A program made the translations under genes and the position numbers. This document shows, piece by piece, positions 1 through 64,000 of a DNA stretch of 64,000 nt. Each line of letters starts with the position of its first letter. Position 1 is the stretch's first letter. Origin of the DNA: Rhodanobacter thiooxydans (GTDB taxonomy: Bacteria; Pseudomonadota; Gammaproteobacteria; Xanthomonadales; Rhodanobacteraceae); assembly GCF_021545845.1 (NCBI RefSeq), contig NZ_CP088923.1, positions 1,178,001 through 1,242,000 of the forward strand. Reading direction: 5' to 3'. Below the pieces are notes generated by a model. The model was not told the origin of the DNA, searched no databases, and worked only from the letters and a program-made list of their open reading frames with translations.

Positions 1-686
1 CTGCCGTACCAGTTGTTGCCGAGCGGGAAGCCAAGGAAGCCGTCCACGCGGCGCAGGTTCTCGCTGCCGTAGGTGACGCCGACGCTGCCGCTGGGCACGT
101 CGGTGCCGGTCTTCAGCATGAAGTTCGCGGTGGCGCCGATCTGGCCGTCGCCGAACACCACCGACGGGCCGCCCTGCAGGATCTCCACCCGCTCGACGGT
201 GTCGTCGAGGCGGAAGAGCGAGGTGGTCTCGAAGAACGACAGGGTGGGCATGCCGTACAGCGGCGAGCCCATCAACTGGGTGCTGAAGTAGGGCGCGTCG
301 CCGCCGCCCGGGAAGCCGGCGATCTCGATGTTGGCGCCGGTCTGGCCGCCGGTGGATTCCGGCCACATGCCGGGGGAGATCTTCAGCAGGTCCGCCGTGC
401 TTTTCGGGTTGGCCATCTTGATCTGCTCGGCCGAGGCGGTGGTGACCGAGTAGCTGGTGTCGATCTTGCGCAGGCCGCCAGTGGCGGTATTGCCGGTCAC
501 CACCACCTGCTCGAGGGACTTGGCCTTGGCGGCGTCGGCCTTCTGCTCGGCCGTGCTCTTCTTCGCCGGCGCCTGGCTGGCTGGCGCCGGCGCGGGCGTG
601 GCGTCCCGGGCCACGGCCGCGCCGCAGAACAGGATGGCGGCAATGGCCACCGGAAGGCTCAGTCTCGACAGCTTTTTGGTCTTCAT
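1..686 (-). CDS. TonB-dependent receptor, N-terminal part (cut by window edge)
   Basis: Outer-membrane active transporter; only the first 228 codons are inside the window and the frame stays open to base 3. The start at 686 follows a GGGGAG ribosome site. A signal peptide (MKTKKLSRLSLPVAIAAI, ending near AVA-RD) is followed by an Ala/Pro/Lys-rich linker, a TonB-box-like LEQVVVTG and a plug domain (RVEILQGGPSVVFGDGQ). It lies 77 bp downstream of the GH65 fusion on the same strand, which suggests uptake of an alpha-glucoside such as maltose or kojibiose; the ligand is inference from context only. The barrel lies beyond the window. Confidence 0.9.
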   Translation of the reverse strand, partial: MKTKKLSRLSLPVAIAAILFCGAAVARDATPAPAPASQAPAKKSTAEQKADAAKAKSLEQVVVTGNTATGGLRKIDTSYSVTTASAEQIKMANPKSTADLLKISPGMWPESTGGQTGANIEIAGFPGGGDAPYFSTQLMGSPLYGMPTLSFFETTSLFRLDDTVERVEILQGGPSVVFGDGQIGATANFMLKTGTDVPSGSVGVTYGSENLRRVDGFLGFPLGNNWYG

Positions 687-763
687 TTCGGTTACTCCCC
701 ACCAGTTGAGTTGAATTGTTTTTGACCGCGCAACGCAGCGTGCCGGCTGCGCGGAAGGGCCGC

Positions 764-3700
764 TCATGCTATGAAACGGCTGATGTCGAACGCGGCAATG
801 TCCGGCAGCAGCACATCCGCTTGGTCCAGCTCCTGCGCGCGGCCGATGCCGACCGCCGCCATGCCCGCCGCGTGCAGGGCGGCGATGCCCGCCGCGGCGT
901 CTTCCACGCCAAGGCATTCCCCCGGGGCCAGCCCCAGCCCGCGCGCCGCCGCCAGGAAGATCTCCGGGTCGGGCTTGGAGCGGGCGATGCGGCCGGCGTC
1001 GACCACGCAGTCGAACAGCGTGGCGATACCCAGCCGCTCGAGCAGTTGCGGCGCGTTGCGGCTGGCCGAGGCCAGCGCGGTCTTCAGCCCGGCGCGGCGC
1101 ACGGACTCCACCGCGGCGCGCGCGCCGGGCAGCAGGTCCTGCGGGCCGAGGCGCCCGATCAGTTCGATGTAGTGGGCATTCTTGCGTGCGGCGAGCGCTT
1201 CCTTCTCCGTCTCGCTGTAGGAGCGCGGCGCGTGCTCCAGCAGGATGTCCAGCGAGCCGCGACGGTCCACGCCCTTCATGCGCCCGGCGGTGATTTCGTC
1301 GAGCGGTGCGCCGATCTCGTTGGCCAGCTGCTGCCATGCCGCGCGGTGCAACACGGCGGTGTCGGCGAGCACGCCGTCGAGGTCGAACACCACCGCCTTC
1401 AGCGGCGGCGGAGCGACGGAGCCCGCGCAGGGCAGGTGCAACGGCTGGCCGGCGTGCAGGCGCTGCGGCAGGCCGTCGTGCAGGAAGGTGAGCGAGCTGC
1501 CCTCGGTGAGGGTGTAGCGCGCGCCGTCGCCATCGACCTCCACGCGCAGGTGCGCCCCGCGCCAGCGCAGGCCGAAGCGGTAGCTTTTCCATGCCGCCGG
1601 CAGCCGCGGCGCCAGCGCGGGAAGGCCATCGTGCACACGCAGCCCGCCGTAGCCCCAGCTCAGCGCCAGCCAGCTGCCGGCCATTGCCGCCATGTGCAGG
1701 CCGTGCGCCGCGTTGCCGTGCAGGTCGTCCAGGTCGACCCGCAGGGTGTCGAGGAAATAACCGTGCGCCTTGTCGGCGTAGCCCACTTCGGCCGCGAGCA
1801 CCGCGAAGGTGGAGGCGGACAGGGTGGAGTCATGCACGGTGACGCCTTCGTAGTAGTCGAAGTTGCGGCGCTTGGCGGCCACCTCGACCTGCTCGCCGGC
1901 CAGCATCAGGGCCAGCAGCGTATCGGCCTGTTTGCAGACCTGGTGGCGATAGAGGGTGAGCGGATGCAGCAGCAGCAGCAGCGGCTGCCGGCCGGGCGTG
2001 GCGGCGAGCTGCGGCGGCAGGCGCGGCTTGTCGAGGAAGCCGTCGTCCTGCGGGAAGATGCCGAGCGCGGCGTCCACCGGCAGGTGCATCGCGCGCGCGG
2101 CGCGGCGCCACTGGCTTGCCTCGTCCGCCTGCAGGTTGATGCGCGCGCCCAGCGCGGCATGTTCGGCCGGGTGGCTCAGCGCCATCCAGTCGGCGACGTC
2201 GGCGGCGTCCTGCAGGTGCCGCTGCGCCATGCGGTTGGTGTAGTGGTTGTTGTCGACCAGGGCGGAGTATTCGTCCGGGCCGGTTACCTCGTGGATGCAG
2301 AAGGCGCCGCCGTGGCGCGCGCTGAAGTGTCCGATCTGCAGCCAGATGCGCGCGGTCTCGAACAGCATTTCGGCACCGTGCGCGAGCAGGAACGCGTCGT
2401 CGCCGCTGGCGTCGACGTAGAGGCGGATTGCCCAGGCCACTGCCGCGTTGATGTGGTACTGCGCCGAGCCGCTGGGGAAGTACGAGGAGCACTCGTCGCC
2501 GCTGATCGTGCGCCACGCGTACAGCGCGCCGTGCGGGTGGTCCAGCTCACGCGCATGGCGGCGCGCGTGGTCCAGCGTGCGGTAGCGGTACAGCAGCATC
2601 GCGCGCGCCAGTTCCGGCGCCAGGGTGGCCAGCACCGGCAGCATGAACACCTCGGCGTCCCAGAAATAGTGGCCTTCGTAGCCTTCCCCGGTGAGGCCCT
2701 TGGCGGCGGTGGTGCCGTGGCTGTCGCGGCTGCTCGACTGGAACAGATGGAACAGGTTGAAGCGCAGCGCCTGCTCGGTCGTCGGGTCGCCGTCGATGGC
2801 CAGGTCGGCCTGCGCCCACAACGTGGACAGCGCCCGGGCCTGGCGCGCCAGCAGCGCCGGGTAGCCGAGTGCGTCGGCGGTATCCAGCGAGGCGCGGGCG
2901 CGGGCGAGCAGGTCGGTGGCCTGATCCCCGCCCAACGGCGAGCTGAAGGCATAGGCGACGTATTTTTCCAGGCTGACCGCCTGGCCGGGCGCCAGCACGC
3001 CCTCGTAGACCTGGGTGACGCCGTGCGGTGCCAGGTTGGCGTGGCGGAAGCGCAGCTCGCCGGCATGCCGCTGCCGCTGCGCGCAGACCAGCCGGATGCC
3101 GCTGTGGGTGGTCTGCTGGCCGACCCAGGCGAGGTCCTCCCCGGCGTGGGCGTCGCAGGTGCCCAGGCCGCCGTTGATGCGGCTGCCGATGCGTGGATCG
3201 AAGCCCTGCTCGGCGGCTTCGCGCGCGGTGCTGATGGACGACTCCAGCGTGATCGGCCCGGCGTAGTCGAGCGAGCGCACGCGGTAGTGGATCGCCAGCA
3301 GCCCGGCGTCTTCCAGGCTCACGATGCGCTCGGCCTCGATCTCCAGCGTGGCGCCTTCCGGCGAGCGCCAGCGCAAGCGGCGCCGGTAGCAGCCCTGGCG
3401 CAGGTCGAGCACGCGTTCGAAATGCAGCCAGGTGCCCTGGTCCAGCCGTACCGGCGTGTCGCCGAGGCGCAGGTGGATGCGCGCGGCGTCGGCGACCGGG
3501 ATGCGCGTGTCGGTATGCGCGGCAAAGCCGGGGAACCGTTCGTGGTAGTCGATCGGGCTGCGTTCCCACACGGCGGACAGCAGGGTGGCCTGGCTGGCGC
3601 TGTCGCTTTCCTCCAGGTTGCCGCGCACGCCGAGGGTGCCGTTGGCCAGCGCGAACAGGCTCTCGTCCTGCGCAAAGCCGGCCGGGTCGGTGCCGTGGCG

Positions 3701-3787
3701 CACCAGCAGCCAGGGGTCGATCACGACCTCGGCGCCGACGGACGGCACCTCGGCATCGAGCAGCACGGCTGCGTAGCTGTCCACCAT
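764..3787 (-). CDS. Fused GH65 disaccharide phosphorylase / beta-phosphoglucomutase
   Basis: A 1007-residue bifunctional enzyme. Residues 1 to about 780 are a glycoside hydrolase family 65 phosphorylase (maltose/kojibiose/nigerose/trehalose type). The EVTGPDEY motif places the presumed acid catalyst at Glu506, close to Glu487 of Lactobacillus maltose phosphorylase. Residues about 796-1007 are a HAD-family beta-phosphoglucomutase with the nucleophile motif FDLDGV (Asp802, Asp804), an SAS motif and SKPDPEIF. GH65 releases beta-glucose 1-phosphate, which the second domain would convert to glucose 6-phosphate. The chosen start 3787 has GGAG/GGGGA upstream; the frame remains open further upstream, through the operator at 3860-3897. 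Transcribed towards the TonB receptor and away from the LacI gene. Exact disaccharide specificity is unknown. Confidence 0.92.
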   Translation of the reverse strand: MVDSYAAVLLDAEVPSVGAEVVIDPWLLVRHGTDPAGFAQDESLFALANGTLGVRGNLEESDSASQATLLSAVWERSPIDYHERFPGFAAHTDTRIPVADAARIHLRLGDTPVRLDQGTWLHFERVLDLRQGCYRRRLRWRSPEGATLEIEAERIVSLEDAGLLAIHYRVRSLDYAGPITLESSISTAREAAEQGFDPRIGSRINGGLGTCDAHAGEDLAWVGQQTTHSGIRLVCAQRQRHAGELRFRHANLAPHGVTQVYEGVLAPGQAVSLEKYVAYAFSSPLGGDQATDLLARARASLDTADALGYPALLARQARALSTLWAQADLAIDGDPTTEQALRFNLFHLFQSSSRDSHGTTAAKGLTGEGYEGHYFWDAEVFMLPVLATLAPELARAMLLYRYRTLDHARRHARELDHPHGALYAWRTISGDECSSYFPSGSAQYHINAAVAWAIRLYVDASGDDAFLLAHGAEMLFETARIWLQIGHFSARHGGAFCIHEVTGPDEYSALVDNNHYTNRMAQRHLQDAADVADWMALSHPAEHAALGARINLQADEASQWRRAARAMHLPVDAALGIFPQDDGFLDKPRLPPQLAATPGRQPLLLLLHPLTLYRHQVCKQADTLLALMLAGEQVEVAAKRRNFDYYEGVTVHDSTLSASTFAVLAAEVGYADKAHGYFLDTLRVDLDDLHGNAAHGLHMAAMAGSWLALSWGYGGLRVHDGLPALAPRLPAAWKSYRFGLRWRGAHLRVEVDGDGARYTLTEGSSLTFLHDGLPQRLHAGQPLHLPCAGSVAPPPLKAVVFDLDGVLADTAVLHRAAWQQLANEIGAPLDEITAGRMKGVDRRGSLDILLEHAPRSYSETEKEALAARKNAHYIELIGRLGPQDLLPGARAAVESVRRAGLKTALASASRNAPQLLERLGIATLFDCVVDAGRIARSKPDPEIFLAAARGLGLAPGECLGVEDAAAGIAALHAAGMAAVGIGRAQELDQADVLLPDIAAFDISRFIA

Positions 3788-3859
3788 GAGTCCCCATTTC
3801 TCCGTCCGGCGCACCGGGCCGGGCGGCCCGCGAGGCTGCGGCTGGCGGCGAGCTTGGCA

Positions 3860-3897
3860 GCAATTGTTATCGGTATCAAGATACCGATAACAATTGC
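3860..3897. promoter_or_regulatory. Perfect inverted-repeat operator between LacI regulator and GH65 gene
   Basis: Two perfectly complementary 17-bp arms (3860-3876 and 3881-3897) are separated by CAAG. Each arm also contains an imperfect 12-bp palindrome centred on CpG (GTTATCGGTATC and GATACCGATAAC), the layout expected of LacI-family operators, with centres 14 bp apart. It lies 73 bp upstream of the GH65 start and about 220 bp upstream of the LacI start, so it is the likely binding site of that regulator, possibly as paired dimers. The rest of 3788-4119 shows nothing else I can support. Confidence 0.75.
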
Positions 3898-4119
3898 CGT
3901 GGGGATCGCCATGACCAAGCTGCGACAGGAGGCGGCGGCCGGAGCCTCGCGCCCGCCATGCGCGCCGGTGTGCGGCCGGTGCAAACGCCGGCGCGGCGCG
4001 AGCTTGCATCGGCAGGGTGAATGTCGACACACTGCGGGCGCCGGCCTGGGCCATCGCTGCCGTCCGGCAGCGTCGCGGCACCGGGCCGGGATCGGCCAGA
4101 CCAACAGGGAACCGGGCAG

Positions 4120-5124
4120 TTGAGCAAGAAGGACGCGCGCCATCACGCGTCGGGCGGCCTGACCATGGCCGACCTGGCCGAGCTGGCCGGGGTATCCAAG
4201 ATCACCGTCTCGCGGGCGCTGGGCAACAGCCTGCTGGTCAATCCGCAGACCCGCGAGCGGATCCAGGCGCTGGCGCGCGAGCACGACTACAAGCTCAACA
4301 TCAGCGCGCGCAACCTGCGTCTGCGCCGCAGCCATACCGTGGCGGTAATAGTGGAGATGAAGCCGTCCACCGACCGCACCATGTTCGATCCCTACCCGCT
4401 GGTGCTGCTGGGCGGCATCTCGCAGGAACTGACCGCGGCCGGCTACAGCGTGCTGCTGACCACCCGCCAGGGCGCCAGCGCGGCGGCGGTGCAGGCCGCC
4501 GACGGGCTGATCCTGCTGGGCCAGGGCGCGCACCAGGACGCGGTGCGCCGGTTTGACAAGCTGAACCTGCCGATGGTCGTGTGGGGCGCACAGTCGGCCA
4601 GCGACGCGCACGTGGTGGTGGGCAGCGACAATCGCCTCGGCGGCGCGGTGGTGGCGCGGCACTTCATCGCGCTGGGCCGGCGCCGGCCGGTGTTCATCGG
4701 CAACCCCAGCCACCCGGAAATCTTCGAGCGCCTGAACGGCTTCATCGACGCGCTGGCGCTGCGCGGGATCAAGCCGCTGCTGATGCGGCGCGACGAGTTC
4801 ACCGTGGACTCGGGCATGGATGCGGTGCACTCGCTGCACCAGCGCAAGGTCGGCTTCGACGCGATCTTCGCCTGCAACGACCTGGTCGCGATGGGCGCGA
4901 TTCGCGCCACGCTGGACCTGGGGCGCTCGGTGCCGGCCGACGTGTCGGTGGTCGGCTATGACGACATGCCGCTCGGCGCCAGCTTCCTGCCGCCGCTGAG
5001 TTCGGTGCGGCAGGACTGGCAGGAGGGCGGCATGCTGCTGGCACGCAAGGTGCTGGCGCTGATCGAGGGCGAGCCGGCCAGCCCAGAAAGCCTGCCGGTC
5101 AGCCTGATCGTGCGCGGCACCTGA
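4120..5124 (+). CDS. LacI-family transcriptional regulator
   Basis: Sugar-responsive repressor of about 334 residues. The N-terminus carries a LacI helix-turn-helix (MADLAELAGVSKITVSRALG) with the hinge region after it, then a periplasmic-binding-like sensor domain (FACNDLVAMGAI, SVVGYDDMPLGA). I chose the TTG at 4120 because AGGGA lies about 10 bases upstream and the helix-turn-helix then begins near residue 15; an in-frame ATG at 4021 would add 33 non-family residues. It is divergent from the GH65 fusion gene and presumably acts on the inverted repeat between them. It converges with the kinase gene, only 3 bp apart at the stops. Confidence 0.9.
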   Translation: MSKKDARHHASGGLTMADLAELAGVSKITVSRALGNSLLVNPQTRERIQALAREHDYKLNISARNLRLRRSHTVAVIVEMKPSTDRTMFDPYPLVLLGGISQELTAAGYSVLLTTRQGASAAAVQAADGLILLGQGAHQDAVRRFDKLNLPMVVWGAQSASDAHVVVGSDNRLGGAVVARHFIALGRRRPVFIGNPSHPEIFERLNGFIDALALRGIKPLLMRRDEFTVDSGMDAVHSLHQRKVGFDAIFACNDLVAMGAIRATLDLGRSVPADVSVVGYDDMPLGASFLPPLSSVRQDWQEGGMLLARKVLALIEGEPASPESLPVSLIVRGT

Positions 5125-5127
5125 GCT

Positions 5128-6777
5128 TCAGCGCGCGGCGTCCGCCTGCGCGGTTTCGGCGGCGTCGGCCGGGCTGCGCGCCGGCGGCGTCAGCACCAGC
5201 CGGAAACAGCTGCCGCCGCCGGCCACGCGCACGTATTCCAGCGCGGCCTGGTTGGCGTCGCTCATCTGCCGGGCCAGGTACAGGCCCAGGCCGGTGCCGT
5301 ACTCGTGGGTGGTGTAGAACGGCTCGAAGATCTGCGCGGCCACCTTCGGCGCGATACCAGGACCGCGGTCGATCACTTCCAGGATCGGTACGCCGTGCTC
5401 GCCCTGCCGGGCCACCACCATCACCCGCGCCGGCTCGCCGGGCAGGCGGCCGTAGCGCAGCGCGTTCTGCACCAGGTTCCACACCACCTGCTGCAGCTGC
5501 TGCGGGTCGGCCACCGCCGCCACCGGGGTGCTGCTGTTGGCGATCGCGCGCAGCGAATCGCCGCCGAGGTCGTTGCCCTGGCTGTACTCCTCGACGAAGG
5601 CGTGCGCCCAGTGGCCCAGGTCCAGCGTCTCCGGGCGCGAGCGCTCGCGCCGGGATAGCTGCAGGATGTTCTCGATGATCTCGTTGAGCCGGATGCAGTG
5701 GTTGTTGATGATCTCGACCATGCGCTGGTCGGTGCTGTCCATGCTGGTCGATTCGGCCAGCAGCTGGGCCGAATAGCGGATCGCCGCCAGCGGGTTGCGG
5801 ATCTCGTGCGCGATCGAGGCGGACAGCCGGCCCAGCGAGGTCAGCGTGAGCTCCTCGGCGCGGCGCGACAGCAGCGAGGTGTCGTCGAGGAAGATCAGCA
5901 CGTGCGAGTCGTCGTTCGGCGCCAGCCGGGTGAAGCGCGGCACCACCTCCGGCACGCCGTCGGCGAGCTGGGTGGCGGTCTCGTCCAGCTTGCCCGAGGT
6001 CATCCAGTGGTACAGCCGGCGCGACAGTTCCGGCGCCAGCTGGCCGAGATCGCGCTGGTCGGCGCCGGGGTTGCCCAGCAGCATCCAGGCCGATTCGTTG
6101 ATCTGGTGGATGCGGTTGGCGTCGTCCACCAGCAGTACGCCGGTTTTCATGCGGCGGATGATCAGCTCGTTGACCTGGGCCAGGTTGGCCAGGTCGGTGC
6201 TGCGCTGCTCGGCCAGCGCCTCGGTGGCGCGCAGCTGCCGGCCCAGCACGTGGCACAGCGTGGTGGTGGCGAAGTAGGCCAGGCCGAACAGCGCGGCTTC
6301 GAGCAGGTCGCGGTCGCCGGGGCTGGCCGAGGTGCCGAAGAAGGTATGCCCGAGCATGCCCAGCGTGGCCAGCGCGGCGAAGAAGCTGGACAGCCGCAGC
6401 GGCAGGATCAGCGCGCCGGCGCTGAGGTTCACCGCCAGCATCATGGCGATGCCGATGCGCGCATCGTGCATCGCGGCGATCGCCAGCACGGCGGCGGCGA
6501 TGTCCACCGCCAGGGTCGTCGCCACCACCGTGCGTGCGTACGGCATGCTGCGCCGGTTGAACAGCAGCATGACCAGCGCGAAGACCAGGTACAGCATGGT
6601 CACGCCGCGGGCGAAGTCGGGCTTGGCCAGCTCGGGCCAGCCCAGCCCCGGCGGGCTGAAGGCCAGCCCGGCGTAGACCAGCGCCTGCACCAGCCGGAAC
6701 GCGTTGAGGAAGGTCAGCTCATGGCGGATCGTCGCGGCGCCCGCGCGCTGGCCGGTCAGGGGTGCTGTGCTGGACAT
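5128..6777 (-). CDS. pilS: PilS-like membrane sensor histidine kinase
   Basis: 549-residue inner-membrane kinase. About six hydrophobic segments occupy residues 20-180, followed by a PAS-like region ([22 protein letters not shown]), a HisKA box ([20 protein letters not shown]) and a HATPase_c domain (N-box [32 protein letters not shown]). This is the arrangement of PilS, which phosphorylates PilR to control sigma-54-dependent pilin transcription. A position beside sucCD is also seen for pilS in Xanthomonas. No pilR is adjacent: the 3' end abuts the LacI gene. Assignment as PilS rather than another NtrB-type kinase rests on the membrane domain and the neighbours. Confidence 0.82.
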
Positions 6778-7115
6778 CGTGCGGCCTATACTGGAGGGAT
6801 GTACCGGTTGGAGCGGCGCATTTCCGCGGTCGGGCGAGTATAGACGCGCCGGTCGGCGCTGTGAGCGCGGCAAAAAACGCCTGGAACCAGCCCGCGCGGG
6901 CGCTCCGGTGGCCGCCGGTCGGCACCAGGCTGGCGACGGCCCTTTCCATCGGCGCCCGCTTCCGCGAAAATAAGCGGCCGTATTGCGCGGTTTGCCGGTT
7001 CGGTCCGGCAGGCGCACTGCATCGGCAGCGCCTCCATCCGCCGTCCGACTTTCCTGACCCACGCTGTTGTGTCGCGTGCGGCCGCCATCGTTTCTCCGTT
7101 CGCTCGAGGTATCGA
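6778..7115. other. 338-bp divergent spacer between pilS and sucC
   Basis: No ORF with recognisable content. It must contain promoters for both divergent genes. On the minus strand a TATACT hexamer lies near 6837-6842, but without a convincing -35. Near sucC I see only the GAGGT ribosome site at about 7106. No repeat or riboswitch is evident. Confidence 0.5.
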
Positions 7116-8276
<1,161 letters not shown>

Positions 8277-8279
8277 CCC

Positions 8280-8354
8280 TGTAGGAGCGCACCTTGTGCG
8301 CGATGCTTTCCGTCACGTGACGAAGAGCCATCGCGCACAAGGTGCGCTCCTACA
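8280..8354. repeat. REP-like palindrome between sucC and sucD
   Basis: Two perfectly complementary 26-bp arms (8280-8305 and 8329-8354), beginning GTAGGAGCGCACC, flank a 23-base loop that itself holds the palindrome CGTCACGTGACG (8311-8322). This is the GTAGGAGCG class of intergenic palindrome common in Xanthomonadales and Pseudomonas. It is transcribed within the sucCD unit and could fold into a 75-nt hairpin that affects mRNA stability or the SucC:SucD ratio. Confidence 0.9.
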
Positions 8355-8372
8355 CGAACACAGGACACACAC

Positions 8373-9245
8373 ATGAGCGTTTTGGTCAACAAAAACACCA
8401 AGGTGATCGTGCAGGGCTTCACCGGCCAGCAGGGCACCTTCCATGCACAGCAGTGCCTCGACTACGGCACCCAGGTGGTCGGCGGCGTCACCCCGGGCAA
8501 GGGTGGCTCCCAGCACATCGGCCTGCCGGTGTTCAACTCGGTCGATGAAGCGGTGCTCGAAACCGGCGCCGACGCGTCGGTGATCTTCGTACCGCCGCCG
8601 TTTGCGGCCGACTCGATCCTCGAAGCGATCGACGCCGGCATCAAGGTGATCGTGGCGATCACCGAAGGCATCCCGGTGCTGGACATGCTGCGCGTGAAGA
8701 ACGTGCTGGCGCAGCACCCGGAAACCATCCTGATCGGGCCGAACTGCCCCGGCATCATCACCCCCGGCGAATGCAAGATCGGCATCATGCCCGGCCAGAT
8801 CCACAGCAAGGGCAGGGTCGGCGTGGTCTCACGCTCCGGCACGCTCACCTATGAAGCGGTGTTCCAGACCACCAACGAAGGCCTCGGCCAGAGCACGGTG
8901 ATCGGCATCGGCGGCGACCCGATCAACGGCCTGAATTTCATCGACTGCCTGAAGCTGTTCCAGGACGACGCGCAGACCGAGGGCATCATCATGGTCGGCG
9001 AGATCGGCGGCAGCGCCGAGGAAGACGCCGCCGAGTTCATCGGCGAGTACGTGACCAAGCCGGTGGTGTCGTTCATCGCTGGCGCCTCGGCTCCGGCCGG
9101 CAAGCGCATGGGTCATGCCGGCGCGATCATCTCCGGCGGCAAGGGCACCGCCGCGGCGAAGTTCGCCGCGCTGGAGAAGGCTGGCGTCACCACGGTGAAG
9201 TCGCCGGCCGACCTGGGCAAGGCGCTCGCCAAGCTGATGAAGTAG
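8373..9245 (+). CDS. sucD: Succinyl-CoA synthetase, alpha subunit
   Basis: 290-residue partner of SucC (E. coli 289). The N-terminal CoA-binding Rossmann fold ([18 protein letters not shown]) is followed by the ligase domain. The catalytic phospho-histidine is His248 in [17 protein letters not shown]. It starts 19 bp after the REP-like hairpin and ends just before a terminator-like stem. Confidence 0.97.
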
Positions 9246-9291
9246 CAGTCGGTCCGGCGTAAGTCGGCTCCATAGTGCTCTAAAATGCGCA

Positions 9292-9313
9292 GGCCGCGAC
9301 TCGTGTCGCGGCC
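9292..9313 (+). terminator. Probable terminator after sucCD
   Basis: A perfect 9-bp stem (GGCCGCGAC / GTCGCGGCC) with a TCGT loop is followed by TTCGTCATT, so the T tract is weak. It lies between sucD and nadE. A TAAAAT hexamer at 9281-9286 just upstream could be a -10 for nadE, in which case the hairpin would lie in the nadE leader. Confidence 0.55.
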
Positions 9314-9337
9314 TTCGTCATTCTGGGAGCACGCTGC

Positions 9338-11029
9338 ATGGCAAGGCTGCGTCTGGCACTGGCCCAATACGATTTTCCGGTCGGTGCGGTGGCGGCGAAT
9401 GCCGCCAAGGCCGGCGACCTGATCGCGCGGGCACGCAACGGCGGCGCCGCACTGGTGGCGTTTCCTGAACTGACCCTCTCCGGCTACCCGCCAGAGGACC
9501 TGCTGCTGCGGCCGAGCTTCCTGGCCGCCTGCGCCGGCGAACTGGCCGTGCTGGCGGCGGCGACCGACGGTGTCGCGGCCCTGGTCGGCCATCCGCACAG
9601 CGAGGGCGAGGTATTCAACGCGGCCAGCCTGCTGCGCGATGGCCGGGTGGATTGCACCGCGCACAAGCAGGTGTTGCCGAATTATGGTGTGTTCGACGAC
9701 AAGCGCTATTTCCGCCCCGGTCACGAGTCGACTACCGCGGTGGTCGACGGGGTGCGGGTGGGGTTTCTGATCTGTGAGGACGTGTGGCAGCCGGAGCCCG
9801 CCGCGCAGGCCGCGGCCGAGGGTGCCGAGCTGCTGCTGGTGATCAACGCCTCGCCGTGGGACGGCGCGAAACAGGCCGGGCGCGAGGCCGTGCTGCAGAC
9901 GCGCGCGCGGGAAACCGGTTGCGCCATCGCCTACCTCAACCTGGTCGGCGGCCAGGACGAGGTGGTCTACGACGGCGGCTCGTTGCTGGTGGACGGCGAC
10001 GGCACGGTCGCCGCACGCGCGCCGGCGTTCGTCGACGCGCTGCTGTGGGCCGAGTTCGACCCGGCCACGCGCCGCTGGTCGGCGGACGGCTGGCCGGTGG
10101 CCGCCGACGCATCGCCGGAGGCGACGCTGTACGCCGTCCTGGTGCGCGGCACCCGCGACTACATCGACAAGAACGGCTTCGGCGGCGTGCTGCTGGGCCT
10201 GTCCGGCGGTATCGACTCGGCGCTGGTACTGGCGCTGGCGGTCGACGCGCTGGGTGCCGAACGGGTCACCGCCGTGATGATGCCCACGCGCTACACCTCG
10301 CAACTGTCGCTGGACGGCGCGCGAGCCCAGGCGCAGGGGCTGGGCGTGGATTACCACGTGATCGACATCGAACCGACCTACCGGTCGTTCATCGCGGCGC
10401 TGACCCCGGCGTTCGCCGGCAAGGCCGCCGACACCACCGAGGAGAACCTGCAGTCGCGCATCCGCGGCACCCTGCTGATGGCGCTGTCCAACAAGCACGG
10501 CCGGCTGCTGCTGGCGACCGGCAACAAGAGCGAGATGGCGGTCGGCTACGCCACCTTGTACGGCGACATGTGCGGCGCCTATGCACCGCTGAAGGACGTC
10601 TACAAGACGGTGGTGTACCGGCTGGCGCGCTGGCGCAATGGGGCCGGGAATCGGGATTCGGGATTCGGGATTCGGCCAAGCGCATCGGCGCGCGACGGCG
10701 GCTTTTCACGAATCCCGAATCCCGAATCCCCAATCCCGGATGAGGTGATCGCCCGCCCGCCCTCGGCCGAGCTGCGTGACAACCAGACCGACCAGGATTC
10801 GCTGCCGTCGTACGAGGTACTGGATGCGATCCTGGCGCGCTTCATCGAGGGCGAGCAGTCGCAGGCGGAGATCGTCGCCGCCGGTTTCGCCGCCGACGTG
10901 GTGCATCGGGTGGTACGGCTGGTGCTGGTCAACGAGTTCAAGCGGCGGCAGGCGGCACCCGGCCCCCGCGTGACCACCCGTGCGTTCGGCCGCGAGCGCC
11001 GCTATCCCATCACTTCCGGTTGGAGATGA
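9338..11029 (+). CDS. nadE: Glutamine-dependent NAD+ synthetase with repeat-derived insertion
   Basis: 563-residue two-domain enzyme making NAD+ from deamido-NAD+. The nitrilase-type glutaminase domain (residues 1 to about 250) shows the Glu/Lys/Cys motifs FPELTLSGYPPEDLL, KQVLPNYGVFDD and FLICEDVW. The ammonia-using synthetase domain carries the P-loop LGLSGGIDSALV and LLATGNKSEMAVGY. Between LARWRN and DEVIARPPSAEL, codons at 10640-10738 encode 33 residues ([10 protein letters not shown]... [11 protein letters not shown]) that are plainly the translated GGGATTC/GAATCCC repeat. The family normally has a much shorter linker here, so the repeat invaded in frame without breaking the gene. Confidence 0.95.
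   Translation: MARLRLALAQYDFPVGAVAANAAKAGDLIARARNGGAALVAFPELTLSGYPPEDLLLRPSFLAACAGELAVLAAATDGVAALVGHPHSEGEVFNAASLLRDGRVDCTAHKQVLPNYGVFDDKRYFRPGHESTTAVVDGVRVGFLICEDVWQPEPAAQAAAEGAELLLVINASPWDGAKQAGREAVLQTRARETGCAIAYLNLVGGQDEVVYDGGSLLVDGDGTVAARAPAFVDALLWAEFDPATRRWSADGWPVAADASPEATLYAVLVRGTRDYIDKNGFGGVLLGLSGGIDSALVLALAVDALGAERVTAVMMPTRYTSQLSLDGARAQAQGLGVDYHVIDIEPTYRSFIAALTPAFAGKAADTTEENLQSRIRGTLLMALSNKHGRLLLATGNKSEMAVGYATLYGDMCGAYAPLKDVYKTVVYRLARWRNGAGNRDSGFGIRPSASARDGGFSRIPNPESPIPDEVIARPPSAELRDNQTDQDSLPSYEVLDAILARFIEGEQSQAEIVAAGFAADVVHRVVRLVLVNEFKRRQAAPGPRVTTRAFGRERRYPITSGWR
10646..10738. repeat. Heptamer inverted-repeat element inside nadE
   Basis: The left arm consists of GGGATTC-type heptamers (10646-10675) and the right arm of GAATCCC heptamers (10709-10738), with a 33-base centre between them. 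The whole forms a long imperfect hairpin within an open reading frame. The same heptamer family recurs at 11030, 13117, 24756 and 26355. Confidence 0.9.
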
Positions 11030-11143
<114 letters not shown>

Positions 11144-11156
11144 TGCGCGCCCTGCC

Positions 11157-12023
11157 TCAATGATGCCCCGAGAACGGCACCATCTTGCGCAGCGTGGACG
11201 GCGCGTGCGGCCATTTGGCGTCGGTCAGGTACGGATGGCCCGGGTAGTTCAGCGCCAGCACCTGCCGGCTCTGGTCGGCCAGGGTCTTCTGGTCCAGCGC
11301 CAGGTAGCTGCGGCTGAGGATGGCCAGTGCGTCGCCGGTCTGCGGCGCCTGCTGGTAGTGCTCGATCACGTACTGCGCCCGGTCGGCGGCGGCGATGTAG
11401 GCCTTGTTGCGCAGGTAGAACTCGGCCACGTTGATCTCGTACTGGGCCAGGATGTTGCGCAGGTAGATCATGCGCTGGCGCGCGTCGGCGGTGTACGCGC
11501 TGTCCGGGAAGCGCCGCGACAGCTCGGAGAAGTCGTCGAACGACTGCAGGTTGTAGCCCTGGTCGCGGCGCGCCTGCGAGCCTTTGCGGTTGATGTAGCG
11601 ATCGATCATGCCGCTGGTACGATCGAAATTGATCAGGCCGCGCAGGTAATAGGCATAATCGACGTGCTTGTTGGCCGGATAGGTCTTGATGAAGCGGTTC
11701 ACGGTCGACGAGGCATCATCCGGCTGGTTGTCCTTGTATTGCGCGTAGGCCATCTCCAGCTGTGCCTGCTCGTTGTACTCGCCCGACGGGAAACGCGCGA
11801 TCAGGCGCTGGTAGGCCTTGGTGGCGGCCGCATAGTCGGTGTTCTGCAGCGAGGCATGCGCATTGTCGTACAGCGCGACCAGCGGCATCGTGTCGATGGT
11901 GTCCCTTTTCGACTTGAACATCGAACATGCGCTCATCGAGACGACGAGCGCGAGCACCACAAGCACTTTGAGTACAGGCAATTTGGGCATCGGCAGCGTG
12001 GGCGAGTCGATCGTTGGGCGCAT
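11157..12023 (-). CDS. bamD: Outer-membrane assembly lipoprotein BamD
   Basis: Lipoprotein of the BAM complex that folds outer-membrane proteins; 288 residues from 12023. A second start at 11990 would give 277 residues and the more usual short signal sequence (MPKLPVLKVLVVLALVVSM); neither has a clear ribosome site. The lipobox MSAC precedes TPR repeats (YDNAHASLQNTDYAAATKAY, QLEMAYAQYKDNQ, LSRRFPDSAY). The order bamD / rluD / pgeF / clpB matches E. coli, with bamD divergent from rluD across 71 bp. Confidence 0.93.
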   Translation of the reverse strand: MRPTIDSPTLPMPKLPVLKVLVVLALVVSMSACSMFKSKRDTIDTMPLVALYDNAHASLQNTDYAAATKAYQRLIARFPSGEYNEQAQLEMAYAQYKDNQPDDASSTVNRFIKTYPANKHVDYAYYLRGLINFDRTSGMIDRYINRKGSQARRDQGYNLQSFDDFSELSRRFPDSAYTADARQRMIYLRNILAQYEINVAEFYLRNKAYIAAADRAQYVIEHYQQAPQTGDALAILSRSYLALDQKTLADQSRQVLALNYPGHPYLTDAKWPHAPSTLRKMVPFSGHH

Positions 12024-12094
12024 AAGGAAAGAATTCGGATGTTTGAGCGAAAAGGCATGATAGCCGAAACCGGCCACAGCCCGCGGAAGCCCGC

Positions 12095-13069
12095 ATGACC
12101 ACGATCCGGCACGAAGCGGAGGTACCACTGGGCGCGGCGGGACGCAGGTTCGACCAGGCGCTGGCCGAGATGTTCCCCGACTACTCGCGCTCACGGCTCA
12201 GCGGCTGGATCAAATCCGGTGCGGTGACCCTGGACGGCGCGCCCGCGCCACCGCGGCAGCTGCTGCGCGGCGGCGAGCGGGTGCAGCTGCGGGTGGAGCT
12301 GGAAAACGAGGTGGCCAGCGCGGCGGAGGACATCGCGCTGGCCATCGTGCACGAGGACGAGCACCTGCTGGTGCTGGACAAGCCGGCCGGGCTGGTGGTC
12401 CACCCCGGCGCCGGCAACCCGGCCGGCACCCTGCTCAACGCGCTGCTGCACCACGACCCGCGGCTGGCCGAGCTGCCGCGCGCCGGCATCGTGCACCGGC
12501 TGGACAAGGACACTTCCGGCCTGATGGTGGTGGCGCGGACCCTGCCGACCTACACCGCGCTGGTCGACCTGCTGTCGCGCCACGAGGTGGAGCGCCAGTA
12601 CGAGGCGGTGGTGCTGGGCACGCTGGTGGCCGGCGGCACGGTGGATGCGCCGATCGGGCGCAGCCTGGGCGACCGCCTGCGCCAGGCGGTGCGCGACGAG
12701 GAAGACGGCAAGCGCGCGGTGACCCACTACCGCGTGCGCGAACGTTTCCGCGCGCACAGCCTGCTGCAGTGCCGGCTGGAGACCGGCCGCACCCACCAGA
12801 TCCGCGTGCACCTGGCGCACATCAGCCACCCGCTGGTCGGCGACCCGCTGTACGGCGGCGGCCTGAAGCTGCCCAAGGGCGCCAGCGCGGAGCTGGCCGC
12901 CGCCCTGCGTGGCTTCCGTCGGCAGGCGCTGCACGCCGAGCAACTGGCGTTCATCCACCCGGCCACCGGCGAGGCGATGTCGTTCGGCGCGGAGCGGCCG
13001 GCCGACCAGCAGCGGCTGATCGAGACGCTGCGTGCCGATCTGGCCGAACACGGTTCGGATCACTACTGA
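12095..13069 (+). CDS. rluD: 23S rRNA pseudouridine synthase RluD
   Basis: 324-residue enzyme that makes pseudouridines in helix 69 of 23S rRNA. An N-terminal S4-like RNA-binding domain ([18 protein letters not shown]) is followed by the RluA-family catalytic domain with [14 protein letters not shown] (catalytic Asp) and [20 protein letters not shown]. Divergent from bamD and followed by pgeF. Confidence 0.96.
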
Positions 13070-13116
13070 AGCAAGGGGGAACGGATGACCGGCATTGCGG
13101 GTGTGCGATGCTTCTC

Positions 13117-13151
13117 GAATCCCGAATCCCGAATCCCGAATCCCGAATCCC
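13117..13151. repeat. Five GAATCCC heptamers abutting the pgeF start
   Basis: Five consecutive perfect GAATCCC units end 6 bp before the pgeF ATG. The array occupies the position where a Shine-Dalgarno sequence should be. It is a single-arm member of the family seen at 10646 and 11030. Confidence 0.95.
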
Positions 13152-13157
13152 GAAAAA

Positions 13158-13907
13158 ATGACCGATACCTGGATTTTTCCCGACTGGCCGGCTCCATCGC
13201 GCATCCACGCGGCGGTCACCACCCGTCTGGGGCCGGGCATCTCGGCGCCGCCGTTCGAGCGTTTCAATCTCGGCCTGCGCAGCGGTGACGACCCCGACGC
13301 CGTGCAAGCCAATCGCAGCGCGCTGCAGCAGGCCTTGCGGCTGCCGTCGGCGCCGCGCTGGCTGCGCCAGGTGCACGGCGTCAACGTGGCCCAGCTGGGG
13401 CCGCTGCCCGGTGCGGACGAGCCGCAGGCGGATGCGGCGGCCTCGCATGTCCCCGGCACGGTGCTGGCCATCCTCACCGCCGACTGCCTGCCGGTGCTGT
13501 TCTGCGCCGACGACGGCCGCGAGATCGGCGCGGCCCATGCCGGCTGGCGCGGCCTGGCTGCCGGCGTGCTGGAGGCCACCCTGACCCAGCTGGAAACCCC
13601 GCCGGCGCGGCTGCTGGCCTGGCTGGGGCCGTGCATCGGCGCGGCTTCCTACGAGGTGGGCGAGGAGGTGCGCAGCGCCTTCGTGGCATCCGATGCCGGC
13701 GCCGCGGACTGCTTCGCGGCCACCCGTGCCGGACACTGGCTGTGCGACCTCGCCGCCCTGGCGCGGCGCCGGCTGCAGGCCGCCGGCATCCAGCGCATCC
13801 ATGGCGGCGGTTTCGACACGCTGGCCGATCCGCGCTTCTACTCCTACCGCCGCGAAGGCGCCCGCAGCGGCCGCTTCGCCAGCCTGGTCTGGTTCGCCGA
13901 CAGCTGA
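13158..13907 (+). CDS. pgeF: Purine nucleoside phosphorylase / peptidoglycan editing factor (YfiH family)
   Basis: 249-residue multicopper-polyphenol-oxidoreductase-fold (laccase-domain) protein. Zinc-site and active-site motifs are visible: [18 protein letters not shown] and [12 protein letters not shown]. Homologues edit L-Ser-containing peptidoglycan precursors in E. coli and phosphorolyse purine nucleosides. I start at the ATG at 13158 ([10 protein letters not shown]); an upstream in-frame ATG at 13095 would only add residues read from the heptamer array ([14 protein letters not shown]). No ribosome site is visible because the repeat occupies that place. Confidence 0.93.
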
Positions 13908-13947
13908 GTCGTGGCCGGCTGTTGACGCCGCGTCGTCATGCCGTTTG

Positions 13948-13975
13948 CTTGAATCGCTACCCGTTGTCCGCATCT
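13948..13975 (+). promoter_or_regulatory. Heat-shock (sigma-32) type promoter of clpB
   Basis: CTTGAAT at 13948-13954, then a 13-bp spacer, then CCGCATCT at 13968-13975. The established sigma-32 consensus is CTTGAAA, 13-15 bp, CCCCATNT. It lies 58 bp upstream of the clpB start, in agreement with ClpB being a heat-shock chaperone. Confidence 0.8.
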
Positions 13976-14033
13976 AGCTGGGCAGTGGCGACGACGTCTG
14001 CCAGAACCTTTCACCTCTTGCGGGGGATTACTC

Positions 14034-16631
14034 ATGCGGATGGACAAACTCACCTCGCGCTTCCAGCAGGCGCTGGCCGATGCGCAGTCGCTGGCCGTGG
14101 GGCGCGACCACAACATGCTCGAACCGGTGCACGTGATGGCGGCGCTGCTCGGCCAGCAGGGCGGCTCGACCGCGCCGCTGCTGACCCAGGCCCAGGTCAA
14201 CGTGCCGCTGCTGACCCAGCGCGTCAACGACCTGCTGGAGCGCCTGCCGAAGGTCAGCGGACAGGAAGGCAACATCAACCTCGGCAACGACCTCAACCGC
14301 CTGCTCAACCTCACCGACAAGCTGGCGCAGCAGCGCGGCGACCAGTTCATCGCCAGCGAGCTGTTCGTGCTGGCGGCGCTGGAGGACAAGGGCGAACTGG
14401 GCGCGGCGCTGAAGGCGGCCGGCGCGACCAAGGCGAACCTTGAGGCGGCGATCGAGCAGCTGCGCGGCGGCGAAAAGGTGCAGAGCGAGAACGCCGAGGA
14501 GCAGCGCCAGGCGCTGGAGAAATACTGCATCGACCTCACCGCGCGCGCCGAATCGGGCAAGCTCGATCCGGTGATCGGCCGCGACGAGGAAATCCGCCGC
14601 ACCATCCAGGTGCTGCAGCGGCGCACCAAGAACAACCCGGTGCTGATCGGCGAGCCCGGCGTGGGCAAGACCGCGATCGTCGAGGGCCTGGCCCAGCGCA
14701 TCATCAAGGGCGAGGTGCCCGAAGGGTTGCGCGACCGCCGCGTGCTGGCGCTGGACATGGGCGCGCTGATCGCCGGCGCGAAGTTTCGCGGCGAATTCGA
14801 GGAGCGCCTGAAGGCGGTGCTGAACGACCTGGCCAAGAACGAAGGCCAGATCATCCTGTTCATCGACGAGCTGCACACCATGGTCGGCGCCGGCAAGGCC
14901 GAAGGCTCGATGGATGCCGGCAACATGCTGAAGCCGGCGCTGGCGCGCGGCGAGCTGCATTGCATCGGCGCCACCACGCTGGACGAGTACCGCAAGTACA
15001 TCGAGAAGGACGCCGCGCTGGAGCGCCGCTTCCAGAAGGTGTTCGTGGGCGAGCCGTCGGTGGAGGACACCATCGCGATCCTGCGCGGGCTGAAGGAGCG
15101 CTACGCGGTGCACCACGGGGTGGAGATCACCGACCCGGCGATCGTCGCCGCGGCCACGCTGTCGCACCGCTACATCGCCGACCGCCAGCTGCCGGACAAG
15201 GCGATCGACCTGATGGACGAGGCGGCTTCGCGCATCCGCATGGAGATCGACTCCAAGCCGGAGGAACTGGATCGCCTCGAGCGCCGGCTGATCCAGCTGA
15301 AGATCCAGCGCGAAATGCTGAAGAAGGAGAAGGACAGCGAGTCGAAGCAGCGCCTGGCCGATCTCGAAACCGACATCGGCAAGCTCGAGCGCGAGTTCTC
15401 CGACTTGAACGAGATCTGGAAATCCGAGAAGGCCGCGCTGCAGGGCACGACCAGGGTGAAGGAGCAGATCGAGCAGGCGCGGCAGGAACTCGACGCCGCG
15501 CAGCGCCGGCAGGACTACGCCAAGATGAGCGAGATCCAGTACGGCAAGCTGCCGGCGCTGGAGAAGCAGCTGGCCGCGGCACAGGCTGCCGAAACGCAGG
15601 ATTTCAAGTTGGTGCAGACCCGCGTTACCGCCGAGGAAATCGCCGAGGTGGTCAGCCGCTGGACCGGCATCCCGGTCAGCAAGATGCTGGAGGGCGAGCG
15701 CGACAAGCTGCTGCACATGGAGGACGAGCTGCACAAACGCGTGGTCGGCCAGGATGAGGCGGTGCACGCGGTGTCCGATGCGATCCGTCGTTCCCGTGCG
15801 GGCCTGTCCGACCCGAACCGGCCGAACGGCTCGTTCCTGTTCCTCGGCCCCACCGGCGTGGGCAAGACCGAGCTGTGCAAGGCGCTGGCCGAGTTCATGT
15901 TCGACACCACCGACGCGATGGTGCGCATCGACATGAGCGAGTTCATGGAGAAGCACTCCGTCTCGCGCCTGGTCGGTGCCCCGCCGGGCTACGTCGGCTA
16001 CGAAGAGGGCGGCTACCTCACCGAGGCGGTGCGCCGCCGGCCGTACAGCGTGATCCTGCTGGACGAGGTGGAGAAGGCGCACCCGGACGTGTTCAACATC
16101 CTGCTGCAGGTGCTCGACGACGGCCGCCTCACCGACGGTCAGGGCCGCACGGTGGATTTCCGCAACACGGTGATCGTGATGACCTCGAACCTCGGTTCGC
16201 AGATGATCCAGGACGAGGTCGAGAGCAACGGCAGCGACGACGCCGAGGCGCAGTACACGCGCATGAAGGCGTCGGTGCTGGGCGTGGTGCAGGCGCACTT
16301 CCGCCCGGAGTTCATCAACCGGCTCGACGAGATCGTGGTGTTCCGCCCGCTGGACAAGAGCCAGATCCGCGCGATCGCGAAGATCCAGCTCGAATACCTG
16401 GAGAAGCGCCTGGCCGAGCGCCAGCTGAAGCTGGACGTCGGCGACGACGCACTGGCCTTGCTCGGCAACGTCGGCTTCGATCCGGTGTACGGCGCGCGGC
16501 CGCTGAAGCGGGCGATCCAGCAGCAGCTGGAGAATCCGCTGGCGAAGCAGATCCTCGAAGGCCGCTTCCAGTCGGGCGACACGGTGAAGGTCGCCGCCGA
16601 GGGCAGGCAGCTGGTGTTCCGCAAGGCATGA
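14034..16631 (+). CDS. clpB: ATP-dependent disaggregase ClpB
   Basis: 865-residue AAA+ chaperone that works with DnaK to resolubilise protein aggregates. The N domain starts [18 protein letters not shown], as in E. coli ClpB. The first Walker A is GEPGVGKTA (about 206-213), followed by the long coiled-coil middle domain (about 410-525, e.g. [18 protein letters not shown]); the second Walker A is GPTGVGKTE (about 605-612). The start and the absence of an internal IGF loop distinguish it from ClpA. A sigma-32-like promoter precedes it. Confidence 0.98.
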
Positions 16632-16637
16632 GTCGGG

Positions 16638-16692
16638 CCGCGGGCATGCCCGCGGCAGCGTGCGGCGGCCGGGAAGGTCCGGCCTGCCGCAC
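16638..16692. repeat. Two hairpins at the clpB 3' end
   Basis: A perfect 18-bp palindrome (CCGCGGGCATGCCCGCGG, 16638-16655) is followed by a long stem (GTGCGGCGGCCGG with its near complement, 16660-16692, one bulge). There is no T tract, so this is not a textbook intrinsic terminator. It lies between convergent transcription units. Confidence 0.6.
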
Positions 16693-16706
16693 AGTGCGCC
16701 CGGCGG

Positions 16707-17129
16707 TCAGTCGAGGTCCAGCGTCTTCTTGCCGTCGTCGCGGCGGCGCCGTTCCTTCTGCCGATAGCGGGCTTCGCCACCGTCACGCTTGACCATGGTG
16801 CAGTCCAGGTAGTCGGTGGCTTCGATCAGCGCTGCGCGCACCGCCTTGCTGGCCGGGGTCTTCTTCGCATGGGCGAAGTCGCCGCCGACGCCGCTGACGT
16901 AGCCGTGCAGGTCGACGCCGCCACTGCAGCTGCGTCCTTCGACCAGGCTGACCCAGCTGCCACCGTGTTGTGCCGCCAAGGTCTGCAAGGCGACCAGGGT
17001 GCTCTGCTTGTCGCCGTTGAGGCTGGCGCCATTGACGAAGCCGCCGGATACCTTGCCCTGCCAACCGCCAGCGTGTTCCAGTCCGCCTCCTACAAATTGC
17101 CTTCCTGGTCGATGGCTATCCGTTCCGCG
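16707..17129 (-). pseudogene. Chimeric remnant: flavodoxin-like piece joined to an unrelated C-terminus
   Basis: An open frame of about 140 codons with no ATG and no ribosome site at its 5' end; the frame opens just after a TGA at 17130-17132. The first 47 or so codons read GGWQGKVSGGFVNGASLNGD then KQSTLVALQTLAAQHGGSWV, which is the middle of a flavodoxin/NADPH-dependent FMN reductase. After about 16944 it changes to a different sequence (GRSCSGGVDLHGYVSG, KAVRAALIEATDYLDC, charged tail ending KKTLDLD) that no longer fits a flavodoxin. I read it as a recombination scar fusing a truncated flavodoxin to the 3' end of a resident gene of unknown family. Family calls are from motif memory and would need a search. 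Confidence 0.5.
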
Positions 17130-17152
17130 TCAGCACCTTCCGGCTCAGGGCA

Positions 17153-18166
17153 TCAGAGCGCGTAATCCAGGCCGATTTTTCCGAAATGGCCTCCGGCCTG
17201 TTGCAACCGGAACGCATCGGCCATATCGCGCAGTGCGAAACTGCGGTCGATTACCGGGCGGATGCCGGTGGCCTCAATGGCGCGCACCAGTGCGATCTGG
17301 TGCTGGCGGTTCCCGACACCGATGCCGCTGACGCGCTGTTGGCGCAGCATCAGTTCGACCGTCGGCACCACATCGGCAACGCCCGTGAGAGCACCGATCA
17401 GTGCGATGTGCCCGCCGACACGCGCGGAACGCATCGACTGCGTCAGCGTGCCGGGGCCGCCCACTTCGATGACGTGATCGACGCCACGCCCGCCGGTGAT
17501 CTCCAGCACCTGCTTCGACCATTCGGGGTGCTGGCGGTAGTTGATGCCGTAATCGGCACCCAGCGCAGCGGCGCGGGCAAGCTTTTCCTCTGAGGATGAG
17601 GTCACGATCACTGTCGCGCCTGCGGCCTTCGCCAGTTGCAGCGCAAAAATCGACACGCCGCCAGTGCCCAGCGCCAGCACGGTGTCGCCGATTTTCAGGC
17701 CGCCTTCGACCACCAGTGCGCGCCAGGCGGTCAGCCCGGCGGTGGTCAGCGTGGCCGCCTCCACATGGCTGTATCCGCGCGGCGCATGGGTAAAGGCCGT
17801 AGCTGGTCGCACCACCGCCTCGCGGGCATAGCCGTCGATGCCGTCGCCGGGGGTTGCAGCGAAACCGGCCGCGACCGGGCCTCCGGCCAGCCATTGCGGA
17901 TAGAAAGTAGAAACGACGTGATCGCCGACGGCGAACTCATGCACATCGGCACCGACTGCTTCGACCACGCCGGCACCATCGGACAAGGGGATACGACCGT
18001 CCTCTACCGGCATCCGCCCCAGCACCACGTCCAGGTCATGAAAATTGAGCGAACTGGCGTGCAGCCGCACGCGGATTTTACCGGCACCAGGTGCGCCGGG
18101 ATCCGCGCTGTCGGTGTATTCGAGATGCTCCAACCCGAAAGGGCGACGAAGATGGATGGCTTTCAT
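17153..18166 (-). CDS. Zinc-type MDR alcohol dehydrogenase / quinone oxidoreductase-like
   Basis: 337-residue NAD(P)H-dependent medium-chain dehydrogenase/reductase. The N-terminal GroES-like domain (RVRLHASSLNFHDLDVVLGR, PLSDGAGVVEAVG) is followed by a Rossmann domain (LALGTGGVSIFALQLAKAAG). The Asn-Phe-His of LNFHD and the absence of the usual structural-zinc cysteine cluster suggest a quinone-oxidoreductase-like member; the substrate is unknown. Divergent from an HxlR-family regulator, a typical arrangement for stress-induced quinone or aldehyde reductases. It lies between two recombination scars and is probably acquired. Confidence 0.9.
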   Translation of the reverse strand: MKAIHLRRPFGLEHLEYTDSADPGAPGAGKIRVRLHASSLNFHDLDVVLGRMPVEDGRIPLSDGAGVVEAVGADVHEFAVGDHVVSTFYPQWLAGGPVAAGFAATPGDGIDGYAREAVVRPATAFTHAPRGYSHVEAATLTTAGLTAWRALVVEGGLKIGDTVLALGTGGVSIFALQLAKAAGATVIVTSSSEEKLARAAALGADYGINYRQHPEWSKQVLEITGGRGVDHVIEVGGPGTLTQSMRSARVGGHIALIGALTGVADVVPTVELMLRQQRVSGIGVGNRQHQIALVRAIEATGIRPVIDRSFALRDMADAFRLQQAGGHFGKIGLDYAL

Positions 18167-18259
18167 GTGCGGACGGACTTCCGGATCGACTAGCATGCAG
18201 AGCATGAAATGTATGACCGTTCTTGCGAATGTGGAAGTACGCACCTTCAGGTTAGTGAT

Positions 18260-18703
18260 ATGAGCCGCTCTGTGAGTGAAAAGGCACCTGTCCCGGTCGA
18301 CCAGGCGAACGAGTCGAGTGGCAACCTCACACTGACTGCGCGTGTCAGACGCGGAGATCTGTTCACCGGAAATTGCGAGTCGCGCGAGGTGTTCGCCCAC
18401 ATCACCAGCCTGTGGGGCGTGCTGTGCCTGATCGCCTTGCGCGATGGCACCCTGCGTTACGGCGAACTGCGCCGAAAGGCCTCTGGGATCAGTGAAAAAA
18501 TGCTGGCCCAGACCCTTCAGCGCCTTGAGGGGGATGGATTGGTTCGCCGCACGTCCTATCCGGTCATTCCTCCGCATGTCGAATATGACCTCACCCCATT
18601 GGGCGAGGAAGCGGCTGCGCATGTGGCCGCGCTGGCGGACTGGCTCGAAGTCAATTTTCCCCGCATACGGGAAGCGACTGGGCAAAACAAGAATCCAGAT
18701 TGA
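18260..18703 (+). CDS. HxlR-family winged-helix regulator
   Basis: 147-residue transcription factor. The HxlR core is clear: a conserved Cys near the domain start (GNCESREVFAHITSLWGVL), a recognition region (RYGELRRKASGISEKMLAQT) and a wing (LTPLGEEAAAHV). HxlR proteins often sense electrophiles through that cysteine and repress a divergent reductase gene, here the MDR dehydrogenase. I prefer the ATG at 18260; an in-frame ATG at 18209 adds 17 residues. Its base composition looks less GC-rich than the neighbours, consistent with transfer. Confidence 0.88.
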   Translation: MSRSVSEKAPVPVDQANESSGNLTLTARVRRGDLFTGNCESREVFAHITSLWGVLCLIALRDGTLRYGELRRKASGISEKMLAQTLQRLEGDGLVRRTSYPVIPPHVEYDLTPLGEEAAAHVAALADWLEVNFPRIREATGQNKNPD

Positions 18704-18748
18704 TTTTCTGCTGGAGCGCCCCCGATCACCGCAGCGTGGGTCATTACC

Positions 18749-19098
18749 CTACTGATGACCCACACCGCCGCTGCACATCGTCGCGGCGGGTTGCTGGCCT
18801 AACCGCTGTTCGATCACCGGCCGCCACGGCACTGGGCTGAATCCATGCCATCATCGAGCAGCGCATAGCGCCCGCTGGCGAGCATCACGGAACGCCGGTA
18901 GATGCCGGCCACGCGCTGCCCGCGCCGTTGCGTGTCGGGCGTGTTGCGCAGCTTGGAGCAGTCCTCCATGGACTTCGTGCATAGCTCCTTGACCGTGGGA
19001 GCTTTGCGCGATGCCGCCTGGTCAGCGGATGGGTCGCCACCCCGGCGAACCTGAGCCAGCCGAGCTTCGGTGTAGTCCAGCAAAGTTCGGTGCTGGAG
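18749..19098 (-). pseudogene. Mobile-element relic: integrase fragment fused to DUF3363 relaxase tail
   Basis: On the minus strand 19083 to about 18925 reads LLDYTEARLAQVRRGGDPSA then SRKAPTVKELCTKSMEDCSK and LRNTPDTQRR, the N-terminal arm and core-binding start of a DUF4102-type tyrosine integrase. It runs in frame into RVAGIYRRSVMLASGRYALL and DDGM, the C-terminal signature of DUF3363 conjugative relaxases. A single missing base near 18842 then shifts the frame; restored, it continues FSPVPWRPVIEQRLGQQPAAT to a stop at 18749. So a deletion fused the two ends of an integrative conjugative element, leaving a scar. No start codon or ribosome site. Family identities are from recognised motifs, not a search. 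Confidence 0.6.
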
Positions 19099-19115
19099 TC
19101 ATGGCGAAATGAAAA

Positions 19116-19136
19116 AGCCCCGGACTTGCCGGGGCT
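19116..19136 (-). terminator. Intrinsic terminator of the TonB receptor gene
   Basis: Read on the minus strand: AGCCCCGG, loop CAAGT, CCGGGGCT, then TTTTTC. A perfect 8-bp stem with a T tract, 24 bp past the receptor stop codon. Confidence 0.9.
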
Positions 19137-19160
19137 CTGTTCCGCCTGCGTGGCACAGGC

Positions 19161-21533
19161 CTACCAGCGGTACGCTACCTTGCCGTAGACGTAGGCGCCG
19201 TTGAAGCCGAACGGCGAGCTCGAGCTGTACGGCAGGATGCCCGAGATGCTGTTGGCGGCGATCACCTTGTCCGGGTATTCGTTGAACACGTTGTCCGCGC
19301 CGAGGGTGAAGGTCCACTGGTCCAGCGTGTAGTCGCCGGCCAGGTCCAGCACCCACTTCGCGGCGAAGGTCTGGTCGTTGGCCGGCTTGTTGTTCAGCAC
19401 GGTGAACTTGCCGTAGCGCGACAGCGTGGAGCGCAGGTCCCAGTGGCCGAGTGTCCAGTCGCCGCCGAGGGTGAGCTTGTCGCGCGGCGCGCCGACCGTG
19501 ATGCGACCCTTCTCCGTGCGCCCCATGCGCTGCAGGTTGAGCCCGTTCTGCGCCAGGATCGCCGGGTTCGGCCGGGTGTTGATGATGTCGGTCTTGTTGT
19601 AGTTGTAGCCCAGCGTGAGGTTGAGCCCGCCGCCGGCCAGCTCGGTGCGCCAGCTGCCCACGATGTCCACGCCGCGGGTGCGCGTATCCACCGCGTTGGT
19701 GAAGTAGCGCCCGCCAGTGACGCCGGGGAAGCCGTGCGCGGTGAGGTAGTTGGTGACCGCGCTGCCGGTGAGGTTCTCCGACAGCACGATGCGGTCGCCG
19801 ATGCGGATCTGGTAGGCGTCGACGGTCAGCGCGGTGCGGTCGGTGGGCTGCAGCACCAGGCCCAGGCTGTAGTTCACCGACTTCTCCGCCTTCAGCGGTT
19901 CGGCGCCGAAGGCGCGCCCGACCGGGCTGTTCACCGGGAACGTGCGCACCTCGTAGGGCACGCTGCTGATGAACACGGTCGAGGTGGTGGAGTAGTCCTG
20001 CTGGGCCAGCGATGGCGCGCGGAAGCCGTTCGAGGCGGTGGCGCGCAGCGCGACCTTGTCGGTGAACGCGTAGCGGGCCGACAGCTTGCCCGAGGTGGTG
20101 TTGCCGAAGTCGCTGTATTTCTCGTGGCGTACGGCCAGCGAGCCGCTCAGCTGCTGGGTGAGGTCTGCGTCCAGCTCGCCGTACACGGCGTAGCTGTGAC
20201 GGCTGTTGGAGTTGGCGTCGGACGGACGGAAGCCGGGGAATACCTGCGAGCCGCCGCCGAAATACGAGCTGGGGTCGCCGGCGTCGATGGTGTAGTTCTC
20301 GTGGCGGTATTCCCCGCCGAACGCCAGGGTCAGCGGGCCGGCCAGACCGCCCACCTCGAAGTCGCGCGAGAAATCCGCGTTGAGCAGTTTCTCGGTGTTG
20401 TTCAGCCGGCCGGCGTAGAAATGGGTGGGGCTGGTGGGGCCGAGCTGGGTGTTGAGGCTGTGGTTGACGTCGAACTGCAGGCTGTTCTTGCCGTAGTTGC
20501 CGCTGAGGTCCCAGTGCCAGTAGTTCGCCGTGGTGCCGCGGATGCCGGCGACGAAGGCGCGGTCCTTGGAGGTGGTGGCGATCAGCGGCAGGAAGCCGTC
20601 GGGGTAGATCGCGCGGATGTTGCGGCGGTCCAGGCCCGGACGGTAGAAGCCGGCGGATTCCGCGTCGCGGTTGTTGGCGTTGGCGAACGCGTAGACGTTG
20701 ACGTTCGGCGACAGGTCGTACTGGCTGTTGAGGAACACCGACTGGTGGGTGACCTCGGGATCGCCGAAGCGCTGGTTGACGCGGGCGTAGCTGGGGTCGG
20801 CCGGGTTGCGCAGGTCCGGCCCGGCACGGTCGGTGTAGCCGTCCTTGCCCACCGCGGCGGCCACGCGCAGCCAGCCGTTCTGGCCGAGGTGGAAGCCGAT
20901 GTCGCCGCTGCCTTCGCGCTGCAGGCCGTCGCCGGCGCTGTACTGGCCCACGCTGGCAGCCACGCTGCCGCCGTCGGCGCCGTCCTTCAGCATGATGTTG
21001 ATCACCCCGGCGATCGCGTCGGAACCATACTGCGCGGCGGCGCCGTCGCGCAGCACCTCGATGCGCTTCACCGCGGTGATCGGGATCGCGTTGAGGTCCA
21101 CCGGCGAAGAGCCGCGGCCCTGGGTGCCGTTGAGGTTGACGATGGCGCCGGTGTGGCGGCGCTTGCCGTTCACCAGCACCAGCACCTGGTCCGGCGACAG
21201 GCCGCGCAGCTGCGCCGGGCGCGAGCCGTCGGTGCCGTCGGTGAGCGAGGGGCGCGGGAAGTTCAGCGAGGGCAGCAGGCGCGACAGCGCGGTGGCCAGC
21301 TCGGTGGTGCCGGTGCCCTGCAGGTCGGCCGGGTTCAGCACGTCGATGGGCGCCAGCGACTCGCCGGCGGTGCGGTTGGACACGCGCGTGCCGGTGACCA
21401 CCACGGCATCCAGGCTCTTGGCCTTGGCCGGGGCGGGCTGGGCGATATCCTGTGCGGCGACGTTGCCGGCCAGGGCCAGCAGCACCGCGACGGGCAGCCA
21501 CGCCAGGGCGATCGGGTTGGAACGTTTGGTCAT
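19161..21533 (-). CDS. TonB-dependent receptor
   Basis: 790-residue outer-membrane transporter. The signal peptide ends near VAAQD; a TonB-box-like SLDAVVVTGTRV is followed by the plug (LRGLSPDQVLVLVNGKRRH, KRIEVLRDGAAAQYGSDAIAG) and a beta-barrel ending in the aromatic YRW typical of BAM substrates. The start at 21533 has GGAGAG upstream. Ligand unknown; no transport partner genes are adjacent. The promoter overlaps tandem AGACGTnT boxes (see 21606-21621), hinting at methionine- or cobalamin-related control. It has its own terminator at 19116. Confidence 0.93.
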   Translation of the reverse strand: MTKRSNPIALAWLPVAVLLALAGNVAAQDIAQPAPAKAKSLDAVVVTGTRVSNRTAGESLAPIDVLNPADLQGTGTTELATALSRLLPSLNFPRPSLTDGTDGSRPAQLRGLSPDQVLVLVNGKRRHTGAIVNLNGTQGRGSSPVDLNAIPITAVKRIEVLRDGAAAQYGSDAIAGVINIMLKDGADGGSVAASVGQYSAGDGLQREGSGDIGFHLGQNGWLRVAAAVGKDGYTDRAGPDLRNPADPSYARVNQRFGDPEVTHQSVFLNSQYDLSPNVNVYAFANANNRDAESAGFYRPGLDRRNIRAIYPDGFLPLIATTSKDRAFVAGIRGTTANYWHWDLSGNYGKNSLQFDVNHSLNTQLGPTSPTHFYAGRLNNTEKLLNADFSRDFEVGGLAGPLTLAFGGEYRHENYTIDAGDPSSYFGGGSQVFPGFRPSDANSNSRHSYAVYGELDADLTQQLSGSLAVRHEKYSDFGNTTSGKLSARYAFTDKVALRATASNGFRAPSLAQQDYSTTSTVFISSVPYEVRTFPVNSPVGRAFGAEPLKAEKSVNYSLGLVLQPTDRTALTVDAYQIRIGDRIVLSENLTGSAVTNYLTAHGFPGVTGGRYFTNAVDTRTRGVDIVGSWRTELAGGGLNLTLGYNYNKTDIINTRPNPAILAQNGLNLQRMGRTEKGRITVGAPRDKLTLGGDWTLGHWDLRSTLSRYGKFTVLNNKPANDQTFAAKWVLDLAGDYTLDQWTFTLGADNVFNEYPDKVIAANSISGILPYSSSSPFGFNGAYVYGKVAYRW

Positions 21534-21605
21534 GGAAACTCTCCGGTTCGTGATTTGCCGCGGCGCAGCAAATGCAGACTAGTGACGCACCATCGCTTCG
21601 TCAAT

Positions 21606-21621
21606 AGACGTATAGACGTCT
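21606..21621 (-). promoter_or_regulatory. Tandem MetJ-box-like operator in the TonB receptor promoter
   Basis: Two adjoining octamers, AGACGTAT (21606-21613, 7 of 8) and AGACGTCT (21614-21621, 8 of 8 to the MetJ consensus), plus a poor third (ATCAGTCC). On the minus strand they occupy the 17-bp spacer between TTGGAC (21626-21631) and TCTATT, a plausible -35/-10 pair about 70-95 bp upstream of the receptor start. Whether this organism has MetJ cannot be seen here; another repressor with a TAGACGTCTA site is equally possible. Apart from this, 21634-21827 shows nothing I can name. Confidence 0.5.
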
Positions 21622-21827
21622 ATCAGTCCAAATGCCTCAACGACCCCTTCGCATGCAATCGGGCGAACCCGCAGCGGCAGGCTGCCGCCGGCGCTCGGCA
21701 CGGATCCGCAGGCTACTCCGGTGCGCAGAACGCCCGCCATGTGCCGCCTGCCGCATTGAAATCCGGCCGCACACCCCGATAATGGTCCGTTGCCGGCCGC
21801 GCGATGGCCGGCGTGCCCGGAGTTCCC

Positions 21828-22121
21828 ATGCCCATCTACGAGTTCGAATGCAGCCATTGCGGTCACCGTTTCGACCGGCTGCAGAAGTTGTCCGACGCCG
21901 ATCCCACCATCTGCCCCGCCTGCGATGCGCCGCACTTGCGGCGGATGGTCAGCGCGCCGTCGTTCCGTCTTGCCGGCAGCGGCTGGTACGAGACCGACTT
22001 CAAGAAGAACGGCGAGAAGAAACACAACCTCGCCGGCGACGCCGGCCAGTCCAGCACGGCGGCGGCCCCTGCCGCGGCGCCGGCGACGGCCTCCAGCGAT
22101 ACCGCCGGCAGCGCCAGCTGA
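21828..22121 (+). CDS. FmdB-family zinc-ribbon protein
   Basis: 97-residue putative regulatory protein. A single zinc ribbon (CSHCGHRF...CPACDAP, residues 8-36) is followed by a charged stretch (YETDFKKNGEKK) and an Ala-rich tail. FmdB/CxxC-CxxC proteins of this kind lie upstream of aspS in many proteobacteria. I start at MPIYEFEC (21828); an in-frame ATG 24 bp upstream adds non-family residues. Function unknown. Confidence 0.9.
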   Translation: MPIYEFECSHCGHRFDRLQKLSDADPTICPACDAPHLRRMVSAPSFRLAGSGWYETDFKKNGEKKHNLAGDAGQSSTAAAPAAAPATASSDTAGSAS

Positions 22122-22223
22122 ACCGGCGAAACCTCCGCCCGGTTGGCGTATTCCGACGCGGGATATGCTGATTCCGCAAGACCCCGGCGAGGTGCCGGCG
22201 TCGGAGAGGGCGAGGAGGCGGCA

Positions 22224-22847
22224 ATGCGTGCAATCGGCGGGTGGATGGTCGGGGTCGTCGCGGCTGCGCTGACGGGTGGCCTGCTGGGCATGGCGACGCC
22301 GGTCCGGGCGCACTCGGACGCACCGGTGCGCTGCGTGAGCAACGACAGCCACTACGCGCGCTGCGCCGTGCCATGGCGATACGTCGAGCTGTACAGGCAG
22401 GAGTCGAAGGCTGCCTGCATCCGCGGCGAGAGCTGGGGCATGGACTACGACACGCTGTGGGTCGACCGCGGCTGCCGCGGCCTGTTCGGTCCGGCCGACC
22501 GCGGTGGCTACGGCTACGGCTACGGCGACCGAGGCCGCTACAACGATCCTGATGATCGTTACGCCCCGGGTAATCGCTGGGGCGATCGCTACGACGACCG
22601 CTACGACGACGACCGTGGCGGCTGGCGTCCCGGTCCCGGCTGGGATCGCCGGATCAGCCTGCAGTGCGACAGCAACCAGAAGAAGTACCAGCTGTGCCAG
22701 GTCGACGTGGGCTACGGCCGCGTGCGGCTGGGGCGGCAGCTTTCCGACGCGAATTGCGTGGAGGGCTACAGCTGGGGCTGGAACCGCGCCGGGGTGTGGG
22801 TGGCGCACGGCTGCCGCGGCCAGTTTCTGGTCGACCGGCGCTGGTAG
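22224..22847 (+). CDS. Secreted DUF3011 protein
   Basis: 207-residue exported protein of unknown function. The signal peptide ends near TPVRAHS. Two DUF3011 repeats with matching cysteines ([15 protein letters not shown]...GCRGLFG and [15 protein letters not shown]...GCRGQFL) flank a Gly/Tyr/Asp/Arg-rich low-complexity linker (about 92-145). Cysteine spacing is the same in both copies, suggesting internal disulfides and an internal duplication. GAGGAGG lies about 6 bases upstream of the ATG. It sits between fmdB and aspS without obvious functional link. Confidence 0.85.
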
Positions 22848-22936
22848 CGCGGCGCGCCGCATTGCGCGGCAGTGGTAGACTTCGCGGTCTTTTCCCTCTG
22901 CCTGAAGTCGCCGCGGCGACGCCGGAGTTCCAACGC

Positions 22937-24700
<1,764 letters not shown>

Positions 24701-24749
24701 GGCTGGGGGCGCGCATCCTTGTCGGCGGCCGATGGTGGCGAGGCGCGTG

Positions 24750-25421
24750 ATGACCGAATCCCGAATCCCGTATCCCGAATCCCGGCTCCCCGCGCACGTG
24801 ATCCTGCTGCACGGCCTGTGGATGCGCGGCTTCGCGCTGTCCATGCTGCACCGGCGGCTGATCGAGGCGGGCTTCCGCGTGCACCGCTTCGATTACCTGA
24901 GCGTGGCGGCCACCCAGCAGCGCATCCTGGACCGGTTGCAGGCGCGTATGGCCGCGCTGGCGGGGGAGGCCGACGCGGTGCACCTGGTCGGTCACAGTCT
25001 CGGCGGCCTGCTGGCCCTGCGCGCGTGCCTGGACGGCAACCCGCCGCCCGGCCGCATCGTCTGCCTGGGCTCGCCGCTGAAGGGCAGCGCCGCCGCGCGC
25101 GGTTTCGCTGCCTGGGGCCGCGGTGGCGAGGTGCTGCTGGGGCACAACCGCGAACTGCTGCAACAGGGCTTCGAACGCTGGGACGGGCCACGTGAGGTCG
25201 GCGTGATCGCTGGGCGCCTGCCGCTGGGCCTGGGCGCCATGCTCGGCCACTTCGCTGGCGCGCACGACGGCACGGTGGCAGTGGAGGAAACCCGCCTGGC
25301 GGGGGTGACCGCGCACCGCGTGGTCGAGGCGAATCATATCGGCCTGCTGTTCTCGCAGGAGGTGGCGCGGCTGGTGGCGGAGTTCCTCCGGGATGGGCGG
25401 TTCACGGCGGTTCCCGGCTGA
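24750..25421 (+). CDS. Alpha/beta hydrolase (lipase/esterase-like) with repeat-derived N-terminus
   Basis: 223-residue alpha/beta hydrolase. An oxyanion segment (VILLHGLWMRG) and the nucleophile elbow VGHSLGGLLALRA are clear; a likely catalytic His lies in VEANHIGLLFS. The N-terminus MTESRIPYPESRLP is translated directly from GAATCCC heptamers at 24756-24783, so the start codon lies only 6 bp before the repeat. GAGG lies 7-10 bases upstream of 24750. An alternative ATG at 24732 is possible. The substrate is unknown; intracellular, with no signal peptide. Confidence 0.85.
   Translation: MTESRIPYPESRLPAHVILLHGLWMRGFALSMLHRRLIEAGFRVHRFDYLSVAATQQRILDRLQARMAALAGEADAVHLVGHSLGGLLALRACLDGNPPPGRIVCLGSPLKGSAAARGFAAWGRGGEVLLGHNRELLQQGFERWDGPREVGVIAGRLPLGLGAMLGHFAGAHDGTVAVEETRLAGVTAHRVVEANHIGLLFSQEVARLVAEFLRDGRFTAVPG
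24756..24783. repeat. Four GAATCCC heptamers inside the hydrolase start region
   Basis: Three perfect GAATCCC units and one GTATCCC, placed 3 bp after the ATG. A change of one unit (7 bp) would shift the reading frame of everything downstream. Confidence 0.95.
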
Positions 25422-25519
25422 GGCGTCATGTCGCGGCACGGCGCGGCGGCGCGGCCGGCACGCGGGCCGAATTCGGGTAAAATTGGCCGCTTGTCCAATC
25501 GCTTCGTGCAGGAATCGCC

Positions 25520-26248
25520 ATGGGTAGGGGACCGTCCATCGAAGGCCGCAAGAACGCCGAGGATGCCAGGCGCGCCAAGGTGTTCACCAAGCTGATCCGC
25601 GAAATTACCGTCGCCACCCGTTCCGGCGTGGCCGACCCTGGCGGCAACCCGCGCCTGCGTGCGGCGATCGACAAGGCCCTGTCGGCAAACATGACCAAGG
25701 ACACCATCGAGCGCGCGGTCAAGCGTGGCTCCGGCGCCGAGGGCGGCGCCGACATGCAGGAGCTGCGCTACGAAGGCTACGGCCCGGCCGGCATCGCGCT
25801 GATCATCGAGAGCTTCACCGACAACCCCACCCGCACCGTGGCCGACGTGCGCTACGCGCTGACCAAGCACGGCGGCAACCTCGGCACCTCCGGTTCGGTG
25901 GCGTTCCAGTTCACCCGCTGCGGCGAGCTGGTGTTCGCCACCGGCGGCGACGCGGCGGCCGAGGAAAAGGTGCTGGAGGCGGCGCTGGAAGCTGGCGCCG
26001 ACGACGTGCTCAACGAGCACGGCGAGAGCATCGTGCTGTGCACGCCGGAGCATTTCGAGGCGGTGCAGCAGGGGCTGATTGCTGCCGGACTGAACGCCCA
26101 GCACGCCGGCGTGGTGATGCGCCCGAACAACCGCGTCGAAGTGCCGGAGGAAGCGCTGGAACAGCTGCTCGACCTGCTGGAGAGGCTCGACGCGTTGGAC
26201 GACGTGAGCGAGGTGTCGCACAACGCCGCCTTGCCGGCGGCGTCGTGA
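25520..26248 (+). CDS. yebC: YebC/PmpR-family protein
   Basis: 242-residue conserved protein, three-domain YebC fold ([47 protein letters not shown]). YebC proteins act in translation of proline-rich stretches or as transcriptional regulators, depending on paralogue. The N-terminus [15 protein letters not shown] is the shorter variant lacking the usual GHSKWANIKH opening. AGGA lies 7 bases upstream of the ATG. Precedes ruvC, as in many gammaproteobacteria. Confidence 0.95.
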
Positions 26249-26354
26249 CGGGAACCGTGAACTGGGTTCCGGGGTTCGGTGCGAGCAAAGAGTCGACGGG
26301 TTCCGCTCGGCTCCGTTCACCATAGAAGTGAAGGCGCCAGCTGTGGCTTTTCCC

Positions 26355-26382
26355 GAATCCCGAATCCCGAATCCCGAATCCC
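26355..26382. repeat. Four GAATCCC heptamers just upstream of ruvC
   Basis: Four perfect units end 5 bp before the GTG start of ruvC, replacing any Shine-Dalgarno sequence. The preceding bases 26249-26354 hold no gene. Confidence 0.95.
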
Positions 26383-26387
26383 GGCAT

Positions 26388-26906
26388 GTGCGGATCATCG
26401 GCATCGACCCCGGCAGCCAGCGTACCGGCGTAGGCATCATCGACGTCGATGACGCCGGCCGGCTCGCGCACGTCTTTCACGGCGCGCTGGCCGTGGCCGG
26501 CGAGGCCACGTTTCCGCTGCGCCTGAAACGCATCTTTGACGAACTGTGTGACATCATCGCCGCCCATCGACCGACCGAGTGCGGGATCGAGCGCGTGTTC
26601 ATGGCGCGCAATCCGGACTCGGCACTGAAGCTGGGGCAGGCACGCGGCGCCGCCATTTGCGCGGTGGTCAGCCAGGGGATCGTGGTGCACGAATACGCAG
26701 CAACCGAAGTGAAGCAGTCCGTGGTCGGCAGCGGCCGCGGCGACAAGACTCAGGTACAGCACATGATCGGCGTGCTGCTCGGCCTCAAGGGGCCGCTGCA
26801 GGCCGATGCCGCCGATGCGCTGGCGGTCGCGGTGGCGCATGCGCATACCCGCGCCAGCCTGGCCCGCGTCGGCATTCCGCGCACGGCCTGGAGGCGGCGC
26901 CGGTGA
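26388..26906 (+). CDS. ruvC: Holliday-junction resolvase RuvC
   Basis: 172-residue endonuclease that cuts Holliday junctions loaded by RuvAB. The family start (M)[18 protein letters not shown] fixes the GTG at 26388, with catalytic Asp7; [11 protein letters not shown] (Glu) and [14 protein letters not shown] (Asp) supply the other metal ligands. The frame stays open upstream through the GAATCCC array (to 26328), but that extension is repeat-derived. No Shine-Dalgarno is visible. Followed by ruvA after 34 bp. Confidence 0.97.
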
Positions 26907-26940
26907 AGGCGACACCGAACCGGGCAGGGAGACGGCGCCG

Positions 26941-27537
26941 ATGATCGGGCGTCTGCGCGGCATCCTGATAAGCAAGCAGCCACCCTCCCTGCTGGTCGAG
27001 GTGGGCGGCGTCGGCTACGAGGTCGAGGCGCCGATGTCGACGATCTACGACCTGCCTGGCCTCGGCAAGGAAGTGGTGCTGCTGATCCATCATGCGGTGA
27101 AGGAGGACAGCATCACGCTGTACGGCTTCCTGCACGAGGCCGAGCGCGTGCTGTTCCGCAACCTGCTGAAGGTCAGCGGGATCGGTGCGAAGATCGCGCT
27201 GGCGGTGCTGTCGGGCGTGTCCACCGACCACTTTGCGCGGCTGGTGCAGGCCGGCGACGTGGTCGCGCTAACCAAGATCCCCGGCATCGGCAAGAAGACC
27301 GCCGAGCGCATCGTGGTGGAGTTGCGCGACCGCGTGGACGGCCTGTCCGGCATGCCGGGCGCCGCGCTGCGCACGGCTGGTGCGCCGCTGGACGCCGCGG
27401 GCGAAGCCGCCGTGGCCTTGCAGCAGCTGGGTTACAAGCCGGCCGAGGTGGCGCGGCTGGTGCAGAAGGTTGCTGCCGATGGCGACGGCGCCGAGGCCAT
27501 CATCCGCAAGGCGCTGCGCGCCGCGCTCGGAGCTTGA
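26941..27537 (+). CDS. ruvA: Holliday-junction DNA-binding protein RuvA
   Basis: 198-residue subunit that binds four-way junctions and recruits RuvB. OB domain ([20 protein letters not shown]), tandem helix-hairpin-helix motifs ([33 protein letters not shown]), acidic-flexible linker and C-terminal UBA-like domain III ([20 protein letters not shown]). The length is typical. Its stop overlaps the kup start region. Confidence 0.97.
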
Positions 27538-27539
27538 TC

Positions 27540-29447
27540 GTGAGCCATCACCATCAGACTGTTCAACTCCTCACCCCCGCGGAGAACCGGCGCCGATTGC
27601 GGGCGCTGGCGCTCGGCGCGATCGGCGTGGTGTTCGGCGACATCGGTACCAGCCCGCTGTACACCATGAAGGAAACCCTCGGCACGCACGGCATGACGCC
27701 GACCGAGCCGGCGGTGCTGGGCGTGCTGTCGCTGGTGTTCTGGGCACTGATCATGGTGGTGTCGCTGAAGTACGTCACCTTCGTGATGCGCGCGGACAAC
27801 AAGGGCGAAGGCGGCATCATGGCGCTGATGGCGCTGGCGCAGCGCTCGATGAGCGGCTCGGCGCGAGCACGCTGGGTGCTGGCCGGCATCGGCATCTTCG
27901 GCGCGGCGCTGTTCTATGGCGACGGCGTGATCACTCCGGCGATCTCGGTGCTCGGCGCGGTCGAGGGGCTGCAGGTCGCCGCGCCCGGTCTGGGCAGGTA
28001 CGTGGTGTGGATCGCACTGGCGATTCTGCTGGGCATGTTTGCGGTGCAGCGGTATGGCACGCACAAGGTCGGCAAGGCGTTCGCGCCGGTGATGACGCTG
28101 TGGTTCGTGGTGCTGGCGGTGCTCGGCGGGCGCCAGATCATCGCCAATCCGCAGGTGCTGTACGCGGTCAATCCGCTGCATGCGGTGCGCTTCTTCCTCA
28201 GCCACGGCGATACCTCGTTCATCGCGCTCGGCGGCGTGGTGCTGGCGCTGACCGGCGCTGAGGCGTTGTACGCGGACATGGGCCACTTCGGCAAGAAGCC
28301 CATCCGGCTGGCCTGGTTCGGCTTCGTGCTGCCGGCGCTGCTGCTCAACTATTTCGGCCAGGGTGCGCTGCTGCTGGGCGACCCGCTGGCGATCTCCAGC
28401 CCGTTCTACCTGATGGTGCCCGAGTCGCTGCTGTACCCGATGATCGTGCTGTCGGCCGCCGCGGCGGTGATCGCGTCGCAGGCGGTGATCTCCGGCGCGT
28501 TCTCGATGACCCGCGAGGCGATGTCGCTGGGCTATTCGCCGCGGCTGGCGGTAGTGCATACCTCGCGCGAGATGTCCGGGCAAATTTTTGTACCGTGGGT
28601 CAACCGCATGCTGATGGTGCTGGTGATCCTGGCGGTGCTCGGCTTCCGCAGCTCCGACAACCTGGGCGCGGCCTATGGCATCGCGGTGACTGGCACGATG
28701 ACCGTGACCACGGCGCTGGCGCTGGTAGTGGCGCGCAAGCGCTGGCACTGGAGCTGGTTCACGGTGGTGCTGGTCGGCGTGCTGTTCCTGATCATCGACC
28801 TGGCGTTCTTCGGCGCCAACCTGCTGAAGGTGGCGCACGGCGGCTGGTTTCCGCTGGTGCTGGGTGTGGTGGTGTTCAGCGTGATGACCACCTGGCGCCG
28901 CGGCCGCGAGCTGGTGGTGCGCGAGATCAAGCAGGGCGGCCTGGCGCTGGCGCCGTTCATCGAGAACATCGCCGAGTACCCGCCGTTGCGCGTGCCGGGC
29001 ACGGCGATCTTCCTCACTGCGAACCAGCATGCCGTGCCGCATGCGCTGCTGCACAACCTCAAGCACAACAAGGTGTTGCACGAACGCAACGTGCTGCTGA
29101 CGGTGGATACGCTGGAAACGCCGGTGGCCGAGGCCCACGAGCGCATCGCGATTACCCCGATGGGCGGCAACTTCTTCGGGCTGGAGCTGCGTTTCGGCTT
29201 CGCCGAGGACCCGAACATCCCGCTGGCGCTGACCCAGTGCTCGCGCGAGGGGCTTGGCTTCGACATGATGGACACCACCTTCTTCCTGTCGCGCGAAACC
29301 ATCGTGGCCGACGCGCGCCGCCCCGGCATGGCGCTGTGGCGCGACAAACTGTTCGCGTTCCTGTCGCGCAACGCGATGCCGGCCACCGCGTTCTTCCAGA
29401 TCCCCGGCAACCGGCTGATCGAGCTGGGGGCGCAGGTGGAGATCTGA
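27540..29447 (+). CDS. kup: Kup/Trk-type potassium uptake transporter
   Basis: About 635-residue inner-membrane K+:H+ symporter with about 12 transmembrane helices and a soluble C-terminal domain. Family signatures: GVVFGDIGTSPLYTMKE, KYVTFVMRADNKGEGGIMAL and LALTGAEALYADMGHFG. The GTG at 27540 is preferred, with CGGAG 8 bases upstream; a TTG at 27534 is also in frame. It separates ruvA from ruvB. Its stop codon lies inside the first stem of a hairpin array. Confidence 0.95.
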   Translation: MSHHHQTVQLLTPAENRRRLRALALGAIGVVFGDIGTSPLYTMKETLGTHGMTPTEPAVLGVLSLVFWALIMVVSLKYVTFVMRADNKGEGGIMALMALAQRSMSGSARARWVLAGIGIFGAALFYGDGVITPAISVLGAVEGLQVAAPGLGRYVVWIALAILLGMFAVQRYGTHKVGKAFAPVMTLWFVVLAVLGGRQIIANPQVLYAVNPLHAVRFFLSHGDTSFIALGGVVLALTGAEALYADMGHFGKKPIRLAWFGFVLPALLLNYFGQGALLLGDPLAISSPFYLMVPESLLYPMIVLSAAAAVIASQAVISGAFSMTREAMSLGYSPRLAVVHTSREMSGQIFVPWVNRMLMVLVILAVLGFRSSDNLGAAYGIAVTGTMTVTTALALVVARKRWHWSWFTVVLVGVLFLIIDLAFFGANLLKVAHGGWFPLVLGVVVFSVMTTWRRGRELVVREIKQGGLALAPFIENIAEYPPLRVPGTAIFLTANQHAVPHALLHNLKHNKVLHERNVLLTVDTLETPVAEAHERIAITPMGGNFFGLELRFGFAEDPNIPLALTQCSREGLGFDMMDTTFFLSRETIVADARRPGMALWRDKLFAFLSRNAMPATAFFQIPGNRLIELGAQVEI

Positions 29448-29593
29448 TTCGCGAAGCGAATCAGATCTCCACCGCGGCCCACGGATGGGCCGCACGCAGG
29501 CCGATCGCGGATGCGATCGACCTGCGGAGCCCCGGTCGGGCGTAGCCCGACCGGGGCGAGCCAAAGAAGTGCAGGAAAGCACTTCTTTGGCTC
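29435..29593. repeat. Array of five back-to-back hairpins after kup
   Basis: Five consecutive inverted repeats: 29435-29452/29456-29473 (18-bp perfect stem including the kup stop codon), 29474-29481/29486-29493 (8 bp), 29495-29508/29513-29526 (13 of 14), 29529-29541/29545-29557 (13 bp) and 29558-29572/29579-29593 (15 bp). Nearly every base from 29435 to 29593 is paired. It fills the kup-ruvB spacer. No long T tract follows. Confidence 0.9.
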
Positions 29594-29661
29594 ATGGGAA
29601 CGGCTGCTCCTGCTCTTGATTCCCACTCCATTTCACCCACGCAAGTCGCCATAATGCCGGC

Positions 29662-30711
29662 ATGACCGACCACCGCATCATCACCGCCGCCGCCCAGCTC
29701 GACGACGAGGCGCTGGAAGCCACCATCCGGCCGAAGCGGCTGGCCGAGTACCTGGGCCAGCAGGCGGTGCGCGAGCAGCTGTCGATCTACATCGAGGCGG
29801 CGAAGAAGCGCGGCGGGGCGCTGGACCACGTGTTGGTGTTCGGCCCGCCGGGACTGGGCAAGACCACGCTCAGCCATGTGATCGCGAACGAACTGGGCGT
29901 CAACCTGCGCTCCACCTCCGGCCCGGTGCTGGAACGCGCCGGCGACCTGGCCGCGCTGCTGACCAACCTGGAGGCGAACGACGTGCTGTTCGTCGACGAA
30001 ATCCATCGCCTGTCGCCGCTGGTCGAGGAGGTGCTGTACCCGGCGATGGAGGATTTCCAGATCGACATCATGATCGGCGAAGGACCGGCCGCGCGCTCGA
30101 TCAAGCTGGACCTGCCGCCGTTCACCCTGATCGGCGCCACCACCCGCGCCGGCATGCTGACCGCGCCGCTGCGCGACCGCTTCGGCATCGTGCAGCGGCT
30201 GGAGTTCTATACCGCCGACGAGCTCACCGCGATCGTGCGCCGTGCCGCGCGCATCCTGGGCATCGTCTGCGCGCCGGAAGGGGCGCAGGAGATCGCCCGC
30301 CGCTCGCGCGGCACGCCGCGCATCGCAAACCGCCTGCTGCGCCGGGTGCGCGACTATGCCGAGGTACGCGCCGGCGGCGAAATCACCCTGGCCGCGGCGC
30401 AGGCCGCGCTGGACATGCTGAAGATCGACCCGCAGGGTTTCGACGAACTGGACCGGCGCCTGCTCGGCCTGATCATCGAGAACTTCGGCGGCGGTCCGGT
30501 CGGGGTGGAGTCGCTGGCCGCCGCGCTGAGCGAGGACCGCGGCACGCTGGAGGACGTGGTCGAGCCGTACCTGATCCAGCAGGGCTATCTGGTGCGCACC
30601 GCCCGCGGCCGCATGGTCAGCGCCAGGGGCTGGCGCCACCTGGGGCTGGTTCCGCCGCCGCGGCAGGCGCAGGCCGCCGACCTGTTCGAGAGCGGGGCCG
30701 ACGATGCCTGA
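29662..30711 (+). CDS. ruvB: Holliday-junction branch-migration motor RuvB
   Basis: 349-residue AAA+ helicase. Walker [10 protein letters not shown], Walker [10 protein letters not shown], sensor 1 LIGATTRAG, and C-terminal winged helix ([20 protein letters not shown]). It works with RuvA and RuvC encoded upstream. Its last 8 bp overlap ybgC, tying the ruv genes to the tol operon. Confidence 0.98.
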
Positions 30712-31141
30712 GCTTGCCGCGAAGCCGTCCTTCCGCTGGAACGTACGGGTCTACTGGGAAGACACCGACGCCGGCGGAGTGGTCTATCACGCCGGCTACC
30801 TGCGTTTCATGGAGCGCGCCCGCAGCGAGTGGATGCGCGCGCTCGGTGTCGACCAGATGGCCTTCAAGCAGGCCACCGGGCTGGCCTTCATGGTGCGCGA
30901 CATGCACATCGACTTCCTCAAGCCCGCCCTGCTGGATGATGAACTGTCGGTAACGGTCGACGTCGAAGAACGACGCGCAGCCAGTATCCTGTTCGCCCAG
31001 ACGATTACGGGAAAGGACGGCAGCTGCCTGGTCCGCGCCAGCGTGCGGGTGGCCTGCGTCGACCTCCAGCGCATGCGGCCGGCGCCGATTCCTGCCGACC
31101 TGATCCCGCAGACCGCACCTCAAGACAACCCAAGCCGATAG
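30704..31141 (+). CDS. ybgC: Tol-Pal-associated acyl-CoA thioesterase YbgC
   Basis: 145-residue hotdog-fold thioesterase. The 4-hydroxybenzoyl-CoA thioesterase signature [18 protein letters not shown] supplies the catalytic Asp. First gene of the classical tol cluster, overlapping ruvB by 8 bp. Confidence 0.95.
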
Positions 31142-31159
31142 GCGGAGCACCTGCAAGCA

Positions 31160-31846
31160 ATGAACAGTGGACTGAATGTTTTCACGCTGATCGCGGATTC
31201 GAGCGTGCCGGTAAAACTGGTGCTGCTGATCCTGCTGGTGTTCTCGTTCCTGTCCTGGGTCATCATCATCCGCAAGTATTCGCAGACCAAGGCGGCGATG
31301 GAGAACGCCGAGGAATTCGAGGAGCGCTTCTGGTCCGGCGGTGACCTGGCCCAGCTGTTCCGCGAGGTCAGCAACCGCAACGGCGGCACCGGCGGCATCG
31401 AGAACATCTTCGAGTCGGGCTTCCGCGAATTTGCCCGCCAGCGCCAGCGCAAGACCCACGATTCGCGCAGCGCGATCGAGGGCTCCGAGCGCGCCATGCA
31501 GGTGGCCGGCACGCGCGAGATCGGCCGGCTCGAGCGCAACCTGGAATTCCTCGCCAACGTCGGCTCGATCAGCCCGTACGTGGGCCTGTTCGGCACCGTG
31601 TGGGGCATCATGGGTGCGTTCCAGGGCCTGGGCGACATGAAGGACGTGACCATCGCGGTGGTTGCGCCGCACATCTCCGAGGCCCTGATCGCCACCGCGA
31701 TGGGCCTGTTCGCGGCGATCCCGGCGCAGTGGGCGTACAACCGCTACGCCACCAAGGTCGAGCGTATCGCTTCGCGCTACGACGTATTCCAGGAAGAGTT
31801 CTCCTCGGTGCTGCAGCGGCAGATCCAGACCGACGACGTCGCCTGA
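31160..31846 (+). CDS. tolQ: Tol-Pal proton channel subunit TolQ
   Basis: 228-residue MotA/ExbB-family inner-membrane protein, three transmembrane helices (about 15-37, 135-157, 168-190). It includes GLFGTVWGIMGAFQGLG and EALIATAMGLFAAIPAQWAY, the ion-channel helices. With TolR it uses the proton gradient to energise TolA during cell constriction. Confidence 0.97.
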   Translation: MNSGLNVFTLIADSSVPVKLVLLILLVFSFLSWVIIIRKYSQTKAAMENAEEFEERFWSGGDLAQLFREVSNRNGGTGGIENIFESGFREFARQRQRKTHDSRSAIEGSERAMQVAGTREIGRLERNLEFLANVGSISPYVGLFGTVWGIMGAFQGLGDMKDVTIAVVAPHISEALIATAMGLFAAIPAQWAYNRYATKVERIASRYDVFQEEFSSVLQRQIQTDDVA

Positions 31847-31859
31847 GCGGAGAGCGGCC

Positions 31860-32310
<451 letters not shown>

Positions 32311-32324
<14 letters not shown>

Positions 32325-33255
32325 GGCGACGCCGAAGGCGGTCGTACTTTCCGCCGTCCTGCACATCGGCATCGTGGGGTTCCTGTTCCTCGCGGTGCTG
32401 CCGTGTTCCACCTACGAGAACGTGTTCGACGCGCTGCACCTGCCGACGTGGATGAACCCGATCACCTGCTCGAAGCCGCTGGAGCTGCAGGGGCCGATCA
32501 TCGAGGCCACCCTGATCGGCCCCACCGGCAGCCCGCCGCCGAAGGCGGTCAAGGTCAAGCCGGTACCCGATTCGACGCCGCCGCCACCGACGGTGCCGCC
32601 GCCGACCCCGCCCAAGATCGAGGCACCGGAGGTGAAGACCCTGCCGCCGCCGCCCAAGCAGCCGGACCTCAAGGACCAGGAGCGGGTAGTGGAGGAGGCG
32701 GCGCTGAAGGCCGAGGAAGCCAAGCAGCTGCAGGAGGAAAAGCAGCGCCAGCGCCAGGCCGAGCTGGATGCGCAGGCGGCCAAGCAGAAACAGCAGAAAC
32801 AGAAGCAGATCGACGACCTGATCGCCAAGATGGACGCCGCCGCGCAGCAGACCCGCAAGCTCGACAACCGGGCCAAGCAGGCCAAGCAGCAGCTGGAGGA
32901 TCTGAAGAACGCCCAGGACAACGGCGCTCCCGACCTGCCCAACGCGGCACAGCGCCAGACCGGCAACAACAGCCTGAACAGCAACCTCGCCGACGAATAT
33001 GCAGCGGCCATTCAGAATGCGGTCACGCCGAACTGGTTAAGGCCGGATAACATACCGTCTGTTCCGTGTCAGGTTCATATCGTGCAGTCGCCCGGCGGTG
33101 ACGTGATGAGCGCCACCGTGGATTCCAGCTGCCCGTACGACGATGCTGGCCGGCGTTCGGTCGAGAATGCGGTGCTGCGTACCAAGACCTTGCCCTACAA
33201 GGGCTTTGAAAGCGTGTTCCAGCGCAACCTCACCTTCACCTTCAGGCCGCAATGA
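32311..33255 (+). CDS. tolA: Tol-Pal energy transducer TolA
   Basis: 314-residue TonB-like protein linking TolQR to TolB/Pal. N-terminal membrane anchor (VLSAVLHIGIVGFLFLAVL), Pro-rich stretch, a Lys/Gln/Ala-rich helical domain II (about 125-205) and a C-terminal globular domain (ADEYAAAIQNAV...FTFRPQ). Domain II is short relative to E. coli TolA (421 residues). It overlaps tolB by 4 bp (ATGA). Confidence 0.95.
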
Positions 33256-34586
33256 TCAAGCCCATGCGCAAATCCAGCCCCAGCTTCGCCGCCATCCTGC
33301 TGGCCGTGGTGGCGTTGTTCGTTGCCGGCCCGGCCGCCGCCCAGTCGCTGAATGTCGACATCGTCGGCGGCGTCAAGACCGCCACCCCGATCGTGGTGGT
33401 GCCGTTCGCCCAGGCCGGCGGCGCGCCGCTGTCGACCGACGTGGCCGACGTGATGCGCAACGACTTCAACCGCTCCGGCAAGTTCCGCTCGCTGGCCAAG
33501 AGTGACATCGTGGAGTTCCCGTCCAAGGGCTCGGACATCAAGTTCGCCACCTGGCGGTTGCTCAAGCAGGACTACATCGTGGTCGGCAACGTCGCCGACG
33601 TCGGCAACGGCATGGTCCAGGTCGAGTACGAGCTGTGGGACGTCAACAAGCAGCAGAGCCTGCTGCACCAGCAGATGCCGCCGGCCCCGGCGGGCGACCT
33701 GCGTGGCGTGGCGCACCAGATCGCGGACATCATCTACCAGAAGATCACCGGCGTGCGCGGCGCGTTCTGGACCCGCATCGCCTACATCACCGCGGTGGGC
33801 CTGGGCAACCACACCACCTATTCGCTGATCGTGGCCGATTCGGACGGCTACAACCCGCAGGTGGTGGCGCGCTCGAAGGAGTCGCTGCTGACGCCGGCGT
33901 GGTCGCCCGACGGGCGCAAGCTTGCCTACGTCTCGTTCGAGAGCGGCAATTCGTCGATCTACGTGCAGGACATCACCACCGGCTCGCGCCAGCTGGTGGA
34001 ATCCCACCCGCGGGGGATCAACGGCGCGCCGGCCTGGTCGCCCGACGGCAGCAAGCTGGCGGTGGCGCTGTCCTATGTCGGCAACCTGGAATTGTTCGTG
34101 CTGGATCTGGCCAGCCGGCGCGAAACCCGCCTGACCAACAGCCTGTCGATCGACACCGAGCCGGTCTGGGCGCCCGACGGCCAGAGCATCTATTTCACCT
34201 CCGACCGTTCCGGCCGGCCGCAGATCTACCAGGTGCCGGCCAGCGGCGGTACGCCGCAGCGGATCAGCTTCCAGGGCCAGAGCAATCTAAATGCCGATGT
34301 GAGCTACGACGGCAAGCAGATCGCCATGGTGCAGGGCAACGGGAACGTGTATCGTATTACCATCATGGATCGCAGCCTGGGTGACCAGGTGCGTTTCCTC
34401 TCGCCGGGTCCGATCGACGAGTCCCCGAGTTTTGCTCCGAATGCCAGCATGCTGCTTTACGCCGCTACCGAAGGACGTCGCGGCGTGTTGTATGCCGTAT
34501 CGGCTGACGGTCTGGTTCGCCAGCGCCTCGTGCTTTCCGATGGCGACGTGCGCGAGCCCGCCTGGGGGCCCTTCCGGCAACGTTGA
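33252..34586 (+). CDS. tolB: Tol-Pal periplasmic beta-propeller TolB
   Basis: 444-residue periplasmic protein. The signal peptide ends near AAAQSLNVD; an N-terminal TolB domain is followed by a six-bladed propeller with repeated WSPDGRK/WSPDGSK/WAPDGQS motifs. It binds Pal and TolA. Translationally coupled to tolA. Confidence 0.97.
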   Translation: MIKPMRKSSPSFAAILLAVVALFVAGPAAAQSLNVDIVGGVKTATPIVVVPFAQAGGAPLSTDVADVMRNDFNRSGKFRSLAKSDIVEFPSKGSDIKFATWRLLKQDYIVVGNVADVGNGMVQVEYELWDVNKQQSLLHQQMPPAPAGDLRGVAHQIADIIYQKITGVRGAFWTRIAYITAVGLGNHTTYSLIVADSDGYNPQVVARSKESLLTPAWSPDGRKLAYVSFESGNSSIYVQDITTGSRQLVESHPRGINGAPAWSPDGSKLAVALSYVGNLELFVLDLASRRETRLTNSLSIDTEPVWAPDGQSIYFTSDRSGRPQIYQVPASGGTPQRISFQGQSNLNADVSYDGKQIAMVQGNGNVYRITIMDRSLGDQVRFLSPGPIDESPSFAPNASMLLYAATEGRRGVLYAVSADGLVRQRLVLSDGDVREPAWGPFRQR

Positions 34587-34591
34587 TTTTC

Positions 34592-34621
34592 CAGGCTGCC
34601 GCGCGCGAGTGCGGCAGCCTG
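34592..34621 (+). repeat. Hairpin after tolB
   Basis: Perfect 11-bp stem CAGGCTGCCGC / GCGGCAGCCTG with an 8-base loop, 5 bp after the tolB stop. No T tract follows, so it may attenuate or stabilise the tolB-pal transcript rather than end it. The remaining 34622-34834 spacer holds no gene I can support. Confidence 0.6.
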
Positions 34622-34834
34622 ATGCCCAGGGAGTGGGCCCGAACGGCGCTGCGAGGCGCGTTTCGGTTTCCGGCCATGGCGCTTCGCCGCGCCAGCAGCC
34701 AGTCAGGGCGACCGTGCAGAACCATGCACAATCGACCTCTCAAGTGTCAAAATAACAGCCGGACAACCGGCGTCAGCTGTCCCGTAACCCAGTCGTCATC
34801 GTTTGTCGGAACTCAACCCGTAAGGAACGTCACC

Positions 34835-35341
34835 ATGAATAAGACCGTTCGCGTCGCCCTGGTCGCCCTGCTCTGCGTGGGCGCGGCCGCTTGCTCCAAA
34901 AAGCAGGAAGTCAAACCCCAGCCCGCCCCGGAGCAGGCTGCTCCGGTTCAGGCTCCCGTCTCCGACGGCAAGTACACCCCCGCCGACCTCGATACCGATG
35001 CCTGCCTGCGTCAGCGCGTCGTGTACTTCGATTTCGACAAGACCGAGATCAAGCCGGAGTTCCAGCAGATCATGGCTTGCCACGCCAAGTACCTGCAGGA
35101 TCGCCCGACCTCGCACGTCCGTCTCGAAGGCAATGCCGACGAGCGCGGTTCGCGCGAGTACAACCTCGGCCTCGGCGAGCGTCGCGGCAATGCCGTCTCC
35201 GACGCGCTGCAGGCCAACGGTGGCTCGGCCAGCCAGCTGGAAGTGATCAGCTACGGCAAAGAAAAGCCGGTGTGCCGTGAGCACAACGAGGATTGCTGGA
35301 GCAAGAACCGCCGCGTCGAGATCGTCTACACGGCGCGGTAA
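34835..35341 (+). CDS. pal: Peptidoglycan-associated lipoprotein Pal
   Basis: 168-residue outer-membrane lipoprotein. Lipobox GAAAC, Pro/Ala/Gln linker, OmpA-like peptidoglycan-binding domain (VYFDFDKTEIKPEF, VRLEGNADERGSREYNLGLG, NRRVEIVY). AAGGAA precedes the ATG at 34835. A 248-bp spacer from tolB suggests its own promoter. The stop overlaps the cpoB start (TAATG). Confidence 0.97.
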   Translation: MNKTVRVALVALLCVGAAACSKKQEVKPQPAPEQAAPVQAPVSDGKYTPADLDTDACLRQRVVYFDFDKTEIKPEFQQIMACHAKYLQDRPTSHVRLEGNADERGSREYNLGLGERRGNAVSDALQANGGSASQLEVISYGKEKPVCREHNEDCWSKNRRVEIVYTAR

Positions 35342-36210
35342 TGACGAAGCGACTGGCTAACAGCTTTGCAGCCAGGTTCAGCATGGCGGGCGCGGTCGCG
35401 TCCGCCATGCTGTTCGCGTTCCCGGCATTCGCGCAGGATTCGCGGTTGAGTCTCGCCGATCGCGTCGCGCGGCTGGAACAGCAGGCACAGAACAAGGACC
35501 AGTCCGGCACCGGCATGGTCAACCAGATGCAGCAGTTGCAAGCACAGGTGCAGCAGTTGCAGGGGCAGGTCGAGGAGCTGCAGCACCAGCTGCAGACGCT
35601 CGACGACAAGAACAAGGCCCAGTACACCGATCTCGACGCCCGCTTCGGGAGGCTCGAGGGTGGGGCGACGGGCGCTGCCGCGGCGGCGGGCAACAACCCG
35701 CAGGCGCAGGCGCAGGCCGGCGGCCAGGCTGCGGCGGCGACTGCCGCTGCCACCGGCAACCCCGCGGCCGCCCAGCCCGCCGCGAAGGCCGGCAACAATG
35801 GCGCCGCCGCCGCCGATCCGGCAGCGGCCCAGGCCGCCTACGACGTGGCCTTCAAGGCGATTCGCGCGGGCAATTACGTGGAAGCCTCGCGCGAGTTCCG
35901 CAGCTTCATCCAGCAGTATCCGAACCATGCGCTGGCGCCGAACGCCTGGTACTGGCTCGGCGAGTCGTACTACGCCACCACCAATTATCCGGTCGCGCTG
36001 GAATCGTTCCAGCAGTTGCTCAGCCAGTTTCCGCAGAGCGACAAGGCGGCCGACGCGCTGCTCAAGGTCGGCTACAGCCAGCTGGAACTCAAGCAGACCG
36101 CGGCGGCGAAGGCCACGCTGGCTCAGGTCACCGCCAAATATCCGGGCTCCAAGGCGGCCAGCCTGGCCCAGGAGCGCCTGCAGCGCCTGCAACTGCAGTC
36201 GGGCAACTGA
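35341..36210 (+). CDS. cpoB: Cell-division coordinator CpoB (YbgF)
   Basis: 289-residue periplasmic protein. The signal peptide ends near AFAQDS; an N-terminal trimerising coiled coil (RVARLEQQAQ, QLQAQVQQLQGQVEELQHQL) is followed by an Ala/Gln/Gly-rich linker and C-terminal TPRs (YDVAFKAIRAGNYVEASREF, AWYWLGESYYATTNYPVALE). It links Tol-Pal function to PBP1B-driven septal wall synthesis. Start at 35341 overlapping the pal stop. Confidence 0.95.
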   Translation: MTKRLANSFAARFSMAGAVASAMLFAFPAFAQDSRLSLADRVARLEQQAQNKDQSGTGMVNQMQQLQAQVQQLQGQVEELQHQLQTLDDKNKAQYTDLDARFGRLEGGATGAAAAAGNNPQAQAQAGGQAAAATAAATGNPAAAQPAAKAGNNGAAAADPAAAQAAYDVAFKAIRAGNYVEASREFRSFIQQYPNHALAPNAWYWLGESYYATTNYPVALESFQQLLSQFPQSDKAADALLKVGYSQLELKQTAAAKATLAQVTAKYPGSKAASLAQERLQRLQLQSGN

Positions 36211-36222
36211 GCGGGTAACGAT

Positions 36223-36915
36223 ATGAGCGGCCATGACGCGCGCGAGGCGTCCGGCACGCCTGCCGCGGTGGTTGCCGAGCGCCTGCGCATCACCGAGATC
36301 TTCCACTCGATCCAGGGCGAAGCCGACGCGATCGGCTGGCGTACCGTGTTTGTGCGTCTCACCGGCTGCCCGTTGCGTTGCGTCTGGTGCGATACCGAGT
36401 ATGCGTTCCACGGCGGCAACTGGCGCGCGATCGACGACATCCTCGCCGAGGTCGCCACGCATGGTGCAAAGCATGTGTGCGTGAGCGGCGGCGAGCCGCT
36501 GGCGCAGAAGCGCTGCCTGATCCTGCTGCGCAAGCTGTGCGATGCCGGTTACCAGGTCTCGCTGGAAACGTCCGGCGCGCTGGATGTTTCCGCAGTCGAT
36601 CCGCGCGTGCACAAGGTGATGGACCTGAAGGCGCCGGGCTCGGGCGAGAGCGCGCGCAACCTGTGGTCGAACCTCGACCACCTGCTGCCGCACGACCAGG
36701 TCAAGATCGTCATCGCCAGTCGCGCCGACTACGAGTGGGCGTGCGCGGTGCTGGCCGAGCGTACGCTGGCGGCTCGCTGCATGGTGTTGTTCTCGCCGGT
36801 GTGGGGCAAGGTCGAGCCGCGCGAACTGGCCGAATGGATCATCGCCGACAAGTTGCCCGTGCGTTTCCAGCTGCAGCTGCACAAGCTGCTGTGGAACGAC
36901 GCGCGAGGAAAATAG
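36223..36915 (+). CDS. queE: 7-carboxy-7-deazaguanine synthase QueE
   Basis: 230-residue radical-SAM enzyme in queuosine precursor (preQ0) synthesis. The Cx3Cx2C cluster motif is CPLRCVWC, with substrate loops FHSIQGEADAIGWRTVFVR and CVSGGEPLAQ. The Cx3Cx2C spacing is the standard form. Followed by queC. Confidence 0.96.
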   Translation: MSGHDAREASGTPAAVVAERLRITEIFHSIQGEADAIGWRTVFVRLTGCPLRCVWCDTEYAFHGGNWRAIDDILAEVATHGAKHVCVSGGEPLAQKRCLILLRKLCDAGYQVSLETSGALDVSAVDPRVHKVMDLKAPGSGESARNLWSNLDHLLPHDQVKIVIASRADYEWACAVLAERTLAARCMVLFSPVWGKVEPRELAEWIIADKLPVRFQLQLHKLLWNDARGK

Positions 36916-36927
36916 GCGAGTGGAGAG

Positions 36928-36963
36928 GAGTGGGAAGGGAGGTGCGCAGCGCACTTTCCACTC
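36928..36963. repeat. Imperfect palindrome between queE and queC
   Basis: GTGCGC A GCGCAC forms the centre (36942-36954), flanked by the partly complementary GAGTGGGAA and TTTCCACTC. A second perfect 8-bp dyad (CGGCCGGT / ACCGGCCG, 37030-37046) sits 11 bp before the queC ATG. Both could be repeats or leader hairpins; no T tract. Confidence 0.5.
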
Positions 36964-37057
36964 ACTTTTCGTTCCTCTTCACGCACTCCTGTTCTACGCG
37001 CTGTGGCCTGTGTCGCCGCGTGCGCTTTCCGGCCGGTGACCGGCCGTACCCCAATGG

Positions 37058-37753
37058 ATGAAACCCATGTCTGAAACACTTCCCCGCAAGGCCGTCGTGC
37101 TCGTCTCCGGCGGCATGGATTCGGCCGTCACCATCGCCATCGCGCGCGAGCAGGGTTACCAGGTGCATGCGCTCAGCGTGGCCTATGGCCAGCGCCACAG
37201 CTCGGAGCTGGCGGCGTCCGACCGCGTGGCGACGATGCTCGGCGCGATCGAGCACAAGACGGTCGGCATCGACCTGCGCAGCATCGGCGGCTCCGCGCTC
37301 ACCGCCGACATCGACGTGCCGCTGGATGCTGCCGACAGCAGCGCCATCCCGGTGACCTACGTGCCGGCGCGCAACACCATCATGCTGTCGATCGCGCTGG
37401 GCTGGGCCGAGGTGCTCGGCTCAAGCGACATCTGGTGCGGGGTCAACGCGGTCGACTACTCCGGCTATCCGGATTGCCGCCCCGCCTTCATCGAGGCCTT
37501 CGAGAAATTGGCCAACGTCGCCACCAAGGCCGGCGTGGAAGGTGCCGGCATCCGCATCCATGCGCCACTGATGCGCATGAGCAAGGCCGACATCGCGCGC
37601 GAGGGCCAGCGCCTCGGCGTGGATTTCTCGGCCACGGTCAGTTGCTACCAGGCCGACCAGAAAGGCCGTGCCTGTGGCCATTGCGATGCCTGCCGACTGC
37701 GCGCACAAGGCTTCCGCGAAGCGGGGCTGGCCGATCCCACCCGCTACGTCTGA
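37058..37753 (+). CDS. queC: 7-cyano-7-deazaguanine synthase QueC
   Basis: 231-residue ATP-dependent enzyme that converts CDG to preQ0. N-terminal PP-loop [13 protein letters not shown] and C-terminal zinc site [20 protein letters not shown]. An alternative start at 37067 (MSETLPRK) is equally credible. Confidence 0.96.
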
Positions 37754-37825
37754 AGCGGGTCGATGCGTTTGCTTGTACGGCTGTCGCCCAGCCCGTAAAA
37801 TTGCCCGCTTGAGTTTTGCAATGAT

Positions 37826-37901
37826 GGGTCGTTAGCTCAGTTGGTAGAGCAGTAGACTTTTAATCTATTGGTCCCGGGTTCGAGTCCCGGACGACCCACC
37901 A
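37826..37901 (+). tRNA. tRNA-Lys (anticodon UUU), CCA encoded
   Basis: 76 nt. Acceptor stem GGGTCGT pairs with ACGACCC; D-loop AGCTCAGTTGGTAGAGC; anticodon stem-loop TAGA-CTTTTAA-TCTA gives anticodon TTT; T-arm GGGTTCGAGTCCC; 3' ACCA encoded. Lies after the tol-pal-que cluster, as in related genomes. Confidence 0.98.
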
Positions 37902-37907
37902 GTTTCC

Positions 37908-37935
37908 AGAGCGTCCGGACGGGCGCTCTTTTTTT
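37908..37935 (+). terminator. Intrinsic terminator of tRNA-Lys
   Basis: Stem AGAGCGTCC / GGGCGCTCT (one G-T wobble) with GGAC loop, followed by a run of T. Starts 6 bp after the tRNA. The rest of the spacer to 38090 includes an 11-bp hairpin (GCAGGCGCGGC/GCCGCGCCTGC) just past the pilY1 stop, without a T tract on either side. Confidence 0.9.
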
Positions 37936-38090
37936 GTTCGTGCGTTAGCCGGCATGGTTTCGAATGCTCGTGTCGCCGTCCGCGATCAGCAGGTGTTTGC
38001 CCTTGGGCTCGGTGGCCAGTTGCCGTCGAGCCCGGGCAAATCCGTGTGTGCCTTGGTGCAGGCGCGGCGTGGCGGCCGCGCCTGCAAGGT

Positions 38091-41000
38091 TTATTTCAGA
38101 CCTTCGGTGAACCAGTAGGTACGCTTGCGCTTGCCGGTATTGGGCGGAGTGACCCTCTGGGCGCCCAACGCCGAGCTGTTGTTGCCGCCGCCAGTGCCGG
38201 TCTGGTTGCCGCCGCCGATGAGTACCGGGGTGTAGACGCCGCTGCCGGGATTGACTTCGACCAGGCCGAATACCGGCGAGGGCGGCAGGCCGCCGCCGTC
38301 GAACACGATGTAGCCGTTGCTGTTCTGGCCCTCACCGGTCCGGAAGTTGATGGCGTAGCCGCGCGCAATGCCCAGGTTCGGGTAGCACATGCCGGGGTTC
38401 AGCTTGGGATCGGCCGGGGTGTTGGTGCCGAAGTAGGTGTAGCCAGCCACCGTCAGCGGCGCATTCACCGCCTTCTCGCCCGAGTGGGTCAGAGTGACAT
38501 AGAACCCCGACGTGGTGCTGGTGGAGGAGTAAGGCGGGGTCGTTTCCGCGGCGGCGCCGGTTTCGTCGGTGAGCATGGATTGGGTGATCGTGGTCCAGCT
38601 GGTGGCTACGCTGGTGCCGGTGTTGGTGTCCTTCAGCATGTAGAAGCGGTTGACCACGCAGGAGGATGCGTTCGACGCCAGAGGATGCTCGCGATCGCCG
38701 CTGGCCGCGACCACGGCGTCGAAGCTGGTGGTCGGCGTGACGTCGGGCGGGTAGAAGAACTTGCGCGCGCCAGTGGGGTTGGTGGCGCAGCTGGCGCCGG
38801 TACCGGTACCGGTGGTGCCCAGGCTGGCAAGCTTGGTCACCTTCCAGTTGGCAGGGGAGCTGTCGTCGACGTCGACGCGCCAGATGTTGCCGCCGAGGTC
38901 GCCGGTGTAGAGGCGGTCGGCGTAGCCGTCGCCGTTGCGGTCGAGCAGGGTGATGTCGGACGGGATCGCATAGGTCATCCCGGAAACCGACGCTGTGCAA
39001 CCGGAAGCACAGGCGGTCCACACCGTGCTGCCATTGAAGGCATCCAGCACCACGATCGCGCGGCCCATGGTGTCGGCGGTGGCGACCGGGTCCGTATCCT
39101 CGGCGGGATCGTAGCCGCCGCCCATGACCAGCACGGGAATGGGATTGCCGCTGAGGTCGGTGTGGCCCTTGACCAGGGCCAGCTTGGGTTGCGACCAGGT
39201 CTGACCGAGTTCGGGGATGTTGGCGTTGGTCTTGCTCCACAGGAAGAGCGGCGGCTTGGTTGGATCGCTCACGTCGAACGCATAGATCAACCGGCCGCCG
39301 CGGCGCGCCGTGACGTAGATGTAGGTCTTCGGACTGCCGGCCACGCGCAGATCCTGGTAGACCGTGGTGGTGCCATCAAAGAAGTAGGGCTTGCCGCTGC
39401 CGCTGGTGGAGCCCAGCGTCAGCAGCGGGCTGTTGTTGTACAGGCGCTGGAACCTGTTGAAGAAATCAGGTGCGATGAACGACCACAGTTCGCCACCGGG
39501 GCGTACCAGTCGCCCGCTGGCCATCGAGATGACGCCGGGAGAGGTGGCATTCTTGTTGCCGTTGACAGCACGGAGGAGGCCGTCGTTGGAGCCGTAGAAC
39601 GCCACGATGCCGATGGAACCGCCATAGTTGACCACCGCTGGCCGCGAATGCAGCACGTCGCCATGGATGGAGGGGCGTACGGTGACCGGAGTGCCGGGCC
39701 CTGCCGGGCTTTCGGCGCCGGGGGTGGTGGTGTTGTTGTCGGTGCCGCGGATCCAGTTGATGAGGTTGGTGGTGGTGGGCGTGGTGGTCGAGCTGGTGCC
39801 GAACAGGCTGCTGCCGGCCAACGTGGTGTCATCGAAGGTGGGCAGCGTGCCGGAGCTGGGGCAGCCGCCGACGCTGGTGCAGGTGTAGATCACCCGCTTC
39901 GACTGGTCGGTGAGGTAGTCCGCGCGGATCATTTCGGCCACGCCACCCTTGTCGACCACCTCGCCGTCGGGGGCATCGAAGGCGCCACCGGAACCGGTCG
40001 GGCGATTGACCCAGAAGCCGCTGGCCGGCCAGTTGGCGACGATGCTGCTGCTGTAGCCGCTGGCGGTGACGGTGAACGGGCCGTCGCCCGGGGTGCCGGT
40101 CTGGTGGTCCGCGGTCCAGTAGCTGAGTGCGGTGGGCGAAATGAAGCCGGTGCCCGCGTTGCTGATCGCCGGGTTGCCCAGCGAGTCATCCAGCACCACG
40201 TTGTTGCTGGAGTCATAGCCGATCTGATACTGCTTGAGGTTGCCCGCCCAGCGCGGCGCGGCGGTGGCATCCGGGCGGAACATGCCCACGTAGACCTGGT
40301 TGAGCGAGGTACCTTGGGCGTTCACGCTGACCGGCAGGCTCACCGAGGCGAACACGCTGTTGGTCGCCTGCACTTCGGTGAGGATCGTGATCAGCGCCTT
40401 GACCAGGGCGCTCACGTCGCCCGCCCTGACGTAGAAGTACTTGCCGCCGCCATTGGCGGCCATGCTCTTGACCAGGTTGATGTGATCGACGCATTTCTGC
40501 TGCGTGGCGTCGCAGCCATCCGAAACGGCGATGGTGTAGGTGATGATGTTCTGCGGGTTGTGCGCGACCGAGGCGGGGATGCCGGACAGGTCGGACTGAT
40601 ACATGAACTTCGCCCATTCGTCGCCCCAGTTCTGCTGGTAGCCCGCGGGGTTCAGCGGGATCATCGGCGGCGACATGGGTTTGGTACTGGCGGGGACGCC
40701 CATGGCCGTGGCCAGGGTCGATTGCGGCAGCGTGACGCTGTTGGAGGTCTTTGGCGCGTTGCTGCCGCTGACATTGGCCAGGTAGATGATGAAGTTCTTC
40801 TGGCATGTGTCGTTGATCGGCGTGGTGTAGGTGGTCCCGGACAGGCCCTTGGTACCGCTGAAGAAAGCCCAGGCCTCCTCCATCGAATCGTCGAGATTGT
40901 TCGAGTTGGTGCTGACGGCCGCCGTGCCGGGGCCGGTTCCGCCGCCGGGTGTGCCCGCGATCGCGCTCTGGAACGTGGTAGCGCCCGCGGTATTCAGCAA

Positions 41001-41405
41001 AGGCAGGGGGCCGGGCGGGGTCGGCGAGGGGTTCGGGTAGAAGAACAAGCCGCCATCGGCCGGATTGAACATCATCAGGCCCATCTTGACCTGGCCGTTC
41101 AGCGAGCTGCTTGGTGCCCCGATGGAACCGATCATGTTGTAGAGCGCGCATGCCTCGAAGTCATGCGACTTGGGGTTGGAGGTGATCCAGGTGGGGCAGT
41201 TGCTGCCGGGAAGGATCGACGTGGCCGAGTTGCCGTTCGACGCGTTGTCCATGATCAGCAGCACGTTCGGCTGCCCGCCATTGACCGGGTTGCCGGTGTA
41301 CAGGTCGATGTCCTCGCCGCTGGCCATGCCTGGCAGCGTCAGCGCCGCGGCGATCAGGGCGAGGATGCGCAGCCGGTGATTCAGGTGGGTGCGTGGGTGT
41401 GACAT
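38091..41405 (-). CDS. pilY1: Type IV pilus tip-associated adhesin PilY1
   Basis: 1104-residue secreted adhesin and pilus-biogenesis factor. The signal peptide ends near GMASGED. The N-terminal von Willebrand A-like region starts VLLIMDNASN, where the usual MIDAS DxSxS is degenerate (D53-N-A-S-N). The C-terminal beta-propeller has the calcium loop DRNGDGYAD at 822-830, matching the PilY1 Ca2+ site that controls retraction in Pseudomonas. It is the last gene of the minor pilin operon, 33 bp after pilX. Confidence 0.93.
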   Translation of the reverse strand: MSHPRTHLNHRLRILALIAAALTLPGMASGEDIDLYTGNPVNGGQPNVLLIMDNASNGNSATSILPGSNCPTWITSNPKSHDFEACALYNMIGSIGAPSSSLNGQVKMGLMMFNPADGGLFFYPNPSPTPPGPLPLLNTAGATTFQSAIAGTPGGGTGPGTAAVSTNSNNLDDSMEEAWAFFSGTKGLSGTTYTTPINDTCQKNFIIYLANVSGSNAPKTSNSVTLPQSTLATAMGVPASTKPMSPPMIPLNPAGYQQNWGDEWAKFMYQSDLSGIPASVAHNPQNIITYTIAVSDGCDATQQKCVDHINLVKSMAANGGGKYFYVRAGDVSALVKALITILTEVQATNSVFASVSLPVSVNAQGTSLNQVYVGMFRPDATAAPRWAGNLKQYQIGYDSSNNVVLDDSLGNPAISNAGTGFISPTALSYWTADHQTGTPGDGPFTVTASGYSSSIVANWPASGFWVNRPTGSGGAFDAPDGEVVDKGGVAEMIRADYLTDQSKRVIYTCTSVGGCPSSGTLPTFDDTTLAGSSLFGTSSTTTPTTTNLINWIRGTDNNTTTPGAESPAGPGTPVTVRPSIHGDVLHSRPAVVNYGGSIGIVAFYGSNDGLLRAVNGNKNATSPGVISMASGRLVRPGGELWSFIAPDFFNRFQRLYNNSPLLTLGSTSGSGKPYFFDGTTTVYQDLRVAGSPKTYIYVTARRGGRLIYAFDVSDPTKPPLFLWSKTNANIPELGQTWSQPKLALVKGHTDLSGNPIPVLVMGGGYDPAEDTDPVATADTMGRAIVVLDAFNGSTVWTACASGCTASVSGMTYAIPSDITLLDRNGDGYADRLYTGDLGGNIWRVDVDDSSPANWKVTKLASLGTTGTGTGASCATNPTGARKFFYPPDVTPTTSFDAVVAASGDREHPLASNASSCVVNRFYMLKDTNTGTSVATSWTTITQSMLTDETGAAAETTPPYSSTSTTSGFYVTLTHSGEKAVNAPLTVAGYTYFGTNTPADPKLNPGMCYPNLGIARGYAINFRTGEGQNSNGYIVFDGGGLPPSPVFGLVEVNPGSGVYTPVLIGGGNQTGTGGGNNSSALGAQRVTPPNTGKRKRTYWFTEGLK

Positions 41406-41438
41406 GGCGGCTACTCCGCGGCGACGGATGCAAGGTTA

Positions 41439-41993
41439 TTAGGGGCAGGGCGTGCCGATCGGCACCTGCACGGAGGCACCCTGGTGCATGGTGACCGCGA
41501 CGGCGGTGTTGCTTGGATCGGTGACGGTGGACTGGATGTCCCAATCCGTCGCCGAGCACATCGAAGGCGCAGTCGGCGGCGGGGATACCGAGGAAGACGG
41601 GCCGGGCAGGATCAGGTTGCCGTTGGGGTTGTTCGGCACCTTGCAGACGTCGCCCACCGGCAGGGACGCGTTCGGGATGATCTTGCTGTCGAGGCAGGCC
41701 GGGGGCGCGACCTGTGCAGTGAAATCGGTGGTGCCATCGCCGTTGACGTCGACCGGCACGGGGGTGATGGCGGTAATCGGCACCCGGATGAACGGCTGGC
41801 TCATCACCTGCTCGATGCCCTTCTGCGCCACGGTGCCGGCTTCCAGCCGGTACTGCTGGTTGGCGGCGACCCGGGTGTTGATCATGCTCGAGCTGACCAT
41901 GGAGATGGCGAACAGCATGAAGATGACCAGGAAGATCAGCGTCATCACCAGGGTGAAACCGCGTTGCGGTGCGCGGGGCGGAGAGGTCTTCAT
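41439..41993 (-). CDS. pilX: Type IV pilus minor pilin-like protein PilX
   Basis: 184-residue pilin-like protein. The N-terminus MKTSPPRAPQRGFTLVMTLI has a prepilin cleavage site after Gly12 and a hydrophobic helix; the mature protein lacks the usual Glu5 at the TLVMT position, as in PilX/GspK-type initiators. The ATG overlaps the pilW stop (ATGA). Confidence 0.88.
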   Translation of the reverse strand: MKTSPPRAPQRGFTLVMTLIFLVIFMLFAISMVSSSMINTRVAANQQYRLEAGTVAQKGIEQVMSQPFIRVPITAITPVPVDVNGDGTTDFTAQVAPPACLDSKIIPNASLPVGDVCKVPNNPNGNLILPGPSSSVSPPPTAPSMCSATDWDIQSTVTDPSNTAVAVTMHQGASVQVPIGTPCP

Positions 41994-43105
41994 CACTGGT
42001 TCTCCCTCTGGCCGCCGGTGTTCCAGACGCGGGCGACGGTGCCGTAGACATGCCGCTTGTAGTGGTCGCCGTACGGGCCGTTCACTGCGGTGCGGCCCAG
42101 GTCGTAGCTGCGGGTGTCGGTCCAGCCGGCGGTGTTGTCCAGGTTGCGCGAAAGCAGGTTGACGCGTACGGCGGTGACGTTGGCCCAGTTGGCGGTGGCC
42201 GACGCGGTCCATGGGTAGGCGGCAGCCGTCACCGCGGTGGCGCAGGTTGCCGGCACGGCGCTGGTGTCGGATGGATTGTCGACGTAGCAGTCGGGCGAGC
42301 CGTTGTTGTCGAGATCCACGCCATAGCTGTAGTGCACGTCCTCGATGCCGGTGACCAGCGACGAGACATTGATCGCTCCGTTCACGAACTCGGCTATCTT
42401 CAGCGTCGGTGTGGTATCGGCACCGGTGCCGCTGCATACGTCGCAGGTGGCCACGTAGTAGCTGCGCTCGACGTACTTGCGCAGCTCGGCGCTGCTGCTG
42501 GTGCTGCAGGTGCCGCCGGCAACGGCTGCCTTGTTGTGCAGCGTGAAGGCGCTGGCGGTGTTGCTGTAGACCATCGGCACGGTGTCGGTTTCGCAACCGG
42601 AACGCTGCAGGTAGTATTCCGCGCCACTCGGCGTGGCGGTGACGCTGCCGGAGACGTAGCTGACGGTCAGGACTTCCGCGCCCGTCCGCATGTTCGGAAG
42701 CGTGGTCGCCAGGCAGGGGAGAACGGTGGTGGCCAGCGATGGCGCATAAACCGGGAGCGGGAAAGTGAGCGCCGGAGTGGTGCTGAAACCCATCGAGGCC
42801 GGCGCCGTGGCGCAGGGATCGGGCAGCGCGTAGCTGGAGGTAGTGAGCGGTTGGCTGGTGCGGCCGTAGAAGCCGGCCATTTCGATGTCGCGGGTGATGG
42901 ACTGCAGGGCGAAGCGGCCGTTCTCGACCTGTTCGGAAGTCTTGTTGAACTCCGCCCGCGCCTTGCTGGTGGAGACGTACAGCGAACTGAGCCCGGCCAG
43001 CAGCGCCAGGCCGATGGCGATGGCGATCATCAGCTCGATCAGGGACATGCCCGCCTGCAGGCGGGCATGCGACAGGGGCTGGCCGTGGGCGCGAGGAGCC
43101 ATCAT
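41993..43105 (-). CDS. pilW: Type IV pilus minor pilin PilW
   Basis: 370-residue minor pilin. Prepilin motif AGMSLIELMIAIAIGLALL, then a large Cys-containing C-terminal domain with a DLDNNGSPDCYVD acidic loop that could bind calcium. Overlaps pilV upstream and pilX downstream. Confidence 0.9.
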   Translation of the reverse strand: MMAPRAHGQPLSHARLQAGMSLIELMIAIAIGLALLAGLSSLYVSTSKARAEFNKTSEQVENGRFALQSITRDIEMAGFYGRTSQPLTTSSYALPDPCATAPASMGFSTTPALTFPLPVYAPSLATTVLPCLATTLPNMRTGAEVLTVSYVSGSVTATPSGAEYYLQRSGCETDTVPMVYSNTASAFTLHNKAAVAGGTCSTSSSAELRKYVERSYYVATCDVCSGTGADTTPTLKIAEFVNGAINVSSLVTGIEDVHYSYGVDLDNNGSPDCYVDNPSDTSAVPATCATAVTAAAYPWTASATANWANVTAVRVNLLSRNLDNTAGWTDTRSYDLGRTAVNGPYGDHYKRHVYGTVARVWNTGGQRENQ

Positions 43106-43653
43106 GTCGTCGTGAGGTTGGCGATCTGGATCTGGACGCTGATCACGCGTCGCAGGTTGGTGTTGCCGATCGAGGCCTGCCCGCACGTCAGGACGGGCGC
43201 CGCGGTGGGCATCAGGCCCTGCCAGGCGACGCTCACGCGATAGATCTGGTTGGCCGCGTCGATCTGGTCGATGCAGCCCACGGCGCCGATCATGGCGCCG
43301 ACCTTGGAGGCGCCGGAAACTTCGCTGGAGCCGAGCAGCGCGTTCTTCCACGCGGCGAGATCGGCGTTGGCGGTGGCGATCTGGACGGCCGAGCCGGTGG
43401 CGCAGACCGGCAGCGGGGCGGTGGTTGTGCTGAGCCCGGTGGCGCCGTTCGAGTAGCACGAGGCCACCTGCCGGTTGGCGTTGATGCGCGAGGCCATGTC
43501 CTGCACCAGGGTCAGCGCCTGCACCCGCTGGTAGGACTCCATCTCGCTGCGCGTGGATTTCGCCATCAGGGTGACGGTGCCAAGCAGGGCGATGGCGGCG
43601 ATGACCAGCGACACCAGCGCTTCGATCAACATCATGCCGGTCTGGTTTTTCAT
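43102..43653 (-). CDS. pilV: Type IV pilus minor pilin PilV
   Basis: 183-residue minor pilin. Short leader MKNQTG, cleaved before MMLIEALVSLVIAAIALLG; the C-terminal domain has four cysteines. Translationally coupled on both sides (4-bp overlaps). Confidence 0.9.
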   Translation of the reverse strand: MKNQTGMMLIEALVSLVIAAIALLGTVTLMAKSTRSEMESYQRVQALTLVQDMASRINANRQVASCYSNGATGLSTTTAPLPVCATGSAVQIATANADLAAWKNALLGSSEVSGASKVGAMIGAVGCIDQIDAANQIYRVSVAWQGLMPTAAPVLTCGQASIGNTNLRRVISVQIQIANLTTT

Positions 43654-44117
43654 GGGCAGCTGACCTTGGTGGACTCGGTGCGGCCGGTGGCGCCCACGAT
43701 GACGCTGAGGCACAGCGGCTGCGAGCCGGTCTTGTTGACCGGCGCGATGGCGAACGTGGCCCCCGTGCTGGTCATCCGGCCGTTGCCGTCGAAGCTGAAA
43801 CTCCCAGTGGACGGCGTGATGGCGATGTTGCCGAGGGAGCCCTGCTTGCGGATCACGTTGGCGCCCTGGCTGATCACCCAACCCAAGCTCCAGTCGGCGA
43901 CGTTGGTGGCCTTCACGTCGACCGTGGTATTGCGCTTGATCGCCTCGCTGCGCGCCAGCGCCACCGTGGAGACCAGGTCCATCGAGGCGTTCTTGACGCT
44001 TTGCGATTGCAGGAACGGTCGCATCGAGGGAATGGCGATCATCAGCAGCACGGCGAAGATGGCCAGGGTGACCAGCATCTCGACCAGCGTGAAGCCGTGG
44101 CTACGCGATGTGCGCAT
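43650..44117 (-). CDS. fimT: Minor pilin FimT/GspH-type
   Basis: 155-residue pseudopilin. Leader MRTSRSHG, cleaved before FTLVEMLVTLAIFAVLLMIA; GspH/FimT fold (ALARSEAIKRNTTVDVKA, WSLGWVIS). FimT is implicated in DNA binding during transformation in related species. Two bp after the pilE stop. Confidence 0.88.
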   Translation of the reverse strand: MRTSRSHGFTLVEMLVTLAIFAVLLMIAIPSMRPFLQSQSVKNASMDLVSTVALARSEAIKRNTTVDVKATNVADWSLGWVISQGANVIRKQGSLGNIAITPSTGSFSFDGNGRMTSTGATFAIAPVNKTGSQPLCLSVIVGATGRTESTKVSCP

Positions 44118-44119
44118 GG

Positions 44120-44614
44120 TCACTTCCAGCAGTTCGTGGCACCGCCGCTGGCCAGCTTGCTGCCGTCGCCGTTGAGGGTGAGGGCGGCGCAAGCGGTATC
44201 GCGGACCTGGCTACCTTTCGGCGTGGCGGTGATGGTGTAGCCCGGTGGGGTGCCGCCGGAGGCGGAGGCGGCGGTGGCCACCATCGCGATGGTGTAGTTG
44301 GGTTCCACCGTGTTCGGCAGCGTGCCGTAGCCGAGTACTGTTCGGCTGCCGGCGAACGCCCGGCTGTCGACCATGTAGCGCTCCTGCGCGCTGGCCATTT
44401 CCTGCATGAGGCTTTCGGCCGCCGAGCGGTTGGAACGCAGGGTGTACTGGAAGTAGCTGGGCACGGCGATGGCGGCCAGGATGGCGATGACCGCCACTGT
44501 GATCATCAGCTCGATCAGGGTGAAACCCCGCATGCGCGATACGTCGTGCGCCTGACGCAGATAACTGCGCCGCGGTGCCGCAAGCCATCGGCCGGTGTGG
44601 ATCGCAACTGGCAT
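44120..44614 (-). CDS. pilE: Type IV pilus minor pilin PilE
   Basis: 164-residue pilin-like protein, first gene of the operon. Prepilin motif MRGFTLIELMITVAVIAILA with an SNRSAAESLMQEMASAQERY helix. The start at 44614 has GGGGGA just upstream but gives an unusually long leader of about 31 residues; internal starts nearer to MRGFTL lack an obvious ribosome site. The upstream spacer 44615-44886 must hold the operon promoter, but I see no convincing consensus. Confidence 0.85.
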   Translation of the reverse strand: MPVAIHTGRWLAAPRRSYLRQAHDVSRMRGFTLIELMITVAVIAILAAIAVPSYFQYTLRSNRSAAESLMQEMASAQERYMVDSRAFAGSRTVLGYGTLPNTVEPNYTIAMVATAASASGGTPPGYTITATPKGSQVRDTACAALTLNGDGSKLASGGATNCWK

Positions 44615-44886
44615 ATTTCCCCCTAGGGTCACCAGTATTGTTTCAGTTGGTCGACAGGCACATCCGTGTACTGGGTCACGACCCGGCGCCATGCCTGGAT
44701 GGGAATATGAAGTGCTGCCAAATCAAAGTTAATTTGCCCGACGCCGTGCATCCGGCAGTGCGACAAGGCCGGCGCATGAACTTTCGGCCGACCTGGCAAC
44801 GGCAGTCCCCATGTTCTCCGCCGAGCGATGCGGAGCGGGTGCCTGTGGGCGGCCGGGACCGGCCGTGCGCCGGGCCGGGTCGCGGT

Positions 44887-45609
44887 TCAGTCGCTATGCC
44901 GGGATGGCTGCCGGCGTCGCCGGGTGAGGCGTTCGAGCAGTAGCGGCAGCAGGGCGAGCAGGGCGATCGCGCCCAGCGGCAGCAGCACTTCGCGGTGCAG
45001 GAACAGGCCGATGCCGAGAGGGCCGCCATGGCTGGTGGCGATGGCGTCGCCAAGGCCGGCGCCGATCGAGGTTTCGAAGATCAGCGAGACGGTGCCGCCG
45101 AGCCAGCTGGCGCCGAGGAACAGCCACAGCGGACAGCGCAGCCAGGCCAGGCTGATGGTGACCAGGCCGAACGGCGCCACCGGCACGAAGCGCAGGAACA
45201 GGGTGTAGCTCGCCGGGTGGCGTTCGAAGCCGTGGCGCAGCCTGGCCACCATCGCCGGCGGCTGGCGGCTGCCGGCACCGAAGGCGTAGCGGCTGGCCAG
45301 GTACAGCACCAGCGAGCCCAGGGTCAGGCCGATCGACGAGAACACGGTGGCGTCCACCACGCCGAAGGCGAAGCCGCCGGCCAGGATCACCACGATGGTG
45401 CCGGGGATGCCGGTGGCCACGGTCAGCGTCAGCAGCCCGATGTAGGCCAGCCGGGTCAGCCACGGGTGGCTGGCGATCTGCGCGTGCAACTCGGCCTGGT
45501 GCGCCACCAGCCGCTGCGGGGCCAGCTGGTGCAGCGAACCGGAGGCGAACAGCAAGAGGCCGGCCAGCACCAGCAGGATCAGCGGCAGCGCGGCGCGCCA
45601 GCGGCTCAA
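44887..45609 (-). CDS. TVP38/TMEM64 (VTT domain) membrane protein
   Basis: 240-residue inner-membrane protein of the DedA/VTT superfamily, putative lipid scramblase-like function. About six hydrophobic helices; the VTT core is TVATGIPGTIVVILAGGFAFG and RFVPVAPFGLVTISLAWL. The TTG start overlaps the stop of the upstream deaminase gene (TTGA), so the two are translationally coupled. Confidence 0.82.
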   Translation of the reverse strand: MSRWRAALPLILLVLAGLLLFASGSLHQLAPQRLVAHQAELHAQIASHPWLTRLAYIGLLTLTVATGIPGTIVVILAGGFAFGVVDATVFSSIGLTLGSLVLYLASRYAFGAGSRQPPAMVARLRHGFERHPASYTLFLRFVPVAPFGLVTISLAWLRCPLWLFLGASWLGGTVSLIFETSIGAGLGDAIATSHGGPLGIGLFLHREVLLPLGAIALLALLPLLLERLTRRRRQPSRHSD

Positions 45610-46166
45610 TACGGCGTGCCGCCGCTGCCGTAGGCGGCCAGTACCTCGCGCGCCTGTTCGCGCAGGATGTCGCGGCGCACGGCGATGTTGCGGCGGGCCA
45701 GTTCGCCGATCCAGTCGGCCGGCAACGGGCCCTCGTCGAATTCGGTGAGTTCCTCCACGTCCTCCGAGCGCGCGCCGATCAGCAGCTCGTCGATGCCGGC
45801 CCACACGGTGGCGCCGTAGCACTGGCAGCAGGGCTGCGAGCTGGTCGCCAGCACGTAATGCCCGCCGTCCTCGTTCATCCGGTGCCGGCTCAGGCGCTGC
45901 TGCGCGATCATGATCGCCATCATCTCGGCATGCGCGACCGAGCAGCTTTGCGGTACCACCCGGTTGACGCCGACGGCGACCAGCCGGCCGCTGTGGCTGT
46001 TGAACACGGCCGCGCCGAACGGACCGCCGCCGCCGCGCTCTACGTTGTGCCGCGACAGCCCGATCGCCAGGCTCACGCGCTCCTCGTCGCTGTGGTAGCG
46101 CCGGTTGGTGTCGGCGACGTCGCCGATCCACGGCGGCAAGGTGAGGTGGATTTGCAGCGGCAGCAT
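45606..46166 (-). CDS. Nucleoside/guanine deaminase-like zinc enzyme
   Basis: 186-residue cytidine-deaminase-fold protein. Zinc ligands and catalytic Glu in AHAEMMAI, and PCCQC. The long C-terminus and FGAAVFNS region fit guanine/tRNA-type deaminases rather than TadA proper; substrate not determinable. Lies between glnS and the VTT gene on the same strand. Confidence 0.85.
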   Translation of the reverse strand: MLPLQIHLTLPPWIGDVADTNRRYHSDEERVSLAIGLSRHNVERGGGGPFGAAVFNSHSGRLVAVGVNRVVPQSCSVAHAEMMAIMIAQQRLSRHRMNEDGGHYVLATSSQPCCQCYGATVWAGIDELLIGARSEDVEELTEFDEGPLPADWIGELARRNIAVRRDILREQAREVLAAYGSGGTPY

Positions 46167-46194
46167 GCCTTCGCTCCGTGTGTGTCCGGTTTGC

Positions 46195-47970
46195 TTACTG
46201 GCCGGCCGGCCGGGTCCAGACGTCGCGCAGGGTCACCGTGCGGTTGAACACCGGCGCGTCGGCGCGGTGGTCGACACGGTCGGCCACGAAGTAGCCGAGC
46301 CGTTCGAACTGGAAGCGCTGCTCCGGCTCGACACTGGCGGCGGCCGGTTCCAGCCACGCCTGCACCACGCGCTTGGCCTCGGGGTTGAGGTGGTCGAGCC
46401 AGCTCTTGCCGTCCTCCTCGCTGTCCGGCGCGGGCACGCTGAACAGGCGGTCGTACAGGCGCACCTCGGCGGCCACCGCCTGCCTCGCGCTGACCCAATG
46501 GATGGTGCCCTTCACCTTGCGGTCGGCGCCGGGCAGGCCGTGGCGGGTTTCCGGGTCGAGCGTGCAATGCAGCTCGACGACGTTGCCGCTGGCGTCCTTG
46601 ACGACCTCCCCGCACTTCACGATGCCGACGCCGCGCAGGCGCACCTCACCGTCGGGCTTCAGCCGGTGGAAGCCCTTCGGCGGCACTTCGGCGAAGTCGT
46701 CGCGTTCGATCCATACCTCGCGCGCGAACGGCACCTCGCGCGTGCCGAAACTTTCGTCCTTCGGGTGGTTCGGGAAGACCAGCGTTTCCTCGTGGTCCTC
46801 GGGCAGGTTGGTGATCACCAGCTTCAGCGGGTCGAGCACGGCCATGCGGCGCGGCGCGGTAGCGTCCAGATCCTCGCGGATGCAGTTTTCCAGCACCGCG
46901 TAGTTGATCACGCTGTTCTGCTTGGAGACGCCCACGCGCTCGATCAGCAGGCGCAGCCCGGCCGGGGTGAAGCCGCGCCGGCGCAGGCCGCGCAGGGTGT
47001 TCATGCGCGGGTCGTCCCAGCCGTCCACGAAGTGCTCGTTCACCAGCTGCGCCAGCTTGCGCTTGCTGGTGATGCAGTAGGAAAGGTTCAGCCGCGAGAA
47101 TTCGATCTGCCGCGGCTTGGCCGGTTTCGCCTCCAGACCCGCGGCGACCACCGACTGCCACAGCTCGGGATGGTTCGGCAGATCCACCTTGTCCACGCAC
47201 CAGTCGTACAGCGGGCGGTGGTCCTCGAATTCCAGCGTGCACAGCGAATGGGTGATGCCTTCCATCGCGTCGCTGAGCGCGTGTGCGAAGTCGTACATCG
47301 GGTAGATCGGCCAGGCGTCGCCGGTGTTCTGGTGGGCGACCTTGCGGATGCGGTACAGCGCCGGGTCGCGCAGGTTGATGTTGCCGGAGGCCATGTCGAT
47401 CTTCGCGCGCAACGTGCGGCTGCCGTCGGCGAACTCGCCCTCGCGCATGCGGCGGAACAGGTCGAGGTTCTCCTCCACGCTGCGCTCGCGGTACGGCGAG
47501 TGGCGACCCGACTCGGTCAGCGTGCCGCGATACTCGCGCATCTCGTCGGCGGAAAGGTCGTCCACGTAGGCCAGGCCGTCCTCGATCAGCTTGAGCGCGC
47601 CGCGATAGAACACGTCGAAGTAGTCCGAGGCGTGGCGCAGCTCATGCCAGTCGTAGCCCAGCCAGCGCACGTCGTCCTTGATGCCCTGCACGAACTCGGG
47701 GTCTTCCTTGCCCGGGTTGGTGTCGTCCAGGCGCAGGTTGCACCAGCCGCCGAACTCCTGCGCGATGCCGAAGCTCAGGCAGATCGCCTTGGCATGGCCG
47801 ATGTGCAGGTAGCCGTTCGGCTCCGGCGGGAAGCGGGTGTGGATCGCGCTGTGCCTGCCCGCGGCGAGGTCGTCACGCACGATCTGCCGAATGAAGTCCT
47901 GATGTGGGGCCGCCTGCTGCACGGCGGCCGCCGGATGGGCGGGTGCGTTGGCGGGATTCTCGGTCGACAT
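46195..47970 (-). CDS. glnS: Glutaminyl-tRNA synthetase
   Basis: 591-residue class I synthetase. HIGH motif in [25 protein letters not shown]-equivalent near [14 protein letters not shown]; GlnRS anticodon beta-barrels at the C-terminus. An Ala/Pro-rich N-terminal extension of about 30 residues precedes the catalytic core. Presence of GlnRS implies direct Gln-tRNA charging. Divergent from the DUF2007 gene. Confidence 0.97.
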
Positions 47971-48076
47971 CGGCACGGGCTCGCAAGCGGTGGCGGAAAC
48001 ACGCAAGTTTACCCTGTCGCCGTCATTGCCGCCGGGCGCCTTGCCCCGCGTGCCGGGGCGGGTTAGCGTGCGAGGC

Positions 48077-48349
48077 ATGCATACCGTCTACCGCGCCGAG
48101 AACCTGTTCGATGCCCATCTGGTCAAGGATGCGCTGGAGGCGGGCGGCATCCCGGCGTTCATCGCCGGCGAGTACCTCACCGGCGGCGTCGGCCAGTTGC
48201 CGGCGATGGATTACATCGCAGTGATGGTGCCCGAATCGAGTCTGGCCGAAGCCGGCGGCATCGTGGCCGAGGTCGAGGCGCGGCTGGTCGAGGCGCGGCA
48301 GGCGATCGGCGACGAGCTGCCGGACGATCCGCTGGCCGCGCCCTGCTGA
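48077..48349 (+). CDS. DUF2007-domain protein
   Basis: 90-residue small protein with the DUF2007 signal-transducing PII-like fold ([40 protein letters not shown]). Function unknown. Starts 106 bp from the divergent glnS and ends 32 bp before apt, so likely cotranscribed with apt. Confidence 0.87.
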
Positions 48350-48381
48350 GTCGTGCAGCTGCGTGCGCTCAAGGAAACCTC

Positions 48382-48900
48382 ATGCAAGACCTCGCTGCAC
48401 TGATCCGCGCCGTACCCGATTTCCCCCGTCCCGGCGTGATGTTTCGTGATGTCACCCCGCTGCTTGCCGACGCCGGCAGCTTCGCTCGCTGTATCGACGC
48501 ACTGGCCGAGCCGTGGCAGGGCAGCGGCGTGCAGGCGGTGTGCGGCATCGAGGCGCGCGGCTTCATCTTCGGTGCCGCGCTGGCGCAGAAGCTGTACGCC
48601 GGCTTCGTGCCGCTGCGCAAGCCGGGCAAGCTGCCGCCGCCGGTGGCAACGGTGGACTACCAGCTGGAATACGGCAGCGACCAGTTGCAGGTGCAGCGCG
48701 ATGCGTTCCGCCCCGGCGAGCGCGTGCTGCTGGCCGATGACGTGCTGGCCACCGGCGGCACGCTGGCGGCGGCCGCGGCCCTGGTCGACGGCCTGGGGGC
48801 CGAGCTGCTCGGCGCCAGCGTGGTGATCGAGCTGCCCGCCTTGCAGGGGCGCAGCCGCTGGCCGGCGGACAGGCCACTGCACAGCCTGCTGCGCTATTGA
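48382..48900 (+). CDS. apt: Adenine phosphoribosyltransferase
   Basis: 172-residue purine salvage enzyme (adenine + PRPP to AMP). PRPP-binding motif VLLADDVLATGGTL and typical start DFPRPGVMFRDVTPLL. Length matches the family. Converges with the DUF3501 gene. Confidence 0.96.
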   Translation: MQDLAALIRAVPDFPRPGVMFRDVTPLLADAGSFARCIDALAEPWQGSGVQAVCGIEARGFIFGAALAQKLYAGFVPLRKPGKLPPPVATVDYQLEYGSDQLQVQRDAFRPGERVLLADDVLATGGTLAAAAALVDGLGAELLGASVVIELPALQGRSRWPADRPLHSLLRY

Positions 48901-48993
48901 GTCGGCCGCTCACGGCGCTGTGAGGTCGATCCGTTCGACGTAGATCAGCTCGTCCGCCCGGTGGCGTCGCGATTCACGGGGGCTTGCGCATGC

Positions 48994-49575
48994 TCAGCTG
49001 AAATCCGCCGCCAGCGCGTGCAACTGTCCGGAAGTGAGATTGGCTTCAACCGCCATCGCCGGCAGCGTCGAGGCCAGCGTGACCGCCGCGCCGGCGCGCC
49101 AGTCGGCGATCATCGCCGCATCGAGTTCGAAGCGCAGGAAGTGCACGGCGGCGGTCTTCTCCTCGTTGCTGCGCTCCATGTCCTCGTCGGCGACCGCGAC
49201 GACTGCGGCGTGGCCGTGCACGCTCAGCGCGATTGCGTGCTCGATATGGCGCAGGCGTACCAGCTCGCGTTTGCGCTCCTCGGCGTCGGCGTATTCGATC
49301 AGCAGGGTGGCCTTGAGGTTGCTGCCGTCGGGGACCAGCGGATTGTAGGCGTCCAGTTCGTCCTGGATGCCGGCGGCCTCGAAGATGCGCTCGATGCGCA
49401 GCATCTCCTGCACCTGATACTGGAGGCTCAGCCGGTCCTCGAAGATCAGCGTGAGGTGCTCGCCCAGGTGCACCGTGCGCTGCCGCTTGTGCGCCATCAC
49501 GCGGGTGCGAAATTCTGCGCGTTGCTGTGCGTAGTGCTCTAGGCTGAGTAGGTCGCCGCGTTCGAGCTTGTCCAT
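48994..49575 (-). CDS. DUF3501 protein
   Basis: 193-residue conserved protein of unknown function (MDKLERGDLLSLEHYAQQRA; VHLGEHLTLIFEDRLSLQYQ). DUF3501 genes are regularly found with a CCG-domain Fe-S protein and rubrerythrin, exactly as here. That association suggests a part in peroxide or redox defence. Last gene of the oxyR-side cluster. Confidence 0.88.
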   Translation of the reverse strand: MDKLERGDLLSLEHYAQQRAEFRTRVMAHKRQRTVHLGEHLTLIFEDRLSLQYQVQEMLRIERIFEAAGIQDELDAYNPLVPDGSNLKATLLIEYADAEERKRELVRLRHIEHAIALSVHGHAAVVAVADEDMERSNEEKTAAVHFLRFELDAAMIADWRAGAAVTLASTLPAMAVEANLTSGQLHALAADFS

Positions 49576-49596
49576 AGACTTCCCTGGTTTGCTTTG

Positions 49597-49738
49597 ACCC
49601 CTCTCCCTTTGGGAGAGGGTGCCCGTAGGGCGGGTGAGGGTGCGGGCGGAGCGTGGCGTTGCCGGTTTCGCCGAACCCTCACTCCCACCCCGTTCTCCCA
49701 CAAGGGGACTTCCTTCGGTCGCCAGCGGGAGAGGGGCT
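49597..49738. repeat. Palindromic intergenic element (CCCTCTCCC type)
   Basis: Inverted termini ACCCCTCTCCC (49597-49607) and GGGAGAGGGG (49727-49736), with internal matching GGGTGAGGGT and ACCCTCACTCC. Fills the spacer between the Fe-S gene and DUF3501. The right part (GGACTTCCTTCGGTCGCC) resembles the element at 61566-61676. Confidence 0.8.
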
Positions 49739-51082
49739 TCAAACGCCGTAGGCCTTGCGCAGCAGGCTCAGCGGGTGCTCCGCCGCCGGCTGATCGCCGA
49801 GGCCGTGGGCGATGTGGCCGCCGGCCATCGGGCAGTCGCTGGTGAAATGGTCGGGTGCGGCCTGCTGCACGCGGCTCTCCACCGGTTTGGCCAGCTTGCG
49901 CGAGAGCGCGTAGGTCTTGCGCTTCACGCCGTAGGTGCCGTCGTGGCCGGAGCAGCGCTCGATGGTGACGATTTCGGTGCCCGGCACCAGTTGCAGGATC
50001 TCGCGCGTCTTCGGGCCAATCTTCTGCACGCGCTGGTGGCACGGCACCTGCCAGGCGACCTTGCCCAGCGATTGCCTGAAATCAGTCTTGAGCAGGCCGG
50101 CCTTGTGCCGTTCGGCCAGGTATTCGAACGGGTCGAAGAAGCGCTCGCGGACCAGCGCCACCTCGGGGTCATCCGGGAACATCAGCGGCAGCTCCTGCTT
50201 GAACATCAGCACGCAGGACGGGATCGCCGCGGTGAAGTCCCAGCCTTCGCGCGCCATCCTCGCCAGCACCGGGATGTTGCGTTCCTTGTACTTCGTCACC
50301 GTCTTGAGGTCGCCCAGTTCCAGCTTGGGCATGCCGCAGCAGCTTTCCTGCTCGACCAGCCGGGTCGGGATTGCGTTGTGCGTCAGCACGGCAGCGAGGT
50401 CCTCGACCACGCCGGGCGCGGAGTGGTCGCAGTAGCAGGTGGCGAACAGCGCGAGCCTGCCGCGGGTGCGGCCCGCGGGCACCGCTTCGCCGCTGCCGTC
50501 GAGATCGCGCAGGCGCTTGCGCGCGGTCGGCGCGAAGTACTCGGGCACGCGCGCGTTCGCGTCGACGCCCATGGTCTTTTCCAGCAGCTGGCGCGCGGCC
50601 GGATTGCGGTTGGCGGCGTTGACCACCTGCACCACTACCGGGATCGAGGCGAGCTTGCCGACGGTGCGCGTGCTGGACAGGATCTTCGACGACAGCGGCG
50701 CGCCCTCGCGTTCGAACGCCACCGCCTTGGCGCGCAGCATCAGGTGCGGGAAATCCACGTTCCACGGATGCGGCGGCGTATACGGGCACTTGGTCTGGTA
50801 GCACAGGTCGCACAGGTAACACTGCTCGGTGACCTTCGGGTAGTCGGCCTTGTCGACGCCGTCGACCTCCATCGTCTTTGATTCGTCGACCAGGTCGAAC
50901 AGGGTGGGGAAGGCGTGGCACAGGCTGACGCAGCGGCGGCAGCCGTGGCAGATGTTGAACACGCGCTCCATCTCCGCTTCCAGCGCTGCGGCGTCCCAGA
51001 AGGCCGGGTCGTGCTGGCCCAGCGGATGGCGCGTAGGCGCGTCGAGGTTGCCTTCGCGCGTTTCGTGGATGGGGTCGGCCAT
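49739..51082 (-). CDS. CCG-domain (Fe-S)-binding oxidoreductase, heterodisulfide-reductase-like
   Basis: 447-residue iron-sulfur protein. The ferredoxin-like N-terminus carries two 4Fe-4S motifs (CHGCRRCVSLCHAFP and CYLCDLCYQTKCPY). Two CCG-type cysteine-rich domains follow (CYCDHSAPG...ESCCGMPKLE and VPCHQRVQ...IERCSGHDGTYG), as in GlpC/HdrB proteins; the second is a variant (CSGH rather than CCG). Probable electron carrier for rubrerythrin. GGGGGA precedes the ATG at 51082. Cytoplasmic or membrane-peripheral. Confidence 0.9.
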   Translation of the reverse strand: MADPIHETREGNLDAPTRHPLGQHDPAFWDAAALEAEMERVFNICHGCRRCVSLCHAFPTLFDLVDESKTMEVDGVDKADYPKVTEQCYLCDLCYQTKCPYTPPHPWNVDFPHLMLRAKAVAFEREGAPLSSKILSSTRTVGKLASIPVVVQVVNAANRNPAARQLLEKTMGVDANARVPEYFAPTARKRLRDLDGSGEAVPAGRTRGRLALFATCYCDHSAPGVVEDLAAVLTHNAIPTRLVEQESCCGMPKLELGDLKTVTKYKERNIPVLARMAREGWDFTAAIPSCVLMFKQELPLMFPDDPEVALVRERFFDPFEYLAERHKAGLLKTDFRQSLGKVAWQVPCHQRVQKIGPKTREILQLVPGTEIVTIERCSGHDGTYGVKRKTYALSRKLAKPVESRVQQAAPDHFTSDCPMAGGHIAHGLGDQPAAEHPLSLLRKAYGV

Positions 51083-51140
51083 CGTATTTCCCCCGCGGAC
51101 TGGAACAGGTCGAGTCAGCAAAGCGTCGATGCACGCAATC

Positions 51141-51219
51141 CGTCATCCCGGCGGAAGCCGGATCCAGCGCCTTCGGATACTTGCCGAGCCGCTGGATTCC
51201 TGCTTTCGCAGGGATGACG
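51141..51219. repeat. CGTCATCCC-type palindromic repeat
   Basis: Inverted termini CGTCATCCC...GGATCCAGCG (51141-51169) and CGCTGGATTCC...GGGATGACG (51190-51219), the widespread proteobacterial element. Lies between rubrerythrin and the Fe-S gene. Confidence 0.9.
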
Positions 51220-51240
51220 ATCAGGGTCAGGCGGCCGTGC

Positions 51241-51660
51241 TCAGGCCATGTCGCCCAGTGCCTTGGTGAAGCGGTTCGCGTGCGAGCGCTCGGCCTTGGC
51301 CAGCGTCTCGAACCAGTCGGCAATTTCCTCGAAGCCTTCGTCGCGCGCGGCCTTGGCCATGCCCGGGTACATGTCGGTGTACTCGTGGGTTTCGCCGGCG
51401 ATGGCGCTCTTCAGGTTCAGCTGGGTGCCGCCGAACGGCAGGCCGGTGGCGGGGTCGCCCACCGCTTCGAGGTATTCCAGGTGGCCGTGGGCGTGGCCGG
51501 TTTCGCCTTCGGCGGTGGAGCGGAACACCGCGGAAACGTCGTTGTAGCCCTCGACGTCGGCCTTGGCGGCGAAGTACAGGTAGCGGCGGTTGGCCATCGA
51601 CTCGCCGGCAAAGGCGTCTTTCAGGTTCTGCTCGGTGCGCGATCCTTTCAAGTTGCTCAT
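51241..51660 (-). CDS. Rubrerythrin (diiron domain only)
   Basis: 139-residue ferritin-like diiron peroxidase. Metal-ligand helices are visible: [57 protein letters not shown] and [18 protein letters not shown]. It lacks the C-terminal rubredoxin domain of classical rubrerythrin, so electrons must come from another protein, plausibly the adjacent Fe-S protein. 128 bp downstream of oxyR on the same strand. Confidence 0.93.
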
Positions 51661-51788
51661 GACATCACCTCGTGGCGTTGGGCTGGGAGGGGTTGTGACT
51701 GGCGGTCTTGACGGCTGCTCTGGCCGAGCCTAGCGCCGGCCTGGCGCGCAATGAAATTGATTGTCTGGATCGCACGGATAGCTTGCAG

Positions 51789-52742
51789 CTATCGGCGCGC
51801 CGCCTTGCGCGGCGCTGGCGCCGGCGTGGTGGCGGTGTGCGCATCGAGCAGGTCCGCCGGCAATTGCCGGAATACGTCCGCCAGCCGCCGCAGGAATCCG
51901 TCCATGGCCGAGCTCTTGCGCCAGACCATGGCGATGCGCCGGCTCGGTGGGTGGCCGCGGAACTCGATCAGGTGCAGGTTCTCCACCGGCGCCACCGGCG
52001 GCTTCACCGCGGTGACCGGCAGCAGGGTGATGCCCACGTTCGCCGCCACCATCTGCCGCAGCGTCTCCAGGCTGGTGGCGCGGAAGCCGCTGTGCTCGCC
52101 GGCGCCGGTCAGGTGGCAGACCTCCAGCGCCTGGTCGCGCAGGCAGTGGCCGTCTTCCAGCAGCAGCAGGTTCTGGCTGGACAGGTCGCCCAGCTTCAGC
52201 TGGCCCTGGTGCTGCGCCAGCGGGTGCGCGTCCGACACCGCCAGCAGGAACGGTTCCTCGAACAGGAACTCGCTGTGCAGGCTGTCCTCGTGCAGCGGCA
52301 GCGCGAGGATGCCGGCATCCAGCTTGCCTTCGCGCAACATGCGCAGCACCACTTCGGTCTTCTCCTCTACCAGCAACAGCTCCAGCCGGGGGAACGCCTC
52401 GCGCACCAGCGGCAGCGCGTGCGGCAGCAGGTACGGACCTAACGTCGGAAAGATGCCCAGGCGCACCGTGCCGGATTCCGGGTCCAGCGTGCGGCGGGCC
52501 ACGCCGCGGATCTGCTCGATCTCGTTGAGCACGTCGCGCGCCCGCGTGGCGATGTCGCGGCCGACCTCGGTCAGCAGCACCTTGCGCGGGGTGCGTTCGA
52601 CCAGCGACACGCCCAGTTCGTCCTCCAGCTTCTTGATCTGGGTGGACAGGGTGGGCTGGCTGACGAAGCAGGCTTCGGCGGCGCGGCCGAAATGCCGGTG
52701 CTCGGCCAGGGCCACCAGATATTGCAGATCGCGCAGGTTCAT
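51789..52742 (-). CDS. oxyR: Hydrogen-peroxide sensor OxyR
   Basis: 317-residue LysR-family activator. N-terminal helix-turn-helix (HRHFGRAAEACFVSQPTLST). The redox pair Cys200 and Cys209 sits in GHCLRDQALEVC, matching C199/C208 of E. coli OxyR, so peroxide sensing is expected. The start at 52742 is 18 bp from a tandem OxyR-type site, indicating autoregulation. The open frame continues far upstream only as antisense of the aminopeptidase gene. Confidence 0.97.
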   Translation of the reverse strand: MNLRDLQYLVALAEHRHFGRAAEACFVSQPTLSTQIKKLEDELGVSLVERTPRKVLLTEVGRDIATRARDVLNEIEQIRGVARRTLDPESGTVRLGIFPTLGPYLLPHALPLVREAFPRLELLLVEEKTEVVLRMLREGKLDAGILALPLHEDSLHSEFLFEEPFLLAVSDAHPLAQHQGQLKLGDLSSQNLLLLEDGHCLRDQALEVCHLTGAGEHSGFRATSLETLRQMVAANVGITLLPVTAVKPPVAPVENLHLIEFRGHPPSRRIAMVWRKSSAMDGFLRRLADVFRQLPADLLDAHTATTPAPAPRKAARR

Positions 52743-52759
52743 GACGGGTCCGGCAGGCA

Positions 52760-52796
52760 ATAGACGTACGCTATGACATGGATGGTAACAATCAAT
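52760..52796. promoter_or_regulatory. Tandem OxyR binding site
   Basis: ATAG-N7-CTAT at 52760-52774, then 7 bases, then ATGG-N7-CAAT at 52782-52796. OxyR tetramers are known to contact four ATAGxt elements spaced by 7 bp; the first dimer site is perfect in its tetranucleotides and the second is in exact register with two mismatches. It lies between oxyR and the divergent small-RNA promoter. Confidence 0.8.
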
Positions 52797-52825
52797 TGGA
52801 ACGATGCAAGGGCGTGACCTATCCT
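52796..52825 (+). promoter_or_regulatory. Promoter divergent from oxyR
   Basis: TTGGAA (52796-52801), 18-bp spacer, TATCCT (52820-52825). The OxyR site abuts the -35, the geometry of an OxyR-activated promoter. Predicted start near 52832. Confidence 0.55.
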
Positions 52826-52831
52826 GCATGC

Positions 52832-52938
52832 ACGTTCTGCAACACCCCGCGCGTCGGAGTCCCCTCCCTCCAGCTCCCCCGCAGGCGCGCGGGTTTCCCC
52901 CGACCGGCGACAAGGCCTGCCTTGCCGCCGGTTTTTTT
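52832..52938 (+). ncRNA. Candidate OxyR-linked small RNA (about 105 nt)
   Basis: No ORF. A stem CCCGCGCG (52846-52853) / CGCGCGGG (52886-52893) closes a pyrimidine-rich loop with CCCCTCCCTCC and GCTCCCCC, complementary to Shine-Dalgarno sequences. A terminator stem and T7 follow. Position divergent from oxyR, the adjoining OxyR site and the length recall E. coli OxyS (109 nt), but I see no sequence similarity to OxyS. An alternative is a terminated leader of the aminopeptidase gene. The 102 bp from 52939 to the aminopeptidase start hold no other feature. Confidence 0.5.
52903..52938 (+). terminator. Intrinsic terminator upstream of the aminopeptidase gene
   Basis: Stem ACCGGCGACAAGG / CCTTGCCGCCGGT (12 of 13 paired) with CCTG loop, followed by seven T. 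It faces the plus strand, yet the next gene is downstream and the previous one is on the other strand, so it must end a short unannotated transcript. Confidence 0.88.
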
Positions 52939-53039
52939 CGTCTCGTGATCCGGCCGGTGGCCGCCATGCCTTCCGGCACTGGGTCAAAGGTCATGACGGC
53001 CCTAGCTTGGGTTTCCCCTCGCAAACCAGAGATGTTTTC

Positions 53040-55721
53040 ATGCGCCGTTTCGCCCGTCCCCTTCTGCTCACCGCGCTGGCTGCCTGCTGCGGCGCCGCGT
53101 TCGCCGCCAGCGCCGACCAGGCGCCGCAGGGCCGGCTGCCCGGCTGGGCGGTGCCGCAGTCGTACCAGCTCGCGTTCAAGGTGGATCCGGCGCAGCAGGA
53201 CTTTTCCGGCACCACCACGATCAAGGTGAAGCTGAACCAGGCCTCCGACCATCTGTGGCTGGACGGTGCCGAATTGAAGGTGTCGAAGGTGACCGTCACC
53301 GACGCCGCCGGCAAGGCGCATGCCGGCAAGTACGTAGCGGTGGACCCGAAGGCCGGCGTGTCGCGGGTGGATTTCGGCAGCACGCTCGAGCCGCAGCAGC
53401 TGACCTTGAAGTTCGAGTACACCGCGCCGCTCAACCAGCAGTTGCAGGGCCTGTACAAGGTCACCGCGAAGGGCCAGCCGTACGCGATGACGCAGATGGA
53501 GCCGATCAGCGCGCGCTTCGCCTTCTCCGGTTTCGACGAGCCCGGCTTCAAGACCCCGTTCGACATCACCATCACCGTGCCCGAGCACGAGAACGTGGTG
53601 GCCAACACCCGTCAGGTGAAGGAGCAGCCGGCCGCCAAGGGCTGGAAAACCGTGACCTTCGCGCAGACCCAGCCGCTGCCGACCTACCTGGTGGCGTTCG
53701 CCGTGGGCCCGTGGGACATCGTCGACGGCCCGGACATCTCGCCCGACGCGTACCGCGCCGAGCCGCTCAAGCTGCGCGGCATCGCCGCCAAGGGCGAGGG
53801 GCATCGCATGCAGCACGTGCTGAGCGAGGCGCCGAGCATCATCCACGCACTGGAGAACTACTACGGCTTCGGCTATCCGTTCGGCAAGCTCGACCTGCTG
53901 GCGGCGCCGGACTTCGAGGCCGGCGCGATGGAGAACCCCGGGTTGGTGACGTTCCGCGACTGGCTGCTGCTGCTCGACAAGGATTCGCCCGCGCGCAACG
54001 TGCGCGGCTCGTTCAACGTCAACGCGCATGAGCTGGCGCACCAGTGGACCGGCGACACGGTCACCACCGAATGGTGGAACGACATCTGGCTCAACGAAGC
54101 CTTCGCCACCTGGATGCAGCAGAAGGTCACCATGCAGGTGCACCCGGAGTACCGCGCCGACCTGGACCGCGTGCGTGGTGCGCAGGGCGCGATGAGCAAC
54201 GACAGCCTGACCAGCGCGCGCAGCATCCGCCAGCCGATCACCGGCAACGGCGACATCATGACCGCGTTCGACGGCATCACCTACCAGAAGGGCGCCAGCG
54301 TCATCGGCATGTTCGAGAACTACGTGGGCGAGCCGACCTACCAGAAGGGCATGCGCGCGTACATCCAGCAGCAGAAGTTCGGCAACGCCACCGCCGACGA
54401 CCTGGTCTCGGCGATCGCCACCGCGGCCGACAAGGGTGACGCGTTCAAGCACGCGTTCAAGAGCTTCCTCGACCAGTCCGGCGTGCCCTACGTGGCGACC
54501 AGGCTCGAACAGAAAAACGGCAAGACCGTGCTGCGGCTGAGCCAGAGCCGCTACCTGCCGCTCGGCAGCCACGGCGACCCGCAGCGCATCTGGGGCGTGC
54601 CGGTATGCGTGCGCTACGGCACCAGCGGCGGCAGCAAGGTCGCCTGCGAAATGCTCGACCAGGCCACCGGCTCGATGGCGCTGCCCGGCGCCAGCACGCC
54701 GACCTGGGTGATGCCGAACGCGAACGCCAGCGGCTACTACCGCTTCAGCCTCGACCAGGCCGGGCTGGACAGCCTGATCAAGCAGGTCGGCAAGCTCAGC
54801 GATGCCGAGCAGCTGGCCTACGCCGACGCGATCAATGCCAGCTTCCGCCGCGGCGATCTGGACGCGGGCCAGGTGCTGGCGGCACTGCAGCCGCTGGCCG
54901 GCTCGAAGATCCGCGAAGTGGCCGTGGCGCCACTGGACACGGCCAGTGGCCTCTATCAGCGCATCGCCGTCACCGACGCCCAGCGCGAACGCCTGGCCGA
55001 CTGGGCCAAGGCCGCCTACCTGCCGCGGCTGGAGCAGCTCGGCTACCAGCGCAAGGCTGGCGAAGCCGAGGATGACGCGCTGCTGCGCAGTAGCCTGGCC
55101 AGCGCGCTGGCGCTCGACTTCAAGCTGCCGGAAGTGCGCGCGGCGCTGCTCAAGCAGGGCGAGGCGGCGCTCAAGCCGGAGGCGGATGGCCATCTGGACC
55201 TGGCCGCCGCCGACCCGGACCTGCTTGGCGACGCGCTGGGCGTGGCGGTGCAGCAGCACGGCAAGAGCGCGGTCGATGCGCTGGTTGCCGAATTGCCGAA
55301 GACCAGCGATGCGGCGCTGCGCAACGGCATCCTCGGTGGCCTCGCCAGCGTGGAAGATCCGGCGCTGGCCGAGCAGGTGCGCGACTTCGCGCTGACCAAG
55401 CCGGTCAAGGTCGGCGAAATGGCCATGTTGCTGCGCGGCGTCCGCGACACCAAGGCCCAGCGCGACGCGATGTGGTCGTGGTTCACCGCGCACTACCAGC
55501 AGATCCTCGATCGCACCGGCAGCTTCTCCGGCGGCCGCCTGCCGTCGCTGGCGGCTGCCGGCGGCTGCTCGGCAGCCGAGTACGACCGCCTGCAGGCGTT
55601 CTTCAAGACCCGCGAGCAGGACGCCGCCGGCATCGGCCGTGGCCTGGCGCAGACCGGCGAGTCGATCCAGCTGTGCAGCGCGCTGAAGGCGAAACAGGAC
55701 CCGGCCGCGATCCTGCGCTGA
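53040..55721 (+). CDS. M1-family zinc aminopeptidase, exported
   Basis: 893-residue peptidase removing N-terminal residues. The signal peptide ends near AAFAAS, indicating a periplasmic or secreted location, unlike cytoplasmic PepN. GAMENPGLVTF exopeptidase motif, zinc site HELAHQW with NEAF supplying the distal Glu, and an ERAP1-like C-terminal helical domain (about 560-890). I start at 53040 (MRRFARPLL), 33 bp inside the longer frame. Confidence 0.94.
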   Translation: MRRFARPLLLTALAACCGAAFAASADQAPQGRLPGWAVPQSYQLAFKVDPAQQDFSGTTTIKVKLNQASDHLWLDGAELKVSKVTVTDAAGKAHAGKYVAVDPKAGVSRVDFGSTLEPQQLTLKFEYTAPLNQQLQGLYKVTAKGQPYAMTQMEPISARFAFSGFDEPGFKTPFDITITVPEHENVVANTRQVKEQPAAKGWKTVTFAQTQPLPTYLVAFAVGPWDIVDGPDISPDAYRAEPLKLRGIAAKGEGHRMQHVLSEAPSIIHALENYYGFGYPFGKLDLLAAPDFEAGAMENPGLVTFRDWLLLLDKDSPARNVRGSFNVNAHELAHQWTGDTVTTEWWNDIWLNEAFATWMQQKVTMQVHPEYRADLDRVRGAQGAMSNDSLTSARSIRQPITGNGDIMTAFDGITYQKGASVIGMFENYVGEPTYQKGMRAYIQQQKFGNATADDLVSAIATAADKGDAFKHAFKSFLDQSGVPYVATRLEQKNGKTVLRLSQSRYLPLGSHGDPQRIWGVPVCVRYGTSGGSKVACEMLDQATGSMALPGASTPTWVMPNANASGYYRFSLDQAGLDSLIKQVGKLSDAEQLAYADAINASFRRGDLDAGQVLAALQPLAGSKIREVAVAPLDTASGLYQRIAVTDAQRERLADWAKAAYLPRLEQLGYQRKAGEAEDDALLRSSLASALALDFKLPEVRAALLKQGEAALKPEADGHLDLAAADPDLLGDALGVAVQQHGKSAVDALVAELPKTSDAALRNGILGGLASVEDPALAEQVRDFALTKPVKVGEMAMLLRGVRDTKAQRDAMWSWFTAHYQQILDRTGSFSGGRLPSLAAAGGCSAAEYDRLQAFFKTREQDAAGIGRGLAQTGESIQLCSALKAKQDPAAILR

Positions 55722-55746
55722 AGCAGCTGCGCAGTCCGGACGAAAG

Positions 55747-55768
55747 GCCCCACTACGGCGGGGCTTTT
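55747..55768 (+). terminator. Intrinsic terminator of the aminopeptidase gene
   Basis: GCCCC (55747-55751), 8-base loop, GGGGC (55760-55764), TTTT. Lies 26 bp after the stop. Confidence 0.8.
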
Positions 55769-55899
55769 CGTTGACCGCCTGCATGCACCACAAGGCTGTT
55801 CCGTGCAAGCGGAATTTCCGGCCGTGCGTCCGGGTTTTGTCGCAGCGGCTGACGTAGCATGCGGCACGACACGCATCACCGGCATCGCATGCAGGGGGC

Positions 55900-56931
55900 A
55901 TGATGATCGAGCTGGAAATCCAGGGCCTCTCGGAACGCCGTGAGGGCTTGCTGGTAGAGGTTGGTCGGCTGGTCCTGGCCGGCGGCTTCAGCCTGCAACG
56001 GCAGCGCCTCGTGCAGGATAACCACGGCATCCTGCTGACGATGGTGGTGCAGGGGCCGTCGCGCAAGCAGCGGGCGCTCGAGGCAGCGCTGGACGCCTGC
56101 GAGCGCTTCATCAGCGTGAAGATGTTTCCCTTCGTCGAAGGCGAGGCGCGGGCGCATTTCGCGGCATCGCGCGAACCGATGGAGCCGGTGCGCGTGGCTC
56201 CGCCAGTTGCACGCCGCCCGGCAGCGGAGGCTCCTGCGGCGGAAAAAACGCCGGTTGCCGCGCCCGTGCCTGCTCCCGCTCCCGCGATGGCCGATCGTAC
56301 CGGGATGGCGGGCGTCGTCGCGGCACCGGTCGCGCTGACCGATGCGGCAGCTTTGCCGACATCGACACCGACACCGACACCGACACCAGCCGTGGTGGAG
56401 GAGCCGATGTTCGAATTCATCCTGCCCACGCCGCGGGCGCCGGCCGCGCCGCCCGTGGTGGCGGCGCCATTCGTCCAGCTGGTGCCGCTGCCGGCGGATG
56501 AAGCGGCGGTCGGTCGGGCGCTGCACGAGTTGCCCTCGGAGTATCCGCGGATCGTGCCGCGGTTGCTGGCGTTGGCGCAGGCGGTTGCCGACGGCGCGCG
56601 CGAATCCTCGCTCACGCTGGCGGGGCAGCGCACGGGCGCGTGGCTGTTCGAGCGCGAGTACGCGCTGGACGTCGGGCAGGACTTGCGCGCGGCCATCGAG
56701 CACATCGGCGCCCCCGCGCTGCGTGCGCTGGTCGAGGTCGATCAGCAGGACGACCAGTTGCGCATCCACGCCAGCCCGCTATGCACGGAAGGCCACTCCG
56801 GCTGCGCCTTCTTCAGCGGTTTTCTGGAAGGGCTGCTCGGACCAGCGATCGCGCCGGGTAGCTTGTCGATCTTTCCCGTCTGCTGCCGCAGTTATGGCGC
56901 GGACGCATGCGTGCTGGCGATTTCGGATTGA
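55900..56931 (+). CDS. Uncharacterised protein: ACT-like N-domain, Pro/Ala linker, V4R-like C-domain
   Basis: 343 residues (or 342 from the second ATG). Residues 1-80 resemble a small regulatory ACT-like fold (LEIQGLSERREGLLVEVGRL). About 95-195 is a Pro/Ala/Thr-rich linker including PTSTPTPTPTP. The C-terminus (about 200-343) ends CAFFSGFLEGLLGPAI...CCRSYGADACVLAISD, which resembles 4-vinyl-reductase (V4R) sensor domains with their cysteine pattern. No catalytic motif. I do not recognise a named family. It converges with the PHA depolymerase gene. Confidence 0.7.
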   Translation: MMIELEIQGLSERREGLLVEVGRLVLAGGFSLQRQRLVQDNHGILLTMVVQGPSRKQRALEAALDACERFISVKMFPFVEGEARAHFAASREPMEPVRVAPPVARRPAAEAPAAEKTPVAAPVPAPAPAMADRTGMAGVVAAPVALTDAAALPTSTPTPTPTPAVVEEPMFEFILPTPRAPAAPPVVAAPFVQLVPLPADEAAVGRALHELPSEYPRIVPRLLALAQAVADGARESSLTLAGQRTGAWLFEREYALDVGQDLRAAIEHIGAPALRALVEVDQQDDQLRIHASPLCTEGHSGCAFFSGFLEGLLGPAIAPGSLSIFPVCCRSYGADACVLAISD

Positions 56932-56981
56932 CGATGGGGCCGGGCCGCCGGGCGCAAAGCCTGGGCGCAATCGGCGGGCGG

Positions 56982-58235
56982 CTACTTCGCGGCGTGGTCG
57001 AACTTGCGGATGAAGTCGCGCACCTGCGGGTAGACCGTTTCGCGCCAGCGACGGCCGCTGAAGATGCCGTAGTGGCCGGCGCCTTCGATCACCTTGTGCG
57101 CACGGCGCGTGGCCGGGATGCTGCTGCACAGGTCGTGCGCCGCTTCGGTCTGGCCGAGGCCGGAGATGTCGTCCAGCTCGCCCTCGATGGTAAGCAGCGC
57201 ACTGCGCGTGATCGCGGCCGGGTTCACCCGTTCGCCGGCCACGTCCCACCGGCCGCGCGGCAGCAGGAACTGCTGGAACACCTTCTCGATCGTGTCTAGG
57301 TAGAACTCGGCCGGCATGTCGAGCACGGCGTTGTACTCGTCGTAGAACTTGCGGTGCGACTCGGCGTCGTCGAGGTCGCCGCGGACAAGGTCCTGGTAAA
57401 AATCCCAGTGCGAATTGAGGTGGCGCCCGGGGTTCATCGCGATGAACCCGGCGTGCTGCAGGAAGCCGGGGTAGACCTCGCGGCCGTGGCCGGGGTAGTT
57501 CGGCGGCACGGTGTGGATCACGTTGCCCTTGAACCAGGACAGCGGCTGGGTAGTGGCCAGGTTGTTGACGCTGGTGGGGTTGCGGCGCGGGTCGATCGGG
57601 CCGCCCATCATGGTCAGGCTGCGTGGGGCGGCCTCACCGCGCGCGGCCATCAGCGACACCGCCGCCAGCACCGGCACGGTCGGCTGGCAGACCGAGATCA
57701 CGTGCAGGCTGGACGCGCCGATGTGGCGGATGAAGGCCCGGACATAGGCGATGTAGTCGTCCAGCCCGAACGGACCGACCGCGGCCGGCACCATGCGCGC
57801 ATCGACCCAGTCGGTGATGTAGACCTTGTGGTCGCGCAGCAGCGTGCGCACGGTGTCGCGCAGCAGCGTGGCGTGGTGGCCGGACAGCGGCGCCACCACC
57901 AGCACCACCGGGTCGTTCTTCATCTTCTCGATGGTCGACGGGTCGTCGCTGAAACGCTTGAAGCGCTTCAGCTGGCAGAACGGCTGGTCCAGCGCGACCC
58001 GTTCGATCACCGCGATCTCGTGTTCGTGCGCGATGGCGGTATGGATGCCGAAGGCGGGCTTCTCGTAAGCCTTGCCGATGCGATGCATCAGTTCATAGCC
58101 GGCGGCCATGCGCTGCGCGCCGGGCAACTGCGCGAACGGATTGCTGGCGTCGTTGAGCATGCGCGCGCCGGCCTGGGCGAAATGACTCAGCGGGCCGAGA
58201 AACGCGCGCTGCCACTCATGGATCTGATAGAGCAT
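56982..58235 (-). CDS. phaZ: Intracellular polyhydroxyalkanoate depolymerase
   Basis: 417-residue alpha/beta hydrolase that mobilises stored PHB. The nucleophile elbow contains Cys in place of Ser (SVCQPTVP), as in the intracellular PhaZ of Ralstonia; PHB_depo_C motifs HLNSHWDFYQDLVRGD and GAGHYGIFSGRRWR. No signal peptide. Last gene of an RDD-methyltransferase-phaZ run. No PHA synthase in the window. Confidence 0.92.
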   Translation of the reverse strand: MLYQIHEWQRAFLGPLSHFAQAGARMLNDASNPFAQLPGAQRMAAGYELMHRIGKAYEKPAFGIHTAIAHEHEIAVIERVALDQPFCQLKRFKRFSDDPSTIEKMKNDPVVLVVAPLSGHHATLLRDTVRTLLRDHKVYITDWVDARMVPAAVGPFGLDDYIAYVRAFIRHIGASSLHVISVCQPTVPVLAAVSLMAARGEAAPRSLTMMGGPIDPRRNPTSVNNLATTQPLSWFKGNVIHTVPPNYPGHGREVYPGFLQHAGFIAMNPGRHLNSHWDFYQDLVRGDLDDAESHRKFYDEYNAVLDMPAEFYLDTIEKVFQQFLLPRGRWDVAGERVNPAAITRSALLTIEGELDDISGLGQTEAAHDLCSSIPATRRAHKVIEGAGHYGIFSGRRWRETVYPQVRDFIRKFDHAAK

Positions 58236-58325
58236 CGGGACGATTTGTCGCAGGCGAAAGTCGCCATCTTAGCGCCGATCGGTTTCCGGAGTGTTGCGTC
58301 GCCGCCATCAGCGATGGCAGCTCGA

Positions 58326-59129
58326 TCAGCGACTTGGCACCAAAACCGGCCGGTAGCGGCAGCGCAGCAGCAGCTCGTCGACGCCGCTGGTGTCGCCCAG
58401 CCCGGCGCGCCATCGCAGTGGTTTCTGGAAGCGCAGGCCGAGCGGCATCAGCACGCGGTTGTACCACCACATCGCGCGCTCACGGTGATGGGTGAGGTAC
58501 CACTGGCCGAGTTCGAGCAGGCGTGAGGACTTCGGCTGCATGCCGTACACCGCGCTGCGTTCGATGCTGAAGCCATGCCGCGCGAGCAGGGCCACGATCC
58601 GCTCCGGCTCGTAGCGGCGGCAGTGGCCGACGAAATCGTCGAACGCCGTCCACGCCGCCGGGTGCAGCGGCACCGACAGCAGCACGGCGGCGCCCGGCGC
58701 TGCCACGCGCGCCAGTTCGGCCAGGGCACCCTCGTCGTCGGCGACGTGTTCGAGGATGTCGAGCGCGCAGACCAGGTCGAAACTGGCGTCGCCGTATGGC
58801 AGCGCGCCGATCATGCCGTGTACCGCACTGGCGCCGCTGGCCTGCAGGCAACGCAGCGCGGCATGGCTGAGGTCGACGAAACAGCTGCCGTGCAACGGCA
58901 GCCGCGGACGCAGGCCAGGCGCCACCTCCAGCCGGCGCGGCGCGGCCGCGGCCAGTTCGTGCAGCAGCGGCCACGTGTTGAAGCACGCCGGCGCGATCAG
59001 TTTCGCCCCGGCCCACAGCGAGTCGTAGAAGCCGCGATTGGCGCGGATCAGTTCGGCGTCGCTGCGGCTTTCGGCGGGGTGCGGTGTAGGCATCGGCGGA
59101 TTGGGCGGCGGGGGCGCTGAGCGCAGCAT
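58326..59129 (-). CDS. SAM-dependent methyltransferase (type 11)
   Basis: 267-residue class I methyltransferase. Post-I and later motifs are clear (GMIGALPYGDASFDLVCALD, ILEHVADDEGALAELARV), but motif I is degenerate (LEVAPGLRPRLPLHGSCFVD instead of a Gly-rich loop after the acidic strand). Substrate unknown. Five bp after the RDD gene; an internal start at 59093 is possible. Confidence 0.85.
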   Translation of the reverse strand: MLRSAPPPPNPPMPTPHPAESRSDAELIRANRGFYDSLWAGAKLIAPACFNTWPLLHELAAAAPRRLEVAPGLRPRLPLHGSCFVDLSHAALRCLQASGASAVHGMIGALPYGDASFDLVCALDILEHVADDEGALAELARVAAPGAAVLLSVPLHPAAWTAFDDFVGHCRRYEPERIVALLARHGFSIERSAVYGMQPKSSRLLELGQWYLTHHRERAMWWYNRVLMPLGLRFQKPLRWRAGLGDTSGVDELLLRCRYRPVLVPSR

Positions 59130-59134
59130 GAAGT

Positions 59135-59638
59135 TCAGTCCAGCCGGCGGAGCTCGGTGCCGGCGGCGATGTCGTGCAGCGCGCGCCGGCGCGGGTCGAC
59201 CAGGGCCACCGCGAACCAGCCGGCCCATACCGCCAGCAGCGTCCACAGCGTCGCGCGCAACCCGATCACCGGTTCCAGCAGCAGCAGCGCCAGCGGCGCG
59301 GCCGCCACCAGTACGCGGATCAACGCCTGCTGCAGCGTCGGCCTGCCGCCGTCGCCGCGGGTCAGCCGGATGCGCCACGGGCGCATGCCCAGCGTCTGCC
59401 CGCCGCGCCGCCACGAGCTGACGAAGTACGCCACCACCGCCGCCCCTTGCAGCGCCTGGTACCAGACCGGCACGACCGTCCGCGCGCCGGTGCGGATCAG
59501 GTTGCCGCCGGTGGCGAGCTGACACACGAGACCCACCACCATTACGATCGCCAGCACGATCAGCAGGTCGTAGACCAGCGCGAGCAGGCGTCGCCACGGC
59601 GGGCAGGGGGTATCGGTGGTGGCGAGGTTCGGCGGCAT
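59135..59638 (-). CDS. RDD-family membrane protein
   Basis: 167-residue inner-membrane protein with three to four hydrophobic segments (LLALVYDLLIVLAIVMVVGL; ALLLLEPVIGLRATLWTLLA) and the conserved Arg and Asp residues of the family (RRLLALVYDLL; WRIRLTRGDGG; DPRRRALHDIAAGT). Function unknown, sometimes ion transport. Divergent from xerD with only 50 bp between starts. Confidence 0.88.
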   Translation of the reverse strand: MPPNLATTDTPCPPWRRLLALVYDLLIVLAIVMVVGLVCQLATGGNLIRTGARTVVPVWYQALQGAAVVAYFVSSWRRGGQTLGMRPWRIRLTRGDGGRPTLQQALIRVLVAAAPLALLLLEPVIGLRATLWTLLAVWAGWFAVALVDPRRRALHDIAAGTELRRLD

Positions 59639-59688
59639 CGTGGCTCGGTCGCTTGCGTAGCGCGCGCGCAATGCCCAGCATCGAGCGC

Positions 59689-60606
59689 ATGAAGAAGGAC
59701 GAAAACCGCGCCAGTATCGCCGAAGCCGACCGGCGGGACATCAGCACGTTCGTGGAGCGGGTCTGGTCGGAGGACGGCCTGGCCGACCGCACGCTGGAGG
59801 CCTACCGGCGCGACCTGGAGGCGCTGGCGCTGTGGCTTGCCGCGCGCGGACGCAACCTGCGCACCGCGCGGCGCGAGGACATCTCCGCCTACCACGGCGC
59901 GCAGCCGGCGGCGGTGCGCTCGATCGCGCGACGGCAGTCGGCGTTCCGTCGCTACTACGCGTTCCTCGCCCGCAGCGAGCCCGGCTTCGCCGACCCGACC
60001 TTGCTGATCGAGCGTCCGAAGCTGCCGCGCAGCCTGCCCAAGGCGCTGGCCGAACGCGAGATCGAGGGCCTGCTGACCGCGCCCGACACCGGCACTACGC
60101 TGGGCCTGCGCGACCGCGCCATGCTGGAGCTGATGTACGCCTCCGGCCTGCGCGTGTCCGAACTGGTAGAGCTGCCGCTGGCCGCGCTGAACCCGCGCCA
60201 GGGCGTGCTGCGGGTCACCGGCAAGGGCGGCAAGGATCGGCTGGTGCCGGTCGGCGAGGAAGCGCTGGTGCGCATCGGTGCCTACCTGACTGACGCGCGG
60301 CCGGCGCTGGCGAAAGGCCGCCAGCCGGCGGCGCTGTTCCTCAGCCGGCGCGGCGAAGGCATGACCCGGCAGATGTTCTGGACCCTGGTCAAGCGCTACG
60401 CGCTGAAAGTCGGCATCAACCCGAAACGCATCTCGCCCCACGTGCTGCGCCACTCCTTCGCCACCCACCTGCTCAATCACGGCGCCGACCTGCGCGCGCT
60501 GCAGATGCTGCTCGGCCACAGCTCGCTCAGCACCACGCAGATCTACACGCTGGTGGCGAAGGAAGGCCTGAAGCGGCTGCATGCGCAGCATCATCCGCGA
60601 GGGTGA
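59689..60606 (+). CDS. xerD: Tyrosine recombinase XerD
   Basis: 305-residue recombinase resolving chromosome dimers at dif with XerC. Core-binding domain (FVERVWSEDGLADRTLEAYR) and catalytic motifs: Arg in YASGLRVSELVEL, Lys in GKGGKDRLVPVG, HVLRHSFATHLLNHG, LLGHSSLSTTQIYT with the nucleophilic Tyr. Followed by dsbC, as in E. coli. Starts at 59653 and 59671 are also in frame. Confidence 0.93.
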   Translation: MKKDENRASIAEADRRDISTFVERVWSEDGLADRTLEAYRRDLEALALWLAARGRNLRTARREDISAYHGAQPAAVRSIARRQSAFRRYYAFLARSEPGFADPTLLIERPKLPRSLPKALAEREIEGLLTAPDTGTTLGLRDRAMLELMYASGLRVSELVELPLAALNPRQGVLRVTGKGGKDRLVPVGEEALVRIGAYLTDARPALAKGRQPAALFLSRRGEGMTRQMFWTLVKRYALKVGINPKRISPHVLRHSFATHLLNHGADLRALQMLLGHSSLSTTQIYTLVAKEGLKRLHAQHHPRG

Positions 60607-60770
60607 GCAAGTTCGGCTTCCTGGCCTAGGCAGCTCGCGCGGCAGTGCCGTGGAAACCACCATCGCGACCGGTTTTCTGCGGCACCGTGCACCGAATGGC
60701 GTTCAGCTGCCTGTGCGAGAATCCGTGTTTGCTGCCGGCGAGCGCGCCGGCCACGGATCAAACGAGGTTG

Positions 60771-61547
60771 ATGATGTTGAAGAAACTGTTGCTGGCGCTG
60801 TGCATCGGCGGGCTTTCCCTGAGCGCCTGTGCGGCGGACAACGACGCGGTGCCGGTTGCCGGTTCGGCGGTGACGCCGGCGGCGCAGCAGATGGTGCGGC
60901 AGGCGATCAGGAGCCTGGCGGCGAACGTGCAGGTCGATTCGATCGAGCCGGCGCCAATGCCGGGCTTCTACCAGGTGATCGCCGCCGGCCAGTTGCTCTA
61001 TGTCAGCACCGATGGCAAGTACGCGATGCACGGCGACGTGCTTGACCTGCAAAGCAAGCACAACCTCGGCGACGATGCCTGGGCGCGCTTCCGCAAGGCC
61101 GAGCTGGCCAAGGTGCCGGCATCCGAGCGCATCGTGTTCGCGCCGCCGAACCCGAAGTACACCATCAGCGTATTCACCGACGTCAACTGCGGCTTCTGCC
61201 GCGCGCTGCACGAGCATGTGGCCGCGTTCAACAAGGAAGGCATCGCGGTGGAGTACCTGGCGTGGCCGCGCGAAGGCCTGGTGACCACCGCCGGCCGGCC
61301 CACGCCGACCTACACCGAGATGGTCTCGGTGTGGTGCGCCAAGGACCGCAAGGCCGCGTTCACCGCCGCAAAGGAAGGCCATGCGCCGGCGCCGGCCACC
61401 TGCACCAACCCGGTCAAGGACCAGTTCAACCTGGGCGTGAAGCTGGGCGTCAACGGCACCCCGGCGATCTACGGCCCGGATGGGCGCGTGCTGGGCGGCT
61501 ACGTCACGCCGGAACAGCTGTTGCAGGCGCTCAAGCGGGGCGGCTGA
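60771..61547 (+). CDS. dsbC: Thiol:disulfide isomerase DsbC
   Basis: 258-residue periplasmic isomerase. Dimerisation domain then thioredoxin domain with CGFC (Cys140, Cys143) in FTDVNCGFCRALHEHV and the cis-Pro in VNGTPAIYGPDG. The signal sequence ends LSLSAC-AAD, which also fits a lipobox, so the protein may be lipid-anchored. GAGG precedes the ATG. The 164-bp spacer from xerD holds no other gene. Confidence 0.94.
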   Translation: MMLKKLLLALCIGGLSLSACAADNDAVPVAGSAVTPAAQQMVRQAIRSLAANVQVDSIEPAPMPGFYQVIAAGQLLYVSTDGKYAMHGDVLDLQSKHNLGDDAWARFRKAELAKVPASERIVFAPPNPKYTISVFTDVNCGFCRALHEHVAAFNKEGIAVEYLAWPREGLVTTAGRPTPTYTEMVSVWCAKDRKAAFTAAKEGHAPAPATCTNPVKDQFNLGVKLGVNGTPAIYGPDGRVLGGYVTPEQLLQALKRGG

Positions 61548-61565
61548 CGCTGGCCTCCCTCTCTT

Positions 61566-61676
61566 GCGACTAAAGGGGGTCTCTTGAGCGCCAAGGCGGT
61601 GGAAAGTTGGGGCGGGGTGCTCTTTGCGGGATGGACCAAAAGCCACTCCCTCACCTGAAGGACTTCCTTTAGTCGC
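61566..61676. repeat. Inverted-repeat-bounded intergenic element
   Basis: Perfect 11-bp termini GCGACTAAAGG (61566-61576) and CCTTTAGTCGC (61666-61676) enclose 89 bp without an ORF. The right end (GGACTTCCTTTAGTCGCC) matches the right part of the 49597-49738 element with two changes. Occupies most of the dsbC-purL spacer (61548-61770). Confidence 0.8.
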
Positions 61677-61770
61677 CGGCCTCCCCAACTGCAGGGGGAC
61701 GAGCCAAGGCGATGCCGTATTGCAGCATGAGGTAGAATAGGCGTTTTCTTCGCACAGCTCCGTTCCCCGC

Positions 61771-64000
61771 ATGATCGTACTCGACGGGCAGAGCGCCCTC
61801 TCGCCGTTCCGCCTCGAACGCCTCAATGCCCGCCTGGATGCCCTGCATCACGGCGTGCGGGTGCAGGCGTCGTGGTTCGTCTATTTCGTCGACGCCGCCA
61901 CGGCGCCGGAGGGCGAGTTGCGCCAGCGCCTGCTGGCCGTGCTGGAAGCGAAGGATGCGCTGCCTGAGCCGGCCACGTTGTGGGTGGTACCGCGGCTGGG
62001 CACGATCTCGCCGTGGTCGAGCAAGGCCACCGACATCCTGCATGGCGCCGGCTTCGACGCGTCCGGCTTCAATCTGCGTCGGGTGGAGCGCGGCCTGGCC
62101 TGGCAGGTGGCCGGGCTGCCGCCGGCCGGGGCACCGGACCACGCGCCGATCATGGCGCTGCTGCACGACGCGATGACGCAGTCGGTGCTGCAGCGGATCG
62201 AGGACGCGCAGGGCCTGTTCCTTGGCGGTACGCCTGGCGACCTGGTGCACGTGGCGCTCGGCGCCGACCCGCAGGCCGCGCTGGCCGCGGCGAACATACG
62301 GCTGGGCCTGGCGCTGGCCGACGACGAGATCGAGTACCTGGTCGACCGCTACGCCGAACTCGGCCGCGACCCTACCGATGCCGAGCTGTTCATGTTCGCG
62401 CAGGCCAATTCCGAACACTGCCGGCACAAGGTGTTCAACGCCAGCTGGACGGTGGACGGCGCGGCGCAGGACAACAGCCTGTTCGGCATGATCAAGCACA
62501 CCCACCAGTGCTCACCCGCGCATACCTTGTCCGCCTATTCGGACAACGCAGCGGTGATCGAGGGCAGCACCGGCGGGCGCTTCTTCGCCGATCCGGCCGA
62601 TGGCGTGTGGCGCGGCCACGAGGAACGCATCGACTACGCGATCAAGGTGGAAACGCACAACCACCCCACCGCGATCGCGCCGTGGCCCGGTGCGGCCACC
62701 GGCGCCGGCGGCGAGATCCGCGACGAGGGCGCCACCGGTCGCGGCGGCAAGCCGAAGGCCGGGCTCACCGGCTTCTCGGTGTCCGACCTGCGCATCCCCG
62801 GCCTGCCGCGACCGTGGGAAGTGGATCGCCCGCTGCCGCCGCGGATGGCCAGCGCGTTCGAGATCATGCGCGACGGCCCGCTCGGTGCCGCCGCGTTCAA
62901 CAACGAATTCGGCCGCGCCTGCCTGGGCGGCTATTTCCGCAGCTACGAGCACGAGACCGCCGAACCCGGCCTGCGCCGCGGCTACGACAAGCCGATCATG
63001 CTGGCCGGCGGGCTGGCCAACCTGCGCCCCGGCCACGTGCTGAAGCACGCGGTGCAGCCGGGCCACAAGGTGATCGTGCTGGGCGGCCCGGCCATGCTGA
63101 TCGGCCTGGGCGGCGGTGCGGCCTCGTCGGTGTCCGGCGGTGCGTCGAGCGCGGAGCTGGATTTCGCCTCGGTGCAGCGCGACAACGCCGAGATGGAGCG
63201 GCGCTGCCAGGAAGTGATCGACGCCTGCTGGCGTCGCGGCGAGGCCAACCCGATCGTCAGCGTGCACGACGTCGGCGCCGGTGGCCTCTCCAACGCGATT
63301 CCCGAACTGCTCAACGACGCTGGCGTGGGCGGCGTGATCGACCTGTCGATGATTCCCTGCGACGACCCGTCGCTGTCGCCGATGCAGGTGTGGAGCAACG
63401 AGTCGCAGGAACGCTACGTGCTGGCGATCGCGCCGGAAAACCTCGCCGAGTTCGAGGCGATGTGCGTGCGCGAGCGCTGCCCGTATGCGGTAGTCGGCGA
63501 CGCCACGGCCGAGCGCCAGTTGGTGCTGACCGACCCGCGCCGCGGACTGACCGTGATCGACCTCCCCATGGACGTGCTGTTCGGCAAGCCGCCGCGGATG
63601 CACCGCGACGCGCAGCGCGGCAAGCCGCGCGTCGACCTGCTGCCGGACCTGACCGGCATCGGCATGGACGAGGCGCTGCTGCGCGTGCTGCGCCTGCCCG
63701 GCGTGGGCAGCAAGAGTTTCCTGATCACCATCGGCGACCGTACCGTTGGCGGCCTGAACGCGCGCGACCCGATGGTCGGCCCGTGGCAGGTGCCGGTGGC
63801 CGATTGCGCGGTGACCCTCGCCGACTTCGACGGCTACGCCGGCGAGGCGATGGCGATGGCCGAGCGCGCGCCGGTGGCCCTGCTCTCCAGCGCCGACGCG
63901 GCGCGGCTGACGGTGGGCGAGGCGATCACCAACCTGGCCGCCGCGCCGATCGCGAGCCTGGGCGAGATCCGGCTCTCCGCGAACTGGATGGCCGCGGTCA
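61771..64000 (+). CDS. purL: Phosphoribosylformylglycinamidine synthase, N-terminal part (cut by window edge)
   Basis: Purine biosynthesis enzyme converting FGAR to FGAM. 743 codons are inside the window of an expected ~1300. The N-terminal domain starts MIVLDGQSALSPFRLERLN; the linker and FGAM-synthase core show FAQANSEHCRHKVFN, KVETHNHPTAIAPW and SVHDVGAGGLSNAIPELL. The glutaminase domain lies beyond the window. It is the large single-chain gammaproteobacterial type. Confidence 0.96.
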   Translation, partial: MIVLDGQSALSPFRLERLNARLDALHHGVRVQASWFVYFVDAATAPEGELRQRLLAVLEAKDALPEPATLWVVPRLGTISPWSSKATDILHGAGFDASGFNLRRVERGLAWQVAGLPPAGAPDHAPIMALLHDAMTQSVLQRIEDAQGLFLGGTPGDLVHVALGADPQAALAAANIRLGLALADDEIEYLVDRYAELGRDPTDAELFMFAQANSEHCRHKVFNASWTVDGAAQDNSLFGMIKHTHQCSPAHTLSAYSDNAAVIEGSTGGRFFADPADGVWRGHEERIDYAIKVETHNHPTAIAPWPGAATGAGGEIRDEGATGRGGKPKAGLTGFSVSDLRIPGLPRPWEVDRPLPPRMASAFEIMRDGPLGAAAFNNEFGRACLGGYFRSYEHETAEPGLRRGYDKPIMLAGGLANLRPGHVLKHAVQPGHKVIVLGGPAMLIGLGGGAASSVSGGASSAELDFASVQRDNAEMERRCQEVIDACWRRGEANPIVSVHDVGAGGLSNAIPELLNDAGVGGVIDLSMIPCDDPSLSPMQVWSNESQERYVLAIAPENLAEFEAMCVRERCPYAVVGDATAERQLVLTDPRRGLTVIDLPMDVLFGKPPRMHRDAQRGKPRVDLLPDLTGIGMDEALLRVLRLPGVGSKSFLITIGDRTVGGLNARDPMVGPWQVPVADCAVTLADFDGYAGEAMAMAERAPVALLSSADAARLTVGEAITNLAAAPIASLGEIRLSANWMAAV

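Follow-up and report, generated by a model that had tools for sequence, protein, structure and literature searches.

The window (the whole 64,000-nucleotide stretch of Rhodanobacter thiooxydans DNA that was analysed) contains oxyR and, divergent from it, a tandem OxyR-type site, a promoter and a predicted small RNA, with an aminopeptidase gene downstream of the RNA and about 300 nt from oxyR (Table 1). All of the elements which an earlier note on this DNA had read in positions 52760-52938 were found where it had placed them, and its interpretation is in part borne out at the level of sequence, where an OxyR-type site and a promoter, both pointing away from oxyR, are followed by a short predicted RNA that has C-rich loops, ends in a terminator and is conserved. 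The product of oxyR carries the cysteine motif GHCLRDQALEVC, which we take to be a hallmark of OxyR, and its best NCBIfam model is NF008361 (OxyR; E 6e-96), with a score of 321.3 bits that falls just below the cut-off of 329. A 141-aa reading frame which runs over the RNA was judged to be spurious rather than coding, because relatives differ in their loops and leaders by insertions and deletions whose lengths are not divisible by three.

Table 1. Features of the oxyR spacer and of the genes on either side of it, in window coordinates.
Feature	Position	Strand	Basis or remark
oxyR, LysR-type peroxide sensor with GHCLRDQALEVC cysteine motif	51789..52742	-	translation and NCBIfam
Tandem OxyR-type site, ATAG-N7-CTAT-N7-ATGG-N7-CAAT	52760..52796	+	sequence
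Promoter: TTGGAA, 18-nt spacer, TATCCT	52796..52825	+	-35 abuts the OxyR-type site
Predicted sRNA, 107 nt	52832..52938	+	start inferred from the -10, end taken as the T run
Hairpin 1, with two C-rich unpaired stretches: UCCCCUCC (52860-52867) and UCCCCC (52875-52880)	52846..52893	+	folding
Intrinsic terminator: 13-pair hairpin with one mismatch, then T7	52902..52938	+	folding
M1-type aminopeptidase gene, outside the RNA	53040..55721	+	NCBIfam pepN models match, below their cut-offs

The first dyad of the tandem site is exact and the second reads ATGG-N7-CAAT, giving two mismatches over the 16 consensus bases. Two tandem matches with three mismatches or fewer were found in the 64-kb window as compared with none in 100 shuffles, and in the 4.2-Mb genome the site beside oxyR is the only one with two mismatches or fewer. 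At three mismatches or fewer the genome holds three sites against two for a reversed control pattern, and this level alone is therefore not above background; both of the three-mismatch sites precede peroxide-defence genes, one of them the rubrerythrin gene that lies just past oxyR and the other a catalase gene (Pfam PF00199; site at G000:C1:3021987-3022023, L279), which speaks for a true OxyR motif. The promoter agrees with the consensus at 8 of 12 bases, a weak match, and a stretch homologous to it stands before ahpC in relatives. A generic promoter and terminator scan returned no promoter here and omitted the terminator, the latter probably on account of a mismatched position within the stem.

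The 107-nt RNA folds at -47.9 kcal/mol (z -4.6), with none of 200 shuffles folding as well, and the whole RNA consists of two hairpins, the first a stable hairpin holding the C-rich unpaired loops and the second the terminator. In order to follow this RNA through relatives, we drew upon 80 named oxyR loci, mostly from Rhodanobacter, Dyella, Luteibacter and their kin, and upon 233 genomes of the window's family, and built a covariance model, R1, from 28 of 31 core sequences (without L043, L095 and L106) representing both of the locus states described below. The alignment showed that 10 of 19 pairs had changed on both sides and that 94% of cells were paired, a share which dropped to 35-56% in slid controls. 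Four of five covariation measures beat all 500 shuffles, while the fifth (further pair types) was reached by 90 of the 500; these shuffles ignore kinship, so the covariation counts as support and not as proof. The longest pyrimidine run in the hairpin region measured 7-17 nt in all 31 core sequences; what the loop conserves across the family is a pyrimidine run rather than one sequence. R1 matches, covariation and segment identity (below) agree that stem and loop are conserved in relatives, one of the points on which the earlier proposal had hung.

In the window's own genome R1 found one RNA, at 77.7 bits, and the next full-length match reached 20.6 bits; scores of the 28 species in the model are not independent of it, since R1 was built from them, the window's row included. 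At E<=1e-4, 80 of the 233 family genomes matched, among them 36 of 45 from the same genus, with the other nine lacking the RNA. In a plain BLAST search with positions 52740-52960 as query, 33 of 197 family genomes gave a match, limited in some of them to the promoter part. Of 398 genomes sampled from the order, 55 matched R1, six of these from outside the window's family and only one of the six above 40 bits; strong R1 scores are confined almost only to that family. The exception (L183:1192-1272, genome G488, another family of the order) is a C-rich hairpin and terminator of 42.8 bits that follows an unrelated gene, and it was set aside as analogous and unrelated, although 3'-end hairpins of this kind may form a wider class. 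Of the weak matches outside the family, those in G451 (L184) and G405 (L188) were retrieved and showed no oxyR or ahpC nearby; the others came from G236, G314 and G493.

Two locus states account for the strong matches. In 35 of the 66 family genomes with a match of at least 40 bits, the RNA follows an ahpC-type gene on the same strand at a distance of 3-54 nt, a position that fits the 3'UTR of a coding gene with a common terminator; the window differs in that ahpC is absent, and it belongs with the other 31 genomes, in which there was no ahpC match at E<=1e-50. None of the 66 combined ahpC with an RNA located elsewhere. The 40-bit cut was set after the scores were known, and 16 of 82 family matches fall below it, made up of two adjacent to ahpC, four in genomes without ahpC and ten non-adjacent matches in ahpC-bearing genomes, all of these ten being below 40 bits. 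In every one of the 31 RNA-only genomes (30 retrieved plus the window) the RNA occupies the oxyR spacer, at a distance of 96-230 nt from the start of oxyR, and in all 19 examined genomes with both ahpC and the RNA, ahpC adjoins oxyR. At these examined loci ahpC is divergent from oxyR behind an OxyR-type site and ahpD comes after the RNA. A search of 21 of the 31 RNA-only genomes recovered no ahpD, which was found in three of three controls. The nearest AhpC-like protein in the window's genome is a distant peroxiredoxin with 39% identity. Two of the 31 RNA-only genomes (G212 and G224) are, however, less than 90% complete. While AhpD passes its NCBIfam cut-off, AhpC scores 150.9 of the 272 bits needed, so that "AhpC-type" is the safe wording. 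The earlier note had also reasoned that no gene upstream needs the terminator and that a short transcript is implied; the description is true of the window, but only because the gene in question, ahpC, is missing there.

Grouping the 80 oxyR loci by hand gave a finer division into states. Thirty loci had an AhpC-type gene divergent from oxyR, 16 of them with the RNA behind it (E<=1e-14) and mostly with an AhpD-type gene next; 14 had the RNA directly behind the promoter without ahpC, three had an enlarged RNA, and 33 had neither or could not be placed. In two Rhodanobacter MAGs (L044 and L045) the 3' region behind ahpC is different and longer and has no C-rich hairpin. Across ahpC-bearing genomes, 54 of 91 showed no match behind ahpC at E<=1e-4 (46 without any match and eight with a weak match elsewhere). 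Two of these 54 were examined and proved to have sub-threshold matches right behind ahpC, one of 22.6 bits (L189, genome G083) and one of 26.6 bits (L192, genome G196), which suggests that diverged forms of the RNA reach beyond the 80 of 233 genomes counted above.

The OxyR-type site follows the presence of the RNA or of ahpC. A strict tandem box was present in 27 of the 31 RNA-only loci (26 of the 30 retrieved, plus the window), the other four having looser or re-spaced OxyR-type sites, weakest in L180. We then compared the second dyad, with the first dyad required for scoring, across 30 ahpC loci (24 scorable), 15 RNA-only loci, three loci with enlarged RNA and 33 others (25 scorable). At least 6 of the 8 bases of the second dyad, with a 1-nt shift permitted, were retained in all 15 RNA-only loci, in 23 of 24 ahpC loci and in all three enlarged ones, as compared with only 3 of 25 loci without the RNA. 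These counts indicate that the activating half of the site has been kept where the RNA or ahpC has been kept; the first dyad may have a role in the control of oxyR itself.

The direction of change between the two states was approached through trees. On a gyrB tree of 58 of the 59 genomes searched (G214 has no whole gyrB) the RNA-only state is scattered, with at least six label changes forced by well-supported branches, and a single RNA-only clade was rejected (p-AU 1e-18). With the test restricted to the Rhodanobacter rows, a subset named after the tree was known, the p-AU of a single clade was 0.003. The oxyR tree forces only two changes of the RNA-only label on well-supported branches, and both the ahpC and the oxyR trees conflict with gyrB in places, so that a locus exchanged between lineages, or an ahpC regained in some of them, could give the appearance of loss on several occasions. 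Outgroup genera g13, g17 and g24 have oxyR-ahpC-ahpD without an RNA match at threshold, and G083, with its weak match right behind ahpC, is one of the outgroup genomes. The simplest reading of these sequences is that ahpC was lost and the RNA retained more than once.

Taken together, these results point to an sRNA gene that probably arose from the 3'UTR of an ahpC-type gene, with ahpC and ahpD lost and a putatively OxyR-driven RNA kept that would repress mRNAs with G-rich start regions. The broader proposition, that in several lineages of one family selection has kept the ahpC 3'UTR as an OxyR-driven sRNA while the flanking peroxide-defence genes were deleted, is one to which we incline only slightly. 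Under this scheme ahpC and ahpD would have disappeared from the window's lineage and from others while promoter, hairpin and terminator stayed in place. Peroxide would oxidise OxyR, the oxidised form would activate the promoter, and transcription from it would yield the former 3'UTR by itself, as a primary transcript that is about 107 nt long and stops at the terminator. The C-rich loops (UCCCCUCC and UCCCCC) would then most likely pair in trans with G-rich translation start regions, such that translation would be repressed under peroxide. In ahpC-bearing species the RNA might instead be released from the ahpC mRNA or act as its 3' end.

An alternative is that the strong terminator was kept after the loss of ahpC in order to shield the aminopeptidase gene from OxyR-driven transcription and that the RNA itself is inert. 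The arrangement in the window is compatible with this, in that the RNA ends in a terminator with the aminopeptidase gene next. Hairpin 1 and its loop, however, which are dispensable for termination, are better conserved than the terminator stem. In 12 of the 15 RNA-only rows, all Rhodanobacter, identity with gaps ignored was 95% in the 5' arm of hairpin 1, 84% in its loop and 84% in its 3' arm, as compared with 54% in the leader, 68% in the linker, 64% in the terminator stem and 68% in the spacer behind the terminator. The lead of the loop is small when gaps are counted as differences (67% against 62% for the terminator), the fall to 67% being due to a 5-nt indel. The terminator stem varies in sequence, yet 7 of its 12 aligned pairs have changed on both sides with pairing kept. 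Furthermore, the loci without the RNA have mostly lost the second OxyR dyad as well (22 of 25 scorable), and three loci of the Dyella group have enlarged the RNA to about 155 nt behind the same type of promoter. We therefore regard the insulator explanation as unlikely. The three enlarged RNAs (L050, L055 and L056, from Dyella ginsengisoli, Dyella lutea and a Lysobacterales MAG) lie on the minus strand upstream of oxyR without ahpC, consist of several C-rich hairpins and a terminator on an sX13-like plan, and score only 25-30 bits with R1. Two other loci, L039 and L080, have in their oxyR spacers RNA leaders longer than those of the other RNA-only rows; these long leaders may be scars of separate deletions.

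That hairpin 1 serves the ahpC mRNA alone, stabilising its 3' end or helping its release without any action in trans, with the RNA-only copies now in decay, we consider distinctly improbable. It would agree with the place of the RNA right behind ahpC in 35 of the 66 genomes and with the similar hairpin that follows an unrelated gene in G488. The RNA-only copies, on the other hand, are conserved and paired across species with scores of up to 92 bits; they have also kept their OxyR-type sites, the second dyad retaining 7 or 8 of its 8 bases in 15 of 15 loci.

The order of events might also be the reverse: from an ancestral RNA-only layout, later insertions would have placed ahpC on one side of the RNA and ahpD on the other, or exchange would have brought the two genes back. 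Unrooted change counts cannot separate gain from loss, and some exchange of the locus is visible, but the outgroup genera have oxyR-ahpC-ahpD without the RNA at threshold, or with the G083 match behind ahpC, and two insertions exactly flanking the RNA seem less likely than deletions, so that there is little to recommend this order. Proteins of the RsmA/CsrA type bind RNA according to a GGA rule. A decoy that sequesters such a protein through the GGAG of the hairpin loop, as might be imagined from the GGAG in many Rhodanobacter loops and from RsmU, an mRNA-derived RsmA-sequestering sRNA reported in Xanthomonas (PMC7694677), is very improbable, since the loop holds one GGA at most and the GGA is missing in Rhodanobacter L036, L046, L097, L099 and L104 and in the Dyella and Luteibacter rows, the C-rich run having been retained. 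None of the words ahpC, oxyR, ahpF and C-rich occurs in the RsmU paper.

OxyS of Escherichia coli is divergent from oxyR, has an OxyR site at its promoter and is about 110 nt long, with hairpins ending in an intrinsic terminator. The window RNA resembles it in each of these respects, the OxyR-type site being judged by sequence; it differs in having C-rich loops, in standing behind ahpC in relatives and in belonging to another bacterial order. Kinship with OxyS was not upheld: the OxyS covariance model (Rfam RF00035) gave no match at the gathering threshold over the whole window, nor even at E<=5 over 52600-53100, and homology was rejected on this ground. Because the RNA is the 3' end behind ahpC in relatives and ahpC and ahpD are gone here, the resemblance to the oxyR-oxyS layout would seem to have an independent origin. 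The Burkholderia anti-hemB RNA (RF02837) and Hrs13 (RF02631) likewise have a hairpin region followed by a GC-rich terminator, with a C-rich stretch in the alignment of the former, and their models scored far below gathering, at 16.2 bits against 49.5 and 15.6 against 52, respectively.

The repression step proposed above is modelled by analogy on sX13 of Xanthomonas. As reported (PMC3771888), sX13 adjoins polA, has three C-rich stem-loops, is Hfq-independent in Xanthomonas and acts through its C-rich loops (4C and 5C motifs) upon mRNAs with G-rich motifs near the start codon; repression of reporters required both the loops and the G-rich motifs. The window RNA is alike in being structured with C-rich loops and unlike in that its family is found at oxyR or behind ahpC and that, in the window, it has one C-rich hairpin plus terminator. 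By our own estimate, G-rich motifs of only 7-8 nt would turn up by chance near so many start codons that a genome-wide target prediction would be overwhelmed unless it drew on a comparative set. A reported example of an sRNA derived from a 3'UTR is that of glutamine synthetase (PMC9731577). As in such sRNAs, the RNA and the mRNA have a common 3' end and terminator in ahpC-bearing relatives; the window is unlike them in that it has no coding part, and the former 3'UTR stands directly behind the promoter. Among the titles listed in searches of open-licence papers, none dealt with the window RNA, with an ahpC-3'UTR sRNA, with OxyR control of an sRNA in Rhodanobacter, Dyella or Luteibacter, or with a 3'UTR sRNA that has outlasted its coding gene behind the same promoter.

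Within one family, then, some genomes have ahpC with an RNA tail, others have only the RNA behind that promoter, a few have it in enlarged form and still others have lost everything. If the interpretation is true, nature would here have provided the successive stages by which a 3'UTR turns into an sRNA gene of its own, with an independent origin of the OxyS-like layout. If the RNA is expressed and active, OxyR would control another sRNA that is divergent from oxyR, the second of its kind and independent of the first, and the step from 3'UTR to stand-alone sRNA would be testable in soil bacteria; a comparison of targets between ahpC-bearing and RNA-only species would tell whether the job of the RNA preceded the loss of its host gene.

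Just beyond oxyR, at 51241-51660 on the minus strand, lies the rubrerythrin gene (Pfam PF02915), with an OxyR-type dyad upstream of it at 51756-51792. Rubrerythrin may supply peroxide reduction where ahpC has been lost. A strict dyad was located 117-143 nt before this gene in 26 of the 33 examined oxyR loci that hold it.
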